A stretch of DNA of 64,000 nucleotides from an uncultured Chitinophaga sp. (GTDB taxonomy: Bacteria; Bacteroidota; Bacteroidia; Cytophagales; Cyclobacteriaceae), in contig CABHOK010000008.1 of NCBI GenBank assembly GCA_902168205.1, forward strand, positions 124,001 through 188,000, written 5' to 3'. This document shows, piece by piece, positions 1 to 64,000 of this stretch (position 1 is the stretch's first letter; each line of letters opens with the position of its first letter). The position numbers were made by a program, and so were the translations under genes. A model generated the notes under the pieces. The model searched no databases. It saw only the letters and a program-made list of their open reading frames with translations, and was not told the DNA's origin.

Positions 1-231
1 TCCAATCGTTATGTTGGCAGCATTCTCAACAGGAGGCCCGCCATAGTATTGTATAAAATCGGCAAGACTGGTAATGGGGGTCGGTACATTAATCAGATCA
101 TCGGCAACGAGCAGGGTTGCTTTTTCGGTATACCCGATAAACGCGGGTACGGCTGATTCAACTTCAGCGATGGATGGTGGCAGAAGAGATATCTCCTCTA
201 CATAAACACCGGGTGAGCGATAATTGGCCAT
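1..231 (-). CDS. eCIS/phage-type tail sheath protein, N-terminal part
   Basis: The reading frame begins at an ATG whose complement is at 229-231 and runs off the left edge, giving 77 codons. The translation opens MANYRSPGVYVEE, followed by SAVPAFIGYTEKA and then a DFIQYYGGPP segment. This opening (SPGVYVEE, then a conserved FIGYT) is the hallmark of contractile tail sheath proteins of phages and extracellular contractile injection systems. The sheath contracts to drive the inner tube into a target. It lies 9 bp downstream of the 392-aa gene and behind a Pvc16-like gene on the same strand, which points to an eCIS rather than a prophage. Only the first fifth or so of the protein is visible. Confidence 0.9.
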   Translation of the reverse strand, partial: MANYRSPGVYVEEISLLPPSIAEVESAVPAFIGYTEKATLLVADDLINVPTPITSLADFIQYYGGPPVENAANITIG

Positions 232-240
232 TTTTTTAAT

Positions 241-1419
241 TTATAGTGTTAGTAAGATGTCAGAATATATAGTCGGGCTCGCAGATGCGTCTATCCGGTC
301 TGTTGCGGGATAGGGTAAACTGCTCCGTACTTCCGATTCTCTCGGATCGCCCAGGTAACGTTTCAGCGTAAGCCGCAGCGCAGTGTTTGGTCCTGCTGTC
401 GTGGATATATATTTCTCCCGTAGGTATAGCGGACTGGCAGATATAAATTCAAATACCGTATCGCTTATGGGATTGTTATTGAAAAGTATCGTGGCATCGT
501 TGCTGATTACATTGAGCCGGTTAATAAAGTCCGTGCGGTCTGGTGGTGTGAGTGCAGCCATCTCCAGGTATAGCGGACTGTTGGGTTGCAGAATCATGCG
601 GTATCGCCATAATGTCTGCCGGTTAGTGAAATGCAGCCGGTAGCCTGGCCGTTGTGGCGTGATGGAACCATCGGCTTCCACAACGCGGTAGTTGGGTTGT
701 AATGCAGCATCCAGCGAGAGGCTGATGATGCCAAAGACTGGTGTGTCTTGTGTTATACCGGTATAATAGAATTCATCTGTAACAACGGCACTTACAAGCA
801 ACTGGCAAGGACCGGGTGCAAATGAAGAAAGATCAAAGAGAAGGTAACTCTTGCCAGCTTCGGTTACCACCGACTTAGGTTGCGCTTCCTGTCCTGTTGC
901 AACGTGTTTTACACGTGCTGTGCCCGGGGCAACCGGAACCATACTATTATAGGTATATGTTCCGGTAACACGTTTCGTCAAGTCGCCTGCTTTTACACCG
1001 GTAGCATCGAAGCTCAGGTGCAGATCATCGCGGGGTGCAGCCGGATCAATCAACTGGTTGGTGAAATAATATACCTGCGATGTCGTACCATTTGGCAGCT
1101 CGTTAAAGTTTACAAAAGATGGATTGCGCAGTAGCAGATAAAAGGTAAGTATATCCGTGGCACGCGGTTTGAATTTCAGTAATTCATTTCCACCACTGGT
1201 GCCGGCTATACTGCTCCACACGGAGAAACCTCCGGCATGATCGTCTTTCTTGAATAATAGATCAAGGCGTTTCATCAGGGCCGCACATTCTGTGGTGGGT
1301 ACAATTTCAAAATCCGGTCGCGGCTCGGTAGTGTATTTCGGACAGATGCTGTTGCTGTAAAACGGCTGCTCCACCGATACCTTGAGTAACTCACTATATT
1401 TTACTTTCAGGATTCCCAT
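241..1419 (-). CDS. Uncharacterised eCIS-cluster protein (392 aa)
   Basis: A 392-aa protein without signal peptide or membrane segments, rich in beta-type sequence. I do not recognise a named domain. It starts 3 bp after the stop of the Pvc16-like gene (1423-2034) and ends 9 bp before the sheath gene, so the three are clearly one transcription unit. The segment around residues 150-240 (a GTYTYNSMVPV stretch and alternating hydrophobic strands) looks like a beta-sandwich. Position between tube terminator and sheath suggests a structural or assembly component specific to the Bacteroidota type of contractile injection system. That role is inferred from context only. Confidence 0.75.
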   Translation of the reverse strand: MGILKVKYSELLKVSVEQPFYSNSICPKYTTEPRPDFEIVPTTECAALMKRLDLLFKKDDHAGGFSVWSSIAGTSGGNELLKFKPRATDILTFYLLLRNPSFVNFNELPNGTTSQVYYFTNQLIDPAAPRDDLHLSFDATGVKAGDLTKRVTGTYTYNSMVPVAPGTARVKHVATGQEAQPKSVVTEAGKSYLLFDLSSFAPGPCQLLVSAVVTDEFYYTGITQDTPVFGIISLSLDAALQPNYRVVEADGSITPQRPGYRLHFTNRQTLWRYRMILQPNSPLYLEMAALTPPDRTDFINRLNVISNDATILFNNNPISDTVFEFISASPLYLREKYISTTAGPNTALRLTLKRYLGDPRESEVRSSLPYPATDRIDASASPTIYSDILLTL

Positions 1420-1422
1420 AGA

Positions 1423-2034
1423 TCAATCAGCAAAGTTCATTTCAGTAATAGCCGGTGCTGCTTCTTTACCTCTCGTATCGAATACGGTAAGCATGTTCGC
1501 TTTGTATACTACGCTGGGTATATATTTACCGCCCAGTGTAGCCCAGAGATTGTTCTGCTGCTCGAAGGTTAAACTCGTTAGCCTGAAACTGAGGCGTTCA
1601 ATGAGTTGCCAGGGTTTATTTACCGGGTCGCTCACATCGGCATTGAGAGCAGGAAACTTCGATTCGTCAAATACATTATATACTTGAAAGAAAGCCACAA
1701 CATCAGACAAGTCGCGTAACGCTGTCTGATAGTTCGTGCTCTGTGCTATAAACAGAATGGACAGATCAAGTTCTACCGGAGGGTTGAGTTTCATGAACTG
1801 CTTATTCTCGATCGGTACATAATATGGACGCTTGCCTTCTCTCCTTTCTTCATCCACACCAATCAACATCATGGTGATGTGCATGGCATTATTCAGATTG
1901 TAAGTGCCGTCAGGCAGATATACCGGCTTGAGATCTACTACGTTGTTCAGAGCGTAGTTGCCGGGGTCCTGCTCGCGATCTACGATATAGGCATCCAGTT
2001 CTTTCCTGATAAATTCCAACGCGGTACGAATCAT
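1423..2034 (-). CDS. Pvc16/DUF4255-like tube terminator protein of eCIS
   Basis: The 203-aa product starts MIRTALEFIRKELDAYI and continues with a ...NNVVDL... segment, a short variable region and a central PPVELDLSILFIA block. This is the layout of the DUF4255 (Pvc16 N-terminal) family. In Photorhabdus virulence cassettes and antifeeding prophages the Pvc16/Afp16 protein caps the end of the tube and sheath and sets their length. Gene position first in the operon, immediately ahead of the 392-aa protein and the sheath, agrees. The start has no strong Shine-Dalgarno sequence, as is usual in Bacteroidota. The 165 bp upstream carry the palindrome at 2169-2190. Confidence 0.8.
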   Translation of the reverse strand: MIRTALEFIRKELDAYIVDREQDPGNYALNNVVDLKPVYLPDGTYNLNNAMHITMMLIGVDEERREGKRPYYVPIENKQFMKLNPPVELDLSILFIAQSTNYQTALRDLSDVVAFFQVYNVFDESKFPALNADVSDPVNKPWQLIERLSFRLTSLTFEQQNNLWATLGGKYIPSVVYKANMLTVFDTRGKEAAPAITEMNFAD

Positions 2035-2168
2035 AGGTCTTTCAGATTAACAAATGGCCGCTAACAGTCCGGAGATCAGAAGTATACACAAAAGAGGTGA
2101 CGACAATACAGCCGTATTGCGTCAGAAAGGGTTCAGGGTTGCAAGCGGGTTTAAAATCAATAACACAA

Positions 2169-2190
2169 CAAAGGTATATATATACCTTTG
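2169..2190. promoter_or_regulatory. Perfect 22-bp palindrome carrying mirror-image -7-like boxes
   Basis: The 11-nt half site CAAAGGTATAT is followed at once by its exact reverse complement. Each outer end reads TACCTTTG when read outward, a perfect match to the Bacteroidota -7 consensus TAnnTTTG, one box pointing to the eCIS operon (minus strand) and one pointing away. No good TTG -33 element is seen at normal spacing on either side. It could be a promoter with operator symmetry or a dimeric-regulator site. A terminator for the upstream LuxR-type gene (stop at 2200) is less likely because the stem is AT-rich and lacks a loop and T-tract. Confidence 0.5.
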
Positions 2191-2199
2191 GTACATACA

Positions 2200-2625
2200 T
2201 CACCCCCAGGAGTGATTTTTCAGAATATCAAAATTTTCCAGTTCAGTAATATTAAAGAATATATCCTTCAGATCATTCAGACAACGAACACCGGCTTTTG
2301 ATACTATATTTTTACGATGCGATTTTACAGTCTCCAGACTGATGCAAAGTTTTTCAGAGATCTCCTTATTCTGAAGACGTTGAAATGCCAGGTATAGTAC
2401 TTCACACTCACGCTTGGTGAGTTGATCAAGCAATTTTCGAAGATGATTTTCCTCCTGACTTGGCACTTTACCGGTTTTTGCATCTACGATATCGATGGCC
2501 ACCCGATACTGTTCATTGCATTGCTCCAGAAATGCAATTACTGACTGAAGATCATTGCATGCAGTACATGACTGTAGCCTGCAGGCGATATCTTTTTCGG
2601 AATTGATTTTGAATTCTTTTATCAT
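2200..2625 (-). CDS. LuxR-family (GerE-type HTH) transcriptional regulator
   Basis: The 141-aa product ends in a typical LuxR-type DNA-binding domain at about residues 70-130: LTKRECEVLYLA, then NKEISEKL and SLETVKSHRKNI. The N-terminal 65 residues hold several cysteines (a CRLQSCTAC stretch) and match no sensor domain I know. I place the start at the ATG with complement 2623-2625. A longer in-frame extension to 2733 encodes a Trp/Cys-rich tail that looks non-coding. It is the last gene upstream of the eCIS operon on the same strand, so it is a plausible regulator of the injection system, perhaps through the palindrome at 2169-2190; this is inference. Confidence 0.82.
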   Translation of the reverse strand: MIKEFKINSEKDIACRLQSCTACNDLQSVIAFLEQCNEQYRVAIDIVDAKTGKVPSQEENHLRKLLDQLTKRECEVLYLAFQRLQNKEISEKLCISLETVKSHRKNIVSKAGVRCLNDLKDIFFNITELENFDILKNHSWG

Positions 2626-2853
2626 GATAGCACTTATAAAATTTATACAACATCCGTTACTACAACTACGCTTTGAAAAATGTACTTGCCATAACCATGG
2701 CGGTGAAGGTAACAAAAGTGCCAGAACGATCAAGTAAAAACAATGGGCTATAACCCATTCATGTGATCGTTATTTAACGGTAAATGTGATATCATGTTAT
2801 CCGCTGTTAAAACATACACGATATATATACCCCAGACGAAGGAAATATGATGC

Positions 2854-2885
2854 AAAAAAAACTCGCAACTTTGAATCGCGAGTTT
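2854..2885 (-). terminator. Intrinsic terminator of the MksFEB/JetABC operon
   Basis: Read on the minus strand, an 8-bp stem (AAACTCGC at 2859-2866 pairing with 2878-2885, loop of 11 nt) is followed directly by a run of eight T (complement of 2854-2861). It begins about 30 bp after the stop codon of the 1228-aa gene, which is the expected place for a Rho-independent terminator. Confidence 0.75.
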
Positions 2886-2914
2886 AGACAATGATTGATA
2901 GAACTATACTTTGA

Positions 2915-5900
2915 TCAAGGTTCAATACTCATGGTAAGCAACGGTACTACTTTCACGAACCCGTGCTGATCTTTTCTGAATTTATAGGTATAGTTGTAGT
3001 GTGTTTCCAATTTGCTTTCGTTCGGCAAGCCGTTTACGAGACAAATGTTTCGCTCTTCAGCAAAGTTGATCAACTCTTTCAGGTACGATGCCGAGATCTG
3101 CCCTACTTCATCGATGATACAATGCACATAGAAGTTACGTGCAGTCTTCTCTGTAGATTCTTTGATGAACACGTTAAGCAGCGTGATATATATAACTGCC
3201 TTCACCAGCATATCCGTTCCGGTGGAACCTACTTTGTCAATCTTCTCAATCCAACCGGTATCATTCTTACCTTCCTTGATGCGGAAACGTAGTTCAAACA
3301 GATCTTGTACGCGTATCTCTTCGTGCTTCTCTTCGCTGATCGTTTTCTGCAGATCATTCAGTAGCTCTACGGAGCGTTTATCAATTTCTGCCTTGGCTTT
3401 ATTCGCCTGGTTGAACAGGTTCGCTTCACCATATAAGAACGGATTCTGCTCGCGGAATTCGGCTATACGCTGCAGCTTGCGCAGCACTTTATTCTCACTG
3501 TCTTCCGATTTCAGTTTTATATACTCAATCAGTTTCGAACTCTCGAAGGAAGCTCGGCCGAAGTCGGCTTCCATCTTCGTGATCATTTTCTGAATGCGTC
3601 CTTTGTGCTCGATCAGCGCCTTCATCTTGCTGGATATAGCATCGATGAGCATACCGTGACTCTTGGCAACTTCTGCAATCGAGGTTTGTATTTTGTTCTC
3701 ATTGTAGAAATCCTGCAGGTATGCTGCGAATCGTTCATATTCACCTTCACCGGCCTGCGGATTGATCTTGAAGTTAAGGTGATTATCGGGACGGAATCTC
3801 CCGGTAAATTCAGTTACGTTGTTCCTGAATTTTTCAAACTGGTTGTGATACTCGGTATCGTTTGCCAGCAATTGTGAGCAAAGTCCAATGATACCTGCTT
3901 CAGAATGTTCAGCCGGAGCCGGCTCAATGATGTGACGCAGACGGTCGAACAAGGCACGCTCACGGAAGTGGCGCTCGAAGTGTTCAAGACCATCGGTATA
4001 TTTCTTCAGTGCTTCGTTGAGCGCACGGCCATCTTCTTCCAGTTGCGTACGTTTGCGTGCATACGCTTGTTTCTCATTGAGAAATTCTTTATCGGACTGT
4101 CTTATCTTGTCCTCAAACTTCTCGCGCTCACGTTTAAACTCTTCAATCTTATCAAACAACTCACGCTTGTCTTTGCGGTAGTCGTTCAATAGCTCGGAGT
4201 ATTTTTCCAATGCATTCAGGGCATCCTTTGTATCGTCAATCTCCGCTTTCAGTTTTTTAATGCGCGAGTCGTCAATACCTTTCGTCTTCAGTACTTTCGA
4301 TTTTTCCTTTTGCAGGCTGGCCTTCCGCTCGCTATAGTCGTTCTGTTTTTCTTCCCGGAGCTCTTTCAGTTTTTCAGCTTCGGCTTCCATTGTCTTGGTA
4401 GCTTTCGCCAGACGATTGTTAAAATCCTGCTGCAGCGAAGTGAGGCCTTTCGTTAACACAGCCTCCATCTCGGATATAGTCTGTTTTATAGCAGCCGATT
4501 CCTTTTTGATCGACTCCTGAACAGCATATACTTCCAGTAAATCTTTTTCACGTTGAGCCTCACCTTTACTCTCCCACTCGTGCAGATCAAGGGTATATTG
4601 TTTCTCTTTCAGTTCATCTTGCCCGGCTTCGTATTCAAGCTGTGCTATTTCATTTTTGAATTGCGCAGTCTTTTTACCGATCGATGCCAGGCGCGTTTGT
4701 TCTTCGCGGGTCTGTTCTTCGCGGAAATCCAGGAATGCCTGGTTCAGCTCCGCTATCTTTTCCTGGTATATACTTTTCTCCTGGTCGTATTCATCCAGCG
4801 TTTTGGAATATACTCTTACATTGGACAGATCGAGTTGAATGCCGTACAGAGATTCCAGTCCATTCTTCAGCAACTGCGGATTCAGCTCCTGGTTAAAGAG
4901 TATCTCTTCGTTACAGACTTTACCAATTGTGCTATACCAGTCTGGATAGTTATCTTGTAAAAAGCCAAAGAACGCGCTTTGGTGAACGGACAGCTTCTCG
5001 TTAATAACTTTAATCTTCTCTTCGAGCGCTACGACTTCTTCCTTGTTCTTCGCTATATATTGCTCCGAAGTAAGTTTGTTACGTTCACGAATGTGATCGC
5101 CCTCTTTCTTGAGAAGGTCGATGGTGTTCATCTTTACCGTGAGAGCCGAGCTCCGCTCTACCTTGTGACGTGCTATATCTTCCAGGTGCCCTTTCAGTAA
5201 AGCAATTTCCTTCTCGAAGTATTTCTTTTTGCGTATATCTTTTTCACGGAAGTCGGCATCTTTCTTTTCGAGTTCCTTTTGATTGAGCTGCTGCTTGTAG
5301 CGATCGGCTTCTGCGGCATGTCGCTCCTTACGCTCGGCTTCCTCCTTGCGGTATATATCCTTCAGGTTGTTCTTCTCTTCCTGAAATTTCTTGTCGAGTT
5401 GCAGCCCCTGTGAACTTAACACGTTTTCAAATTCCCTGCGCTCATTTTCCAGTGCATCGAACAATGTTTTAAACTGTTGCTCTACATCGCTGAACCCTGC
5501 TGTAAGTGTAGCATATTCCGTTTCACGCGCTTGTAACTGTAATACGAGTTGAGGTTTTTCTTCTGCCTTTTTAAGCAGCTCGGTTATCCCCTGGCTCTCG
5601 TACTCCTTCAGTTTTTTATCGGCTTCCCGCAGGCGTGACTTCAGCGCTCCTATATCCTGGTTGATCTCTTTGTTCTTCTCCTGCTGCGCAAGTTCTTTTT
5701 CTCTGAACTCCTTTTCAATGATGTCCATTTCCTCGCGTTTCTCGGCAGCCTGTTGTCCCAGCAGTTCCTTTTGCTCGGTTGCATACTTCAGTGCACCGCC
5801 TAATTCACCGGCAAGTGCACGCTGTTTGTTCTTGAGATTTCGTATCTGTGAGAAGTTATCCTTGATCAGATCACCACGTTGCGAATTTTCCTTGCGGAAG

Positions 5901-6601
5901 AATGTCTCAATGTCTTGGTAACGCTCGGTGAACTGACGCAACTGGCGCTCCACTGTTTTCAGTTCAATGTTAGTATGTTTTGTACTGATGGAGTTAGCAA
6001 TACATTCCTTTACGAACTCGGCTTTAATCGTAGCTTCCGAACTTAAGAAGATGGATGTGATAGCCAGCGGTATATTGTGGTAATTGCTGTTACCTTTCAT
6101 CAACGCGAACTTCTTATACTTCTTATCCGGGTCGGCACCGTAAATGATGTTCCGGTAACGCTCGAACGTTTCGATCTGGTCGCTATAGTTTACACGATGT
6201 TCGTTGAACTTGGTAAGGATTTGTTTCGGCAGCAACGCTTCGCTGTTGTCGATATAGTGTTCCTGTATAAACGCACTCTCTACAAAACGATAGAAGAGTT
6301 TGTTGTTGCGATATACCATTACATGGAACAAGCCTTCTTCCGTAGCGATCTCGTAAATGATATAGGAGTTGGGGTATTGGAAGTAATAATCTTCAAATGA
6401 TTTTTGTGAACTGGATATACCCAGCCCGCGCGTGTTGGCGCTATAGAAAAACAATATAGCACGCTGCAGCGTTGTCTTACCCATGTTGTTGGTACCGACA
6501 AAGCACGTGTTACCGGCAATTTCTATGCTGGCGTAATCCGTGTTGGCTATATTGATAAATATGATCCGGTTAAGGATTCGTCTGTTCTCCATCATCTTCA
6601 A
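2915..6601 (-). CDS. SMC-like ATPase, MksB/JetC type
   Basis: The 1228-aa protein is built like an SMC/MukB-type ATPase. A Walker A motif GTNNMGKT lies at about residues 36-43, followed by a head domain to about residue 230, long charged coiled coils (about 240-530 and 620-900), a globular hinge-like interruption near 540-600, and a C-terminal head with a signature-like GSTGTDMLVKA and Walker B IIDEVGQ (Asp near 1164, Glu 1165). Such proteins form a DNA-loop-extruding complex with the kleisin MksF and the winged-helix MksE, acting in chromosome organisation or, with the nuclease JetD, in plasmid defence (Wadjet). The start overlaps the 182-aa gene by 32 nt; ATGs at 6595 and 6592 are alternatives. 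The operon ends here, with no JetD. Confidence 0.85.
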   Translation of the reverse strand: MKMMENRRILNRIIFINIANTDYASIEIAGNTCFVGTNNMGKTTLQRAILFFYSANTRGLGISSSQKSFEDYYFQYPNSYIIYEIATEEGLFHVMVYRNNKLFYRFVESAFIQEHYIDNSEALLPKQILTKFNEHRVNYSDQIETFERYRNIIYGADPDKKYKKFALMKGNSNYHNIPLAITSIFLSSEATIKAEFVKECIANSISTKHTNIELKTVERQLRQFTERYQDIETFFRKENSQRGDLIKDNFSQIRNLKNKQRALAGELGGALKYATEQKELLGQQAAEKREEMDIIEKEFREKELAQQEKNKEINQDIGALKSRLREADKKLKEYESQGITELLKKAEEKPQLVLQLQARETEYATLTAGFSDVEQQFKTLFDALENERREFENVLSSQGLQLDKKFQEEKNNLKDIYRKEEAERKERHAAEADRYKQQLNQKELEKKDADFREKDIRKKKYFEKEIALLKGHLEDIARHKVERSSALTVKMNTIDLLKKEGDHIRERNKLTSEQYIAKNKEEVVALEEKIKVINEKLSVHQSAFFGFLQDNYPDWYSTIGKVCNEEILFNQELNPQLLKNGLESLYGIQLDLSNVRVYSKTLDEYDQEKSIYQEKIAELNQAFLDFREEQTREEQTRLASIGKKTAQFKNEIAQLEYEAGQDELKEKQYTLDLHEWESKGEAQREKDLLEVYAVQESIKKESAAIKQTISEMEAVLTKGLTSLQQDFNNRLAKATKTMEAEAEKLKELREEKQNDYSERKASLQKEKSKVLKTKGIDDSRIKKLKAEIDDTKDALNALEKYSELLNDYRKDKRELFDKIEEFKREREKFEDKIRQSDKEFLNEKQAYARKRTQLEEDGRALNEALKKYTDGLEHFERHFRERALFDRLRHIIEPAPAEHSEAGIIGLCSQLLANDTEYHNQFEKFRNNVTEFTGRFRPDNHLNFKINPQAGEGEYERFAAYLQDFYNENKIQTSIAEVAKSHGMLIDAISSKMKALIEHKGRIQKMITKMEADFGRASFESSKLIEYIKLKSEDSENKVLRKLQRIAEFREQNPFLYGEANLFNQANKAKAEIDKRSVELLNDLQKTISEEKHEEIRVQDLFELRFRIKEGKNDTGWIEKIDKVGSTGTDMLVKAVIYITLLNVFIKESTEKTARNFYVHCIIDEVGQISASYLKELINFAEERNICLVNGLPNESKLETHYNYTYKFRKDQHGFVKVVPLLTMSIEP

Positions 6602-7118
6602 TTGTAATTAGTGAAATGACCTGTTCGAGGTAATGAATAGCATCCATCACTTTATAGGTATCTTCATCTTCCTGCTCGAAGAAACCGCCCGTGGTTAAAT
6701 CATTGGCGATCTCCGTTACCTTGTCGGTCATCTTTTCCCTGCGCGAAAGCGCAAATAGTTTCTGCTTCAGTCGTTCGTTGGCGTAGCACTCTTCTGCGAT
6801 CTGCGTTACGCGGTAGCGTGTACCCACGGCCGGCTTGGTATCCATCGAAGAAAAGAAATCCATCACATCGATATAATAAGCAAACTGTTCCAGCTTCTTC
6901 TCCATCAAGGTGTTCGTTTCTTCCTGCTGACTGAAGTAATAATAGTTATGTCCTTTTTCGAGGTAATATCCCGTATGACTAAAAAACTCTTTCAGTATAA
7001 GAAAGTTATCTTCGTAGTTAATAACGTCAAAGAGTTTCCCCTTGCTTCCATTGGAGCTAATGAAATTCCCTTTACTGAGTATACTGAATATCTCGGGTGT
7101 CTGCTTGGGTATATTCAT
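6570..7118 (-). CDS. MksE/JetB-like accessory subunit of the SMC complex
   Basis: A 182-aa acidic protein with short helical segments, placed between the kleisin-like and SMC-like genes. It starts 2 bp after the stop of the 543-aa gene, and its last 32 nt overlap the start of the SMC-like gene, so the three are translationally coupled. Size and position match MksE/JetB (DUF4194-type) subunits, which are winged-helix dimers that bind the kleisin. The sequence itself is too divergent for me to assign the fold directly. The visible features are an aromatic stretch (GYYLEKGHNYYYFSQQEE, residues about 50-67) and a C-terminal acidic region. Confidence 0.7.
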   Translation of the reverse strand: MNIPKQTPEIFSILSKGNFISSNGSKGKLFDVINYEDNFLILKEFFSHTGYYLEKGHNYYYFSQQEETNTLMEKKLEQFAYYIDVMDFFSSMDTKPAVGTRYRVTQIAEECYANERLKQKLFALSRREKMTDKVTEIANDLTTGGFFEQEDEDTYKVMDAIHYLEQVISLITIEDDGEQTNP

Positions 7119-7120
7119 AG

Positions 7121-8752
7121 TTAGCTTTGAGCTTTAAGTTTCGAGGTGCGAGTTTTTGGCTTAGCCTTTGGTTTGGCGTTGTCGTCAGGTTGTTGACCTT
7201 CGGTCATCACCGCTTCTGCAGGTTCAGGTTCACTCGCGGTATCTTTTGTTTTTCGTTTGCTTCTGGATTTTTTACTGTCGGCTTTAACAGGTATATCTTC
7301 AGTAGCAACTTCCTCTGCTACATTTTCAATGGTAGTCTTTTTACGTTTTGTCTTCGGTATATCGGTTACTTCAACCACACTCTCCACAGGTACCGGCACT
7401 ATATCTTCTGCCTGCGGTATATTTACGTTGTTACTCGCGGCTTCTCCGACTTCCGGACTAACAACTTCCGGACTTTTTGCTTCCGTATTTACTACCTCAG
7501 GCTCGACATTTTCCTCAACCTTAGCCTTCCCACTCTCCACCTTCTGCTTCCGCGCTTTAATAATCGCATAGCCCACCCGTTGGTTGAGGCCTTTCTCGTT
7601 GATGAAATTCATTCGGCCAAAGTCTCCGGTAATTTGGAGTTTGTCATCGAAGTCAATGGAGATACCAACGTATAGCGAAATACGTTTCTCAAGACTCAAC
7701 TCTCCTACTTTTTCAGGGAACTGGTATTTCATTACGAACTGGAATAGATCTTCGTCTGTCTTCACAAACTTTTCAACCAGTCCGGTAATGTTCAGGCTTG
7801 ATGACTCCTCGAGGTTGCTGTCGTCAAATCCTGCGGCCATTCGTCCGGCAGGTTTACGATGCGTGTTGCGCAGCAAGTGCAGTTTCGATGCAACCTTCTG
7901 CGTGAGCATATAGCCATGATCCGAATGCAAAAAGTCAAGCGACAATCTTCCCTTGAGCACATTACGCTTGTGGAAGAACAACGCTTTTATATTCGCGACT
8001 ACTTCTACGAAGTTTGTTTTATACTTAAGCTCTTCGTAGTCCTTCAACTCTTTCAGGCGTTGTATCTTTTTATAGATCGCGGCCTGGTATTGTATCTTGT
8101 TGATGTAGTCGATGATCTGCGCCTGGATTTCGTTCAGGTAATCGCGGTTACGAACCAACGTATAGCGTAAGTCGAGTACAATGGAACTCAACTCGGCATC
8201 AATAATCGTATTGAAAAATCCCTGCGCTTCAGAAATGATCTGCTCTGATTCCTTGATCAGGTTAATGATATCGTCACGCTTGCGTTTATACTTGTCAAGT
8301 TCCTGCAGTTTGATAACGTAGTTGTCCTGATTCTTGTAAGTATCATCAATGTTCTTATGAAGCTTCATTACCTCACGCGAAGTCGTGGAGTTGATCTTCT
8401 TAAGTGAACGCTTGATGTTGCGCAGAAACTTCGGGTTGTTATCAATGCGATAGTACCGCAGACTTTCGTTAAGCGTCTGAATATTATCGATGATGAAGCT
8501 CGTGGTAACTTCACCGATCTCGAGGAATTCTTCAATGAAGGTTGTGATGCGATCGTCAAGTCCGATGATGTTGTTGTTCTCGTGAATGATCTCGTACATC
8601 ACGAGCTTCTCAAGCTTATCGTCCGTCATGTCTTCGCGGGCGAGTATCTCCGACTTGTTGATCGAATCCTTATTCCCGAACAGCATTTCAACCACTTCCC
8701 TGTTCTGGTAGAGAAGATTAATGAGATCTTTAATGCTTAACGGATTCTTCAC
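7121..8752 (-). CDS. MksF/JetA-like kleisin with a long charged tail
   Basis: First gene of the operon, 543 aa. The N-terminal 400 residues are strongly helical, opening MKNPLSIKDLINLLYQNREV, with a winged-helix-like first 90 residues and coiled-coil helices around 110-260. This fits the kleisin MksF/JetA, which bridges the two SMC heads. Residues about 400-543 are different: a low-complexity tail rich in Glu, Pro, Val and Thr with basic patches such as KSRSKRKTK and a Lys/Arg-rich end. That tail is probably disordered and could bind DNA. Promoter elements lie at 8841-8868. Identity as kleisin rests on gene order and architecture. Confidence 0.7.
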   Translation of the reverse strand: MKNPLSIKDLINLLYQNREVVEMLFGNKDSINKSEILAREDMTDDKLEKLVMYEIIHENNNIIGLDDRITTFIEEFLEIGEVTTSFIIDNIQTLNESLRYYRIDNNPKFLRNIKRSLKKINSTTSREVMKLHKNIDDTYKNQDNYVIKLQELDKYKRKRDDIINLIKESEQIISEAQGFFNTIIDAELSSIVLDLRYTLVRNRDYLNEIQAQIIDYINKIQYQAAIYKKIQRLKELKDYEELKYKTNFVEVVANIKALFFHKRNVLKGRLSLDFLHSDHGYMLTQKVASKLHLLRNTHRKPAGRMAAGFDDSNLEESSSLNITGLVEKFVKTDEDLFQFVMKYQFPEKVGELSLEKRISLYVGISIDFDDKLQITGDFGRMNFINEKGLNQRVGYAIIKARKQKVESGKAKVEENVEPEVVNTEAKSPEVVSPEVGEAASNNVNIPQAEDIVPVPVESVVEVTDIPKTKRKKTTIENVAEEVATEDIPVKADSKKSRSKRKTKDTASEPEPAEAVMTEGQQPDDNAKPKAKPKTRTSKLKAQS

Positions 8753-8820
8753 TTCCTAAATCTGTGCTGTTGGTTTTTGAAATCAAGGCGGGACTTCTAA
8801 AGTCTCGATATTTTTCTGCC

Positions 8821-8868
8821 CTCTGCCGGCAGAGAATCTGCAAATATAACGAACAACTTTACGATCAA
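8821..8868 (-). promoter_or_regulatory. Promoter and palindrome upstream of the MksFEB/JetABC operon
   Basis: Read on the minus strand, a TTG (complement of 8866-8868) and a perfect -7 box TATATTTG (complement of 8841-8848) are separated by 17 bp, within the range for the Bacteroidota primary sigma factor. Transcription would start near 8835, about 80 nt before the first ATG. Exactly there sits a perfect 14-bp palindrome CTCTGCCGGCAGAG (8821-8834), which could be an operator or a hairpin at the 5' end of the mRNA. Confidence 0.5.
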
Positions 8869-8944
8869 TAAATCTTTTCGATGAAGTGCGAACCGGTGCA
8901 TGAATCAGGCATCGATAAGATTCTGATTACATGATGTTTATCGG

Positions 8945-9238
8945 TTTGATTAAATTGGAAAATTGAAAGACTATGAGATCGAAAAATTAGACAGAGCTCT
9001 ACCCACATTTCACCTGTAAAATATTGCACGATTGAAATATTGTAAGATTCAAAAATTGACGGTATAAAATCATCCTTTCAAAATCTTCTAATCTTCCAAT
9101 TTTTCAATCCTATAATCTTCTTAATCTTCCCGAAACTTATTCTTAATCATCAATCCTTCCATTCCTGATGTTTTTCGATTTTCTTGTTGCCGTGAATTTT
9201 TCAACTTTATAATCTTACAATCTTCCAATTTTCTATCC
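8945..9238. repeat. AT-rich intergenic repeat region with inverted aatcttccaat-type words
   Basis: The 486-bp gap between the two divergent genes (8753-9238) has no credible gene. Its right part is built of variants of one word: attgtaagattcaaaaattg near 9034, aatcttctaatcttccaatt near 9086, and acaatcttccaattttct near 9216, with the inverted form ggaaaattgaaagact near 8957. A related stretch follows the phospholipase gene at 11750-11810. These look like decayed copies of a small dispersed intergenic repeat able to fold into long imperfect hairpins. Confidence 0.5.
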
Positions 9239-11743
9239 ATGGACTCACGCAGGGAATTTCTTAAGAAGGCAGCCATGCTTTCGGGTATGGCCGGTTTGTC
9301 GGGTGTACTTCCTCCTTCTATTCAGCGGGCGCTTGCTATCAACCCGGAGGTAGGCAGTACATTTCTTGATGCCGAGCACGTAGTTATTCTTATGCAAGAG
9401 AATCGATCGTTCGATCATTGTTATGGATCACTGCAAGGTGTGCGTGGGTTTAATGATCCGAGAGCTATAAAGTTACCCAACAAGAATTCGGTTTGGTTGC
9501 AACGCAATGCTGCCGGCGAAACCTATATACCTTTCCGACTGAATATAAAAGACACGAAAGCAACGTGGATGGGTTCGCTTCCGCATAGCTGGACTGACCA
9601 GGTTGATGCGCGCAATGAAGGTAAATATGATGGATGGCTTGAAGCAAAAAAATCAGGACATCCGGATTATGCCAAGATGCCCTTGACGTTGGGATACTAT
9701 AATCGCGAAGATCTCCCTTTCTATTATTCATTGGCGGATGCGTTTACGGTGTGCGATCAGAATTTCTGTTCGTCACTCACGGGTACTACACCGAACAGAC
9801 TATATCTGTGGACAGGTACGATACGCGATCAACAAAACGGAACTGCTCAAGCGCGTGTACGCAACTCTGAAACGGATTATGATTTACTCGCCTCATGGAC
9901 TACATTTCCCGAACGCCTGGAAGACAATAACATTTCATGGAAGATATACCAGAACGAGATCAGTGTTGGTGTTGGTTTCGAGGGTGAAGAAGATGCATGG
10001 CTTGCTAATTTTACCGACAACCCGATTGAATGGTTTACCCAGTACCATGTAAAGTTCCTGCCAGCCTATATCAAGTTTTTGCCCAAGAAGATCAGTAAAC
10101 TCCAGGCCGAGATAAAATCGCTGGAGCAAAAGATACAGTCGCTGCCTGCTAATGATGCAGAAGCAGAAAAAGCGAAGAAACAACTCGCACAACGGCAGGG
10201 CTGGTTAAAAACTACGATTGAAGAGCAGAAGGTTTGGACACCTGAGAACTATGCAAAGCTTTCGCAGCGTGAGAAGAACCTGCACGAGAAAGCGTTCACG
10301 ACCAATATAAATGATCCGGACTATCATTCCTTAACATCACTCACCTACCAGGATGGCGATGTTAAACGTGAAGTAAATATACCCAAGGGTGATGTACTAC
10401 ACCAATTCAGAGAAGATGTGCGCACAGGTAAATTACCAACCGTGTCATGGCTGGTAGCGCCTGAGAATTTTTCGGATCACCCGGGCGCTCCGTGGTATGG
10501 TGCGTGGTATGTATCAGAAGCTATGGATATACTTACCAGCAACCCGGAGGTATGGAAGAAGACGATATTTATACTTTGTTACGATGAGAATGACGGATAC
10601 TTCGATCACGTACCTCCGTTTGTTCCGCCAAGTCCTAATAAAGAAGGTGCAGGTTTAGTGTCCAATGGAATTGATACCGGAGTGGAGTATGTTACGTTGC
10701 AACAGGAGCAAAAGCGCTATTCCACCGATCATGCGAGAGAGAGTTCGATTGGTTTAGGATACCGTGTTCCGTTAGTGATTGCGTCTCCATGGTCGCGAGG
10801 CGGTGTGGTAAATTCACAGGTGTTTGATCATACTTCTATACTTCAATTCCTGGAGAAGTTTCTCAGTCACAAAACAGGAAAGAAGATTGAAGAGACAAAC
10901 ATCAGCAACTGGCGCAGAACCGTGTGTGGTGATCTTACTTCCATTTTTAAACCTTACCAGGGAGAGGAAATAAAGCTGCCTGTATTTTTAGAGAAAGATG
11001 AATTCATTGAAGGCGTCCACAAAGCACGATTCAAAAAAGATCCTTCGGGATATAAAGCCTTGAGCAGTGAAGAGATTGCCACCATCAACAAAGATATATA
11101 TAGCTCAACGCTGATGCCGCGACAGGAGAAAGGTACACGTGAGTCAAACGCACTGCCCTATCAGCTTTATGCCGATGGTACGTTGAGTGCTGACAGACAA
11201 TCTTTCGTTGTCCAATTCGCAGCGCGCAATGAAGTGTTTGGCAAGAAAGCGGCCGGTTCGCCCTTCATGGTATATACCTTTAATCAAACTCCTCCCCGCG
11301 CCTATGCCGTTAAAGCAGGCGACACCCTGAAAGACACATGGTCATTGGAAGAATTTGATCAGCAACATTATCATCTCGCGATACACGGACCCAACGGATT
11401 TCTCCGCGAGTTCACCGGCAACAGTAAAGACCCACAACTCATTATCACCTGCGACTACGAAGTAGTCAAAAAATCGCTCACCGGAAATATAGTCTTGAAG
11501 ATCAAAAATCAAAGCACAACTCCGATCACCCTCACCGTACACGACCACGCATACGGTGCAAAAGATATAGCCAAGACTGTAGCAGCGAAAAGTGAATCAA
11601 CAGTAACGGTAAATCTTTCCAAAAGCCACAACTGGTACGACTTCAGTGTCCATACAAAAGGCCACGAACAATTCGTAACCCGTTACGCAGGCCGCGTAGA
11701 AACCGGAAAATCAGCCCTCACCGATCCCGCCATCGGAAAATAA
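9239..11743 (+). CDS. Phosphocholine-specific phospholipase C, Tat-exported
   Basis: The 834-aa protein begins with a twin-arginine signal (DSRREFLKKAA and a hydrophobic stretch ending near PSIQRALA, residue 33). The catalytic phosphoesterase domain follows: ILMQENRSFDHCYG near residue 50, the PGAPWYGAWY region near 420 and FILCYDENDGYFDHVPP near 450, all typical of the bacterial PlcH/PlcN/acid phosphatase AcpA superfamily. A Lys/Gln-rich helical insert lies around 280-340. The C-terminal 200 residues form two small beta domains found in phosphocholine-preferring enzymes. It would hydrolyse phosphatidylcholine or sphingomyelin to diacylglycerol or ceramide, releasing phosphate esters. Single gene, not obviously in an operon. 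Confidence 0.93.
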   Translation: MDSRREFLKKAAMLSGMAGLSGVLPPSIQRALAINPEVGSTFLDAEHVVILMQENRSFDHCYGSLQGVRGFNDPRAIKLPNKNSVWLQRNAAGETYIPFRLNIKDTKATWMGSLPHSWTDQVDARNEGKYDGWLEAKKSGHPDYAKMPLTLGYYNREDLPFYYSLADAFTVCDQNFCSSLTGTTPNRLYLWTGTIRDQQNGTAQARVRNSETDYDLLASWTTFPERLEDNNISWKIYQNEISVGVGFEGEEDAWLANFTDNPIEWFTQYHVKFLPAYIKFLPKKISKLQAEIKSLEQKIQSLPANDAEAEKAKKQLAQRQGWLKTTIEEQKVWTPENYAKLSQREKNLHEKAFTTNINDPDYHSLTSLTYQDGDVKREVNIPKGDVLHQFREDVRTGKLPTVSWLVAPENFSDHPGAPWYGAWYVSEAMDILTSNPEVWKKTIFILCYDENDGYFDHVPPFVPPSPNKEGAGLVSNGIDTGVEYVTLQQEQKRYSTDHARESSIGLGYRVPLVIASPWSRGGVVNSQVFDHTSILQFLEKFLSHKTGKKIEETNISNWRRTVCGDLTSIFKPYQGEEIKLPVFLEKDEFIEGVHKARFKKDPSGYKALSSEEIATINKDIYSSTLMPRQEKGTRESNALPYQLYADGTLSADRQSFVVQFAARNEVFGKKAAGSPFMVYTFNQTPPRAYAVKAGDTLKDTWSLEEFDQQHYHLAIHGPNGFLREFTGNSKDPQLIITCDYEVVKKSLTGNIVLKIKNQSTTPITLTVHDHAYGAKDIAKTVAAKSESTVTVNLSKSHNWYDFSVHTKGHEQFVTRYAGRVETGKSALTDPAIGK

Positions 11744-12142
11744 ATTTTATAAATCCCTATAATGTTTGAATCTTAAAATCCTTTGATCTTCTAATCTCAA
11801 AATCCATAAAAGAAAAAAGCCTTTGCTCGCAAAGCTCGCAAAGGCAAAAAACCATCCCCCTAAAACACCCTCCTCTACAAGGGTGACCCTCTATCCGATG
11901 GTTTGTTATTTTTTGCTTGACACCAGCGCTGTTATGCGTGGAAGATGCTGGTGTTCGAAGCTGTCCCAAAAACTATTTTCTCAATTGTTTGACTATATTA
12001 CGGATAGTGAGCCTAAAAAATTATACAGGCTCGTGATGTTATAGATGTAACGGGATAATGTATAGACGAACGGCTTATTTCACGCGGTCGTGCTGCGGGC
12101 TGAAAATGTCAGTAAAGAGGAAAATCGTGGATTGGAAATTTC
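11744..12142. other. Intergenic region between convergent genes, with a minus-strand terminator-like hairpin
   Basis: No credible gene is seen in these 399 bp. At 11819-11845 an 8-bp stem GCCTTTGC/GCAAAGGC with an 11-nt loop is followed, on the minus strand, by TTTTTTCTTTT (complement of 11808-11818), an intrinsic-terminator form. It lies 300 bp beyond the end of the 316-aa minus-strand gene, so it is either a distal terminator of that gene or belongs to a lost gene. On the left are words of the aatctt-type intergenic repeat. Confidence 0.5.
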
Positions 12143-13093
12143 CTACAGCCGTGGTGGCTTCACGTATAATTCAAGTGTGAACACAGCTCCGGAAGTCTTC
12201 ACGGCCACGATATCTTCCGGAAGATAGCAGGATATATTTCTGCGATAGCCACCAAAGGCTTCTACTCCTACCAGTTTATTGATCTGTTTATTGTATGCGA
12301 GACCGAGGTCAAGCTCAGTTCTGCGAAAAGGACTTGAGTCTTTGTCATCATACTTGATATAGTAGCTTCGGCTCATGGCCTCGGCCTTGGCATATACTAT
12401 ATCAGTAGGTGATAGATTGGTACGCAACACAATCTTCTGCGGCAGGCACATTTCAATACCGCTGGTCTTTGAGAAATTATAGTTGAACGCCATTACCGGC
12501 ATGAGTGTAAATTTATGGAACAGCGTATTCATCATCAGTCCAAAGCCAACTTCCTTGCGTGCCGATTTCTTTTGGAGGAACAACGATGTGAGCGTAAAAT
12601 TTACCGGAACATCCTTCATCGCTACATCGTTCAGATTACCGCATTGATTGGCGTTAAAGTTTACAAGCAACCACGACACACTGTCGAGCATGATGAGCGA
12701 TTTGAGATCGAGTCCTATTGAACGCAGGTTCCAATTGGACAACTCGTGGATCGGATTTTCTCCGGAGCTTTTGAGTTCAAGTTGCTCCGTTCTGTATTGC
12801 GGGCCGGCAATTACACTATATTGTGTCTTGAGCATGATGGGGATCCAGCATTTGAATGCGGCATCCTCCTGTGTATACGTTTTGCGTTTTGACTTGCTCG
12901 TGCGAAAAGAGCGGTCAGGTGCCTGGGTATGTTTAATAGTAATCCATTTGGACGGAGCCATTCCCGGGAGCCCGGGTTTCAGGTCTTGCGCGTGAACAAT
13001 TACACTGTTCACTATAAAGAGTAACGCTATAGCTAAACGGAAAGCAACAGGTAATGGTATCATATAACTTTTTACAGTTATAAAGTAACGCAT
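12143..13093 (-). CDS. Putative outer-membrane beta-barrel protein (316 aa)
   Basis: A signal peptide is clear (hydrophobic FRLAIALLFIVNSVIVHAQ ending at about residue 36). A second ATG at 13063 would shorten the signal by 10 residues and is equally possible. After about 60 residues the protein becomes a series of amphipathic strands separated by short loops, with aromatic residues near strand ends, ending in VFTLELYVKPPRL. That suggests an outer-membrane barrel, but I recognise no named family. It follows the SDR gene by 77 bp on the same strand. Confidence 0.7.
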   Translation of the reverse strand: MRYFITVKSYMIPLPVAFRLAIALLFIVNSVIVHAQDLKPGLPGMAPSKWITIKHTQAPDRSFRTSKSKRKTYTQEDAAFKCWIPIMLKTQYSVIAGPQYRTEQLELKSSGENPIHELSNWNLRSIGLDLKSLIMLDSVSWLLVNFNANQCGNLNDVAMKDVPVNFTLTSLFLQKKSARKEVGFGLMMNTLFHKFTLMPVMAFNYNFSKTSGIEMCLPQKIVLRTNLSPTDIVYAKAEAMSRSYYIKYDDKDSSPFRRTELDLGLAYNKQINKLVGVEAFGGYRRNISCYLPEDIVAVKTSGAVFTLELYVKPPRL

Positions 13094-13170
13094 TGCCCTG
13101 CTAACGATTTCCGCGTTTTCAGAAGATCACATAAGCGTGTAATAATTTACCTTTTTTCAGAAAAATCGTG

Positions 13171-13905
13171 CTACGGCAGCCTGGCCACGAGCTGTTCCGG
13201 AAGTAACCGCAGAATGTGATAAATAATCTTCCACTTGAAGCCCGGCACTATAATAAACGAGTTGCCCGGCTGCACAACGGAGCGTGCAATAAATTCAGGT
13301 TCTAACATCAACGACTCAGGCAGATCAAGTCCTGCTGTCATTTTGCTTCGTATATACCCGGCAACAATCACGTTAACGGCAACACCTCTTCCAAACAAAT
13401 ACTGGCGCATGCCAGCCAGGTATTGTGTAAACGCAGCCTTGGTGCTTCCATAAATGAAATTACTCTTGCGACCGCGCACGCCCGAGAGTGACGACAACCC
13501 GACAATGCGTTCCAGGTTTGTATTGCTGCTGTCCATCGCAACGATGTTGAGGATCGACACGGCACCGCAATAATGTACCTTCATCATACGAAAGCTACTT
13601 TCCCAATCGCGTAATGCTTCTTCATTATTTTTCAGAAAACCTGCAGCGTATACAACAATGTGCGGCTTTACGGATAGACGTTCATAAAACGTTTCGTGGC
13701 TGTCAAATGCCACGGCATCGAAGAAAAGAACTTCAATACGATCTGCCGGTATAGCGTGGTGCTTTACAAATGTCTCAAGTTCCTGCACACTGCGTGAAGC
13801 TGCTATAACACGAAAGCCGGTGGCTATATATTGAAGAATGGCAGCCTTGGCTACATCGGAGTTGGCACCTAGAATGAGTACGGTCTTTTGAGTAGATACA
13901 GTCAT
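13171..13905 (-). CDS. SDR-family NAD(P)-dependent oxidoreductase
   Basis: The 244-aa protein opens with VLILGANSDVAKAAI, an atypical glycine motif (GANSDVA) as found in DprE2-like and related short-chain dehydrogenases in place of TGxxxGIG. The catalytic YGSTKAAF (Tyr and Lys four apart) lies near residue 152, preceded by a SSLSGVRGRK segment with the catalytic Ser. It starts 6 bp after the 736-aa gene, so it is the third gene of an operon with two unknown exported proteins. The substrate is unknown; relatives reduce keto-sugars of glycolipids. Confidence 0.85.
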   Translation of the reverse strand: MTVSTQKTVLILGANSDVAKAAILQYIATGFRVIAASRSVQELETFVKHHAIPADRIEVLFFDAVAFDSHETFYERLSVKPHIVVYAAGFLKNNEEALRDWESSFRMMKVHYCGAVSILNIVAMDSSNTNLERIVGLSSLSGVRGRKSNFIYGSTKAAFTQYLAGMRQYLFGRGVAVNVIVAGYIRSKMTAGLDLPESLMLEPEFIARSVVQPGNSFIIVPGFKWKIIYHILRLLPEQLVARLP

Positions 13906-13911
13906 AATTAC

Positions 13912-16122
13912 TTATATATTTCCCGAGGCGATATCTTGTATAGTGAGACAATTTATGCGGGTATAGAATTTGGTGTCTTGCAATTCTTCGTATTGTGTCG
14001 CGTATTTCTTCCGGTCGCGCGATTTACTCAACTCAACGATCATATAAAGAATCTTTGCCCGCGTCTCTTTATCGTTCTCCAACGCGAGTGCCTTCTTATA
14101 ATAGTCAAGTGCTTTTATATAGGCTATCTTGTATACGCTTTCATCTGGTGTAGCGCTGCCGCGTCCATAGCTGATCATGAGCCACGATTTACTTGTAAAA
14201 TTATACCAGGCGTTTGCCAGTTGCATATAGTGGTGATTTTTACTTGGAGATTCACCGGCAACAGCCTGTTCCAGTTGATACATCTTCTCTACAATTTCGC
14301 GTTTATTATAAGTCTCCATCGTCTGGCTTGTTAACAAAAGATGGTTGCCGGAGAATGGATCGTGATCAAGATACGCAGTTGTGTTGGAATGACTAAACCA
14401 GAATGAGTCGGGTATATTTTGCAGCGCAAGCCTGGCGTTCGGTACATCGCCTTTGCGCAGGTGCTTGGCCGAGAGCAGATCGAGAAAACTATATTTGTTG
14501 GTATACGGCTTCAATAGCACTTCTTCAAGTTTATTCTTAGCCGGCTTATCATATATAGCCAGCAGCGTGTTAAGATCTTTCACGGAAGCGTAACGATCGA
14601 GATAGCTGATTATGCTATACTCGAACGAATGGGTGTTGCAGCTGTAGCAGAATTTATTGATTGCATAATTATCAAATAAACCTGCGAGGTGCACCATGTT
14701 GTTGTTGGCAAACATATAGCGCAGGTATGAGCTAAGGGAGTATAGAACTTTCTGTGACTCGAATACATGCTCACGGGTATCCAGCAGTTGCTGGTATAGC
14801 TTCCCGATCTTTTCCTGCACAGTGGCATTGCGTATATTCTCCTTCTGTGCTGTCAGTACGATTTTAAAAACAGTTGTCTGAAACTGTTCCTGCTCATTTG
14901 CCGGTTGAATCTTATCAATGTATGCAGTTGCCTTACCTGCATCACCTTTCAACAGGTACAGGTTGGCCAGTACATAATTGAAATATACCGGGTTAGACTG
15001 TTGCAGTGTTGTCATCTTCTCGAGGGTCGCTATAAATCGCGTGAGATATTCATAATCATGCTGCCAGTTCTTCAGCAACGGGCTTTCGTCCCAGTAGCCA
15101 TCAACCGTAACGATTTGGACATTCGCGTACCGGGTACTGCCCAGCCAGTCTTCGAGTTTATTGACCTCGCGGCTGATGAGCAACGGCAAGTGTTTATGCT
15201 GGGGCGATCGCTTATATACCTGCTGTATACCTTCCAGCGAGCGTCCGGGGTTGATGACTTCGCGCAGCAAATACAAATCAGCTTCTTCTGCCTGATCCTG
15301 TGCGAGCGTTAATACTTTGTCAAAGTTCCGTTTGGAAAAGTATTGTTTCGCAGGAAACATTTTATTGGACGAATGCGAGAACACTAGTGCGTGCATGTAA
15401 TTGGCAGAATCGGTTCTAACGCCTTCAAGTCGCATGGATTTATAGTGCATGGCCCACCAATCGAGCACGCCACGCTGCGAAGTGTGCTTGAAGTAAGTAT
15501 TATATACCTGGTTGAACAGCGTAGAGTCTGTCGAATAGAACCCCAGCTTTATTAACTGGAAGGCATACTTCTTTTTAAAGAAAGGATCCTTCTCCTTTTC
15601 AAGCAACTCTTTTACCTGTAGAACCAGGTTGTTGAATTCTACATCCGTCTCTGCCTGTTCGATTTTATCTTTGTCATTCCATATACTATAGACATTGCTA
15701 ACGGCTTCGCTTCGTCTGGCTATATTGAAATATTGTTTAAACGCGGGCCGCTTCTGTATCTCTTTATAGAATGCATTTTGCTGAAGAGCTGAATCGCTGA
15801 GGCTTCCAAAGAAGCAATCAAACGCTGCACTCGTATCGCCTGATATCTGCATCACTTTCATCCACTCGGCTGTAAGTGCGTTTTCATCATCGGCTGAAGA
15901 TGTCTGACCATCCAGGTAATTCAGCTTTGCATTATAGAAGAATGTCCACCAGGATTTGTTTCCGGTGATATCAGGGTTGAACAGCATATAGCGCAACTCC
16001 TCTTTATCCGGGAAGAATAAACATGCTGATACATTGGTGCCTGTCGGTAGCAGGAGTATCAGACTAAAAACTATCAAATATAGCCTGGATCGCTTCCGAA
16101 TGTTTCTGAAGATCATGTTCAT
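13912..16122 (-). CDS. Exported helical-repeat (TPR-like) protein of unknown function (736 aa)
   Basis: A signal peptide (SRLYLIVFSLILLLPTG, ending before ACLFFPDKEEL near residue 33) is followed by about 700 residues of helix pairs resembling TPR/solenoid repeats, for example around residues 380-440 (LANLYLLKGDAGKATAYIDKI) and 655-720. There are no catalytic motifs I recognise. The gene start overlaps the end of the lipoprotein gene by 59 nt (53 nt if the ATG at 16116 is used), which shows translational coupling, and the SDR gene follows by 6 bp. The pair looks like a scaffold plus partner in the periplasm or at the outer membrane. Confidence 0.75.
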   Translation of the reverse strand: MNMIFRNIRKRSRLYLIVFSLILLLPTGTNVSACLFFPDKEELRYMLFNPDITGNKSWWTFFYNAKLNYLDGQTSSADDENALTAEWMKVMQISGDTSAAFDCFFGSLSDSALQQNAFYKEIQKRPAFKQYFNIARRSEAVSNVYSIWNDKDKIEQAETDVEFNNLVLQVKELLEKEKDPFFKKKYAFQLIKLGFYSTDSTLFNQVYNTYFKHTSQRGVLDWWAMHYKSMRLEGVRTDSANYMHALVFSHSSNKMFPAKQYFSKRNFDKVLTLAQDQAEEADLYLLREVINPGRSLEGIQQVYKRSPQHKHLPLLISREVNKLEDWLGSTRYANVQIVTVDGYWDESPLLKNWQHDYEYLTRFIATLEKMTTLQQSNPVYFNYVLANLYLLKGDAGKATAYIDKIQPANEQEQFQTTVFKIVLTAQKENIRNATVQEKIGKLYQQLLDTREHVFESQKVLYSLSSYLRYMFANNNMVHLAGLFDNYAINKFCYSCNTHSFEYSIISYLDRYASVKDLNTLLAIYDKPAKNKLEEVLLKPYTNKYSFLDLLSAKHLRKGDVPNARLALQNIPDSFWFSHSNTTAYLDHDPFSGNHLLLTSQTMETYNKREIVEKMYQLEQAVAGESPSKNHHYMQLANAWYNFTSKSWLMISYGRGSATPDESVYKIAYIKALDYYKKALALENDKETRAKILYMIVELSKSRDRKKYATQYEELQDTKFYTRINCLTIQDIASGNI

Positions 16123-17215
16123 TTAAATGATAAAGACTTACAATCGCTTCTTTGTTGTTTTTGTGTCTGGACAGCCACTCGGCCACTTCCTGTACGTCTT
16201 CCAGGTCGGGCTCTTCATACCGTATTTCGTCTCCTGCGCGTATATACAGGCCGTTGTCTGTGTCGCCATATACAAAGTCTTCCTGTACAACGGCAACGTG
16301 GCTCCTGGTATCGCGGGGGCCTATGTGACGTTGATAATCTTCGCGGAGTATTGAAGTGGAAAGTATACTTTTCAGTTGTCCTCGCTGGTATAGCAAAGCC
16401 CAGTCAAAAACAGGTAACGCATAATCCAACGGCACAGGATACTCTTTCGCATCGAGATACGACATCACCTCGTTCTTATCAAATATAGAGTTTACAGTTT
16501 TAGTACTTCGGATGTTGCCTGCATTATAACACATCAGCATGCCGCGCTTTACCGGTGGTACACCGGCTTCGGCCGGATATTTATACTGGTATAGCCGGAT
16601 GGTGGAAGAGATCAGTTTTTCTCCAAACAACTTCTTCGTTTCATCCAGAAAGGCAAAGTATTGCGCTTTTGTAGTCTTTGTCCAATCACAGTCAAATTGT
16701 ATTTCGTGTATGCGCTGCAGGTTTGCTGCATAGGTGGAGTCGCGCTTCGCCTGTTCATCGAAATTCTTCGACTTTATATTATAGGGGTTTTGCTCCCACC
16801 ATGTATAGTCATATCCCGCGAGATTCTCAAGCAAGCCGTTGAGCTTGTTCATAATCTTTCTATGTACGTTGCGCGCGAGTGCCCTGGATTTCTCGTCATT
16901 TAAATGCGTAAACGTTTCGTTGGTAATGAAAACAACCGGTACAATTTCCGTTGAGGTATCGGGCGAATTATAGGCATAGTAAAAATTAATGGGAGAAACC
17001 GGTATGGGCGATTTGCTCTCTTCGCTCCAATCAACATCAAAGAAGCGTAGGTAAAGTCTGCTAACGTTTAATGCTTTATAGGTAGAGTCGCTCCAGGGAA
17101 ATCTTGAGACATCAGTGCGCCAATAGTAGAAAGCATTTCGGTGAGAAGTATGCGATGGCTTGTCCGTACAGCACACCACAAAAAATAAAAGTGCAGCAAA
17201 GCAGAGTCGGTACAT
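16064..17215 (-). CDS. Lipoprotein of unknown function, TIM-barrel-like (383 aa)
   Basis: The N-terminus (LCFAALLFFVVCCTDKPS) is a lipoprotein signal with the modified Cys at about residue 15 or 16. Motifs recall glycoside-hydrolase-like TIM barrels of the DUF3142 kind: SRLYLRFFDVDW near residue 51, EIQFDCDWT near 192 and a GMLMCYNAGNI strand near 247. No family can be named with confidence. It is the first gene of a three-gene unit with the 736-aa helical protein (59-nt overlap) and the SDR. The hydrolase-like fold and membrane anchoring suggest a surface carbohydrate role, by inference only. Confidence 0.7.
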   Translation of the reverse strand: MYRLCFAALLFFVVCCTDKPSHTSHRNAFYYWRTDVSRFPWSDSTYKALNVSRLYLRFFDVDWSEESKSPIPVSPINFYYAYNSPDTSTEIVPVVFITNETFTHLNDEKSRALARNVHRKIMNKLNGLLENLAGYDYTWWEQNPYNIKSKNFDEQAKRDSTYAANLQRIHEIQFDCDWTKTTKAQYFAFLDETKKLFGEKLISSTIRLYQYKYPAEAGVPPVKRGMLMCYNAGNIRSTKTVNSIFDKNEVMSYLDAKEYPVPLDYALPVFDWALLYQRGQLKSILSTSILREDYQRHIGPRDTRSHVAVVQEDFVYGDTDNGLYIRAGDEIRYEEPDLEDVQEVAEWLSRHKNNKEAIVSLYHLNEHDLQKHSEAIQAIFDSF

Positions 17216-17403
17216 TCGGGGAAAGGAAATTGAAGGGTGAAAATAGGGAAAAGCGCCTCAGCAAAACAACCTATAGAAAAGAATTACTTTCGATATCCTG
17301 ATTCAAAGGCTACATGCTATACATACTCACAACGATAGAACGCCAGGCTCTCATGCAGGTATATATCTGATGCTATATTTTTTTTCAGAATCACAATAGA
17401 CTA

Positions 17404-17433
17404 AAAATAAAACCCCGGAGTTCATCCGGGGTT
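17404..17433 (-). terminator. Strong intrinsic terminator of the candidate small RNA
   Basis: A perfect 9-bp GC-rich stem (AACCCCGGA at 17411-17419 with its complement at 17425-17433) and 5-nt loop is followed on the minus strand by TTTTATTTTT (complement of 17401-17410). The plus strand has no T-run, so it works for minus-strand transcription. Confidence 0.75.
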
Positions 17434-17529
17434 AGCGCACGATGGATAGAGAGGGTCTGCTTGGGTTGACGGGATACGTGCGCCAGATTAACCTAAACCT
17501 GAGATTTACTGAACCAACTTCATGACAGT
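17404..17529 (-). ncRNA. Candidate small RNA of about 125 nt
   Basis: The 459-bp gap 17216-17674 contains a complete minus-strand transcription unit without an ORF. TTG (complement of 17563-17565) and a perfect -7 box TACCTTTG (complement of 17534-17541) are 21 bp apart. Transcription from near 17529 would end at the strong hairpin 17411-17433 followed by TTTTATTTTT. Within the RNA, CGTGCGC (17477-17483) is the complement of GCGCACG (17435-17441), forming a 7-bp stem with a 35-nt loop directly before the terminator. I could not match it to 6S RNA, SRP RNA, tmRNA or RNase P RNA. Confidence 0.45.
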
Positions 17530-17533
17530 AGCC

Positions 17534-17565
17534 CAAAGGTACATGCACACCTATAGGGAAAGCAA
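17534..17565 (-). promoter_or_regulatory. Promoter of the candidate small RNA
   Basis: A TTG trinucleotide and an exact TAnnTTTG box (TACCTTTG) lie 21 bp apart on the minus strand, the spacing of Bacteroidota primary promoters. No ORF starts downstream of it on this strand, and the next element is the terminator at 17404-17433. Confidence 0.5.
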
Positions 17566-17674
17566 TGCGCATGAAACGACAAAGCTGCGGGCAGATAACG
17601 AATTATTACACCGTTGTTTAACGGTATGTATACGAACCGAAGTACGTACACGTTAGTATAGCAACCCTGTCCTG

Positions 17675-18388
17675 ATGACCTTACCCCCTCTATACCACCG
17701 CGCACGGGTGCTACTGTTTGTGCCTGTAATCGCCATAGCGTGTTCCAAGCCGCTCTTTGTGTCTCATCTTTCTCCGGAAGGTATTGCCCTCACCAAAAAG
17801 AAAGGCTATGGTCTGCCAACGCATAATTACTTCTCGCGGTTTATATGCTTTGATGACAAATGCCGGAAGAAGGCAGCCTATGTAAAGAAGCAACGGAGCC
17901 ACCGGTTCAAAGGGTATAAAGATGGTGGCAAGCCTCCCCGAAGTAAACCGCAAGCTATACCAATGACTGATTCCGTTTATGTGGTTCGCCACGAAACAAC
18001 ACCTCAGGAATCTGTCAGCGCTCCGATTATTGTACAGGCAGACAGCATCATTGTACTCAACGAAGTTCTTTTTGAGACCGATCGCTATCAACTCAAGCCG
18101 GCAATCTTCCCAAAACTTGATTCGGTTGTGTTGTTCATGTATAGCAAGCCGCCACTGGAGATTGTTATTTCCGGGCATACAGATAACACTGGAACGGAAA
18201 CGCATAACCTGCAGCTGTCCGAGAACCGGGCCCGGGCGGTGGCCGAGTATCTGCGTGGTAAAGGAATTGACTCGCATCGTATACAGCATACCGGCTATGG
18301 CAGTACGATGCCCGTGATGAACAATGATACTGCTGCCGGACGATTGAAGAACAGACGAGTGGAAATGCTGATCCGGAGCAAACGCTAG
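17675..18388 (+). CDS. OmpA-family peptidoglycan-binding lipoprotein
   Basis: A 237-aa protein with a hydrophobic N-terminus ending VIAIACSKP, a plausible lipoprotein signal with Cys near residue 23. A basic linker follows, and the C-terminal OmpA domain spans about residues 120-237: VLFETDRYQLKP, VISGHTDNTG, LSENRARAVAEYLRGKG, GYGSTMP, and NRRVEM. The Asp in HTDNTG and Arg in NRRVEM are the peptidoglycan-binding positions. It tethers the outer membrane to the cell wall. It lies 36 bp ahead of the tldD-like gene on the same strand and may be cotranscribed. Confidence 0.88.
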   Translation: MTLPPLYHRARVLLFVPVIAIACSKPLFVSHLSPEGIALTKKKGYGLPTHNYFSRFICFDDKCRKKAAYVKKQRSHRFKGYKDGGKPPRSKPQAIPMTDSVYVVRHETTPQESVSAPIIVQADSIIVLNEVLFETDRYQLKPAIFPKLDSVVLFMYSKPPLEIVISGHTDNTGTETHNLQLSENRARAVAEYLRGKGIDSHRIQHTGYGSTMPVMNNDTAAGRLKNRRVEMLIRSKR

Positions 18389-18424
18389 TCATTCGGGTTT
18401 CTGCACAGATCGATAAAAAGTCAC

Positions 18425-20236
18425 ATGGAATTTTGTCTTCTTATGTTTTTACGTATTTTTCCAACGGTTAAAAGTCTCTCCCTCAGTATAATTCTAACCG
18501 TAAACTTTTTGAGACCTGTGGATCGATTTATAGGCTTATCCGCCAGACGGATTTTCGCAAGCCTGTTGTTGTTACTTCTCGCACTTCCGTTAAGAGCACA
18601 GCAGGATTCGCTGATGAGTATCCTGGAAACAGAACTCACCCGCAGTATGCAAGAGCTGAAGAAAGCAGCAACTCCGGCATACTATATAGACTATCGTGTC
18701 CATGATGCACACTATGCCAGTCTGCGCGCTACATTCGGAAGCCTCATTCATTCTGTTACCAATCGTAACCGTATACTCATGACGCGTGTAAAGGTTGGCG
18801 ATTACAAACTTGACAATACGCATCCGCCCGAACCGGGTGAGATGAATTATAGTGCCGGCTATGGCGGCTTCGGGCGCACCATGCTTCCCTATGAAAACAA
18901 CCCCATCGCTATCCGTTATAGTATATGGACAGCCACGCAGACGGAATACAAGCAGGCGCTGGAGGCTTACAAAGCGGTGAAGACTGCTTCTGAGCAGCCA
19001 GGCAATAAAGCTTCCACTGTACCAGACTTTTCGCAAGAACAGCCTGCATCCTTTACGGAACCTCCTGCCAAACCGCTTGCCGCGATCTTCAACGAATCGC
19101 TCTGGCAACAGAAGGTAAAGAAGTACTCGGCACCTTTCCTTCAGAATAAAGATCTGATTGATGGCGATGTAAGTCTCAATATAGTTACCGAGCGCAAGTA
19201 TTTTATCTCGAGCGAAGGAACACACATAACACAAAACAATACGGCAGCATACCTGAACATAACAGCGAGCATACGTGCTGCCGATGGTGATATCGTTCCG
19301 CTTCACCTCTCCTACTATGCCGCAGTACCCGATGCCTTGCCTGCCGATGAAAAAATTCTGGCGGATGTAGAGCGTATGATCTCAACTTTAAAGAAACTGC
19401 AGAACGCTCCGCTGGCGGAACCGTATAGCGGTCCGGCAATTTTACTGGCGCAGACTGCCGGTGTATTCTTCCATGAAATCTTTGGACATCGCATTGAAGG
19501 ACATCGCCTGCGGAATGAATTTGACGGACAGACTTTCAAAGCCAAGGTTGGTGAAAGTGTATTGCCCAAAACACTGAATGTATACTTTGATCCTACAGTT
19601 AACACGGTGGACGGCAAACCGGTGAATGGCGGATTCCTTTATGATGATGAAGGTATAAAAAGCCAGCGCGTTACCGTTGTAGAGAAAGGTATATTAAAGA
19701 ACTTCCTGATGTCGCGTACTCCGCTGGAGAACTTCGCTCATTCCAATGGACACGGACGAGCTTCTGTTGGCGCTTCCCCGGTATCCCGTCAATCCAACCT
19801 GATTGTGGAAGCTGTGAAGCCGGTGTCCATGAGTGATCTGCGCAAAATGCTTATCAAGGAGTGTAACCGCCAGGGAAAATCATACGGCTACCTGTTTAAA
19901 GATGTGGTGGGCGGGTTCACCATTACGGACCGGTATAATCCGAATGCGTTCAATATCTTCCCGACTGAAGTATACCGCATCTATACCGATGGGCGTCCGG
20001 ATGAACTGGTGCGCGGAGTTGACCTGATCGGTACACCACTCGCCATGTTTGCAGAGATACAAGCCGCTGCGAATGATCGCGATATATTTATAGGTTTCTG
20101 CGGAGCGGAGTCCGGCAGTGTACCGGTAAGTGCAGCATCGCCATCACTTTTTGTCAGACGAATTGAAACGCAGAAGAAGCCGAAAGAGCATGTAGACTCT
20201 ACGTTGCTGGAGCGCCCGGGTTCTTCCAATCCTTAA
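18425..20236 (+). CDS. TldD-like metalloprotease with signal peptide
   Basis: The 603-aa frame carries the zinc motif HEIFGHRIEGH (HExxxH, near residue 352) of TldD/PmbA peptidases, followed by the family blocks around FDGQTFKAKVG and FLMSRTPLENF, and ends in a TldD C-terminal domain with IYTDGRPDELVRGVDLIGTP. E. coli TldD is cytosolic, but here a signal peptide (RRIFASLLLLLLALPLRAQ) is present at residues 41-59. The long N-terminal lead makes the ATG at 18425 suspect. A GTG at 18518 would put the signal peptide at a normal distance. The partner TldE-like gene begins 10 bp downstream. Together they would form a heterodimeric periplasmic peptidase. Confidence 0.88.
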   Translation: MEFCLLMFLRIFPTVKSLSLSIILTVNFLRPVDRFIGLSARRIFASLLLLLLALPLRAQQDSLMSILETELTRSMQELKKAATPAYYIDYRVHDAHYASLRATFGSLIHSVTNRNRILMTRVKVGDYKLDNTHPPEPGEMNYSAGYGGFGRTMLPYENNPIAIRYSIWTATQTEYKQALEAYKAVKTASEQPGNKASTVPDFSQEQPASFTEPPAKPLAAIFNESLWQQKVKKYSAPFLQNKDLIDGDVSLNIVTERKYFISSEGTHITQNNTAAYLNITASIRAADGDIVPLHLSYYAAVPDALPADEKILADVERMISTLKKLQNAPLAEPYSGPAILLAQTAGVFFHEIFGHRIEGHRLRNEFDGQTFKAKVGESVLPKTLNVYFDPTVNTVDGKPVNGGFLYDDEGIKSQRVTVVEKGILKNFLMSRTPLENFAHSNGHGRASVGASPVSRQSNLIVEAVKPVSMSDLRKMLIKECNRQGKSYGYLFKDVVGGFTITDRYNPNAFNIFPTEVYRIYTDGRPDELVRGVDLIGTPLAMFAEIQAAANDRDIFIGFCGAESGSVPVSAASPSLFVRRIETQKKPKEHVDSTLLERPGSSNP

Positions 20237-20246
20237 TCTTTACATC

Positions 20247-21914
20247 ATGCTACAGAAGACATTATTATATAGCTATATACTTGTACTGGGGATCACCATT
20301 TCCGTACGTGCTCAAAGCAATGAGCCGGTGATCCTGCGGGCCATGCAGGATGAACTGAAGCGAAGCATGACGGAACTGAAATACGAAGGCCATGAAGCTC
20401 CGTTCTTTATCAGTTATGGTATAGCAGATGTTACCAATTATAGCGCATATGCCATACTCGGTGCATTGGTACAGTCGGGTGAGTATAAGAATCGCGATAA
20501 GTCTGTGCGTATACTCGTGGGTAATTATGAGTTTAACGATGAGAGTCTGAATAACAATTCGTACAATGAGAAGAACTCTGCCGAAGTTGCTCTGCCTACT
20601 GACGATGACTACAATGGTATAAGACGCGCGCTCTGGGCTACTACCGATGCTGTATATAAAGGCGCAGCAGAACAGTATAAAAAACATCAGGCAACGCTAA
20701 AGGAAAAAGATAAAAAGATAGCCGATGTACCGCACCGTGAACTAGCGAAAGTTCCGGTAGTGAAGAAGATCGAAGCGATCAAGTCCTATTCACTCGATAA
20801 AGCTAAATGGGACAATTACTGCCGGCAGCTATCAGCAGTCTTTACGGCTTACCCGGATCTCAAATCATCCAAGGTATCGATCAACATTTCGCAAGGCACA
20901 CAGTACTTTGTGAACAGCGAAGGCACTACCGTTGTGATTCCGTTTACCCGGGCCACGCTGCACTGCCGTATCGAAGCTAAAAACAAAAATGGTGATTCAG
21001 CATTCGATAATATAGGTTACCAGGTAAACGCACCCGATGATCTTCCGCCTATCGAAAAAGTACAGGCCGAAGCAAAGTCTATAGCCGAACGCTTATTGAA
21101 AAGCGGAGATGAAATTACACTGGAGGATGACTACACTGGTCCGGTGTTATTTATAGGTGCCGCCACTGCGCAGATATTCTCCAATATATTCCTGACTTCC
21201 CGCGATGGATTGATGGCCACAGACAACATTCCGAATATAAATGAAAATCGCCAGGATGCAGGTAATACGATGGATAACCGCATCGGCAAAATCGTTCTGG
21301 ACAATAGTATCAGTATATATGCGCGTGCTCCGCTTCATGAATTCAATGGCGAAACCTTGCTTGGTTCTTATAACATTGATGAAGAAGGTGTAGTACCGGC
21401 CGATCAGCTTGTGCTGGTAGAGAAAGGTACATTAAAGAATCTGATGAACGATCGCTCTATATCACGTCCCGGACAAACCGCTACCGGCCATGCCAACGGT
21501 CCGGGGGTACTGGAGGTTGTGAGCGATAAAGGTATATCACAACAAGCACTCAAGCAGGCATTGATTGAGACAGCACGCAAGGAAGGACTTGACTTCGCAA
21601 TCATTGTGAGAGAAAGCTCAGAGTCCGTTCAGGGTGTTTCACAATTCTATAAAGTGGATCTTACTACCGGGAAAGAAGAGTTGATGCGCAGAGTACGACT
21701 GAGCTCGGTTGCGTTAAAAAACCTGAAACGTATTGCTGGGATCAGTAAACAACAACGCGTATATACCAGTGACGTAGGAAGCAACGGACTTGTCTCATTC
21801 ATTGTACCGGATGCTCTGCTGTTGAACGATATGGAGTTATCGCCTGTACATATACCGGCACGCGAACCGGATGTTACCTATATCGAGAGTCCGCTTAAGA
21901 GCATACAGAACTAA
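20247..21914 (+). CDS. TldE/PmbA-like partner protein with signal peptide, no zinc motif
   Basis: A 555-aa paralogue of the upstream gene. It has its own signal peptide (LLYSYILVLGITISVRAQ) and the same opening block (LRAMQDELKRSMTELK compare LETELTRSMQELKK). At the position of the HExxxH motif the sequence reads ATAQIFSNIFLTSRDG (residues about 309-324), so no metal ligands remain. This is the TldE/PmbA situation: a non-catalytic subunit that completes the active site of TldD. The C-terminal half has the DEEGV, LVEKGTLKNLMNDRS and TGHANG family blocks. Ends ahead of the hairpin at 21921-21952. Confidence 0.85.
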   Translation: MLQKTLLYSYILVLGITISVRAQSNEPVILRAMQDELKRSMTELKYEGHEAPFFISYGIADVTNYSAYAILGALVQSGEYKNRDKSVRILVGNYEFNDESLNNNSYNEKNSAEVALPTDDDYNGIRRALWATTDAVYKGAAEQYKKHQATLKEKDKKIADVPHRELAKVPVVKKIEAIKSYSLDKAKWDNYCRQLSAVFTAYPDLKSSKVSINISQGTQYFVNSEGTTVVIPFTRATLHCRIEAKNKNGDSAFDNIGYQVNAPDDLPPIEKVQAEAKSIAERLLKSGDEITLEDDYTGPVLFIGAATAQIFSNIFLTSRDGLMATDNIPNINENRQDAGNTMDNRIGKIVLDNSISIYARAPLHEFNGETLLGSYNIDEEGVVPADQLVLVEKGTLKNLMNDRSISRPGQTATGHANGPGVLEVVSDKGISQQALKQALIETARKEGLDFAIIVRESSESVQGVSQFYKVDLTTGKEELMRRVRLSSVALKNLKRIAGISKQQRVYTSDVGSNGLVSFIVPDALLLNDMELSPVHIPAREPDVTYIESPLKSIQN

Positions 21915-21920
21915 CATGCA

Positions 21921-21952
21921 GGCAACACACCTGTTTCCACACGTGTGTTGCC
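21921..21952. terminator. Hairpin between convergent genes
   Basis: A perfect 10-bp stem GGCAACACAC/GTGTGTTGCC with a 12-nt loop lies 6 bp after the TldE-like stop and 20 bp after the end of the convergent response-regulator gene. It has no clear T-run on either strand, but its position suits a shared bidirectional terminator. Confidence 0.5.
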
Positions 21953-21972
21953 GCATCTATACCAGTATATAT

Positions 21973-22323
21973 CTAGGATAATTGTAATTGTTGTTTGAAC
22001 TTCTCCAGCGTAAGCGGTTTTTCAATGATGGCCAGGAAGCCATCTCGCTTCAGACCTTCATATTCCTGTCCATCCACATAGTTGGTCAGTAAATATGGTT
22101 TGAACGCTTTTCCTTTTATAGCGAGCAGCTCGCGAAGCATATCTTTACCCAGCTTACCATCTTCCAGGTAGTAATCGATCAGAACAACATCAAAGTGATT
22201 TTCTTTTGCCCACTGGAGTGCTTGTCCGTACGATGCAATGCCGGTCGTATCAAACTCCAGGCTCAGCAGTTTCTGGGCTATAAATACATCAAGTTGTTCA
22301 TCATCAATGAGTAAAATCTTCAT
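21973..22323 (-). CDS. Single-domain response regulator (CheY-like receiver)
   Basis: A 116-aa receiver domain alone: acidic pair IDDEQ at residues 6-10, phospho-acceptor Asp50 in VVLIDYYLEDG, Thr/Ser switch at YLLTN near 80 and the Lys in IIEKPL near 101. The start chosen is the ATG with complement 22321-22323; an upstream in-frame extension to 22389 lacks receiver-like sequence. With no output domain it probably acts by protein contact or in a phosphorelay. No kinase is adjacent. Confidence 0.85.
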   Translation of the reverse strand: MKILLIDDEQLDVFIAQKLLSLEFDTTGIASYGQALQWAKENHFDVVLIDYYLEDGKLGKDMLRELLAIKGKAFKPYLLTNYVDGQEYEGLKRDGFLAIIEKPLTLEKFKQQLQLS

Positions 22324-22412
22324 AGGTATCTGTGCTCCTTTTCCATCCGTTTTCAACCAGATGTTAAAAGTAATACACAGGATTGACAATCGAAGAGTTT
22401 ACCTTCCTGATT

Positions 22413-22805
22413 TCAGATTTTTTCGGCCAAGTGTCTGTCTGCATCCGGGCGATACGACACAAAGAGATTGATCCATGCGGAACGCGACATGCGGAAATTG
22501 ATGGGCAGTATCAGCACCGCACCCAGTATCATAAAAATTACATACGTCCAGGTATCCGGATCGTACGTATAACGCAGCACCAGGTATACCAAAACGAAAA
22601 CGGCTACCTGGAAGGCATAGCTGAAATACATGGCACCGAAGTAATACGATGGCTCTTGTATAAAATCGAAACCACACACCGGGCAATTCTTGTGCATGGC
22701 TGAAAATTTAGGACTCCATACACTATGCGAAAACATATCGCCTTCGTGGCAACGCGGGCATTTCTGATGCAGCACGCTATACAGTTTTGTTCCCTTCCCT
22801 ACCAT
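22413..22805 (-). CDS. DUF983 family membrane protein
   Basis: A 130-aa protein with two CxxC zinc-ribbon motifs (CPRCHEGDMF near residue 15 and CPVCGFDF near 41) and two hydrophobic helices (about 57-78 and 85-103), the layout of DUF983 proteins. The function is unknown; members are common in Bacteroidota and Alphaproteobacteria, in the latter often near cytochrome oxidase genes. It lies 67 bp downstream of the AraC-type gene on the same strand. Confidence 0.85.
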   Translation of the reverse strand: MVGKGTKLYSVLHQKCPRCHEGDMFSHSVWSPKFSAMHKNCPVCGFDFIQEPSYYFGAMYFSYAFQVAVFVLVYLVLRYTYDPDTWTYVIFMILGAVLILPINFRMSRSAWINLFVSYRPDADRHLAEKI

Positions 22806-22872
22806 AGTTCAAGTTGTTATTCACTGTAAAAAACGCTTTCAGAAACGGAAAAGTTAGCGTACAAAACAGCGT

Positions 22873-23769
22873 TTATATAGCACGATTTATCTGCTCGCGA
22901 AATTGCTCGGGTGTAACACCCGTTTGCTTTTTAAAGAACCGGATAAAGTACGATGGCTCGCTGAAATTGAGTTTATCAGACACCTGGCTGATGGTGAGAT
23001 CCGAATAGGCAAAGAACCGTTTTGCTTCGAGGACAATCCGTTCCTGGATGAGATCGCTCAACGTTTTTCCCAACATCTGCTTGCATAAATTGTTCAGGTA
23101 CGATGCTGACAAATTCATCAGCGAAGCATATACATGCGGTTGTTTGTGTTCACTGTAATGCTGATCGATGAGCTCGCCCAGCATGCGAAGTTTATAGGTG
23201 CTATTAGAGGATGCAACACTCTTGTTTCGCTGCGGATAATGACTTGTCAGCTTGAGTAAAATGATATCGAGGTAACTGCGAAAGAGTTGCAGGTTTAGCG
23301 ACCCGGTTGATGTATAGTCACGCAACATCTCACGGATAATTACATCGATCATCGGCTCTGCATTTGTTTTGAGCTGAAGATGCGCATCGGTGTTAAGCGA
23401 TTGAAAGAACGGAAAACCCAGCAAATGTTTTTCACTCTTGTCAAGCTGATAAAACTCGGATGTAAAGAAGAGTATAAAACCATCTGCATCGGCACTGAGC
23501 TTCCACGAATGCACCTGGCCAGGAGTCATCAGGAAGAAACTGTTGGGAGCAACCGGGTAGGTAACAAAGTCTATCGTATGTTCACCACTCCCCTGCGTAA
23601 TATATAGCACCAGGTAGAAATCATGACGATGCGGTTTGCTGATGAATGGATGTTGCTTGAGGTGACCTTTGAGTGTCTCAATGTAAAAAGCATTTTCCTT
23701 TGCTTTCTCACTAAATGTATCCAGACAATATACCGGTGTCTCTGTTTTTTCCCGTGAGCGTTTTGTCAT
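22873..23769 (-). CDS. AraC-family transcriptional regulator
   Basis: The 298-aa protein has an N-terminal cupin-like sensor domain (HRHDFYLVLYITQGSGEHTIDF near residues 47-68, then a PGQVHSW motif) and a C-terminal AraC double helix-turn-helix (about 200-298) ending with ISQVSDKLNFSEPSYFIRFF and KQTGVTPEQFREQ. It lies 93 bp beyond the end of the katA-hemA-hemH-ank run on the same strand, so it may regulate that run. The inducer is unknown. Confidence 0.9.
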   Translation of the reverse strand: MTKRSREKTETPVYCLDTFSEKAKENAFYIETLKGHLKQHPFISKPHRHDFYLVLYITQGSGEHTIDFVTYPVAPNSFFLMTPGQVHSWKLSADADGFILFFTSEFYQLDKSEKHLLGFPFFQSLNTDAHLQLKTNAEPMIDVIIREMLRDYTSTGSLNLQLFRSYLDIILLKLTSHYPQRNKSVASSNSTYKLRMLGELIDQHYSEHKQPHVYASLMNLSASYLNNLCKQMLGKTLSDLIQERIVLEAKRFFAYSDLTISQVSDKLNFSEPSYFIRFFKKQTGVTPEQFREQINRAI

Positions 23770-23862
23770 GAATGCAGGAATGATTGATGAAGTTCGCTTG
23801 ATACAGACTAAAATGTCGGCACGAATATAGCCAATGCATCGGTATCCTCCTGCAAATCTTTA

Positions 23863-24372
23863 CTATTGCAGCAACGCTATAACCGCTTCGTTCTGTTGAA
23901 GTTGAGCATGTTGCAGTGCAGTCTTACCGGTATTGTCCGTTAAAGCTTTGTTCGCTCCGGCTTTCAACAAGAGTTTTACAATTTCAGTGTGACCAAAGGT
24001 CGCAGCAAAAATAAGCGCAGAAGCACCGTTGTAATTTACCTGGTTAACATCCGTGTGATTTTGAATGAGTAATGCGGCCATGTCCGTATACCCGCGAAAA
24101 CATATACCCATCAGCGCAGTGTTACCCATTAGGTCTTGTTTGTTCGGGTTGGCCTTTGCTTCTAATAGCATTCGGGCTGCATCTGCCTGGTGATTATAGA
24201 CAGCGATGATCAATGGCGTTGAACCACGCTGGTCGGTTGTATCAACGGATGTACGCTGATGTATATAGTGCTGCAGTAACTTCACATCATTATTACGGGC
24301 TGCCGAAAATATATCCTGGCTTTTTCCCAATGTTGACGCAAGAAGTATAAGAATTGTGATGCGGAATATCAT
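23863..24372 (-). CDS. Exported ankyrin-repeat protein, catalase partner type
   Basis: A signal peptide (FRITILILLASTLGKSQ, residues 2-18) is followed by four to five ankyrin repeats of about 33 residues, for example GSTPLIIAVYNHQADAARML, GNTALMGICFRGYTDMAALL and GASALIFAATFGHTEIVKLL. It starts 5 bp after the hemH stop and is the last gene of the katA-hemA-hemH-ank run. Small ankyrin proteins next to catalases (AnkB with KatB in Pseudomonas aeruginosa, Cj1386 with KatA in Campylobacter jejuni) are needed for full catalase activity, the latter by helping heme reach the enzyme. The same role is likely here, in the periplasm. Confidence 0.85.
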   Translation of the reverse strand: MIFRITILILLASTLGKSQDIFSAARNNDVKLLQHYIHQRTSVDTTDQRGSTPLIIAVYNHQADAARMLLEAKANPNKQDLMGNTALMGICFRGYTDMAALLIQNHTDVNQVNYNGASALIFAATFGHTEIVKLLLKAGANKALTDNTGKTALQHAQLQQNEAVIALLQ

Positions 24373-24377
24373 ATATA

Positions 24378-25472
24378 TTAATTCAGGGAAATATCCAGTT
24401 TTGTTAAAGGGACGATTTTAGATCCGGCAGCAGATGTCGGTATAGCTGCATCAATCGCCAGTTCGCGCAGCAGTTGTATCCATACGGGGTTTGTATTGAG
24501 CGATGGGACAAGATCAAGCGTTCCTCCGTATTGCTGATGAAACATATCTTTATACTCTTCACCAATCTCAATAGTTGTCTCAAGGCAATCTGCTACAAAG
24601 GCCGGAGAAAATACCAGTATCTTTTTCTTGCCTTGCATTCCGAATGCGTCAATAACATCGTGTGTATAAGGGCCTGTCCACTCCTCGCGCCCCAACCGTG
24701 ACTGGAAGCTGGTGACGGCGCGTGTAACCGGAAGTCGCAACGCGCGGGCTATCCGTTGTGTGGTGCGGACACATTGAGCGCGGTAGCAATATTCATTGTC
24801 GGCCGTGATACGCTCGCAGTACTCACACAAGGTATTGAGACAAACATGATCGCGTGTACCCGCTCCCAACTGACTCTTGGGAATACCGTGATAGCTGAAT
24901 ATAAAGGCATCGTACGTTGCTATATTTGTATGGCTCTTCGCGATGGATGTAAAAGCTTTAGAAAACAGCGGAGCGTCATAGAACTTATCAACAAATGTAA
25001 TCTTCGGTATTACCGCCCAGCGACTGACAATACGCATTACTTCCTGCACAACGGAGCCACTCGTAGCCGAAGCATATTGCGGGAACAACGGAATTACTTT
25101 TATAGAGGAAAATCCTTTGCTTTGGATTTCAGTCAATATACTTTCAATAGAAGGCTGCTGATAGCGCATGGCCAGGTATACCTCGTATTCATCGCCCAGT
25201 GCCAACTGCAATTTAGCAGCCACCTCCTGCCCTGTGCGAATCAACGGGAATGAATTTCCATTCCATATAGCACGATACGCTTTCGCGGATTTACGGGACC
25301 TGAATGGAGCGATGACCAGGTTAACCAGCATCCATCGGAAGAGATAGGATTTATTAATCACTCTTCCATCCATCAAAAACTGCCGAAGGTATCTTCTCAC
25401 ATCACCAACCTTTGGCGATAATGGCGAGCCCAGGTTCACCAGCAGTATAGCCTTTTTATTCATAGTCTTCAT
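24378..25472 (-). CDS. hemH: Ferrochelatase
   Basis: A 364-aa ferrochelatase that inserts ferrous iron into a porphyrin, the last step of heme synthesis. It shows the family opening AILLVNLGSP, the active-site stretch FSYHGIPKSQ near residue 190 (His ligand), and a C-terminal CLETTIEIGEEYKDMF with the conserved acidic residues. The first residues are MKTMNKK, so the start may be 25472 or the second ATG at 25463. It follows hemA by 28 bp and precedes the ankyrin gene by 5 bp, so it is part of one unit. It is probably an additional, catalase-dedicated copy, which cannot be tested from this window. Confidence 0.92.
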   Translation of the reverse strand: MKTMNKKAILLVNLGSPLSPKVGDVRRYLRQFLMDGRVINKSYLFRWMLVNLVIAPFRSRKSAKAYRAIWNGNSFPLIRTGQEVAAKLQLALGDEYEVYLAMRYQQPSIESILTEIQSKGFSSIKVIPLFPQYASATSGSVVQEVMRIVSRWAVIPKITFVDKFYDAPLFSKAFTSIAKSHTNIATYDAFIFSYHGIPKSQLGAGTRDHVCLNTLCEYCERITADNEYCYRAQCVRTTQRIARALRLPVTRAVTSFQSRLGREEWTGPYTHDVIDAFGMQGKKKILVFSPAFVADCLETTIEIGEEYKDMFHQQYGGTLDLVPSLNTNPVWIQLLRELAIDAAIPTSAAGSKIVPLTKLDISLN

Positions 25473-25500
25473 TGTAAAGTATATATTGAGATCAACTCCG

Positions 25501-26520
25501 CTAAACAGTTTGCAGGACTGATCGTGTCTTATGTCGTGATGCTAGCCATTGTACGAAGACCGCCTTCTCTTCTTCTATAATTTGTCGGGCCGGTGCCACG
25601 GCTTGTGCCTGCAACGTGTCGTGCAGGTCGCGCTCTTTGCCGAGATCATCCAGTGAGAAAAACGTATAGTCTTCCGGTTGTTGCAGATCAATACTTTTAT
25701 AGGTGGTGAGATCAATGAGCACAGGTGCCTGTTCCGGCTGCAATTGGTCACTGGTAATTATACCTTTCAGAGATGCACACGACACAACAACATCAAACGC
25801 ATACAGGTTCTCCTGAAAGCGATCGAACGGAATGGTATTGCAATGAAAGCGTGTAGCCAGTGCGTGGGCACGTTCGGCTGTGCGGTTTGTTATCGTTACG
25901 GGATAACCTTTGGCTGTAGCATACTTCATAAAGTCAGCAGCAATCTCGCCCGCCCCGATCAACAGGATTGAAACATACTCAGCCGGACGTTGAATTACCT
26001 TCCGGATCTTCCTGACGGCAATGAAACTGATGGATGTAGAACCCGTATGCAGCGATGTCTCATTGTGAATACGCTTGTAACTTCTGAACACAGTCTGGAA
26101 CAAACGCTCCAGTAATGTGGTGATTTTTCCGGCCTCCATACTTTCACGGTATGCGGTCTTGACCTGCGCAATGATCTGTTTATCGCCCATCACCATCGAG
26201 TGTAGTCCATTGGCAACTTCCATGCTATAGCGTGCACTGTCATGCGGTGTTGTAATAACTTCGAATAAATGCCAGGGTATATTGGTGCCTTTACGTACTT
26301 GCATCCCGTGGATAAATTCCTGCGGTGAAAACTCAGCGCTTGTCTCCAGGTAAAATTCAGTGCGGTTGCAAGTGGAGAGTACAACGCCTCCTTTCAATCC
26401 GGGTATAGTATGCAAATCAGTATACCATTGCTTCCGTTCTTCTTCGTTGAATTGAAAGGCAGCGCGTACGTCCAGTACGGCATGTTTATAGGATAGTGAC
26501 AGTATAGTGATCGTGTTCAT
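25501..26520 (-). CDS. hemA: Glutamyl-tRNA reductase, short form
   Basis: Glutamyl-tRNA reductase makes glutamate-1-semialdehyde, the first committed step of C5 heme synthesis. The catalytic Cys51 sits in STCNRTEFY, the GxGxxA-type NADPH motif in LIGAGEIAADFMKYA near residue 186, and a GDKQIIAQVKTAY block near 133. At 339 aa it is about 80 residues shorter than usual: it stops just after the FVQWLASR motif that normally begins the helical dimerisation domain. It lies 59 bp after katA with a hairpin between, and 28 bp before hemH. No aminotransferase (hemL) is nearby. Confidence 0.9.
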   Translation of the reverse strand: MNTITILSLSYKHAVLDVRAAFQFNEEERKQWYTDLHTIPGLKGGVVLSTCNRTEFYLETSAEFSPQEFIHGMQVRKGTNIPWHLFEVITTPHDSARYSMEVANGLHSMVMGDKQIIAQVKTAYRESMEAGKITTLLERLFQTVFRSYKRIHNETSLHTGSTSISFIAVRKIRKVIQRPAEYVSILLIGAGEIAADFMKYATAKGYPVTITNRTAERAHALATRFHCNTIPFDRFQENLYAFDVVVSCASLKGIITSDQLQPEQAPVLIDLTTYKSIDLQQPEDYTFFSLDDLGKERDLHDTLQAQAVAPARQIIEEEKAVFVQWLASRHKTRSVLQTV

Positions 26521-26532
26521 GGTATAGTAAAG

Positions 26533-26563
26533 GGCTGCCTGCCGGTATAGATTACAGGCAGCC
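26533..26563 (-). promoter_or_regulatory. Hairpin in the katA-hemA junction
   Basis: A perfect 9-bp GC-rich stem GGCTGCCTG/CAGGCAGCC with a 13-nt loop fills the 59-bp gap after katA. There is no T-run on the minus strand, so it is more likely an mRNA-processing, stabilising or partial-attenuation element that lets katA be expressed more strongly than hemA-hemH-ank than a full terminator. Confidence 0.5.
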
Positions 26564-26579
26564 GTTTATCAAAGTGTGT

Positions 26580-28100
26580 TTATCTGAAAAGTTTTTCTAC
26601 TTCTTCGCGTGTAAGCTTAAGAGATGCCGCCAGGCGCTTGCCATAGTCCGCATCGGCCATGTAGAAATAGCCGACCATCTTTCTTACTACATCTTTATTT
26701 TGTACTTGTGCGAGATCGCCCGTGAGGTTCTTGATCAGGTTGGTCTTGTCTTTTTCAGAAAGACTTCTGTAAAACTCTCCTGCCTGTTTAAAGTCATTCG
26801 GCTTGCTGATCTTCTGCTGTACACTGGCCGTATTGGTAAATGTACTTTGTGAATATTTATACTGGCTGTCGTCCGGTAAATTGCTGCTCGTAACCGAAGG
26901 CTGATAATTTACATCCGAGTTCTTCTGACGGTTGCTATAGGCTCCATCCTGGTTGTTGGAGGTTACAGCTACTTTCGGAGCATTTACCGGTATCTGTTGA
27001 AAGTTCCCTCCTATACGGTGACGTTGCGTATCGAAATATGAAAAGAGACGACCTTGTAAAAGTTTATCTTCCGAAGGTTCTATACCCGGCACCAATGTCC
27101 CCGGAGCAAAAGCAGATTGCTCTACTTCGTCAAAGAAATTACCGGGCACGCGATTCAACGTCATCTTACCCACAAGTGTTAATTTAGCGACCTGCTCCGG
27201 CCATACTTTGGTAGGATCAAGCGGGTTGAAATCCAGCTTTTCAAATTCAGAAGCTTTCAACTGCTGAACATACAATTCCCACGAAGGATAATTTCCTTTT
27301 TTAATGTTTTCGTATAGGTCTACCGTTGCGTGCTGGAAATCCTGCGCCTGCACCTTGGCAGCTTCTTCCGCTGTAAGCGTGCGTACACCTTGCATACTCT
27401 TCCAGGTATATTTCACGTAGGTAACTTCGCCTTTCGCATTTACCCACTTGAATGCATGTACACCGGAGCCGTCCATCTCGCGATAGTTGGCTGGTATACC
27501 GAGATCAGAGTATACACGCGTCAGCATGTGGGTTCCTTCCGGTACATGCGAAAAGAAATCAAACACCCGGTTCGGGTCCTGTTTATTATAGATGGGTGAT
27601 GGCTTAAACGCATGCACCATATCCGGGAACTTCATGGCATCGCGAATAAAAAATACTGGCAGGTTATTGCCCACTAAGTCATAATTACCTTCATCGGTAT
27701 AGAACTTGGTAGCGAAGCCTCTGGGGTCGCGAAGTGTTTCCGGAGAACCATTACCATGTACTACCGTTGAGAAGCGTACAAATACCGGAGTCTTCTTTCC
27801 TTTCTCATTCAGAAAAGCAGCACGTGTTACGGTTGAAAAATTGTCGGCCGCAACGAACTCGCCATACGCGCCGGCACCGCGGGCATGTACAACGCGTTCA
27901 GGAATACGTTCACGATCAAATGCAGCAAGCTTTTCAATGAGATGAATATCTTCCAGCAGAACCTGACCATTTTGTCCAACAGTCTTGGAGTTTTGATTGT
28001 CACCAACCGGAGCACCGGTATTGGTTGTTAAATGTTGCTGGGCATTGACGCCTAGCGCCAGCAGTAAACCTCCTGTTACAAGGAGAATTCTTTTGTTCAT
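26580..28100 (-). CDS. katA: Exported monofunctional heme catalase
   Basis: A 506-aa small-subunit heme catalase decomposing hydrogen peroxide. Catalytic His72 in ERVVHARGAGAYG, Asn145 in YDLVGNNLPVFF and the heme-ligand Tyr in RLFSYFDTQRHR (near 355) are all present. The C-terminal region has a Gln/Asn/Ser-rich linker around 385-425. A signal peptide (RILLVTGGLLLALGVNAQ, residues 4-21) sends it to the periplasm, which is unusual for clade 3 catalases. It is the first gene of the run katA-hemA-hemH-ank, so heme supply and an ankyrin partner are encoded with it. I found no clear -7 box in the 150 bp upstream. Confidence 0.95.
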   Translation of the reverse strand: MNKRILLVTGGLLLALGVNAQQHLTTNTGAPVGDNQNSKTVGQNGQVLLEDIHLIEKLAAFDRERIPERVVHARGAGAYGEFVAADNFSTVTRAAFLNEKGKKTPVFVRFSTVVHGNGSPETLRDPRGFATKFYTDEGNYDLVGNNLPVFFIRDAMKFPDMVHAFKPSPIYNKQDPNRVFDFFSHVPEGTHMLTRVYSDLGIPANYREMDGSGVHAFKWVNAKGEVTYVKYTWKSMQGVRTLTAEEAAKVQAQDFQHATVDLYENIKKGNYPSWELYVQQLKASEFEKLDFNPLDPTKVWPEQVAKLTLVGKMTLNRVPGNFFDEVEQSAFAPGTLVPGIEPSEDKLLQGRLFSYFDTQRHRIGGNFQQIPVNAPKVAVTSNNQDGAYSNRQKNSDVNYQPSVTSSNLPDDSQYKYSQSTFTNTASVQQKISKPNDFKQAGEFYRSLSEKDKTNLIKNLTGDLAQVQNKDVVRKMVGYFYMADADYGKRLAASLKLTREEVEKLFR

Positions 28101-28769
28101 AAAATGACCGATTAAGGATTGTTTTTAAAATTATACCGCCTCAAAAGTGGACAATCTGCTGCCTATAGATCAAAGCGATTTTATTTATCGCACGATAGGC
28201 AATCTCTATGAAGAGGGGAAAACGTACCGCAAATGGTGAAATAACTGCGAGAAGGGAAAAGCTGCTGGCTTCAGGCCGCAAGTTTGATAGTGGTGAGTGC
28301 TCGTGATTACTGTTAATTATATAGCTGCGAGCTGCGAGAAAAAAATGCCTGCGCTAATTAGCTGAAGTATAACCTGTAGATAAACAACTAGCTAGAAGCT
28401 AACAGCTTTTAATTACTTTGCAGCGATATGAGGTTTCTTTTAGTTGCGTTCCTGGCTTAGGAAATACCGTTTACTTGGTGTTTGCTACTAAGAACATGTT
28501 CTAAAAATTAAGCTACCAGGCCAGTGGCCAGCTACCAGTTGATTATCTGTTGGCTATGATTTTGGCAAGGAGAAATGTTTCTAACGTTGAAGCTATATCT
28601 TAATTTTGCGGCTATATATTTAGTGACGTTCACAAGCAAGGCTTGCAGCCGGACGCCAATAGTCTGTGGCCTTTCCTCTCGCAGCTCAAAGCTCGCAGCT
28701 ATATATTTAGCAGCGGCCACCGCGTCTGAACGCCAATCAAGCTTGCAGCCAGAAACCTGTAGCCAGTAG
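28101..28769. repeat. Gene-free region with dispersed agct-rich repeats
   Basis: No credible gene in these 669 bp. From about 28255 on it is made of words such as tagctgcgagctgcgaga (near 28321), gctcgcagctatatatttag (near 28690), ggctatatatttagtgacg (near 28609) and cttgcagccagaaacctgtagccag (near 28743). Relatives of these words, in both orientations, fill the gaps at 43765-43968, 47812-47935 and 49038-49110. The block looks like several partly decayed copies of a short dispersed repeat. The left 100 bp must hold the katA promoter, which I could not pin down. Confidence 0.5.
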
Positions 28770-29123
28770 CTATTTCAGCGCTTCGCTATGCGTTTGAATG
28801 ATGTGCGTGATTTCGGCATGTGTAAAGCCAAGCTTCTCGCCTACCATGGTGATGAGTTCTATTTCGGCTGGAGCAAAGTCTCCGTCAACGAGGGCGAGTT
28901 CGATCATGTCTTCGAGTTGCTTTTCGCGCTCGAGGTTATTTTGAGGAATGAGAAAGCGATACTCATGGCCACGTTCCAGCATGAGGTTGAAACGGTCTAA
29001 AGGTATACCAAGTGTATAGGCTATCTTAAAGAGTGCAACGCGTTCAACTTCTTCAATTTTGCCATCGGCTGTAATCAGCGAAACGAGGTTTCTGAAGTGT
29101 TCAAGTTTGATATTGTCAATCAT
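28770..29123 (-). CDS. TerB-like (tellurite resistance TerB superfamily) protein
   Basis: The 117-aa protein is all helical with the repeated acidic motif of TerB-type folds: ITADGKIEEVERVALFKIA near residue 18 and ALVDGDFAPAEIELITMVGE near 78. I place the start at the ATG with complement 29121-29123; the in-frame extension to 29270 encodes a Cys/Arg-rich stretch that does not look coding. TerB-like domains bind metal or calcium and act in membrane-linked stress responses, but the role of this stand-alone protein is unknown. It lies 58 bp downstream of purT. Confidence 0.75.
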   Translation of the reverse strand: MIDNIKLEHFRNLVSLITADGKIEEVERVALFKIAYTLGIPLDRFNLMLERGHEYRFLIPQNNLEREKQLEDMIELALVDGDFAPAEIELITMVGEKLGFTHAEITHIIQTHSEALK

Positions 29124-29181
29124 GACAGGAGAGTAATGGTAAAGGTAACTAAAGATAAGAGAATTAATCCTCATTCTACAA

Positions 29182-30387
29182 CTACTGCAGGCTATAGCGG
29201 ATACTATTTGCCGCGCGATTCGCTTTCGCGCGAGCCTCTTCGATGGAGTTGGCCCGGGCCAGGCATACACCCATGCGTCTCTCGCCTTTCACTTCAGGTT
29301 TACCAAAAAGACGAAGCTGTGTATCGGGTTCCGCCAATGCACTTTCAAATCCGGAAAATGAAATGGAGGACGAATCGCCCCGTACTAAAATCACAGAAGA
29401 CGCTGATGGTCCGAGTTGGCGGATCACCGGAATCGGTAAACCTACTATAGCGCGGACATGCAACGCGAACTCCGACAGATCCTGAGAAATCATCGTGACC
29501 ATACCCGTGTCATGTGGCCGCGGAGAAACTTCACTGAAGTAAACTATATCTCCTTTTACAAAGAATTCCATACCAAATATACCGTAGCCGCCCAACGCGT
29601 TCACAACGCTGTGGGCTATACGCTGGGCCTCGGCTAAAGCCTTTTCGTTCATGGGATGTGGCTGCCACGACTCCTGGTAGTCGCCATGTTCCTGCCGGTG
29701 TCCGATCGGATCACAAAAAGACACGCCTTCGCGATGACGAATGGTAAGCAACGTGATCTCATAATCGAAATCAATAAATCCTTCTATGATCACTTGTCCA
29801 CTTCCACTGCGACTTCCCTCCTGTGCATAACGCCATGCATTCTCCACATCGGCTTCTGTCTTCACAACACTCTGTCCTTTTCCGGAAGAACTCATGATGG
29901 GTTTCACCACACACGGGTAGCCAATGGTTTGGATAGCCTGCTGAAACTCGGTATAGGTACCCGCAAATTTATAGGGCGATGTTCTTACGTTCAGTTTCTC
30001 GGCAGCGAGTGTACGGATGCCTTCGCGATTCATGGTAAGGCGTGCAGCAGTAGCTGTAGGAATCACCGTGAATCCTTCAGCCTCCAGTTCCACAAGTGTA
30101 GCCGTAGCAATCGCTTCTACTTCGGGAACAATATAGTGTGGCTTTTCTTTTTCAATAACACTGCGCAAAGCTGTGCCATCCAGCATGGGTATAGTATACG
30201 AACGATGTGCTACCTGCATGGCCGGGGCGTTGTCGTAACGATCGACTGCTATCACTTCCACACCATAGCGTTGAAACTCGATAACTACTTCTTTACCAAG
30301 CTCTCCCGAGCCAAGAAGCATAACTTTTACAGCAGACGATGTAAACGGTGTGCCGATAGTAACAGGCTTGGCAACTGGTGTGCTCAT
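29182..30387 (-). CDS. purT: Formate-dependent phosphoribosylglycinamide formyltransferase
   Basis: A 401-aa ATP-grasp enzyme of purine synthesis that makes formyl-GAR from GAR, formate and ATP. It has the PurT N-terminal nucleotide fold [20 protein letters not shown], the ATP-grasp core [15 protein letters not shown] near residue 156, and the catalytic-site stretches [21 protein letters not shown] near 274 (written here in part: [11 protein letters not shown]). Length equals the E. coli enzyme (392 aa). It seems monocistronic or cotranscribed with the TerB-like gene downstream. Confidence 0.95.
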
Positions 30388-30473
30388 GGACTTTGTTCAG
30401 GATTATATTAAAAGTCCACAATATAGATACAATGCCGCTATATCCCAATCCAACCGGTGCGACAGACAGTCAT

Positions 30474-30509
30474 AAAAAATGGACAGAGAACAATCCATTC
30501 TCTGTCCAT
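30474..30509 (-). terminator. Intrinsic terminator of the first chitinase gene
   Basis: A perfect 12-bp stem ATGGACAGAGAA (30479-30490) with its complement at 30498-30509 and a 7-nt loop is followed on the minus strand by ATTTTTTATG. It lies 15 bp after the chitinase stop codon. Confidence 0.75.
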
Positions 30510-30523
30510 CCGGGGGAGAAATG

Positions 30524-33292
30524 TTATTTAATCACATACTTCCGCGTCCACGATTTGTGGCTGCTATTTACATTCAACATATACATACCTTGTGGTAATA
30601 CCGGTACGTTTACTTTTACCGTTTTACTTTTTACATCCGGTGAAGTATATACTATTACATCTTTACCATGAATGTCTTTCAGTTTTACCGCTAAAGCTCC
30701 CGGGGCAGTTGCAAACTGTAACGTTATACCCTCATCACTACCGCTGGCAGCTGGATTAGGATATGCATGAAGCCCATCCGGCTCAGTCCATTCTTCCAGG
30801 GAAGTTTCCGCTATATACTCATTTGCTACACGTGCTCCGGAGCAACTGGCTTTCAATATCCATGCATCTGTCCAATAAGTACCGGTGCCGGGTGCGTAGG
30901 CCCATGCTGCACCGTTACACCAGCCTGTATACGGAAATGGTTTACATTCATATTGATTGCCGGCATTCTTCACAATGCTACCCGCTACATAGCCTCCGTT
31001 CTCAACATACTGCGGAATGGAAGCACAATTATCACCCCCTGTTGTTACAGTGATGTTTACGGTTGCTGATGTGCCAATAGCCCCACCGTTGTCTGTAGCC
31101 TTTGCTATGAGTGCATACGATCCGGCAGCAACGTTGGTCCAGGTATAGGAATACGGTGATGACGTATCTTCACCGAGCTTGGTTGTTCCCTGGTAAAATT
31201 CAACTTTGGTAATCGTACCATCGGAGTCAGACGCGTTGGCTGTGATGTTTACAGTGGCCGGTGCAGTGTATGATGCATTGGCAGCAGGCAATGTTATACT
31301 GGCGGATGGTGTTGCATTGGCCACGGTGATATTCACAGTTGCAGAAGTTCCTATAGCACCGGCATTATCGGTTGCCCGCGTTGTTAAACTATAACTACCG
31401 GCTGATACATTGTTCCAGGTATAGGCATACGGTGACGATGTATCTTCGCCCAGCTTCGTGGTTCCCTGGTAAAACTCGACCTTCGCTACGGTGCCATCAT
31501 TGTCTGTAGCGGTAGCCTGAATGGTAATGTTCGCTCCGGTGGTAAATGTAGCATTGTTCACCGGTGAAGTAATAGATGTTACGGGCGATGCATTTCCCAC
31601 GGTAATATTTACCGCTGCCGATGTTGTGGTTGCATTCTGGTTGTCGGTTGCTTTTGCCGTTAATATATAGCTACCGGCAGCAACACTGTTCCAGGTATAG
31701 CTATAGGGCGATGATATATCTTCACCGAGCTTGGTGCTGCCCTGGAAAAATTCTACCTTCGTTACAGAACCATTATCCGTAGCATTTGCCGTAATCGTAA
31801 TGTTCGTACCCGGTGAATAGGTAGCGTTGTTCGCAGGACTTGTAATACTTACCACCGGGGAAGGATTCACAACAGTACCGGCTGCATCGTTGATCGCTTT
31901 TAGTAAACTGCTGCTGCTGGTATAGGCAACATCCCCGGTAAGCTCCCAGATAATTACACCCTGGTGTCCAAAGCGCCTGGTATACTTTATTTTCTCTCCG
32001 GCACCTTTCGGTGTCTCATAGTATAATTTCTTGTTGTTGGCGTTGATATAGCCTCCGAGCTGGCGTGTGTCCAGCGGATCGTACGAGGTGGCGGCATTGG
32101 GAAACTCCTCTATAATCTCTTTCCATTTGGGAGCAACAAAACCGTTGCCGTTGTTAGGTTTGCGCGTAGCCAGGTCGTAGCCATAGAACGGAACACCGAT
32201 GCAAAGCTTGGCTTTCGCTACATTAAAACCTCCATCGTGATTCCAGGCCGCTGGTGCCATGCCCATCCAATACTCCAATGCATCTTCAGCGGAATATATA
32301 GGGCTGTCTGCTGATTGTCCCTGGTACGTTCCAAGCGGAACTTTATAGAGCGCAGCGTGTGGTCCTATAGGTGATGTATTCCACGAGCCGGTAAAGTCGT
32401 ATGTCATCAGACCAAGCCAGTCGAGGTGCTGTGCCAGTGCATCGTCATAATTATTGCCATAGTATGATGTGGCAAACACAGCAGCTGAGAGAAGTTTACC
32501 GGGCATTTTCTGACGAAGCTTCTGCGCGAGTTTTGTCAATCCTATAGCAGCAGGATGTGGCCCCTGATCCGGACCGCCCCACTTATCTCCGCGCACGCGA
32601 CCACCTTGTTCTGTTGTACCGGCTATCGCTGCATCCGGCCACCAGCATTCGAGGTCGAGATCAACACCATCTATACCTTTTGTGTTAACGTAGTTCGTAA
32701 TGAAATTTGCCATCTCCTCCAGCTTGGCATCGTTGTTATAGTATTGCGTGAGCAACCAGAGAAAAGCAAAGTCGGTAGCGCCTCCTATAGCAACGGACAC
32801 GGTTACACCTTTTGCATGGGCACGGTTTAACACACCATTGTCAAAAAGTATAGAATCCACTTTTCGATTGTGAAATTCGCCCCACGCTATCGATGCAAAG
32901 TTGGCGCTGTTATAGTTATTATTGTTCTGCTTAAACAGGTTGAAGGCTATATTGATGTGATTAACCGTTCCCGGATCGAATGTTGTAAAATTAAAATCAG
33001 GAACCCAGTAGGGTAAATATCCGATGATGCGTTGCGGACCGCTATAATCCGGACCGATACCACCATCACCACATTTACTTACCAGCACCCAATCACCATT
33101 GGTGCCGGGCTCGGCATTGGTATACCAGTTGGCGCGGTAATTTCCACTCTTGTGCGATACTTGTGTACCACCGGCATGACCACCGGTTGTACTCGGTGCC
33201 CAGGGTGTCCAACATGCCGGAAATGTATATTGAGCTGATGTACTGAAGGCAAGCAGTAAACAGCCCATGAAAATCAATAGTTTTAATTTCAT
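30524..33292 (-). CDS. T9SS-secreted GH18 chitinase with Ig-like repeats and two chitin-binding modules
   Basis: The 922-aa protein has: signal peptide (1-20); a CBM5/12-like module (about 23-77, CWTPWAPSTT); a GH18 catalytic barrel (80-470) with the acid motif GVDLDLECWW, where the terminal Glu is catalytic; three tandem bacterial Ig-like repeats of about 90 residues (480-745, each with KVEFFQGSTKLGED- or KVEFYQGTTKLGED-type words); a second CBM5/12-like module (755-815, WCNGAAWAYAPGTGTYW); and a type IX sorting domain (840-922, HAYPNPAASG ... YMLNVNSSHKSWTRKYVIK). It cleaves chitin outside the cell, anchored or released through T9SS. The second chitinase lies 84 bp upstream on the same strand. 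Confidence 0.93.
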   Translation of the reverse strand: MKLKLLIFMGCLLLAFSTSAQYTFPACWTPWAPSTTGGHAGGTQVSHKSGNYRANWYTNAEPGTNGDWVLVSKCGDGGIGPDYSGPQRIIGYLPYWVPDFNFTTFDPGTVNHINIAFNLFKQNNNNYNSANFASIAWGEFHNRKVDSILFDNGVLNRAHAKGVTVSVAIGGATDFAFLWLLTQYYNNDAKLEEMANFITNYVNTKGIDGVDLDLECWWPDAAIAGTTEQGGRVRGDKWGGPDQGPHPAAIGLTKLAQKLRQKMPGKLLSAAVFATSYYGNNYDDALAQHLDWLGLMTYDFTGSWNTSPIGPHAALYKVPLGTYQGQSADSPIYSAEDALEYWMGMAPAAWNHDGGFNVAKAKLCIGVPFYGYDLATRKPNNGNGFVAPKWKEIIEEFPNAATSYDPLDTRQLGGYINANNKKLYYETPKGAGEKIKYTRRFGHQGVIIWELTGDVAYTSSSSLLKAINDAAGTVVNPSPVVSITSPANNATYSPGTNITITANATDNGSVTKVEFFQGSTKLGEDISSPYSYTWNSVAAGSYILTAKATDNQNATTTSAAVNITVGNASPVTSITSPVNNATFTTGANITIQATATDNDGTVAKVEFYQGTTKLGEDTSSPYAYTWNNVSAGSYSLTTRATDNAGAIGTSATVNITVANATPSASITLPAANASYTAPATVNITANASDSDGTITKVEFYQGTTKLGEDTSSPYSYTWTNVAAGSYALIAKATDNGGAIGTSATVNITVTTGGDNCASIPQYVENGGYVAGSIVKNAGNQYECKPFPYTGWCNGAAWAYAPGTGTYWTDAWILKASCSGARVANEYIAETSLEEWTEPDGLHAYPNPAASGSDEGITLQFATAPGALAVKLKDIHGKDVIVYTSPDVKSKTVKVNVPVLPQGMYMLNVNSSHKSWTRKYVIK
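31043..31858 (-). repeat. Three tandem Ig-like domain repeats within the chitinase gene
   Basis: Three direct repeats of about 265-270 bp, each encoding a bacterial Ig-like domain starting near SPxNNATxxxG and containing TKLGEDxSSPYxYTW. Neighbouring copies share long identical stretches, so the array arose by tandem duplication and may vary in number between strains. The second chitinase carries one such domain (33880-34150). Confidence 0.85.
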
Positions 33293-33340
33293 GAATAGGA
33301 GTAATTATAGTCTCATGTTCAGGTATATATAGTATAGATA

Positions 33341-33366
33341 AGAAGAAGGGATTCCTCCCTCCTTCT
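33341..33366 (-). terminator. Imperfect hairpin between the two chitinase genes
   Basis: An 11-bp stem with one mismatch (AGAAGAAGGGA at 33341-33351 against 33356-33366) and a 4-nt loop lies 11 bp after the stop of the second chitinase. There is no T-run, so termination would be partial and some read-through into the downstream chitinase is possible. Confidence 0.35.
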
Positions 33367-33376
33367 CGTGTTCAGG

Positions 33377-35599
33377 TTATCGGACCAGGTATTTGCGTAT
33401 CCACGACTTATGGCTGCTTTGAATGCGAATCAGGTATAACCCTTTGGCAAGCGGTGGTACTTCTACTGTGAGCGAAGTATCTTTTACATCCTGGTAAGAT
33501 TTTGAAAGCACTTCGGTGCCATTGGTGTTTTGCAATTTTACATTTACAGCTCCTGGACTTTGCTCAAAGAGGAGTGTAATGGTTTTCGTGCGGCCGTTCT
33601 CAACGGGATTCGGATATAGCGTCACACCTTTTGCAGCTGTCTCAAATTCCGTTTCATCCAATGCAACACGCGCACTGCCCGAACAACTTCCTTTGAGTAT
33701 CCACGCATCCTGCCAGTATGTGCCAGTGCCGGGCGCATACGCCCACGCTGCACCATTGCACCAGCCTGAGTATGGATAGGGTTTACATTCATACTGACTA
33801 CCCTGGTTCTGCACAATACTTCCGGCTGCATAGCCGCCATTCTCAACATAGGATGGTATACCGGAGCAACTGCCGGATGATCCATTGATTGTAATGGACA
33901 CGTTAGATGTAGCAGTGGCACCCTGGTTGTCGGTAGCACGCGCGGTTAATATATAGCTTCCTGTGCCCGCATTGCTCCAGGTATAGCTATAGGGTGATGA
34001 AGTATCTTCACCAAGCTTGGTGCTGCCCTGAAAAAATTCCACTTTGGCAACCGAGCCATTATCCGAAGCATTGGCCTGTAGGGTTACCGTTGCGGGTGCT
34101 GTATACGTTGCTCCATTGGCCGGTGCTGTAAGGCTTACACTGGGTGGTGGATTGGTTGTAGAAGAACTAAAGACAACTTTGTTGAGATTGAAATCACCGG
34201 CATCCATGACGATGCGCAGTATCTTTTGTCCGGTAGTAAGCGAAGGTGTTGTGGCTGTTACGGTTTGCCACGTTTGCCATGCACCGGTATTCGGCACGGT
34301 AAGCGTACCGGATATATTGGCACCATCCAATTCGATGTGAAAAGTTTTACCGGCTGATGTAGACGCTACACGCACTTGTATAGTCTGGCTTCCGGCCGTT
34401 GTTACATTCACAGTATATTCCAGCCACTCACCTGCTTGTATCCAGCCTACATTCTGGCCGCCTCCTGTATCGGTAGTAGCTTCTATATCAACATTGTCAG
34501 AACGCAGTGCTCCACCCGAGTTGCCGGAAGAAAGATCATGATAAGCCACACCTTCACCACCGTTATCATAATGCTCGGCTTCAATTGTACCGGGTATATT
34601 TCGTACTGTGCCCCCATAAGGAGATTGTGTTGATGAGCCTGAACGTTCATCGACCACTTGTTTGATCGCAGATAACAACGAATTGCTTCCGGTAGCATCC
34701 TGCGATAACTCCCAGATCATAACGCCTCCTATATTCCGATCAAAGGCAAGGTTTGTTTTTTGTTTGATGGTATTGATACCGTTGTAATAATCTCCGTTAT
34801 ACGTGTCCAGGTTGGGATTCGCACCTTCGGATACGAGTTGCCGAAAAGACTTCCACGAAGGTCTTGCATAGAAGGGAACACCGAGCACAGTCTTTGAAGC
34901 AGGTAATCCGCGGCCCGCCCAATAGTCGAGTGATGATACTGCATAGCTATAGGGTGAATGATCGGCACCGCTGCCACCATCATATACCATGATGTTCAGG
35001 AAGTCTACAGCATTAAATACTGCGTTTTGTATACCACCGGCATAATATCCTTGTGCCGATACTGCGGCCGTCAGAAATTTACCCTGTGCATGGAGTGCAT
35101 TTCCCAGCTGCGTCATCAACGTGGTAAAGTTAACAGGGTCTTGTCCATCGATCGGGTATTCCCAGTCGAGGTCAACTCCGTCCAGTTGGTAGGTTTGGCA
35201 TAATGAAATTAAATTATTGACAAAGGCGGTTCGATAACTTGCGTTAGCGGCCATACTTTGAAAGTCTGTGTTGTTCAGATCACTCCAGCCTCCTACCGCT
35301 ATACCAACCTTAACACCATTCGCGTGTGCCAGCGATACTATACTCTGGAGTTTGGACGGATTGTCAATGGCGGTTAGCCCTCCCGTTGTAGTAGGCCGAA
35401 TGAACGCATAGTTGATGTGCGTTACTTTGTTATACTGTATGTCGGATGCCGTACCCGACCACGATGGCATATACCCGACAACTTTAAAATTCTGCGCCTG
35501 TAGCCGGAATGCCGGCAGCATGTACAGGCAGAGCAGTATAAACAGCAAGGCGCTGTTTCTGCAGGGTACCATGCGTACACGAATCGTAAAATGTTTCAT
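33377..35599 (-). CDS. T9SS-secreted GH18 chitinase with CBM6 and chitin-binding module
   Basis: The 740-aa protein has: signal peptide (about 1-35); GH18 barrel (36-325) with the complete acid motif LDGVDLDWEYPIDG; a CBM6-type module (330-480, GTIEAEHYDNGGEG ... GEWLEYTVNV); one Ig-like domain (485-575); a CBM5/12-like module (580-645) sharing about 50 of 61 residues with that of the downstream chitinase; and a T9SS sorting domain (655-740, TLYPNPVENG ... SSHKSWIRKYLVR). Upstream are a structured leader (35599-35667) and two direct repeats (35703-35737) that look like a binding site for the neighbouring LytTR regulator. Confidence 0.94.
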   Translation of the reverse strand: MKHFTIRVRMVPCRNSALLFILLCLYMLPAFRLQAQNFKVVGYMPSWSGTASDIQYNKVTHINYAFIRPTTTGGLTAIDNPSKLQSIVSLAHANGVKVGIAVGGWSDLNNTDFQSMAANASYRTAFVNNLISLCQTYQLDGVDLDWEYPIDGQDPVNFTTLMTQLGNALHAQGKFLTAAVSAQGYYAGGIQNAVFNAVDFLNIMVYDGGSGADHSPYSYAVSSLDYWAGRGLPASKTVLGVPFYARPSWKSFRQLVSEGANPNLDTYNGDYYNGINTIKQKTNLAFDRNIGGVMIWELSQDATGSNSLLSAIKQVVDERSGSSTQSPYGGTVRNIPGTIEAEHYDNGGEGVAYHDLSSGNSGGALRSDNVDIEATTDTGGGQNVGWIQAGEWLEYTVNVTTAGSQTIQVRVASTSAGKTFHIELDGANISGTLTVPNTGAWQTWQTVTATTPSLTTGQKILRIVMDAGDFNLNKVVFSSSTTNPPPSVSLTAPANGATYTAPATVTLQANASDNGSVAKVEFFQGSTKLGEDTSSPYSYTWSNAGTGSYILTARATDNQGATATSNVSITINGSSGSCSGIPSYVENGGYAAGSIVQNQGSQYECKPYPYSGWCNGAAWAYAPGTGTYWQDAWILKGSCSGSARVALDETEFETAAKGVTLYPNPVENGRTKTITLLFEQSPGAVNVKLQNTNGTEVLSKSYQDVKDTSLTVEVPPLAKGLYLIRIQSSHKSWIRKYLVR

Positions 35600-35667
35600 A
35601 GTGGAATTTGTTTAGGGTTAAAATGCACAACACACACGTTAATCGCAGCGCGTGTTGTGTTCCACTA
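35599..35667 (-). promoter_or_regulatory. Folded 5' leader over the chitinase start codon
   Basis: On the minus strand a continuous 16-nt segment, TAGTGGAACACAACAC (35667 to 35652), can pair first with GTGTTGTG (complement of 35626-35633) and then with TTCCACTA (complement of 35599-35606), leaving a 19-nt bulge. The second arm reaches the A of the start codon. The leader could therefore hide the ribosome entry site; this is inference from pairing only. Confidence 0.4.
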
Positions 35668-35702
35668 TAAATGTTGCTATTCAAAGAAGAGAATGGAAAC
35701 TT

Positions 35703-35737
35703 AGTTATTGAATGGTGGCAGTGAGTTATTGAATGGT
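35703..35737 (-). promoter_or_regulatory. Paired direct repeats resembling a LytTR binding site
   Basis: The 14-nt word AGTTATTGAATGGT occurs at 35703-35716 and again at 35724-35737, an exact repeat with a period of 21 bp. Read on the minus strand each copy contains ACCATTCAA, 7 of 9 matches to the LytTR-family site [TA][AC][CA]GTTN[AG][TG], and the 12-bp gap between the nine-mers is the classical LytTR spacing (two helical turns). It lies about 105-140 bp upstream of the chitinase start and 150 bp beyond the end of a LytTR regulator gene. Confidence 0.55.
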
Positions 35738-35889
35738 AACGATGATGCAACACTTAAATATGTACTGTAAAACTGTAAATTCAGAAGGAGCCAGATGCGT
35801 CCACCTGACTCCTGGTTGAGCGAAAGAAATAGTCTTCCACTAGCCAACTTTTGATGCTCGCTATATCTATATCCGGAATATATTCAGGT

Positions 35890-36633
35890 TCAGATTATCG
35901 TCTTCGAAACACTTAACCTGTCAGCCACCTCTTCTTTTCTTCTTCTCGATACAGGTATTGTACTGTTATCTTTCAACACCAGGTTTCCATCATTCCTGAA
36001 TTTCAAAACGTAATCCAGGTTTACCAGGTGCGAACGGTGTATGCGTATAAAATTATCATGCACTGAAAGTATATCTTCATACTCTTTCAATGTTTTGGAA
36101 GACAGGAAGGTTTTGTTTTCCGTAAGGATAAATCTGGTGTAGTTCAGGTCAGCTTCGCAGCGTATAATTTTATCAACTTCCAGAAATACCACGCCATCAT
36201 AGGTGGTAATGGCGAGATTCTTTTCTTTACCGGTAAAGAAATTGGACAACTGCCGGCTATATACTTCACGCTTATTCTTCTGACTCTGAAACCGTGTTAT
36301 AGCGTCTTTCAGTTCTGCCGGATTTATTGGTTTGAGTAGATAGTCCAATGCATTATACCGGATGGCACGGATGGCATATTGATTATAGGCGGTGGTAAAA
36401 ATCACTTTGCATTCTGTATCCGGAGTGGCAGCCAGGATATCGAAACCACTCATCACCGGCATCTCAATATCAAGAAACAACAGATCGGGTTTGAAGTGAT
36501 TCAGCTTCGATAATCCTTCTTCGCTGCCCTGTGCTGTCTCCAGCAGGAACTGGCCCGGAAAGTTATTCTCCACTGTAATCTTGAGCAGGTTGGTGGCCTT
36601 GCTCTCATCATCTATAATCAGCGCTTTTATCAT
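35890..36633 (-). CDS. LytTR-family response regulator
   Basis: The 247-aa protein has a receiver domain (1-120; IIDDES, phospho-acceptor Asp55 in LLFLDIEMPV, Lys in LLKPINP near 102) and a C-terminal LytTR DNA-binding domain (about 145-245; IIRCEADLNYTRFIL, NFIRIHRSHLVNLDYV). It is the natural partner of the propeller sensor kinase encoded 244 bp upstream on the same strand. The chitinase genes lie directly downstream, and a site of the right form lies in front of them. Confidence 0.93.
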   Translation of the reverse strand: MIKALIIDDESKATNLLKITVENNFPGQFLLETAQGSEEGLSKLNHFKPDLLFLDIEMPVMSGFDILAATPDTECKVIFTTAYNQYAIRAIRYNALDYLLKPINPAELKDAITRFQSQKNKREVYSRQLSNFFTGKEKNLAITTYDGVVFLEVDKIIRCEADLNYTRFILTENKTFLSSKTLKEYEDILSVHDNFIRIHRSHLVNLDYVLKFRNDGNLVLKDNSTIPVSRRRKEEVADRLSVSKTII

Positions 36634-36877
36634 GCAACTAGTGGGCTACTGGTAATTATTAAATATTCATATCTATACCGGCAGTTTGCGGAGCGTAAGG
36701 TTGGTTTTGTTGTATATACTACACTTCTTATTATGAGGTATGGTGCACGTAACAGAGGGTAAGTAAATATACTATAAAGCGCAGCGCTACTCCATTTCCT
36801 TCGGATGAAGCAGCATATTTACCGGACGATCTGTTTGTACAACCTGCTCTTTTTACATGCTTCAACATGCAATCATT

Positions 36878-39800
36878 TTATATTGCTGCATCCGTTTTAA
36901 TGGCTTTGATCTTATCATTCAGCGAAGCGATAGTTTGATGGTGTAACTCCGTTTTTACAGGTAATTGAACCAATACCGTTGTGCCGGTTGCAGCACCATT
37001 TGCATCTACTTCATCGATAATGCGAAGGTTAAACGTTTCGTTTTGTTTACGCATCAGTGCAATGCGATCGCGAATAATTTTAATACCCATTGATTGATAC
37101 GTTCGTACACGTTTCTTCCGTATCGCTGCGGCTTGCTGACGGCCTATACCGTTGTCATGAATCATACAAACAAGACGGTCCGCATCTTCCAATGCAAAAC
37201 GTATCCGCAGGTTACGATCGCCCTTCTTGTGCATAAGCCCATGCCACAACGCATTCTCTACAAAAGGCTGCAACAGGAATGAGGGTATAATAATGTCTTC
37301 CGGATCAATAGCATCGTCTACTTCTATAGCATAATGAAATTGTTTATCGAAACGAAGTGATTCCAGTTCCAGGTATAGCTCCAGCAGCGTAAGCTCTTCA
37401 TCGAGAGGTATTGAATTTTTCTCCGAAGTTTGCAATACCATGCGTAGTAATTTGGAAAACTGGTACAAGTAGTGCATGGCTTCATCCTGCTTTTGTACAG
37501 CTATGAGCTCCTGTATGGATGTAAGACAATTAAAAACGAAATGCGGGTTCATCTGCGCAATGAGTGCTTTCAGTTCCAGTTCGGCAATCAGCTTGTTGAT
37601 GCGTATCTTTTCGCGGATGCGCTTCCGCACAACGTTCAGGATACACGCAATAACGATGCACCCCAGTATAGCAGCAATCGTTCGGAACCACCAGGTGCTC
37701 CAGAACGGTGGCATAATCACGATATCAATCGCAGCACCTTGTTCATTCCAGATGCCATCGTTGTTGGAGGCAATAACCCGGAAAGTATAGTTACCCGGAT
37801 CGAGGTTCGTATAGGTGGCAGATCGTTTGTTATCAACCAGGTTCCAATTATTTTCGAAACCTTCCAGCCGATAAGCATACCGGTTTTTCTCCGGCTGAAT
37901 AAAGTTCAGCGCGGCATATTCGAAGGTAAGCACAGACTGATCGTATGCCAGCGTAATGGCACGTGTCTCATTTACCGGGGCGGATAATATTGAATCGGCT
38001 GCTCCGGGAAGTATATCTGTATTGAATATTTTCAACGCCGTAAATGCAACAGGCGGTGGATATGGATTTCCTTTTACCTGCCGGATCACATCGGGAGTAA
38101 ACCAGGTGAAACCGTTGGTTCCTCCAAACATGATCTCTCCCTGCCGGCTGCGAAAGGCAGCATTGATATTGAACTGGTAATTCTGCAAGCCATCGCTCGC
38201 ATTATAAATCTTGAACGTACGATTGGACACATCAAAGTACGCCAGTCCGCGACCGGTGCTGATCCACAAATTATCATGTTCATCCGGAAGTATACCGGAG
38301 ATGATGTTGTCGGGTAGCCCATCCGTTTCGGTGTAGGCTATAAATGCATCAGACGATTCATCGAACCGGTTCAACCCTCCTGCAAAAGTACCGATCCACA
38401 GATTGCCTTTACGATCTTGCTGAATGGTGCGTATCCAATGGTTGCTTAGACTCCTGGCTTTATCTCCACTCTTCATCACCGTAAATTGTTTATACGGAGC
38501 TTCCAGTAAATTTAGTCCAGCCTGTGTACCGATCCATAGTCTCTTCCTATTGTCTTCATAGAGGCAGCGCACCATGTTGTTGCTCAGGTTGGAATTAGTG
38601 ATGTTCCAGGAGGTAAATGTATTTGTCGCAGCGTCATAACGATTCAAGCCGTTGTTCGTGCCGACCCACAAATGATCCTGATGATCCATCACCAATGACC
38701 AGATCACATTATCATTCAAGCCAGAACCATCGTTACTGGTATAGTGTATAAATTGTCGCGTGTGTGGATTATACCGGCAAAGGCCTCCGAGGTATGTACC
38801 AATCCATAATATACCATGCTTGTCCAATTGCAGCGAGATGATACGATTATCACTAAGACTATTCTTATTGCCTTCGATGTGATAAAAATTCTCGAACTGT
38901 TTTGTATTCCGATTATAGTAACACAGTCCGCCTCCATCGGTACCAATCCAGAGATTTCCGCCAGGCTCTTCGGCAAATGAAGTTATCGAACTGTTGCCAT
39001 TGCGAGTGGGTACTTTAAAATGAAAGAATGCTTTTGCATTCTGATTATAGAAATTTATACCTCCGGTATAGGTTCCGATCCAAACACCTCCCCTGCCATC
39101 GCTGCTGATGGAACGGATTACATTGTTATTGAGACTTTCTGAATTATAGGGAGAGTGAATGATGTGATGAAAAACTTCTGCTTCAGCATCCAGCATGTCA
39201 ATACCTTCGCCATCGGTACCAACCCATAGCATACCATCATCTCCAGCCCAGAGTGAAGTGATCAGGTGACCAGCTATACTTTGCGGATTAGCCGCATTAT
39301 GTTTATATACTTTGAATCGCTGTATATCGGTGCAGTATAGATTGAGTCCGCCTCCGTAGGTTGCAATCCATATTCTTCCCGCGCGATCTTCTACAATTCT
39401 TCTCACGTTATTATCACTGAGTGAATACGGATCATTTCTATTGTGCCTGAAGTGTGTGAATTTATTGCGTGCCGGGTTATATATATAGGCACCGTTGGAT
39501 GTTCCGATCCAGAGATTACCTTGCCGGTCTTCCGTGATTGCCGGAATTGTGTTATAGACGACATCTTCGGTATTGAACATTTCGGAAAACGATTTGACGA
39601 AATATACCGAGTCTCCTTCAAAACGATATAGCCCGTTATCGCTGCCGATCCACACGTGATCCTGTTTGTCCTGGAAGATGGCGCGTACAGGGATGCCGTT
39701 GAAATAGTGTTTGTCGAACGTGTCGGATTTACGATTGTACAGATCGAGCCCTTTTTCTGAGCCAACCCAGAGCCGATGCTGGCGATCTTCCAGCACAACG

Positions 39801-40120
39801 TAACTTACATTACTGCTTATGCTCGCAGTATCTTTTTCTGTTGCGCGATAGTTTACAAAGCTATAGCCATCGTAACGCACCACACCATTCTCTGATGCAA
39901 TCCAGATGAACCCGCGACTATCGCGTATTACAGCATTGATTGTATTGCTGGGTAAACCATCATCTACTGTGATGTGATGAAACTTGATGTCGCGCTCCTG
40001 AGCCGGCAAAGTCTGTAACGTATATATCACTAACACAGCACATAGCCAGTATGCATTTGGTGGCGCAACAGACATTGGTGTAAAGTTTAGGAAGAGTAAT
40101 ATACCATTACCCGACAACAA
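36878..40120 (-). CDS. Beta-propeller sensor histidine kinase (Reg_prop/Y_Y_Y)
   Basis: The 1080-aa membrane kinase has a signal or first membrane segment (about 1-40), some fourteen Reg_prop repeats (45-690, recurring words such as LWIGTDGGGL and HLWVGTNNGLNRY) that form two seven-bladed propellers in the periplasm, a Y_Y_Y domain (735-800, AYRLEGFENNW), a membrane helix (about 810-830), and a LytS/YehU-type kinase core with LIAQMNPHFVFN (His near 858) and HATPase motif HDNGIGRQQA. Sensors of this build respond to polysaccharide breakdown products in Bacteroidota. Chitin oligosaccharides are the likely ligand here, judged only from the adjacent chitinases. Confidence 0.92.
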   Translation of the reverse strand: MLSGNGILLFLNFTPMSVAPPNAYWLCAVLVIYTLQTLPAQERDIKFHHITVDDGLPSNTINAVIRDSRGFIWIASENGVVRYDGYSFVNYRATEKDTASISSNVSYVVLEDRQHRLWVGSEKGLDLYNRKSDTFDKHYFNGIPVRAIFQDKQDHVWIGSDNGLYRFEGDSVYFVKSFSEMFNTEDVVYNTIPAITEDRQGNLWIGTSNGAYIYNPARNKFTHFRHNRNDPYSLSDNNVRRIVEDRAGRIWIATYGGGLNLYCTDIQRFKVYKHNAANPQSIAGHLITSLWAGDDGMLWVGTDGEGIDMLDAEAEVFHHIIHSPYNSESLNNNVIRSISSDGRGGVWIGTYTGGINFYNQNAKAFFHFKVPTRNGNSSITSFAEEPGGNLWIGTDGGGLCYYNRNTKQFENFYHIEGNKNSLSDNRIISLQLDKHGILWIGTYLGGLCRYNPHTRQFIHYTSNDGSGLNDNVIWSLVMDHQDHLWVGTNNGLNRYDAATNTFTSWNITNSNLSNNMVRCLYEDNRKRLWIGTQAGLNLLEAPYKQFTVMKSGDKARSLSNHWIRTIQQDRKGNLWIGTFAGGLNRFDESSDAFIAYTETDGLPDNIISGILPDEHDNLWISTGRGLAYFDVSNRTFKIYNASDGLQNYQFNINAAFRSRQGEIMFGGTNGFTWFTPDVIRQVKGNPYPPPVAFTALKIFNTDILPGAADSILSAPVNETRAITLAYDQSVLTFEYAALNFIQPEKNRYAYRLEGFENNWNLVDNKRSATYTNLDPGNYTFRVIASNNDGIWNEQGAAIDIVIMPPFWSTWWFRTIAAILGCIVIACILNVVRKRIREKIRINKLIAELELKALIAQMNPHFVFNCLTSIQELIAVQKQDEAMHYLYQFSKLLRMVLQTSEKNSIPLDEELTLLELYLELESLRFDKQFHYAIEVDDAIDPEDIIIPSFLLQPFVENALWHGLMHKKGDRNLRIRFALEDADRLVCMIHDNGIGRQQAAAIRKKRVRTYQSMGIKIIRDRIALMRKQNETFNLRIIDEVDANGAATGTTVLVQLPVKTELHHQTIASLNDKIKAIKTDAAI

Positions 40121-40207
40121 TTACACCTGCACGATGCAGGGAAAGTATATTATGAAGTTGATCCGCTTACAGAGACGCTGAACGTCAGACAGACTGTGAC
40201 CTGTTCG

Positions 40208-42436
40208 CTAGTCTACTTTTAAAAACGTCTGGATCTTTTCCGTATCGCCTACGATCCAGATGATATCGCCTTCTTCCAGCGTTATAAAAGAATCCGGGTT
40301 GAGGATGCGTTCGCCCTGTCGTTCGATGCCCACGATCAATGCTTTTGCATTTTCACGAATAGCGGATTCACGAATGGTCTTTTTATATAGCGGAGAATTT
40401 TTAGCGATGGTATAATTGAGCAGTCCTATATTTTCGCGCTCGGCTTCGTCCTTCACCGGTAGTACCGATGCTTCCAGTACATTTTTAACACGCTGCAATT
40501 GCTCATCGGTTCCGATCACCGAGATGCGATCGCCCGGATAAAGTTTTTCAAAGCGATCAGGTGTTACGATCGAAAGACGACCGCGTTCGATATAGGCTAT
40601 ATTTACACCATACTGTTCGCGCAGTGCAAGTTCCGTAAGCGGTTTACCAGAGAGTGCAGACTCCGGTACAATTTCAAAATCTGCCAGGTGAGCATCCCAC
40701 GGTGTAATTTCAGGACGCACCGGTTTCTGATTTTCGCGTTCATTCAGATTACCCAGAAAGCGCTGCTCGATGCGATCGTAAAATGCTTGCAGCTTTTGTG
40801 AGAATATAACCGTGGCCAGCGCCATGGCTACCAACGCGATGATAAAAGCAACCGAAGGCGGGTAAAACAATTGCAGCAGGAAGCCAACGTGTATCGTAGC
40901 AACGGCAATGCGCACCAGTTCGATAGCAATGAGCGGACCGCGGTTCAACCTCCGATTCAACCAAAGATGTGAATACGCTTCACGTTCAATTCTGCGTATA
41001 GCCAGAGCCCAGATGAATGGTGCTATGAGCAGCAGGGTAAAGATCACGGTGATGAGACTCGCATTAGCGCTGTCACCAAGTGTAGTAGCAATAAACGGGA
41101 AAAGATACTTTTGAGACAAGAGTATAAGGCCAACAATGATAACGGAGTGTACCACAAAGTTCATCCCGTACGCACGAAGCAATACACGCCAGTCGCTATA
41201 GGAAGACAATTGCTGCGTGGTGGAACTATACCGCGTTATTGCATTGACCCAACGTGTTGGCAGAATACGTTCGATGAACGTATAGAATGGTCCGGATTGC
41301 TGGATGAGAAACGGTGTTGTAAACGTAGTTACCGCAGAAGCTGCTACAGCAATGGGATACAGAAAGCCGCTGGTAACGTTTAACGAGAGTCCCAACGATG
41401 CAATGATGAATGAGAATTCGCCAATCTGCGCGAGACTCATACCGGCTTGCACAGAATGCTTTAGTGATTGTCCCGACAGTAAAGCACCTATAGCAGTAGC
41501 CATAAATTTACCTGCGATGGTGAGCAAAGTAACGATGAGTACAGGACCTGCATATTCCACCAGTACCTTCGGATCGATCATCATACCTACCGAGACAAAG
41601 AATATAGCACCAAACAAATCTTTCACTGATTTTATAAGATGTTCAATTCGTTCGGCCTGTGTTGTTTCTGCGAGTATAGATCCCATGATGAATGCTCCCA
41701 ATGCAGCAGAAAAACCTACTGCTACTGCGAGTACAACCATGAGCAGACACAATGCCAGCGATACAATGAGCATAGTCTCATCGTTCATCAGCTTTTGTGT
41801 ACGCTTGAGAAATGTAGGTATAAAGAATATACCAGCCAGAAACCAGAGTATAAGAAAGAACGCAAGCTTGAGCAATTGCATCAGTAATTCTCCCCCGGCA
41901 AACTGCTGGCTCACGGCCAGTGTGGAAAGCAACACGAGTAATAATATAGCGACCAGGTCTTCTACAATGAGAATACCAAAGACGAGTCCTGCAAATTTGC
42001 GCGTGCGCACACCGAGCTCGTCAAACGCACGAATGATGATGGTTGTAGAAGACATGGAAAGAATCGCCCCGAGAAATATACTATCCATCTGCGACCATCC
42101 CATGAGTAAACCGGCTCCGTATCCTACGGCAATCATCAAGACAATTTCCACTACGGCCGTGATCGAAGCAGAGCCTCCTACTTTTACAAGCTTTTTAAAA
42201 CTGAATTCAAGTCCCAGGCTAAAGAGTAAAAATATAACACCAATCTCCGACCATGTCTTAATGGCTTCATCGTCTACAACGGTAGGGATAAGCGACACGT
42301 GCGGGCCTACGAGTAATCCTGCTATAATATAGCCGAGTACAACGGGCTGTTTGATTTTCTTAAACAGCAGCGTTGTTATTCCTGCTACCGCGAGGATAAG
42401 TCCGAGATCAGTGATCAGGTGTGGTAAGTGTGTCAT
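40208..42436 (-). CDS. Kef-type potassium/proton antiporter (CPA2) with two TrkA-C domains
   Basis: The 742-aa protein has a CPA2 exchanger domain with 12 or so helices (about 5-390; VVLGYIIAGLLVGPH near 31, and the family GLELSF-type stretch LFSLGLEFSFKKL near 75), further helices around 430-560, and two C-terminal RCK_C/TrkA_C ligand domains (about 570-645 with YPGDRISVIGTDEQL, and 665-735 with LEEGDIIWIVGD). It exchanges K+ or Na+ for protons across the inner membrane, gated by a bound ligand. It lacks the TrkA_N NAD-binding domain of E. coli KefB/C. A -7 box lies at 42470-42477. Confidence 0.92.
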   Translation of the reverse strand: MTHLPHLITDLGLILAVAGITTLLFKKIKQPVVLGYIIAGLLVGPHVSLIPTVVDDEAIKTWSEIGVIFLLFSLGLEFSFKKLVKVGGSASITAVVEIVLMIAVGYGAGLLMGWSQMDSIFLGAILSMSSTTIIIRAFDELGVRTRKFAGLVFGILIVEDLVAILLLVLLSTLAVSQQFAGGELLMQLLKLAFFLILWFLAGIFFIPTFLKRTQKLMNDETMLIVSLALCLLMVVLAVAVGFSAALGAFIMGSILAETTQAERIEHLIKSVKDLFGAIFFVSVGMMIDPKVLVEYAGPVLIVTLLTIAGKFMATAIGALLSGQSLKHSVQAGMSLAQIGEFSFIIASLGLSLNVTSGFLYPIAVAASAVTTFTTPFLIQQSGPFYTFIERILPTRWVNAITRYSSTTQQLSSYSDWRVLLRAYGMNFVVHSVIIVGLILLSQKYLFPFIATTLGDSANASLITVIFTLLLIAPFIWALAIRRIEREAYSHLWLNRRLNRGPLIAIELVRIAVATIHVGFLLQLFYPPSVAFIIALVAMALATVIFSQKLQAFYDRIEQRFLGNLNERENQKPVRPEITPWDAHLADFEIVPESALSGKPLTELALREQYGVNIAYIERGRLSIVTPDRFEKLYPGDRISVIGTDEQLQRVKNVLEASVLPVKDEAERENIGLLNYTIAKNSPLYKKTIRESAIRENAKALIVGIERQGERILNPDSFITLEEGDIIWIVGDTEKIQTFLKVD

Positions 42437-42469
42437 ATTGTTAAGCTTCGTGTATGGGTACTACCCTGG

Positions 42470-42518
42470 CAAAATTAAGGGTTGCCACTATTGCTGATAT
42501 TAAAAGAACCTTAATTTT
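42470..42518 (-). promoter_or_regulatory. -7 box with overlapping inverted repeat upstream of the antiporter gene
   Basis: On the minus strand TAATTTTG (complement of 42470-42477) is an exact TAnnTTTG box, 33 bp before the start codon. It is overlapped by one arm of a perfect 10-bp inverted repeat (AAAATTAAGG at 42471-42480, CCTTAATTTT at 42509-42518, 28 bp between). A dimeric regulator bound there would cover the promoter. No TTG at -33 spacing was found. Confidence 0.4.
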
Positions 42519-42660
42519 CGCAACGCTTTATCGTCTCATTTTACCATTGGTATAAAATAGTAAAAATGTTTCAAAGTGTGTTGATGTGTGTTGATAGAAA
42601 ATTTTCGCGTTAACAATCCGGGTAATATCTTTCACTCCGTACGCTTTAACCCTTATCACT

Positions 42661-43764
42661 ATGACCCGATTCGTCTCCTTGAAATTTTTCATGCTGCTGT
42701 GCTGTGTCTGCATGATCACAAACGTGATGGCACAACAAAAACAGATCACAGCTTTTCCGGTGCGTGGCTTTTGCATTGCTGCACCGCGACCTGCCGGTGT
42801 AGATGCCTTTGTGAAATTTGTAAAAGAAGAACTTGCTTCACGCCAGGTAAATGTACTCATCCTGCGTGTTGACTATAATTACCAGTTCGAGCAACATCCG
42901 GAGCTGCGCGACAGCATTGCACTCTCCAAAGCTGATGTGAAAAAACTGGTGCGTGTTTGCCAGGAAAACAGGATACGTATTATACCGCAGATAAATCTTT
43001 TAGGACATCAATCATGGGCAGGCACTACACATAACCTGCTGCGGGCGTATCCACAGTTTGATGAGACACCGCATGTAAAGATGCCTGCTAAATATGTATG
43101 GCCAAATGCTGATGGACTGTATTGCAAAAGTTATTGTCCGCTACACCCGGATGTACACGGTGTTGTGTTTTCATTGGTAGATGAGATTTGTGATGTATTT
43201 GAGACCAACGCATTTCATGCCGGTATGGATGAAGTGTTTTACCTGGGTGATGACAAGTGTCCACGATGTGGCGGTCGCGATAAAGCTGAATTGTTTGCAG
43301 GTGAAGTACGAACGATTCGCGATCATCTCAAGCAGAAAAATCGTGAACTCTGGATCTGGGGTGATCGTCTGCTCGATGGCAAGACTACCGGACTTGGTAT
43401 GTGGGAAGCAAGCTTCAACAATACACATCGTGCGATTGATATGATACCGAAAGATGTAATGATCTGCGACTGGCACTATGAACGTCCGGATAAGACAGCG
43501 GTATATTTCGCGATGAAAGGATTCAGAGTTGTTACATGCCCATGGCGAAATCCACCGGTAGGTGTGGCCCAGGTTGCCGACATGACTACATTCCGTAAAG
43601 ATGCCACACCGGAGACACGCGAAAATTACCAGGGTATTGTACAAACCGTTTGGTCTGATGCCGAAAGCTTCCTTACCGGCTTCTACTCGAAAAAGAAAGA
43701 CAGCAAATCTGCCGAAGAGAGCAGCACACCGTGGAACTGCTTTCGCGCCATCTACGATAAATAG
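42661..43764 (+). CDS. Exported GH20-like glycosidase domain protein
   Basis: The 367-aa protein has a signal peptide (LKFFMLLCCVCMITNVMAQ, ending near residue 25) and a TIM barrel resembling the GH20 beta-N-acetylhexosaminidase catalytic domain: LILRVDYNYQ near 61, IIPQINLLGHQSWAG near 101, the paired acids in AGMDEVFYLG near 187, and LWIWGDRLLDG near 234. The acid pair in GH20 is Asp-Glu, as here. The N-terminal GH20b domain is absent, so the substrate may differ. It would suit trimming of amino-sugar oligosaccharides made by the chitinases, though not in one operon with them. Confidence 0.78.
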   Translation: MTRFVSLKFFMLLCCVCMITNVMAQQKQITAFPVRGFCIAAPRPAGVDAFVKFVKEELASRQVNVLILRVDYNYQFEQHPELRDSIALSKADVKKLVRVCQENRIRIIPQINLLGHQSWAGTTHNLLRAYPQFDETPHVKMPAKYVWPNADGLYCKSYCPLHPDVHGVVFSLVDEICDVFETNAFHAGMDEVFYLGDDKCPRCGGRDKAELFAGEVRTIRDHLKQKNRELWIWGDRLLDGKTTGLGMWEASFNNTHRAIDMIPKDVMICDWHYERPDKTAVYFAMKGFRVVTCPWRNPPVGVAQVADMTTFRKDATPETRENYQGIVQTVWSDAESFLTGFYSKKKDSKSAEESSTPWNCFRAIYDK

Positions 43765-43968
43765 CTGCTGGCTGCAGGATTGTTTTGAGGTGAGGCTTTG
43801 TGAGACTGCTAAATATACTTTTCTTATTAGAGCTTCGAGCTCTGAGCTTTGAGCTACGAGTTTGTTGGGTATAGAACTACGAGTTTATCAGTATAAAACG
43901 ATATATACTGATAAACTCCCTGTAGCCAGAAGCTTGCAGCCAGCAGCCTTTTAAACTCGCAGCTAATT
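43765..43968. repeat. Dispersed agct-type repeat with a 15-bp hairpin between convergent genes
   Basis: The gap contains gagctttgagctacgagtttg near 43848 and cctgtagccagaagcttgcagc near 43919, words shared with the gaps at 28255-28769 and 47812-47935. In the middle is a perfect hairpin: GAGTTTATCAGTATA (43881-43895) with its complement at 43904-43918 and an 8-nt loop. The loop region gtataaaacgatata recurs in inverted form at about 47850. The hairpin may serve as a shared terminator for the two converging genes. Confidence 0.6.
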
Positions 43969-46404
43969 TCACTCTACGCGCAGCGACTCCTTCTTCTGTC
44001 CAGCCATGTCTACGATGAGTTTGCTGGCTTTGCCGGTAGTTTCGCGGATGAAGGTGAGGCGTGCGTTTATTTCTTTTACGGTAAATTCTTTTTCGGAGAT
44101 CGGGAATATTTCAAACTTTGGTTGATTGGTTCCCTGTGCATATAGCTTGCCGTTCTCGTTAGAGACGGTAATGATAATGTTATTTCCATAATCATATTTA
44201 CCTATATATTCCTTGTAAAGATTCGGATCTATAGCGACAATCACGTCCTCTTTCAATTTCCTTGCATCGATAGCAAATCCCCCCTGCACGAAATGTCCGT
44301 GTGTTACGGCTCCGTTCTCGCCTTTCATAAATTTGATCCTGGCGTCAACAACTTTCCAGAAGTATTCATCGGGTGCTGATGGAAATATAGGAAACTTATT
44401 CTGTCCGGAGAGTTGTGCGTAGAGATCGCTTCCTTCTGCTGTGATCGTCATTACGGCTCCATTCTGGAAATCATATCGACCGGTATATATACTCACATCG
44501 GCAACCGGTGATGCCAGCGTTGTGTAGGAAGATTGCTTCGCCAGCTTATCCCAGATAAAATACTCTGCTACAGCATTCGGATTTATATTTACATCGGGTG
44601 GCATCAGGTTCATCAACAACACTACTGTGAGGTTTTCATTTGTATAGCGCGCCAGTTGGGAGATGAAACCATGCAGGCCACCACTATGACCGATAACTGG
44701 TTGTCCGCGATAGTCACTCAATCCCCAGCCATAACCATATTTGGATGGCGGTGGGTTTCCATCGTTAAGCACTACTGAAGTAAATGCCGCCTTCAGACTT
44801 TTGTCCTGGAGTACTTTACCATTAAATATAGCTTCGTTCCATTTATACAAGTCGTCCACTGTTGAATATAGCGCTCCGGCACCACCGGCCCATGCCATGT
44901 TCCAGTTTAAAGCCGGCACATATTTACCATCGGTGTTTGAATAGCCTTGTGCTTCTTTGTCGAGACTCAGCCAGGCTGCATGTACACCGGTATTGTTCAT
45001 GTGCAGCGGAGTGAAGAATGTTTCTTTCAGATACTGAGCATAGCTTTTACCCGATACTTTTTCAATGATATAGCCTAACAGAAAATATCCGGAGTTGTTA
45101 TACATGTACTGTTCACCGGGATTGAAATCATACGGATCATTTTTAAAGTAAGCAATCAGCTCTTCCGGTGTTACGGGTGTAACAACCCGTTTTTCAAAAT
45201 CACCTTTGCCGGTATAGCTGTGAATACCGGATGTATGCGTGAGTAAATGATGCAGCGTTACTTCTTCACCACGCGGAAAATCATGTATATACTTCGAGAG
45301 TTTATCGGTCACTTTCAGTTTACCATCTTCCTGTAATTTAAGTATAGCAGCTGCGGTAAACTGTTTGGTGATGGAACCTATACGAAATTTTGTTTCCGGA
45401 GTAGCGGGTGTCTTCTTTTCAATATTGGCATAACCAAAGGCTTTCTTGTAAAGTATATTTCCATCTTTTGCTACAAGTATAGCGATGCCGGGTGTTTCCT
45501 TTCCCTGCAGCGAACTATAGAGCGCATCGGTTAACTGGGCTGCTGACGGCATTGCCGTTTTCGTTGCGCCCTTTTGTAGCAACAGTGCGGCAGCTTCTTC
45601 TCGGCCATTTAACAATGCTGCGGTGTAGGGAGTGAGTCCAGAGGCATCGGTCTTATTTAAATCTGCGCGACCGTTGATCAGCGCATTGATTTCATTCATG
45701 TCACCTTTGGCAGCGGCTTTGATCAACTGATTGGACAAGGCCTCGCGATCGAGAAAGCGAACGGTGAATCCCCAATCGCGAACAACATCCTGGACTTTCA
45801 ATAGCAATTGATTGCTGCCTTTCACGAATGTTACGGGTACAACATCCTGATCAGGCGTTAACGCCCGGCCTACCCAGTTACGGTGTACGAGTTTGCCGTT
45901 GAGCCAAACCTTTACACCATCATCACTCCCCACCGCCAGAAAAGCTGTAAAGGCTGAATCTGTTTTGATCTCTGCCAACGCATAGGCTACTGCGTAATCC
46001 GGTTTACTATAGAGCGCATCGAAATCGATTTTATCGGCAGTAGCAGAATAGGGCTTCCACGCAAATGATTTTCCCCGGAGCATAACGGGCGGTATCGGCT
46101 TGCCGGCCACCGGTGTTATGGACGTTACGAGATCTTCATCAAAGAATCTCTCTTCCTGCTGAATATCAGGAGCACCCACTGTATCGTCTTTTACCAATAA
46201 CGGTCCAACCACCAGCCAGTTCTTCATATACTGCCCGGCTTGTATACCTTTATAGGACGCCTTGCTGAAAACTGTTGTAGGATCAACCGTTTTTACCGGA
46301 GCTTTTTTCTTTTGTGCGTAGAGTTGTGTTGACAGCGCAGAGACCAGCAGTACATATAGTACCATACGTACAGGTTGCTGCAACGAACGAGGTAATGTTG
46401 CCAT
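43969..46404 (-). CDS. Serine hydrolase (class C beta-lactamase fold) fused to PA14-like and ankyrin domains
   Basis: The 811-aa exported protein has a signal peptide (MVLYVLLVSALSTQLYAQ, near 13-30), a PA14-like sensor region (about 50-220; FLAVGSDDGVKVWLNGKLVHR), two ankyrin repeats (about 225-285), a beta-lactamase/penicillin-binding-type hydrolase (about 290-640) with SITK (Ser near 343), YNN (near 440) and HSGG (near 574), and two C-terminal beta modules of the DUF3471 kind (650-805). Such enzymes are D-aminopeptidases or esterases rather than true beta-lactamases. The substrate is unknown. Confidence 0.88.
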   Translation of the reverse strand: MATLPRSLQQPVRMVLYVLLVSALSTQLYAQKKKAPVKTVDPTTVFSKASYKGIQAGQYMKNWLVVGPLLVKDDTVGAPDIQQEERFFDEDLVTSITPVAGKPIPPVMLRGKSFAWKPYSATADKIDFDALYSKPDYAVAYALAEIKTDSAFTAFLAVGSDDGVKVWLNGKLVHRNWVGRALTPDQDVVPVTFVKGSNQLLLKVQDVVRDWGFTVRFLDREALSNQLIKAAAKGDMNEINALINGRADLNKTDASGLTPYTAALLNGREEAAALLLQKGATKTAMPSAAQLTDALYSSLQGKETPGIAILVAKDGNILYKKAFGYANIEKKTPATPETKFRIGSITKQFTAAAILKLQEDGKLKVTDKLSKYIHDFPRGEEVTLHHLLTHTSGIHSYTGKGDFEKRVVTPVTPEELIAYFKNDPYDFNPGEQYMYNNSGYFLLGYIIEKVSGKSYAQYLKETFFTPLHMNNTGVHAAWLSLDKEAQGYSNTDGKYVPALNWNMAWAGGAGALYSTVDDLYKWNEAIFNGKVLQDKSLKAAFTSVVLNDGNPPPSKYGYGWGLSDYRGQPVIGHSGGLHGFISQLARYTNENLTVVLLMNLMPPDVNINPNAVAEYFIWDKLAKQSSYTTLASPVADVSIYTGRYDFQNGAVMTITAEGSDLYAQLSGQNKFPIFPSAPDEYFWKVVDARIKFMKGENGAVTHGHFVQGGFAIDARKLKEDVIVAIDPNLYKEYIGKYDYGNNIIITVSNENGKLYAQGTNQPKFEIFPISEKEFTVKEINARLTFIRETTGKASKLIVDMAGQKKESLRVE

Positions 46405-46595
46405 AGTGGGGTTTAAGGTTTGGAATTTACTACTAAATATATTACGCTTTCTTAAGATGAACGATAGATTATGTGCTAAAACATCTATTTATTCATCACG
46501 AAGTATAAGGTATATATTGTCATCACCTTCAGCAAATAGTGTGCTAACTCCATCTTTATGGAGTATGTGTTACCGCATACATTCTGTATTTATTG

Positions 46596-46603
46596 TATAT
46601 TTG
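46596..46603 (+). promoter_or_regulatory. -7 box of the outer-membrane protein gene
   Basis: TATATTTG is an exact match to TAnnTTTG and lies 27 bp before the ATG at 46631. No TTG is found 17-23 bp further upstream. The region 46405-46630 separates divergent genes and holds no ORF of its own. Confidence 0.45.
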
Positions 46604-46630
46604 TTTCAAATGGCTTAATCAAACCCCAGT

Positions 46631-47665
46631 ATGAAAAACCTATACCTGCTCTGTGTGGCGCTGGCTGTATGCGCTGCGCCTGCATGTGCTCAAAACGACA
46701 TCGCTAAATTTTTCCCTGCCGGAAAAGAAAATGCTCAACTGCTAACGGGCGCTTATCTTGAACCTCTTACCAAAGATCTGGGCACCTTGCTGAACAACGG
46801 CTGGTATACTACCGCTAAAACCCACAAGCGTTTTGGGTTTGACCTGAGTGTTACGGTAAACAATCTTCTGGTCAGCAAAGATCAAAAATACTTCAACATG
46901 CCTGCGGGTGTGTCTGGGTTGTCCTTTGAAGGAACAACGGAAGGCGGTACACAAATCCCTACGGCATACGGTCCGAAGAATGAAGAATCCGAATTTCTGA
47001 TTACATCCAAAATGAATAGCGGCACCCGGTTTAATGGTCCGGAAGGATTTGAACCCGGTAAAGATTACCCGCTGGAATCTGCGGTGCTTCCTACATTACA
47101 ACTTGGCGTAGGGCTCTTCAAGAATACCGATATACGTATACGCTATACACCGGAAGTGAAGATCAACGATGTGAAGGTTGGTAACTGGGGTGTTGGCGTG
47201 ATGCACGATATCAAACAACATATACCCGGCTTGATAGAACTTCCATTCTCCTGGACATTCTTTGCTGGCTATACGCAGATGAATGGTGATGTGGATCTGA
47301 GTGGTGAATTTGCCGGCTCCGGACAAAAAGGTGAAATGACCGGTAAAGGTATAACGCTTCAGACGGTGGTAAGCAAGAATTTCAAGGTAGTAACATTTTA
47401 CGGATCGGTAGGATATCAGCACTCCAGCGTGAAGTATGATGTGAAAGGTATATATGAAGTAGGAAGCGGTGGCGGAGAATCGGATGTGCTGCTGGAAACT
47501 CCATTCACATTAACGGATCCCTTCTCGTATGAATACTCTACACAGGGTATTCGCGGAACAGCCGGTATACAATTCAAATTCGGACCGGTGTTGCTGAACT
47601 CTGATTTTACGCTCGCTCATTCACAGAAATTACTCACTGCGGGCTTCGGCTTTACATTCAACTAA
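46631..47665 (+). CDS. Putative outer-membrane beta-barrel protein (DUF6588-like)
   Basis: The 344-aa protein has a signal peptide (LYLLCVALAVCAAPACAQ, residues 4-21) and a conserved-looking segment near residues 40-75 (YLEPLTKDLGTLLNNGWY, KTHKRFGFDLSVTV). The rest consists of amphipathic strands with a final GFGFTFN, the terminal aromatic typical of outer-membrane barrels. It resembles proteins annotated DUF6588 in Bacteroidota; I assign that from memory. Transport or adhesion is possible, function unknown. Flanked by its own -7 box and terminator, so probably monocistronic. Confidence 0.78.
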   Translation: MKNLYLLCVALAVCAAPACAQNDIAKFFPAGKENAQLLTGAYLEPLTKDLGTLLNNGWYTTAKTHKRFGFDLSVTVNNLLVSKDQKYFNMPAGVSGLSFEGTTEGGTQIPTAYGPKNEESEFLITSKMNSGTRFNGPEGFEPGKDYPLESAVLPTLQLGVGLFKNTDIRIRYTPEVKINDVKVGNWGVGVMHDIKQHIPGLIELPFSWTFFAGYTQMNGDVDLSGEFAGSGQKGEMTGKGITLQTVVSKNFKVVTFYGSVGYQHSSVKYDVKGIYEVGSGGGESDVLLETPFTLTDPFSYEYSTQGIRGTAGIQFKFGPVLLNSDFTLAHSQKLLTAGFGFTFN

Positions 47666-47694
47666 AGTGTGTGCTATATTTTAAGATGAATGAG

Positions 47695-47722
47695 ACTCCC
47701 GTTTAACCGCGGGAGTTTTTTT
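47695..47722 (+). terminator. Intrinsic terminator of the outer-membrane protein gene
   Basis: A perfect 7-bp stem ACTCCCG (47695-47701) / CGGGAGT (47710-47716) with an 8-nt loop is followed by a run of T (47716-47722), 30 bp after the stop codon. Confidence 0.85.
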
Positions 47723-47811
47723 ATGCTTGATGAAATCGTCCGTTTGTCTGGCGTGATGTACTCTTCAGGTGTTTTTGATTGCTGTCATTACGAGATAAAT
47801 GTATATTGGAA

Positions 47812-47935
47812 GTAGCTGTGAGCTTTGAGTTACGAGCTGCGAGAAGGAAAGTATATCGTTTTATACAGGAAAACCGCGGCCCTGGGACACTAACAAACTC
47901 GCAACTCACAGCTCGTGGCTCAGAGCTATATTTCA
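47812..47935. repeat. Dispersed agct-type repeat copy
   Basis: The stretch reads agctgtgagctttgagttac and gagctgcgagaaggaaag, then tatatcgttttatac (the reverse complement of the hairpin core at 43891-43905), and ends aaactcgcaactcacagctcg, which is roughly the inverse of its beginning. It is therefore an imperfect inverted-repeat element of about 120 bp, related to those at 28255-28769 and 43765-43968, and ends 17 bp before the oxidoreductase start. Confidence 0.55.
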
Positions 47936-47951
47936 CATAAAAAATACCCCT

Positions 47952-49037
47952 ATGAAAAGACGTCATTTTATCGGACAAACACTGGCTGGAGTTTCCGGAC
48001 TCATCATTAGTCAGTCGGCATTTGCAGGTATACTTATTCCGCAGAAAAAAGAAAGGCTTGGTGTAGCACTGGTAGGCCTGGGTTATTATAGCACCGATCT
48101 GCTTGCTCCTGCCCTGCAACTTACACAGCGTTGTTACCTCGCAGGTATCGTAACGGGTACACCGGCCAAGGCGGAGAAATGGAAACAACAATTTAATATT
48201 CCGGACAAGAATATTTATAACTACGATAACTTTGATTCCATCGCCAATAATCCTGACATCGATGTGATCTATATCGTGCTCCCTCCTGCCCTGCATGCTC
48301 CCTATAGTATACGCGCTGCGAATGCTGGCAAACATGTATGGTGCGAAAAACCAATGGCCATGACGGTAGCTGAATGTAAAAGCATGATCGATGCCTGTAA
48401 TAAAAACAAGGTAAAGCTAAGTATAGGCTATCGCATGCATCATGAGCCCAACACGCAAAAAATTATTCAATACCGGAAGGAATTGCCATTTGGTAAAATT
48501 ACTTCCGTAACCGCAGCCGCAGGTTACTTTGACGGACGCACTGATCACTGGAAACAAAACAAGAAACTGGGAGGCGGTTCCATGTATGATATGGGAGTAT
48601 ATCCGCTGAATGCGACACGCTATACCACCGGCCTCGAACCGATCGCGGTTACTGCGAGACAATCCATCACACGCCCGGAAATATATAAAGATGTAGATGA
48701 GACCATGGCGTTTGACCTGGAGTTTCCCGGAGGTGTAACAGCCAAATGCGAAACGAGTTTTGGAAAAGGTATGAACGACCTGCGGGTAACGTGCAAGAAC
48801 GGCTGGTATAAGTTGTCACCGTTTCAAGCGTATAGCGGTATAAATGGTGAAACAAGTTCAGGTATAAAACTGAACGCAACCATTCCCAACCAGCAGGCAC
48901 GCCAAATGGACGATGATGCACTCGCCATCATGCAACAAAAACCGATGCTTGTTCCCGGTGAAGAAGGGCTGAAAGACATACGCGTGGTGGAAGCGATCTA
49001 TAGATCGGTGGCTGCGAATGGACGCGTAGCTGTATAG
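47952..49037 (+). CDS. Tat-exported Gfo/Idh/MocA-family oxidoreductase
   Basis: The 361-aa protein opens with a twin-arginine signal (MKRRHFIGQTLAGVSGL, hydrophobic to about residue 27). The NAD(P)-binding Rossmann fold starts at VALVGLGYYSTDLLAPAL near 39, the family EKPMAMT motif (Lys at the active site) is near 136, and a C-terminal GFO/IDH/MocA domain with GGGSMYDMGVYPLNATRY near 208 follows. The build is that of glucose-fructose oxidoreductase-like periplasmic sugar dehydrogenases that carry tightly bound cofactor. The sugar substrate is unknown. An intergenic repeat abuts its start. Confidence 0.92.
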   Translation: MKRRHFIGQTLAGVSGLIISQSAFAGILIPQKKERLGVALVGLGYYSTDLLAPALQLTQRCYLAGIVTGTPAKAEKWKQQFNIPDKNIYNYDNFDSIANNPDIDVIYIVLPPALHAPYSIRAANAGKHVWCEKPMAMTVAECKSMIDACNKNKVKLSIGYRMHHEPNTQKIIQYRKELPFGKITSVTAAAGYFDGRTDHWKQNKKLGGGSMYDMGVYPLNATRYTTGLEPIAVTARQSITRPEIYKDVDETMAFDLEFPGGVTAKCETSFGKGMNDLRVTCKNGWYKLSPFQAYSGINGETSSGIKLNATIPNQQARQMDDDALAIMQQKPMLVPGEEGLKDIRVVEAIYRSVAANGRVAV

Positions 49038-49110
49038 GTTGCTGGCTACTGGTCTCCAGCTGCTGGACTGAAATCGTTGAGGCTACAGGTATATATGCCA
49101 ATTGTTGCTA
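49038..49110. repeat. Degenerate dispersed agct-type repeat copy
   Basis: ttgctggctactggtctcca and gctgctggactg, with ggctacaggtatatatg following, resemble parts of the repeats at 28740 and 43919. The match is short and degraded. Confidence 0.35.
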
Positions 49111-49163
49111 TTCAGATAAATCGTAAAGGGAAGAAACTCCACCAAGCAGCCAGAAGGCAGCAA

Positions 49164-49206
49164 CAAAAAAAGAAAGCCCGCAATCTAAAAGACTGCAGGC
49201 TTTCTT
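49164..49206 (-). terminator. Intrinsic terminator of the giant subtilase gene
   Basis: A 13-bp stem with one mismatch (AAGAAAGCCCGCA at 49170-49182 against TGCAGGCTTTCTT at 49194-49206) is followed on the minus strand by TTTTTTT (complement of 49164-49170). It lies 20 bp beyond the stop codon. Confidence 0.8.
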
Positions 49207-49225
49207 AACTTATCTGTATCGTGCG

Positions 49226-52200
49226 TTACTCTTTAATAAACTTCCGTATTTCACGTTTTCCATTGGCGAGTTGAACTTGTACAAAGTATACACCTGGTGC
49301 AAGACCTAACTTCGTTGTACTCACTTTATAGTTACGGAATGCGCTGGCTTCACCGTGTGCGTTGAACAACGCTATACCTTGTGTGTTGTGGATCACTACA
49401 CCAACATTGCCTTCAGCTTTACCTTTCAGGCGGATGGTCAGTTCATCCTGTACGGGCACAGGGTATATATCGAGGCCGAATACTCCGTTTTCTTCTCCGA
49501 GATCATCCGGTGCAGCAGCACGTGCTGAAGTTGCGCCATTGGTTACTTCGAAGGTTATAAAGGTCGGAGCACCTGCAGCACCGGTTCCGTTGAAGTATGA
49601 GTATGGCGTAGCTTTCAGGGTATATATACCCGGTTGTGCCGGCCATGGTGTATCGGTTCCGTTAGGACCATTACCACTCAGTGCATACGGAGCATTGTTA
49701 TCGGTGCGATAGTGCACGCCATTCAATTCAAACACAACACTCTTCACGGCAGAGCCCGCTACATTTGCGCGGATGTTGATCGAATTATAGTACTGCTGAC
49801 TGGTGTTAATCGTGCTGCTGTCTTCAAGATCGGCAAGTTTAACACCGTTGCTTCTGACTACATCCAGATCGGTTACTGCAGAAGAGTTGAGAATCGTAAC
49901 ATGCGCCAGCAGACTCTTACCCGCTGTACCGGTTCCATTCACGCGGGTATAGGCATTTGCACGAAGCGTATGCGTACCAGACGTAAACTGATACAGGAAG
50001 AACGGATTGAAGTTATAAGGCGGTGTATTTACCAGGTTGGCGTTAGTGCCATCTTTAATAAAGCGTACACTACCTACCGTTGCCGGGTTAGTATTGGCGC
50101 GAATTGTAACATTGTATAGATTGATGGAACCTACATCGATCGTTACAGAATCTGTAAAGGTAGTTAACACCTGGCCATTGCTGGTATTCACCAGGCTATA
50201 GCTCTCCACTCCATACGGTATAACCGACAAGTGGAATGTTGCCGAATCGATAGCACCTGTTGAATCGGTGGCCAACACCGGCAAATCATACTCACCGGCA
50301 TGTCCTATGGCAGGAACGATGCTGTAGGTAGCCGTACCGTTGGCTGAGCTTGTCTGCGTAATGAATGGCAGGTTCTCGATCAATTGTACCGTAACCGGAT
50401 CACCATCTGCATCGGTAGCCGTGAAGGTAACTTCGATTGAACCAAGTTCGATTACTTCAACAGAGTCGATTTCATCCAATACCGGAGGGCGGTTGCCGAT
50501 CACTTCCAAAGTTACCGGAACAAGCACCGGTGAATTTTCAGGATCGTTGCTTGCTATACGCAGTGTATCTGCATACCAGCCTTGTGTTAAGTCAGCAGCG
50601 TTGAACGTGACCGTTACAGTTGCCGATCCACCCGGAGGAACAGTTCCTGATTTAGGTGTATAGGCTAACCATGGTGTTAGTGCAGGTCCGTCATATATAG
50701 CCAGGTTATCGATGTCGAAAGTAGGCCCAGCTTCTTCCATTAACGAGAAGGTAACGACTTGTTCGATATCACCGGCAAATCCTTGTCCTTCGAAAATCTC
50801 AACACCATCTATATATATTCTGAATATAGATGTAGCACGTTCTACATCAATCCGGAACTCAAAATATCCGGAAGGCAACGTATAGTCTATTGGCGCGTAT
50901 GAAGCATTGCCGACAGAGTCCTGAACCAAAGCGCTCAGACTTCCATCCGGGGCAATCTCGAAACGGGTATTTACCAGTTCAGCAGTTGGCGATTGTGGAA
51001 TGATCTGCCAGGTAACATTGCTGCCCTGCACATTCAGACGCATGCTGGTAGAAGATATAGGATCGGTACCGATTGGCACAACCGGAGAGAACCCGAGGGA
51101 TTGTCCTAAACCATCGGCCAGTCCTCTGAAGTGCTGTGCATCTTCAAATGGATTCTCGGTCTCAACGGTCCAGTTACCCCATTGTCCTTCCCAACCTTCC
51201 TGACCATCAATATCACCGGTAGCAAATTCTTCGAAGCCGGTTACATATAGTTCAGCAGAAAGTTTCTTCGCAGGTGCAGTGGCAACAAATGCGCGTGCAT
51301 CGCGAAGATCAGCGGTTGCTGCTGTTGGCGTTGTACGTGTAGCTTTAGGTGCTTTGCGTTCACCGGCAACTTTCAGAACAGATGCTGCTGCAGGCACCGG
51401 TGTATTACCAAAGGCATACTTCAATGTACTTTCCCCCGAGTTGGTAATGGTCAGCGTTTGTGTTGCTATACCTCCTATCGGAAGTTGCTGGTGGAGTGAA
51501 TCCGGATCAACTGAAATAACAGCTGGTTCGCGAACGGTGAGTGATGCCACTACACCTACCAGCGGATCAGCGGGAGCATTGCTGGTAACTAATATACCGG
51601 ATACATAAGAACCTGCTTCGATGTCGGATGCATCAAATGTAGCGGCTATATCGGCTACACCTTGCACCGGTACTATACCGGATGACGGTTCTACAGTCAG
51701 CCACGCGCGTGGATTACCGAGTATAACTACATCATCGATCTGAGCATACCAATCCCAGTCATCTGTATTCGGATCGTAATAGTGCCAGCGCAGACGGAAG
51801 GATGATGCTGTGTTGAGGTATTCACCAAGTTCAACGGTAACAGCTTCTCCGGAAGGTTCACGATTTAAACCATGATCTTCGTTCCAGCTCAATACCGTTG
51901 TCCATGCACCACCATCTACCTGTATATCCAGGTCAAGGAAATCAAGACCCGCATAGTTCTGATAATTGGCATTGTACTGTACCGCTATATTCTTATAACC
52001 AGCTGTACTGATTACCGGGGTTATAAGTTCAGTATCAAATTCACCTGTACCAAAAGCATCGCTGCTTGCCGTAGCAGCTTCACCTGTGCCTGCGTAGTTG
52101 GACTCTTCGTATGCGGCTGCAAATTTCCAGGTAATACCGGAGCCTGCATTATCTACTACACTCCATCCGCCTGGCGGGAAGCTTGCATCTTCAAAGTCTT

Positions 52201-55200
52201 CCTGCAGCAGTGACGTTCCGGCCAGTACTTGTATAGCCGCAGGTTTCTTCACAGCCGATTTACTCGCTGCGTTATCTTTGGCTATCTTATCCAGGATGCG
52301 TTTGTCCGATTTTGCATTGGTAAATTTACTTACCGGTTTTGCCGGCAAGTTTGCTACATCGGTAGATGCACCAATCACCTGCAAGCTATATTCCAGCGGT
52401 CGTCCGCCTGTGTTGTGAATGCGGAATACATGCGTTGTATCTTGTTTATAGTCTACAACAGCCTGCAATACTGTAGGACTAACTTTTATAGCAGGGTCGC
52501 CTACAACCGCTAATGTAGCCGGTACATTCAGTTTCGATCCATCGATATCAATATTGATATTGGCTGAATATGTACCGAACTCCAGGTCACCCGCATCAAA
52601 TGTTACTGCGAGTTCTACGGAAGCTCCGGATGGAAGATTTCCGGACGTTGGAGACACGGATATAAATTCAGGTGCTTCTTCGTTTGTACCATCGATGATA
52701 CGGAAGTCGTCAATGTCCAGTGTAGGACCAGCCACTTCCATCAGCGAGAGGAAGAATATCTCTTCGATACTTCCTGCGAAGCCCTGTCCGGTAAATACTT
52801 TTATCTCATCAAAGTATACATGGAAGTATGATGAATCACGATCTACCTCTATTGTCAGATCAAAATAACCGGAAGGAGTTGTACCGATCGATTCAAATCC
52901 TGCACCACCGGCTCCATCGCTCACCAATGCGCTCACGGTGCCGTCTGGATTAAACTGAATTCGTGTATTCACAAATCCGGCTGATGGTGACTGCGGAATG
53001 ATCTGCCAGGTAACACCAGTGCCCTGTATATTTACTTTCAGCGTAGCGGTTGATTTCGATTCTGTTCCGATGGCTACTGTAGGTGATACAGCTTGTGTTA
53101 AACCAAAACCATCGGCTGCACTGCGGAAGTGTTGCGCTCCGCTGAATGGATTCGTGCTGTCAACGGTCCAGTTACCGAACTGTCCGAACCATCCCTCCTG
53201 TCCGCTGATATCACCTGCAGCGAAGTTTTCGAAGTCCGTTCCGTACTGCGTAGTAGACGCCTGCACAACGGCAGCCCTGGACGCAGCATTATTTTCGCGA
53301 AGACTCAGCGCTGCTTTACCGGCTACATCGATAGCCTGTCTCGCAGATGCGTTTCGTTTTACTTTATCAGCAGCGCTTGTAGCTGCACCAGCCTGTGTTT
53401 GCTTCGTAGTAATTTTTGTAACGGAAGCACCTAGTGCGCCTGCAATGCTTACGGTATAATTATGATCATCCGGACCATTGTTTTGCAACACGAGTGTGCG
53501 GGTTACTGTCTGTCCTTTTTCAAGTTCCTCGGATAATGAATCCGGTGTTACAATGAATTCAGCACCGAGCACGGTTAATACAGCTGGTACTGAAACCAAT
53601 TCCTGGTTCGGAGTATTGTTGGCTATATCGACAGATGCCGTATATATACCGGCATTCAACCCGGTGGCATCAAATGTTACTTCGAGATCGATCTGCGATC
53701 CGGGTGCTACTGTACCCTCGCTTGGATCAACGCTTACGAACGAAGCGCCCGCCAGGTAATGAACAGCATTTTCATAGATTGTACCAAGATCACCAGTCCA
53801 CTGCAACGGACCACCGTTACCAAGACTTGGCAGCAGGTTGAGTGCTACAACATCGCTGTTGGCAGCGAGGAAGAGTTGACCGTTGTCCCATTCGGCAACG
53901 GCTACTGCGCCTGGTGCCAGCGATACATTTTGTACATAGCCGCTATATTCCAGCTCACTTACACCTTCCAGCAACGGATGGCCTGGAGCAAGAATGTCAC
54001 CGAGTTCCGCTACAACTTCCGCATCGGTAGTAGAGGGTATAAACGGACCGTATTGTTCGTCAATGAAACGTCCTTCCAGTTTCCAGGCATCATACGAGTA
54101 TACAAACTGGTTAACAATTACCTTACCGCCATCATCGATATAGTCTGCAAGCAGATCGCCAATTACTTCCGGTTCTACGCTTCCATTGCCAAGCCATTGT
54201 GTATTGTTGGACGTTACTACGATATCGTATCCTTCCAGGTCGGCCAGCGTAATGGCTGGCAGCGATGCTTTCGGGTATATATCGGCTTCTATATCATCAT
54301 ACGCATCCAGTATAGCTTCGAGGTCGGTAACATTGTTATCCGGAGTGAGGATGAGTACATTGGACACCGTGGCCAGCTTGCGCGGAGTTTTCAGTTTAAC
54401 TTGGTTGGTATAGCCTGAAGATGCTACGCGTTTTTCCAATGCACCACTCGTACTTGTACCGGATACAGGAACCGTAATAGTTTTAACAGCAGCTACCGTG
54501 GCCGGAGCTTCTGATACTACCGCTACCGAAAATTCAAGATCACTTCCTCCTGTATTCTTAACGGTTAACGTTGTTGTGGAAGTCTTATCCGTATTTAAAG
54601 TAGCAGACAATGAGTCTGGAGTAACTTCTATCGCAGGTGCTACTACACCTTCTCCCACTACAGCAACCGATAACACCGGGTTAGCCGGATCGTTCGAAGC
54701 AATGCTTATTATACCGGAAGACACTCCGAGCGATGAAGCGGTATAGGTTACCTGTACTGTTGTATCCTGGAATGCAGCCAGTGTAATGGCAGATGCAAAA
54801 CTGGTAGTAAAATCAGTATTATTGGAAGTTATACCCGTGATCTCCAATGGCTCAGAGCCTGCGTTGGCCAGTGTAATTGATCGTATTTTCGAACCTGTTT
54901 CAAACACATCACCGAAGTCAAGTGTATCGGGCTCAACGGAAGCAATAGGCACTCCGTTGTTTGTTACCTCGAGAGTAAGCGGCACCGTCACGGTATCACT
55001 TGCCGGGTCATTGCTGAATATATGCAATGCCTGTTCGTATGTACCTGCCAGTAATCCGCTGGCATCAAACGTAACGGTTACATCCTGGCTGCCTGAAGGC
55101 GCAACGGAACCACTATCCGGTTGCACAGTTGCAAAACCAGGAGCAAGATCAATGGTATAGTTTAATGTACCGGCACCGGTGTTGGCGATTGTCAACGTCT

Positions 55201-57148
55201 GCGCTGTAGTACCCGCAGTAGCTAAGTTAGCCGTTAACGAAGTTGGTGAAACAACAATTACCGGTGGTTGTGCCGTAGCCTGTTGTACTACATTGGACAC
55301 GTCAGAAAAATTACCGAAAAAATCAGCAGACTTGATGGCGAAGTAATATATAGTGCCTCCCAGTAAACCTGTAACTGTATATTCTTCATCAGTACCTGCC
55401 GGTTGAGGAGCCGGAGGATTTACCACTGGTGTCGCTGAACTGAAATTACCTTCTGTTATCGGAGAAGTTGAGTAACGTATATCATATACCGAAGCTGAAC
55501 CATTTCCGGCATCAACAGGCGAAGTCCATGTTAAGGTAACGGATGTGATTGTAACATCGGTAGCCGCCAGGTTCGTGATAGCAGCTGGCGCATCACCATC
55601 GTCTTCCTGCAATGCGGCAAAAGCATTTACTCTTCCTGCGCCAAGCTTGCCGGCAAAAGCAGGATCAGCTGCATCTATATTATCTACTGTTGAGATCAGG
55701 CGGCCGCGTAACATCTCAGGTGTAAAACCAGTGCCACCATATTTTGAAACGATCAACGCTGCTACACCCGATACGTGTGGACACGCCATGGATGTTCCCT
55801 GGAAGTATGCATATTGTCCTCCGGCAACTGTACTCAATACACCGTGCGGATCGTTGTTTACAAACGTCTCTCCTCCCGGTGCACCTATATCTACCCATGT
55901 ACCATAGTTAGAATACCATCCTTTTTTATCCTGGTTGGTAAGGCCAGATACCGCGAGTGTCGGCTCATAGAAACCGGGATAGTATGATGCATCGCTGTCG
56001 CTGTTACCTGCAGCAAAGATTACGATACCACCGCGCATCGGTCCGATCTGATTTCCATCTTCATCTGTACCAGCTTCTGCAATAAAGTAGTCGATCGCAT
56101 CGAGTACGGCCTGCTCAAATACATTGGGGTTGGTATAGCCCCAGCTGTTCTGCGATATAACGGCACCGTTGTCGGCACCATATATATAGGTCTCAGCAAA
56201 GCCTCCGGTACCGACAGCACCAAACGCAGCGCACGACATTACCTTAACACCGTCCCCGGAACCGGAACCTCCGGCAACACCCGCTACACCAACACCGTTG
56301 TTGGTAATCGCAGCAATGGTACCTGCAGTGTGTGTACCGTGATCATCCGGTGCTATATCTCCCGTGTTATCACCAAAGCCATAGCCGTTGATATCATCTA
56401 CGTAACCATTATTATCATCATCGAGATCATTGTTGGGGATCTCATCTATATTTACCCAGACGTTTTTATCCAGATCAGGGTGATTTACCTGTATACCGCC
56501 GTCGGTAACAGCGACAATTACTTGCGAGTTACCAGTCTCAAGGCCCCATGCCTGGAAGAGACTGATATCAGACCCCACCGTTCCACCGGCTTGTCCTGTG
56601 TTATTATAGTGCCATTGATTCGCGAGTAACGGATCGTTCGATGGGCCTGGTAAAGTTGCCGGTGCATGGAACGTCTTTTCATCTACGCGCGCAAAACCAA
56701 AGTCCTTGCGATCGGAACCGATTATACTTTTCTTATATACCGGTTCAGCTTTCTCAATTTGTTCGATGGATTGAAACGAAGCTATAGCCGCGAGCACGGA
56801 CCCCGCCTTGTCCATTTCAATTTCATACCAGCGATGCAAACCATACTTACGGTGCTTGGCTTCAAATTTACCTGCATCGCGGAATACGCGTTTGATACCG
56901 CTCACCTTGTGTTTAACACTGGCAGCATCAATCGAAGTAATTCCTGTTAACACCACGTTGTTGGCATTCCTGGACACGCGGGCGTGTTCAAGTTGTTGAG
57001 CGAGTTCTTCCGATACTTTAATACGGAAGATCCCTTGTTCGAGAGCAGCTCGTTGCTGAGCGTGCACCTGATTAGCGAGGACAGCTAACCACACTGCGAC
57101 CAGTTGCATACATACCGATCGCTGAAGAAACCAGTAAAATTGCTTCAT
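49226..57148 (-). CDS. Giant T9SS-secreted subtilisin-like (S8) protease, 2640 aa
   Basis: Signal peptide (1-30), an inhibitor-like prodomain (35-150), then the S8 catalytic domain (about 165-515) with Asp near 214 (VTDGGIQVNHPDL), His near 271 (DDHGTHTAG), oxyanion Asn in VIFAAGNSD and Ser near 453 (GTSMACPHVSG). After a fibronectin III domain (525-625) come about six ASH/Ig-like modules of the type VxPxSLxxxLxxGxTxTxTLTIxNTG, a GATase-like insert (about 930-1133), two related LamG-like modules (1300-1486 and 1970-2149) and a choice-of-anchor J-type module (1650-1810). A T9SS sorting domain closes it (2555-2640, LDIYPVPVQDEL ... REIRKFIKE). A secreted, surface-bound protease with adhesive repeats. 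Confidence 0.93.
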   Translation of the reverse strand: MKQFYWFLQRSVCMQLVAVWLAVLANQVHAQQRAALEQGIFRIKVSEELAQQLEHARVSRNANNVVLTGITSIDAASVKHKVSGIKRVFRDAGKFEAKHRKYGLHRWYEIEMDKAGSVLAAIASFQSIEQIEKAEPVYKKSIIGSDRKDFGFARVDEKTFHAPATLPGPSNDPLLANQWHYNNTGQAGGTVGSDISLFQAWGLETGNSQVIVAVTDGGIQVNHPDLDKNVWVNIDEIPNNDLDDDNNGYVDDINGYGFGDNTGDIAPDDHGTHTAGTIAAITNNGVGVAGVAGGSGSGDGVKVMSCAAFGAVGTGGFAETYIYGADNGAVISQNSWGYTNPNVFEQAVLDAIDYFIAEAGTDEDGNQIGPMRGGIVIFAAGNSDSDASYYPGFYEPTLAVSGLTNQDKKGWYSNYGTWVDIGAPGGETFVNNDPHGVLSTVAGGQYAYFQGTSMACPHVSGVAALIVSKYGGTGFTPEMLRGRLISTVDNIDAADPAFAGKLGAGRVNAFAALQEDDGDAPAAITNLAATDVTITSVTLTWTSPVDAGNGSASVYDIRYSTSPITEGNFSSATPVVNPPAPQPAGTDEEYTVTGLLGGTIYYFAIKSADFFGNFSDVSNVVQQATAQPPVIVVSPTSLTANLATAGTTAQTLTIANTGAGTLNYTIDLAPGFATVQPDSGSVAPSGSQDVTVTFDASGLLAGTYEQALHIFSNDPASDTVTVPLTLEVTNNGVPIASVEPDTLDFGDVFETGSKIRSITLANAGSEPLEITGITSNNTDFTTSFASAITLAAFQDTTVQVTYTASSLGVSSGIISIASNDPANPVLSVAVVGEGVVAPAIEVTPDSLSATLNTDKTSTTTLTVKNTGGSDLEFSVAVVSEAPATVAAVKTITVPVSGTSTSGALEKRVASSGYTNQVKLKTPRKLATVSNVLILTPDNNVTDLEAILDAYDDIEADIYPKASLPAITLADLEGYDIVVTSNNTQWLGNGSVEPEVIGDLLADYIDDGGKVIVNQFVYSYDAWKLEGRFIDEQYGPFIPSTTDAEVVAELGDILAPGHPLLEGVSELEYSGYVQNVSLAPGAVAVAEWDNGQLFLAANSDVVALNLLPSLGNGGPLQWTGDLGTIYENAVHYLAGASFVSVDPSEGTVAPGSQIDLEVTFDATGLNAGIYTASVDIANNTPNQELVSVPAVLTVLGAEFIVTPDSLSEELEKGQTVTRTLVLQNNGPDDHNYTVSIAGALGASVTKITTKQTQAGAATSAADKVKRNASARQAIDVAGKAALSLRENNAASRAAVVQASTTQYGTDFENFAAGDISGQEGWFGQFGNWTVDSTNPFSGAQHFRSAADGFGLTQAVSPTVAIGTESKSTATLKVNIQGTGVTWQIIPQSPSAGFVNTRIQFNPDGTVSALVSDGAGGAGFESIGTTPSGYFDLTIEVDRDSSYFHVYFDEIKVFTGQGFAGSIEEIFFLSLMEVAGPTLDIDDFRIIDGTNEEAPEFISVSPTSGNLPSGASVELAVTFDAGDLEFGTYSANINIDIDGSKLNVPATLAVVGDPAIKVSPTVLQAVVDYKQDTTHVFRIHNTGGRPLEYSLQVIGASTDVANLPAKPVSKFTNAKSDKRILDKIAKDNAASKSAVKKPAAIQVLAGTSLLQEDFEDASFPPGGWSVVDNAGSGITWKFAAAYEESNYAGTGEAATASSDAFGTGEFDTELITPVISTAGYKNIAVQYNANYQNYAGLDFLDLDIQVDGGAWTTVLSWNEDHGLNREPSGEAVTVELGEYLNTASSFRLRWHYYDPNTDDWDWYAQIDDVVILGNPRAWLTVEPSSGIVPVQGVADIAATFDASDIEAGSYVSGILVTSNAPADPLVGVVASLTVREPAVISVDPDSLHQQLPIGGIATQTLTITNSGESTLKYAFGNTPVPAAASVLKVAGERKAPKATRTTPTAATADLRDARAFVATAPAKKLSAELYVTGFEEFATGDIDGQEGWEGQWGNWTVETENPFEDAQHFRGLADGLGQSLGFSPVVPIGTDPISSTSMRLNVQGSNVTWQIIPQSPTAELVNTRFEIAPDGSLSALVQDSVGNASYAPIDYTLPSGYFEFRIDVERATSIFRIYIDGVEIFEGQGFAGDIEQVVTFSLMEEAGPTFDIDNLAIYDGPALTPWLAYTPKSGTVPPGGSATVTVTFNAADLTQGWYADTLRIASNDPENSPVLVPVTLEVIGNRPPVLDEIDSVEVIELGSIEVTFTATDADGDPVTVQLIENLPFITQTSSANGTATYSIVPAIGHAGEYDLPVLATDSTGAIDSATFHLSVIPYGVESYSLVNTSNGQVLTTFTDSVTIDVGSINLYNVTIRANTNPATVGSVRFIKDGTNANLVNTPPYNFNPFFLYQFTSGTHTLRANAYTRVNGTGTAGKSLLAHVTILNSSAVTDLDVVRSNGVKLADLEDSSTINTSQQYYNSINIRANVAGSAVKSVVFELNGVHYRTDNNAPYALSGNGPNGTDTPWPAQPGIYTLKATPYSYFNGTGAAGAPTFITFEVTNGATSARAAAPDDLGEENGVFGLDIYPVPVQDELTIRLKGKAEGNVGVVIHNTQGIALFNAHGEASAFRNYKVSTTKLGLAPGVYFVQVQLANGKREIRKFIKE

Positions 57149-57465
57149 CAGTCAGGGTTATTTAGAGTTATACAAAAAAGACAATAGAATAACACCGGGC
57201 TCATTTGTCCCCCTTCAAAAAAACATTAGCACATAATCTGAATAAAAACCGGTGGTTGTGATTCGATATTAAACTAGCCTATAGTTATACGGTGGTTGAT
57301 AACAACGATCGAATCACATGCTGAAAGTAGATAAAAATATATCTATATACCCAACAACAAGGTGTAAAAAAATAAAAAATTTCTGTGAGCGGCTGGTGTC
57401 TAAACATATATAGGATGAACGTTATAACAGTCGTTCATCCTATATATAGTATAATTACTTCATCA
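57149..57465. other. Intergenic region with a 16-bp hairpin
   Basis: No gene in these 317 bp, which must contain the subtilase promoter on its left side; no exact TAnnTTTG box was found there. At 57406-57447 lies a perfect hairpin with 16-bp arms (ATATATAGGATGAACG and its complement) and a 10-nt loop. It follows the stop of the ABC permease gene by 18 bp and is probably its terminator, although the nearest A-run (T-run on the minus strand) is about 25 bp farther on, at 57366-57379. Confidence 0.65.
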
Positions 57466-59898
57466 TCACTCGGTACGCAATGATTGTATCGGATTGGACA
57501 GTGATGCCTTCAATGCCTGGTAACTGACAGTAACGGTTACAATAAGGAATACACAAATGAAACTAAGTATATATGTTGCTACATCAATAGCAGTATGATA
57601 CGTGAAATTCTGCAGCCATTTGTTCAGAAAATAATAAGACAACGGTACGGCTACTACAAAACCCGCCAGCAGCAACCACGCAAAGTCTCTATATATAAGA
57701 TTAAGAATACTGGCAACACTTGCTCCGAGCACTTTGCGTACACCAATCTCTTTAAACTTGCGTTGCACCACGAATAGGACAAGTCCATATACTCCGAGAC
57801 AGGAGATCAATATAGCGATAGCTGTAAACGACTGGATGATCTTGCCGAAGTTCTGATAATCCTGGTATTGCTGATCCAGTTGCTGATCGAGGAAGTTAAA
57901 CTCGAACGTCTTTTCAGGAAACATGTTACTCCACTGATCGCGAAGTTTATCTATAGTTTGCTGCACGTTGGCGTTTTCAAATTTTATACTGAGCGTAGTA
58001 AACTGGTTGGGATTTAACTCGATCACCATGGAAGATATAGGCGCTGCAAGCGATGAGAAATGGAAGTCCTTTACCACACCAATCACTTTACCTTCTTTGC
58101 CTTCGCGGTTGATGGTTTTTCCCAGGGCTTTTTCCGGAGTGTCCCATTTGAATTCGGTCACAGCACTTTCGTTGACGATATAGGCTGATGCCTGATCGGT
58201 ACCATAATCTTTTGAGAATGCGCGACCGGCGATAACATTCATATCATAGGTCTTCATGAAATCATAATCAACCGACATGTTCGCGATGAAGAGATTGTCC
58301 TCTTGCGTGAAGCCTTCCGGTATCGTGCCGCGATACGTAGCACCCAGACCGGGAGCGTTAGAAGAAAGTGCAGTGCCTTTTACACCGGTCTGATTTTCCA
58401 CCAGGTCGCGGAAGGTTTGCAGTCGTACGGCAAATACGGAATCTTTACCGGCAAATATACCATTGAGGTTCTGGCTGAATAACGGCACCGTGATGACTTG
58501 TTCCTTCTGAAAACCGAGCGGGAGGTTGTTGAGATAACGAAGCTGCTTCATGATCATCAGTGAACCGATCAGCAACGTACAGGCTATCGCTAACTGAAAT
58601 ACCACGAGCACCTTCCGAAACAACTGACTTCCATAATTTACTTTATCGCCTTTGAGGGAGTTTACAGACTCGAACTGCGTAATGAAGTATGCCGGATATC
58701 CGCCCGCGAGCAGTGTTATCGACAGTAAGAGTATAAAAGAGATCGTGAGCAGGTATGCATCGGTTACCTGTCCGAAAACCAGTTGCTTGCCAGTGAAATC
58801 ATTCAGCAACGGCAATGTAGCATAGAATACTGCGAATGACAGCGCGAATGCAATGAGACAGAACAAAAAGCTTTCGGCCAGGAATTGGACAATAAGCTGA
58901 TACTTGAGTGAACCTAAAATCTTGCGAATACCAATTTCCTTGATGCGTGTAAACGATTGTGCCGTGGAGAGGTTGATATAGTTTATACAGGCAATGAGAA
59001 GTGTAAGTATACCAACACCACCAAAGATATAAATGGTCGTCATGGAACTCGTGGACGATGGTTCTGCCAGCATGGTAGAACGTAAATGTATATCGGTAAG
59101 CGGCATCAAATTAAATACCTGCCCGACCAGGAAATTAGGCTGCGCATATTTCTTCAGAAAAGCCTGCATATTCTGATCAACGTTAGCAGGATCGGCACCG
59201 GGCTTGAGCAATATATAGGTATAGGAATGGCTGATGATAAAATTGACAGAGAGATTAAGGCGCATCACTTTTGCAGCCTGATCATTCTCGAGGTGATACA
59301 TGCTTTCGTAAGGCACAAGCATATTGAAGCGGAGATGCGAGTTCTCCGGAAAATTCTTTACCACACCAATTACTTTAAAAGGATGCTTGCCTCCGAATAC
59401 AAGCGACTCCCCGATCGGGTTCTGATCGCCAAAATATTTCACCGCCATCGCTTCGTTGATCAAAACCGTATTAGGCTCGGTTAATGCGTTCGCGGGATTA
59501 CCTTTAACAAACTCGAACGTAAACATGTTCAGCAAGGTAGAGTCTGCAAAGTATATATCTGTCTCCTCGAACGATTCATTGCGTTCACCGCGCGATATAC
59601 TTACGTTGCGTCCATACACACGCGCAGTCTCTTCTACTTCCGGAAAGAAATCTTTCATAGCCGGTGCAATAGGCGGTGGCGATGTCGCCAGCTTCAAACC
59701 GTTGGGTGCTGTATAAGCCAGCCGGTATAAGCGATCTGCTTTCTGGTGAAATGTATCGTAGCTTAACTCCGATCGTATATACGAAATGATGAGGAGCGAT
59801 AACGCCAGTCCGCACGTCAACCCGATAAAGTTGATGAGCGAATACGTCTTATGCTTGAGGATGTTGCGTACTGCAGTTTTAAAAAAGTTACGAAGCAT
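57466..59898 (-). CDS. MacB/FtsX-type ABC transporter permease
   Basis: The 810-aa protein has the Bacteroidota double-FtsX build: a first helix (about 20-42, YSLINFIGLTCGLALSLLII), a large periplasmic MacB core domain (to about 280), three helices (285-425), a second periplasmic domain (about 445-670) and three final helices (680-800). Typical words are RIKEIGIRKILGS and KEIGVRKVLGAS, the cytoplasmic coupling segments. The ATPase subunit is not encoded next to it. These permeases export or relay mechanical force for small molecules, peptides or lipoproteins; the substrate is unknown. Confidence 0.92.
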   Translation of the reverse strand: MLRNFFKTAVRNILKHKTYSLINFIGLTCGLALSLLIISYIRSELSYDTFHQKADRLYRLAYTAPNGLKLATSPPPIAPAMKDFFPEVEETARVYGRNVSISRGERNESFEETDIYFADSTLLNMFTFEFVKGNPANALTEPNTVLINEAMAVKYFGDQNPIGESLVFGGKHPFKVIGVVKNFPENSHLRFNMLVPYESMYHLENDQAAKVMRLNLSVNFIISHSYTYILLKPGADPANVDQNMQAFLKKYAQPNFLVGQVFNLMPLTDIHLRSTMLAEPSSTSSMTTIYIFGGVGILTLLIACINYINLSTAQSFTRIKEIGIRKILGSLKYQLIVQFLAESFLFCLIAFALSFAVFYATLPLLNDFTGKQLVFGQVTDAYLLTISFILLLSITLLAGGYPAYFITQFESVNSLKGDKVNYGSQLFRKVLVVFQLAIACTLLIGSLMIMKQLRYLNNLPLGFQKEQVITVPLFSQNLNGIFAGKDSVFAVRLQTFRDLVENQTGVKGTALSSNAPGLGATYRGTIPEGFTQEDNLFIANMSVDYDFMKTYDMNVIAGRAFSKDYGTDQASAYIVNESAVTEFKWDTPEKALGKTINREGKEGKVIGVVKDFHFSSLAAPISSMVIELNPNQFTTLSIKFENANVQQTIDKLRDQWSNMFPEKTFEFNFLDQQLDQQYQDYQNFGKIIQSFTAIAILISCLGVYGLVLFVVQRKFKEIGVRKVLGASVASILNLIYRDFAWLLLAGFVVAVPLSYYFLNKWLQNFTYHTAIDVATYILSFICVFLIVTVTVSYQALKASLSNPIQSLRTE

Positions 59899-60029
59899 GG
59901 GGTTAGATTTTTAATACCTGAGGATAACGAAAAGCGTTCGTGAGGGATGTTCTTTTTATGAGAACAGCAAAACAGACGTGTCCAGCGGCTGCAGCCCTGG
60001 TAAATTACCGCGTCTGGCGGGAGAATGAA

Positions 60030-61715
60030 TTATCGTGATTTGAAAACAACCTGTATCAGCAACGCTGCCATAATCACGACAGCACAGCCGATAAAGTTGT
60101 ATAACAGAAAAGCAATGTCGGTATAGAAAAAGCAGTAAAGCACTACGCACTCCGCCACCAACGCGGCTATGAATACAGCATTGCCCTTTACATGCTTCAC
60201 ATAAAATGCCGTTAAAAATATACCCAGGATGGTGCCGTAAAAAAGCGACCCCACAATATTTACAAATTGAATAAGGTTCTCGGCAAATGTAGCCAGCATG
60301 GCAAAGACCATCGCCAGTATAGCCCACAAGGCTGTGAACCATCGCGATGCTGCGAGGTAGTGTGCAGCGTCTGCTTCCTTTTGTACAGCTCGCTTATATA
60401 TATCTACCGTGGTAGTTGATGCCAGTGCATTCAACTCGCCCGCCATAGACGACATGGCTGCTGAAAACATTACCGCGAGCAACAGTCCTATAATTCCGTT
60501 TGGCAAATGATTCAGTACGAAGTTCAGAAATATATAGTCGCGATCCTGAGTTTTTGCTCCGGGGATAGCTTTCGCGATGGTAGCTTTAACCGAATCGCGT
60601 ATCGTGGTTTCCTGCTGCGCGATGACTTTCACATTCTGGCTGTTCTTTTTTATACCGTCTTCATCATCCGCATGTATAGCATCTACGAGTTGATCGACCG
60701 ATGCGCGTTTCTTCTGGTATAGATTCGTATAGTCTTGTTCGTATCCTTTCAGCACTTCGGCCTGTTCTGTTTTCAGCGCACGCTCCTTCAACACGGTGTT
60801 GTGAAATACGGGCGACTGATGAAAGAGATAAAATACAAATACCATGATACCTATAAAGAGAATCATGAACTGCATCGGGATTTTCAACAGCCCGTTGAAC
60901 ATAAGTCCTAACCGGCTCTCAGCAATGGAAGAACCACTGAGGTAACGCGCTACCTGCGATTGATCGGTTCCGAAATAGGACAGGAATAAAAATGTACCGG
61001 CTATAAGTCCTGACCATATATTATAGCGGTCGCTCAGGTTGAATTCCAGGTTCACCAGGTTCAGCTTGCCTAAACTTCCCGCCAATACAACGGTATCGCT
61101 AAACGACACATCCTTCGGGAGCATGCTATAGGCAAGAACACCTGCGAGGATCATACCGATCATGATCACTGCCATCTGCTGACGCTGCGTAAGACTCACA
61201 GCCTTTGTACCTCCGGATACTACATATATAATTACCAGCGAGCCGATAAGAATGGTAGTAACGGATGTAGGCCAGCCCAGAATGGTAGACAGAACCAGTG
61301 CCGGAGCAAACAACGTTATACCGGCCGAGAGTCCGCGAAGAATCAAAAATAGTATAGCCGCCAGTAGTCTTGTCTTCAGATCGAAGCGTGTCTCCAGGTA
61401 TTCATACGCGGTATATACTTTCAGCTTATAATATATAGGCACCATGGTTACCGAGATGATGACCATGGCAATGGGTAATCCAAAATAGAATTGCAGAAAG
61501 CGCATGCCATCTTCAATGGCCTGCCCCGGTGTTGACAAAAATGTTATAGCACTGGCCTGTGTCGCCATGATGGATATACCGATCATCCACCACTTCATGG
61601 AGTTGTCGCCCTTCAGGTAGCCTTCAATGTTGCGTGCGCCTTTGGTTCGCCAGGTTCCGTAGAGCACGATAAATGCAATGGTTCCAAAGAGTATTACCCA
61701 ATCCAGATAATTCAT
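60030..61715 (-). CDS. Sodium:solute symporter (SSS family)
   Basis: The 561-aa inner-membrane protein has about 13 helices. Family features: ARNIEGYLKGDNSMKWWMIG near residue 28, then MATQASAITFLSTPGQA near 51, and FGTDQSQVARYLSG near 249. A soluble charged insert lies around residues 310-385. It imports an unknown organic solute with Na+. Its ATG overlaps the stop of a 35-aa membrane protein gene by 4 nt (ATGA), and the PIG-L deacetylase gene precedes that. The context suggests uptake of an N-acetyl sugar derivative or sialic-acid-like solute; that is inference. Confidence 0.93.
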   Translation of the reverse strand: MNYLDWVILFGTIAFIVLYGTWRTKGARNIEGYLKGDNSMKWWMIGISIMATQASAITFLSTPGQAIEDGMRFLQFYFGLPIAMVIISVTMVPIYYKLKVYTAYEYLETRFDLKTRLLAAILFLILRGLSAGITLFAPALVLSTILGWPTSVTTILIGSLVIIYVVSGGTKAVSLTQRQQMAVIMIGMILAGVLAYSMLPKDVSFSDTVVLAGSLGKLNLVNLEFNLSDRYNIWSGLIAGTFLFLSYFGTDQSQVARYLSGSSIAESRLGLMFNGLLKIPMQFMILFIGIMVFVFYLFHQSPVFHNTVLKERALKTEQAEVLKGYEQDYTNLYQKKRASVDQLVDAIHADDEDGIKKNSQNVKVIAQQETTIRDSVKATIAKAIPGAKTQDRDYIFLNFVLNHLPNGIIGLLLAVMFSAAMSSMAGELNALASTTTVDIYKRAVQKEADAAHYLAASRWFTALWAILAMVFAMLATFAENLIQFVNIVGSLFYGTILGIFLTAFYVKHVKGNAVFIAALVAECVVLYCFFYTDIAFLLYNFIGCAVVIMAALLIQVVFKSR

Positions 61716-61819
61716 GCAAACGCGCGGGTTAACCAGTAATATAAAAATATTTGCACAACCATTACTCCGATAACAAGCCAGTACCAGTGCTGCCAGGAAC
61801 TAAATATAGGGGGCTTCAT
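61712..61819 (-). CDS. Small single-helix membrane protein (35 aa) coupled to the symporter
   Basis: Between the PIG-L and symporter genes the minus strand has an ATG (complement 61817-61819) followed by 35 codons and TGA. The peptide starts MKPPIFSSWQHWYW, continues with one hydrophobic helix (LVIGVMVVQIFLYYW) and ends LTRAFA. Its stop overlaps the symporter ATG as ATGA, the classical form of translational coupling, and it starts 42 bp after the PIG-L stop. Many SSS transporters have a tiny membrane partner gene directly upstream; this one is likely the same kind. It is too small for usual ORF callers. Confidence 0.7.
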   Translation of the reverse strand: MKPPIFSSWQHWYWLVIGVMVVQIFLYYWLTRAFA

Positions 61820-61861
61820 TTGCGTGTTTACGTTGTTACGTGTTTGGGTGTGTACGTTTTG

Positions 61862-64000
61862 TTAGCCTTGTTTGTTTTTGCGTTTCTTGCGAACCTCGGG
61901 AACGGCTGCGCGTCTGGTGTTCAGGGACACGATATTGGCAAACAGTTTATAGGCTCCTGAAACTCCTTCTGGTAATTCGCGGAAGAATGACAGCGAGGTA
62001 TATATATAGTAGCCTTCGCCATAGCGGGCTACCAGCAGGCTGCTTTCTTTTGGTTTTTCACCTTTGTCATTCATGGACAGGATTGCTTCGAAGTTATTGT
62101 CCCATTTATTCGGAAAATATAGTCCGCGTTCCTGTACCCAGCCATCAAAATCTTTCGCAGTAATCTTGTTGGGTATATTTACGAGCGGATGATCGGGTTT
62201 TAGAATTTTCACCTCGGCATCTTCCTCCGTTACGCGGTCGCGTGACAGCTCCAGCGGATACGGTGCAAAGTTTTTCGTGGTCAGGTCGCCATTGGTGTTA
62301 TACTGTACTACGAGTGTTCCTCCTCCTTTTACATATTCCAGCAGCGCAGGCATAATATAGCCCATGCGTTTGTTGGTATTAATGGCGCGTACTCCCAGTA
62401 CAACGGCATCCATCTGTTTCAGGTTAAGTAAGTTTACCTCTTCGTTCTTCATTTCGAGTACGGTATAGCCCATATAGCGCAATGCTGCCGGTATATCATC
62501 GCCTGCACCACGGATATAGCCAATGATCTTTCCTTCTTTCTTCAGATCCATCCGCACAACTTTCGTTTCAGCTTTTGGCAAAAGTGTTTGTGTCGGGATG
62601 TGATCGTAGCTGATGGTCTGGAAGCTGTGATCGAATGATTCGTTGCCAATGACGGCTACTGCCTTCACCACCGTAGTTTCTTCTTTGGAAGACGGATATA
62701 ACTGAAATGTTTTTGCCTGCTCCTGTCCACGCTCGGTTAATTCAAAAGGTATAGATTCCGGTTGTGTTTTCCAGCCTTGGGGTAAATCAAGGCGCAACGT
62801 ACCGGATACACGCCCGTCACTGGCCGAGGTAACGGTGATGGTGATATCCTTCGGACTGGCATCGCTGAAGATTACTACGCTGCTGTTGGCATTTACAAAT
62901 ACAGGTGGTACAATTTCAAACGGACGTGCTTGTTCTCCTTTGGCAGGATCAGTCCATTTATAACGCAGCGGTCGTACTATGGTTAACGCCTCTCCTGCTA
63001 TCGTAACATCCAATGTAAATTGTATAGCCGGGTCATTTTCCGGTTTACCAATGAGACTTTTATCCGTTACCGTAAACAGGCCCACTCCGTGATTTTCGGT
63101 TAACCAGTAAGGCGATGAGTAAGGCTTTGATTTACGCACTGCTTTTATATACCTGATGTTGGCTGGTATATTATTCTTCAACGCAAGCGACAGTGTTGAA
63201 TCTATACCCAGGTCGCTCGCCTGTATGCGATTCACGGTAACATCTATACCGGAACGATTCACAAGCTCCAGTGATGTTGTTACCTGTTGGCCGGGCGCTA
63301 CATAATATTTGTCGGCAGTAACATCCATGAAAAGTCCAAGGCAGTCGGCTATAAGCTGTTCCGTTTCAGCAAGCTTGCGTGTTTTCCATATACCCGGTTC
63401 AAGCTTTTGTATTTCCTTGCGCAATAACAATAGAATCTTTACGGTTGCCGATGGTTTCTCTCCGTCAAATTCAGCGATGGCTTTTGTAACGAGTGGCTGA
63501 ATTTTATCACCACCTTTTACACGGCTCCAGGTTGTATTTATACCTTCGAGTATATTCTTCTCAGCCCGTGCACCTTTCATATACTCCAGGAACTCCGGCT
63601 GATCACCGCGTGTACCGCTGGAACCGAATCCCTGGCTCTTATGCTGACTGCGACTTATGGCTGCAATCTCCGTGTAAGACTGTCCTAACAAGGTGCTATA
63701 CTCTCCAACGCGTAACGTTATTATACCGGGCGTATTTTCGTTGATGGTTGTATTCCACCATCTGCCGGTGTTGGTATATAAACGCTTGGGTTGCCAGGTT
63801 CCGAATTGTGCCACCTGATCAGCATATATATCTTTGTTGGCAGCGAGATCAAAAGCTTCCTGTGCGAGTATAGCAGAGGCTGTGTGATGACCATGCCCTG
63901 CGCGCTCATCCGGAGGAAAACGTGTGATAATCACATCGGGTTGATACTGACGAAATACTGCTACTACGTCCGACAGTACTTCATCTTTATTCCAAATGCG
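61862..64000 (-). CDS. PIG-L family deacetylase with ThuA-like C-terminal domain, 5' end outside the window
   Basis: The frame is open to the right edge (22 codons beyond the GTG at 63934), so the true start, with the expected AHPDD motif, lies outside. Visible are the PIG-L/LmbE block DVIITRFPPDERAGHGHHTASA (written in part: RFPPDERAGHGHH), which carries the second set of zinc ligands, a beta-sandwich NEW3-like region, and a GATase/ThuA-like C-terminal domain (about residues 470-680 of the visible part, VVLGVRAINTNKRM and LLEYVKGGGTLVVQYN). Members remove N-acetyl groups from amino sugars. It is first in an operon with the 35-aa protein and the symporter. Confidence 0.88.
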   Translation of the reverse strand, partial: RIWNKDEVLSDVVAVFRQYQPDVIITRFPPDERAGHGHHTASAILAQEAFDLAANKDIYADQVAQFGTWQPKRLYTNTGRWWNTTINENTPGIITLRVGEYSTLLGQSYTEIAAISRSQHKSQGFGSSGTRGDQPEFLEYMKGARAEKNILEGINTTWSRVKGGDKIQPLVTKAIAEFDGEKPSATVKILLLLRKEIQKLEPGIWKTRKLAETEQLIADCLGLFMDVTADKYYVAPGQQVTTSLELVNRSGIDVTVNRIQASDLGIDSTLSLALKNNIPANIRYIKAVRKSKPYSSPYWLTENHGVGLFTVTDKSLIGKPENDPAIQFTLDVTIAGEALTIVRPLRYKWTDPAKGEQARPFEIVPPVFVNANSSVVIFSDASPKDITITVTSASDGRVSGTLRLDLPQGWKTQPESIPFELTERGQEQAKTFQLYPSSKEETTVVKAVAVIGNESFDHSFQTISYDHIPTQTLLPKAETKVVRMDLKKEGKIIGYIRGAGDDIPAALRYMGYTVLEMKNEEVNLLNLKQMDAVVLGVRAINTNKRMGYIMPALLEYVKGGGTLVVQYNTNGDLTTKNFAPYPLELSRDRVTEEDAEVKILKPDHPLVNIPNKITAKDFDGWVQERGLYFPNKWDNNFEAILSMNDKGEKPKESSLLVARYGEGYYIYTSLSFFRELPEGVSGAYKLFANIVSLNTRRAAVPEVRKKRKNKQG

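Follow-up and report, generated by a model that had tools for sequence, protein, structure and literature searches.

Ankyrin-repeat proteins have been found to be required for the activity of catalases (PMC7567364, PMC11442138). In Pseudomonas aeruginosa, the periplasmic ankyrin protein AnkB is needed for full activity of the catalase KatB in peroxide defence (as cited in PMC7567364 and PMC10294975), a pairing of catalase and periplasmic ankyrin protein like the one described here. Cj1386 of Campylobacter jejuni is a heme-binding ankyrin protein with Tyr57 as the ligand and is described as cytoplasmic (PMC11442138), whereas the ankyrin protein encoded in our window is of the exported type. The likeness to the KatA-Cj1386 unit lies in a small ankyrin protein that serves a catalase and in an invariant tyrosine within the ankyrin family of the window. 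To our knowledge, neither hemA nor hemH belongs to the KatA-Cj1386 unit of C. jejuni, and we know of no heme-biosynthesis genes in the KatB-AnkB unit of P. aeruginosa. In Leptospira interrogans, a periplasmic catalase and an ankyrin gene similarly form one peroxide-induced operon, ank-katE, and heme genes are induced in parallel, but these constitute a separate operon which is not under the control of PerR (PMC7567364). Also comparable is that a peroxide regulator raises heme synthesis together with catalase, as OxyR induces hemH and hemF in Escherichia coli and PerR controls hemAXCDBL together with katA in Bacillus subtilis (PMC8115020). In the parts of the open-licence literature that we consulted, we found no catalase-ankyrin operon described as containing hemA or hemH. 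The peroxide-regulated heme genes of E. coli and B. subtilis are the organisms' ordinary ones and are not known to be paralogues within a catalase operon.

The window, a stretch of 64,000 nucleotides from the genome of an uncultured Chitinophaga sp. (7.3 Mb in 20 contigs), carries such an operon, katA-hemA-hemH-ank, with intergenic gaps of 59, 28 and 5 bp and an araC gene next to it (Table 1). Profile searches bore out the original prediction in its coordinates, strand, gene families and gaps. It had also proposed that hemA and hemH are extra copies and, in agreement with this, second copies are present elsewhere in the genome (one further hemA of 431 aa and one further hemH of 335 aa), along with one more catalase of 729 aa that has no signal-like start. 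The operon is a variant of the known catalase-ankyrin system, new by the added heme genes, and its function is what we infer from sequence. With a probability of roughly two in three, we read it as a peroxide-induced catalase operon whose additional enzymes for the first and the last step of heme synthesis would raise heme for its own catalase, while the ankyrin protein would help to load it.

Table 1. Positions of the operon genes and associated features within the window.
Feature	Position	Strand	Description	Profile matches and motifs
OxyR-like site	28195-28209	minus	ATAGAGATTGCCTAT, exact, upstream of katA	ATAG-N7-CTAT
Candidate promoter	28142-28174	minus	TTTG at 28171-28174 (-33); CACTTTTG at 28142-28149 (-7)	
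katA	26580-28100	minus	Monofunctional heme catalase, exported-type, 506 aa	PF00199 6e-173, PF06628 3e-21
KatA signal-peptide-like N-terminus	28041-28100	minus	Residues 1-20, hydrophobic stretch, ending VNA/Q	
hemA paralogue	25501-26520	minus	Glutamyl-tRNA reductase without dimerisation domain, 339 aa	STCNRTE kept
hemH paralogue	24378-25472	minus	Ferrochelatase, 364 aa	PF00762 3.5e-89; SYHGIP and FVADCLET kept
ank	23863-24372	minus	Ankyrin-repeat protein, exported-type, 169 aa	Ank_2 1.3e-27
Ankyrin protein signal-peptide-like N-terminus	24319-24372	minus	Residues 1-18	
Tyr59 codon of ank	24196-24198	minus	Candidate heme ligand	
araC	22873-23769	minus	AraC-family regulator, 93 bp downstream of operon	

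According to this model, H2O2 would cause OxyR to switch on katA, hemA, hemH and ank jointly. The extra glutamyl-tRNA reductase would allow more entry into the heme pathway and the extra ferrochelatase would enhance its final step, so that more heme would be supplied as more catalase is made. Both KatA and its ankyrin partner would exit unfolded via the Sec pathway, and in the periplasm the ankyrin protein would bind KatA, or would pass heme to it via a tyrosine, as has been proposed for Cj1386. For heme itself, passage across the inner membrane would depend on a route that the operon does not encode. The earlier idea that the module moves heme out was not supported, as no heme exporter gene occurs in the window operon and an all-cytosolic version exists in genome G494 (locus L333), where an OxyR-like gene is divergent from katA-hemA-hemH-ank and both catalase and ankyrin protein are devoid of a signal-like start. 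Thus, it is the catalase, and not export, that the heme genes accompany.

The order katA-hemA-hemH-ank recurs in relatives, as had been expected of a conserved unit. Among the 17 loci examined in which hemA directly follows katA, 16 include ank, 9 include hemH and 8 display the full order. Within the taxonomic order, exported KatA (a group scoring at least 818 bits, with the other listed catalases of the 390 genomes at 655 or below) is present in 13 of 390 genomes and is adjoined by ank in 12, by hemA in 8 and by hemH in 5 of these. The best 80 named loci comprise 48 exported-type katA-ank loci, 6 with hemA and 42 with no hemA in between; of the 80 best ankyrin loci, 21 lack a full-size catalase ORF within 4.2 kb. 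Many Bacteroidota share a core in which the gene of an exported catalase neighbours that of an exported ankyrin protein, and the heme genes are optional; the window contains this pair, but with hemA and hemH between katA and ank. Two Proteobacteria plasmid records also bear a catalase-ankyrin gene pair. Partial arrangements occur as well: in G198, an exported-type ankyrin protein adjoins a short hemA and the sole catalase found is of the cytosolic type and located elsewhere, while G1061 and G907 possess exported KatA with no ank recognised within the available stretch.

An exact ATAG-N7-CTAT site, which we take to be the OxyR-type consensus, occurs in 20 of 62 upstream regions of exported katA (76 loci minus 11 KatE loci, L333, L167 and L270) against 0.3 expected, these counts not being phylogenetically independent. 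It is found in 10 of the 15 hemA operons, the window's own among them, and in a single one of 51 upstream regions of housekeeping hemA, hemH or katE. In the remaining five hemA operons (L065, L103, L106, L140 and L263) and at the cytosolic locus L333, no site within one mismatch is present, and, taken by itself, the window shows no significant enrichment of the motif (2 found against 1.23 expected). All eight LysR-type neighbours sampled score best against the OxyR model, each under its cut-off, and an OxyR-like gene is present elsewhere in the genome of the window. On these sequence grounds, OxyR is the likely regulator of the operon. The parts of the candidate promoter are conserved in an upstream alignment of three members of the genus; TTTG and CACTTTTG may be promoter elements according to the Bacteroidota consensus, and a sigma-70 scan revealed no excess over shuffled sequences (10 found, 11.1 expected). 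The AraC gene lies beside the operon in all four carriers of the genus and, among the 17 katA-hemA loci, was recognised only there; we did not adopt AraC as the operon regulator because of this restriction to the genus, given that both the OxyR-type site and neighbours resembling OxyR are found repeatedly.

Both KatA and the ankyrin protein of the window start with a signal-like stretch, consistent with the predicted pairing of an exported-type catalase with an exported-type partner. Across the loci, the presence of such a start agrees between catalase and ankyrin protein in 71 of 76 pairs (counter-case G198), as called by a crude hydrophobicity rule and not SignalP, and the pairs are not phylogenetically independent. 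The rule was revised after a first pass, in which L141 and L143 were among the disagreeing pairs, so that asparagine is no longer excluded and the stretch is anchored by alignment. The duplicate loci L123, L184, L266, L271 and L273 were removed, and for L105 the closest catalase, a convergent gene 23 bp away with no signal, was replaced by the exported KatA 67 bp off on the other side. Tat export of folded KatA was rejected, as none of 69 KatA rows, which include duplicates, the cytosolic catalase L105 and partial ORFs, fits a twin-arginine pattern.

The AlphaFold2 model of the window's ankyrin protein (pLDDT 95.2) displays an ankyrin fold, and Tyr59 is invariant in all 99 ankyrin proteins examined, at a position which we take to be variable in the ankyrin consensus. 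This residue may match the heme ligand Tyr57 of Cj1386, the two being compared by description; a search for Cj1386-like sequences gave 435 plasmid records, and the 60 of these that were inspected included no Campylobacter. Alternatively, the ankyrin protein might just stabilise or protect KatA and not handle heme, while hemA and hemH serve heme proteins generally under peroxide. We regard this as a possible but distinctly less probable reading, given that hemA and hemH sit between the partner genes katA and ank and not in a general stress cluster, and that Tyr59 is invariant at this normally variable position. It does accord with one published proposal that stabilisation in the proper conformation is involved (PMC10294975), and with the induction of hemH in E. 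coli, which keeps heme synthesis running (PMC8115020).

The HemA of the window comprises GlutR_N with the catalytic cysteine and the NADPH domain, and its AlphaFold2 model (pLDDT 93.5) matches 1gpj with a TM score of 0.83. A domain profile search found no C-terminal dimerisation domain (PF00745) in it, and the same applies to HemA of G292, G296, G198, G193 and the Mucilaginibacter copy. The protein scores 199.4 bits against the NCBIfam hemA model, under the cut-off of 209.55, and shares 25-34% identity with the HemAs listed outside the genus. Such divergence would suit a HemA that is inactive as a reductase and acts as a regulatory or scaffolding homologue, e.g. by binding heme or the housekeeping HemA. 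We consider this unlikely: 16 of the 19 operon-type rows keep the motif (S/T)TCNR(T/M/S)E, and a split frame accounts for one of the three that do not; all 23 aligned rows share T50, C51, N52 and R53; and PF00745 is retained by four of eight HemAs of set A3 and by five of ten in a further set, counting G494 just under the cut-off. In addition, hemH, which joined the same katA operon more than once or was replaced there, encodes a plain enzyme, in the window a full-length PF00762 protein with intact catalytic motifs that scores 229.1 against its NCBIfam model, over the cut-off of 124.6. A short HemA as the defining trait of the module was ruled out, most operon HemAs having about 400 aa or more.

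All 16 searchable genomes among the 17 with katA-hemA hold two or three hemA, and all eight searched among the nine with an operon hemH hold two hemH; of nine genomes with katA-ank only, eight have a single hemA and G077 has three. Eighteen operon-type HemAs fall on one side of a branch with SH-aLRT values of 98 (77 rows) and 99 (72 rows) in quick trees without bootstrap, from which the split G1061 frame was excluded and, for the smaller tree, also the long rows L326, L320 and L050-L052. The G077 C15 hemA (344 aa), a candidate for the operon type, was placed among other HemAs in the 77-row tree and relabelled for the 72-row tree. A single clade of operon HemHs was rejected (AU p = 0.0027, with the G198 copy adjoining katA put into the operon group after tree inspection), and this lack of grouping indicates that hemH joined the operon more than once or was replaced. 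That the heme genes arrived by rearrangement as passive neighbours with no functional tie to the catalase is highly improbable: hemH is missing from two of the four operons of the genus and the operon-type HemA of G193 stands alone on its short contig, with no catalase or ankyrin gene seen nearby, but genomes with four family codes, and named genomes from other groups too, carry the HemA group directly 3' of katA, and hemH was acquired repeatedly or replaced.

Beyond our main reading of a peroxide-induced operon that supplies its own catalase, it is possible, though less likely than not, that the operon HemAs are catalase-dedicated glutamyl-tRNA reductases freed from the controls on housekeeping HemA, in several lineages by loss of the dimerisation domain, and that together with a recruited HemH and the ankyrin protein they form a private heme line from the first precursor to the active site of the catalase, in whichever compartment that catalase resides. 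Little is generally known about heme delivery to b-type enzymes outside the cytoplasm. A 2024 review describes CydDC and CcsBA as carrying heme to the periplasm for cytochromes and also names a small number of proteins in heme trafficking, described there as cytoplasmic (PMC11442138). The operon brings together, on one short and movable piece of DNA, supply (HemA and HemH), client (KatA) and a candidate loader (the ankyrin protein), separable gene by gene, and the relatives offer versions with or without each heme gene as well as one with cytosolic partners.

The catalase operon in the window encodes a KatA and an ankyrin protein that both start with a signal-like hydrophobic stretch (called by a crude hydrophobicity rule), and a HemA scoring slightly below the NCBIfam hemA cut-off. 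Elsewhere, this genome of 7.3 Mb encodes another catalase (729 aa, lacking a signal-like start), a further HemA of 431 aa and a further HemH of 335 aa; the copies in the operon are thus extra ones, as the original proposal of a module making extra heme would require. Two or three hemA genes occur in all 16 searched genomes with a katA-hemA operon (17 minus Mucilaginibacter), and two hemH genes in all eight searched genomes with an operon hemH (eight of nine searched); hemH is single where the operon has hemA but no hemH (G292, G296, G237, G1051 and G1064). In the nine genomes with katA and ank only, hemA is single except in G077, which has three copies, and hemH is single except in the 77% complete G204, where the search gave none.

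Features of the operon, its surroundings and related loci
Feature	Location	Strand	Length	Remark
katA	window	minus	506 aa	first gene of unit
hemA	window	minus	339 aa	59 bp after katA
hemH	window	minus	364 aa	28 bp after hemA
ank	window	minus	169 aa	5 bp after hemH
AraC-family gene	window	minus		93 bp beyond ank
Two TldD/PmbA-like proteins	window 18425-21914			signal-like stretches close to N-terminus
Direct and inverted repeats	window 28310-28770			gap upstream of katA
Repeat arms	window 28310-28338 / 28685-28713			86% complementary
Divergent HemA	L056:7297-8568 (G291)
Divergent HemA	L057:7132-8391 (G294)
Divergent HemA	L058:7273-8583 (G293)
OxyR-like gene, hemH, cytosolic-type katA	L274:2721-6563 (G198)			one cluster
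Short hemA, exported-type ank	L059:7721-9505 (G198)			other locus

The gene order is kept in relatives: hemA directly follows katA at 17 loci altogether, 16 of them with ank and nine with hemH, and the full order katA-hemA-hemH-ank is present at eight. Within the genus, operon-type HemA occurs in four of seven genomes, all four with the operon; in G292 and G296 hemH is lacking and hemA is followed directly by ank, and in G295 a contig end truncates katA. Homologues of the TldD/PmbA-like proteins adjoin the operon in these three genomes. The genus members G291, G294 and G293, which lack the operon, encode a very divergent HemA, about 21-22% identical to housekeeping HemA, beside chemotaxis genes; an MCP adjoins it in each, together with CheW, CheD and CheB in L056, whose MCP also carries a bacterial globin domain, while no globin domain was found in the MCPs of L057 and L058. 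Exported KatA, delimited by a clear score gap (at least 818 bits versus at most 655 bits for others), is present in 13 of 390 genomes of the order, where it is accompanied by ank in 12, hemA in eight and hemH in five; the one without a recognised ank, G1061, has a split hemA frame. Four of 395 genomes of the phylum, the window's included, carry exported KatA; ank adjoins it in two of the other three, and none was seen on the 4.4 kb contig of G907. When named genomes were scanned using the ankyrin alignment as query, the best 80 loci comprised 48 with exported-type KatA and ank (among them Flavobacterium, Chryseobacterium, Empedobacter, Pedobacter and Chitinophaga), 11 with KatE and 21 others without a full-sized catalase ORF within 4.2 kb. 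At six of these 48, hemA lies between katA and ank: three Pontibacter species, of which P. silvestris also has hemH, a Mucilaginibacter MAG, a strain recorded as Cellulophaga sp. BC115SP and one further contig.

A block upstream of katA is conserved in three genus members despite diverged surroundings, and contains ATAG-N7-CTAT, the classical OxyR half-operator, with TTTG and then a -7 element of the TTTG type behind it. The exact site occurs in 20 of 62 upstreams (160 bp) of exported katA, where a first-order Markov null predicts 0.3; the P values are too small as the upstreams are related; 17 of the 20 lie between -86 and -109. Ten of the 15 upstreams with an operon hemA have it, and the other five (L065, L103, L106, L140 and L263) have no site within one mismatch in 160 bp. 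Of 51 sequences upstream of housekeeping hemA, hemH and katE, one carries it, and the motif occurs twice within the window versus 1.23 expected. A divergent ORF of 306-313 aa precedes katA in 12 of the best 80 named loci; four of these and the LysR genes of L263, L267, L274 and L333 score best with an OxyR model, although none of the eight reaches the cut-off of that model. The window's genome has an OxyR-like gene (306 aa) away from the operon, 44% identical to that of L133.

Catalase and ankyrin protein tend to match in predicted compartment. Among 76 neighbouring pairs, tallied after the signal-start rule and one pairing had been revised following a first count, both partners have a signal-like start in 59 and neither in 12; the five discordant pairs comprise three catalase ORFs missing their own 5' end and two weak calls. 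A Fisher value cannot be read as a true probability here, since the pairs share ancestry and all but one of the 12 signal-less pairs involve KatE (eight of these 11 with the ankyrin gene on the opposite strand). Signal-less members of the family adjoin large KatE in Mucilaginibacter, Pedobacter and others (L163, L164, L166, L168, L171, L182, L187, L190, L192, L194 and L198). Three of 23 ankyrin proteins without a counted catalase partner have a signal-like start (L053, where katA is truncated, L059 of G198, and L199). The telling case is a second locus of G494 with an OxyR-like gene, cytosolic-type katA, hemA, hemH and an ankyrin protein that has no signal although its closest neighbours in a quick tree are of the exported type; G198, with a split version of the module, counts against such matching. 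Tyr59 is invariant in all 99 ankyrin proteins, which were gathered by likeness to rows all carrying it; it lies outside the search patterns, while F92 and F126 lie inside and are less informative. A review names Tyr57 as the heme ligand of Cj1386 (PMC11442138), to which Tyr59 may correspond.

The 18 operon-type HemAs fall on one side of a branch versus 54 others (SH-aLRT 99, long rows removed; 98 in a larger set), in quick trees without bootstrap, with the others taken from earlier HemA searches rather than at random and a program warning, in the former tree, of long branches meeting at the split. The group includes the HemA of G198, whose gene lies beside ank but not katA, and that of G193, near which neither gene was seen. 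PF00745, the C-terminal dimerisation domain, is missing from the HemAs of the window, G292, G296, G198, G193 and Mucilaginibacter, present in those of G1064, BC115SP, G072 and P. lucknowensis, and slightly below cut-off in G494. Operon HemHs occupy separate places, namely the window's genus, Pontibacter silvestris with G1061, and G286, G446, G072 and G494 with the G198 copy, that of G307 being weakly placed; a single clade is rejected (AU p = 0.0027). Thus, judging from these trees, the catalase unit appears to have kept a single HemA line as it spread, whereas ferrochelatase appears to have joined it more than once or to have been replaced.

On sequence grounds, the locus is most simply read as a peroxide-induced catalase unit that brings along its heme supply through the first and the last enzyme of the pathway: HemA and HemH would provide heme together with the catalase, and the ankyrin protein would aid catalase maturation. 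The heme export also proposed originally is unsupported by the gene content. Induction of this kind would resemble that by E. coli OxyR and B. subtilis PerR, peroxide regulators which raise parts of heme synthesis (PMC8115020). In Leptospira, ank-katE and a separate heme operon are induced together (PMC7567364), whereas here the heme genes lie inside the catalase operon. New, then, would be a HemA line within a catalase operon and the recurrent HemH.
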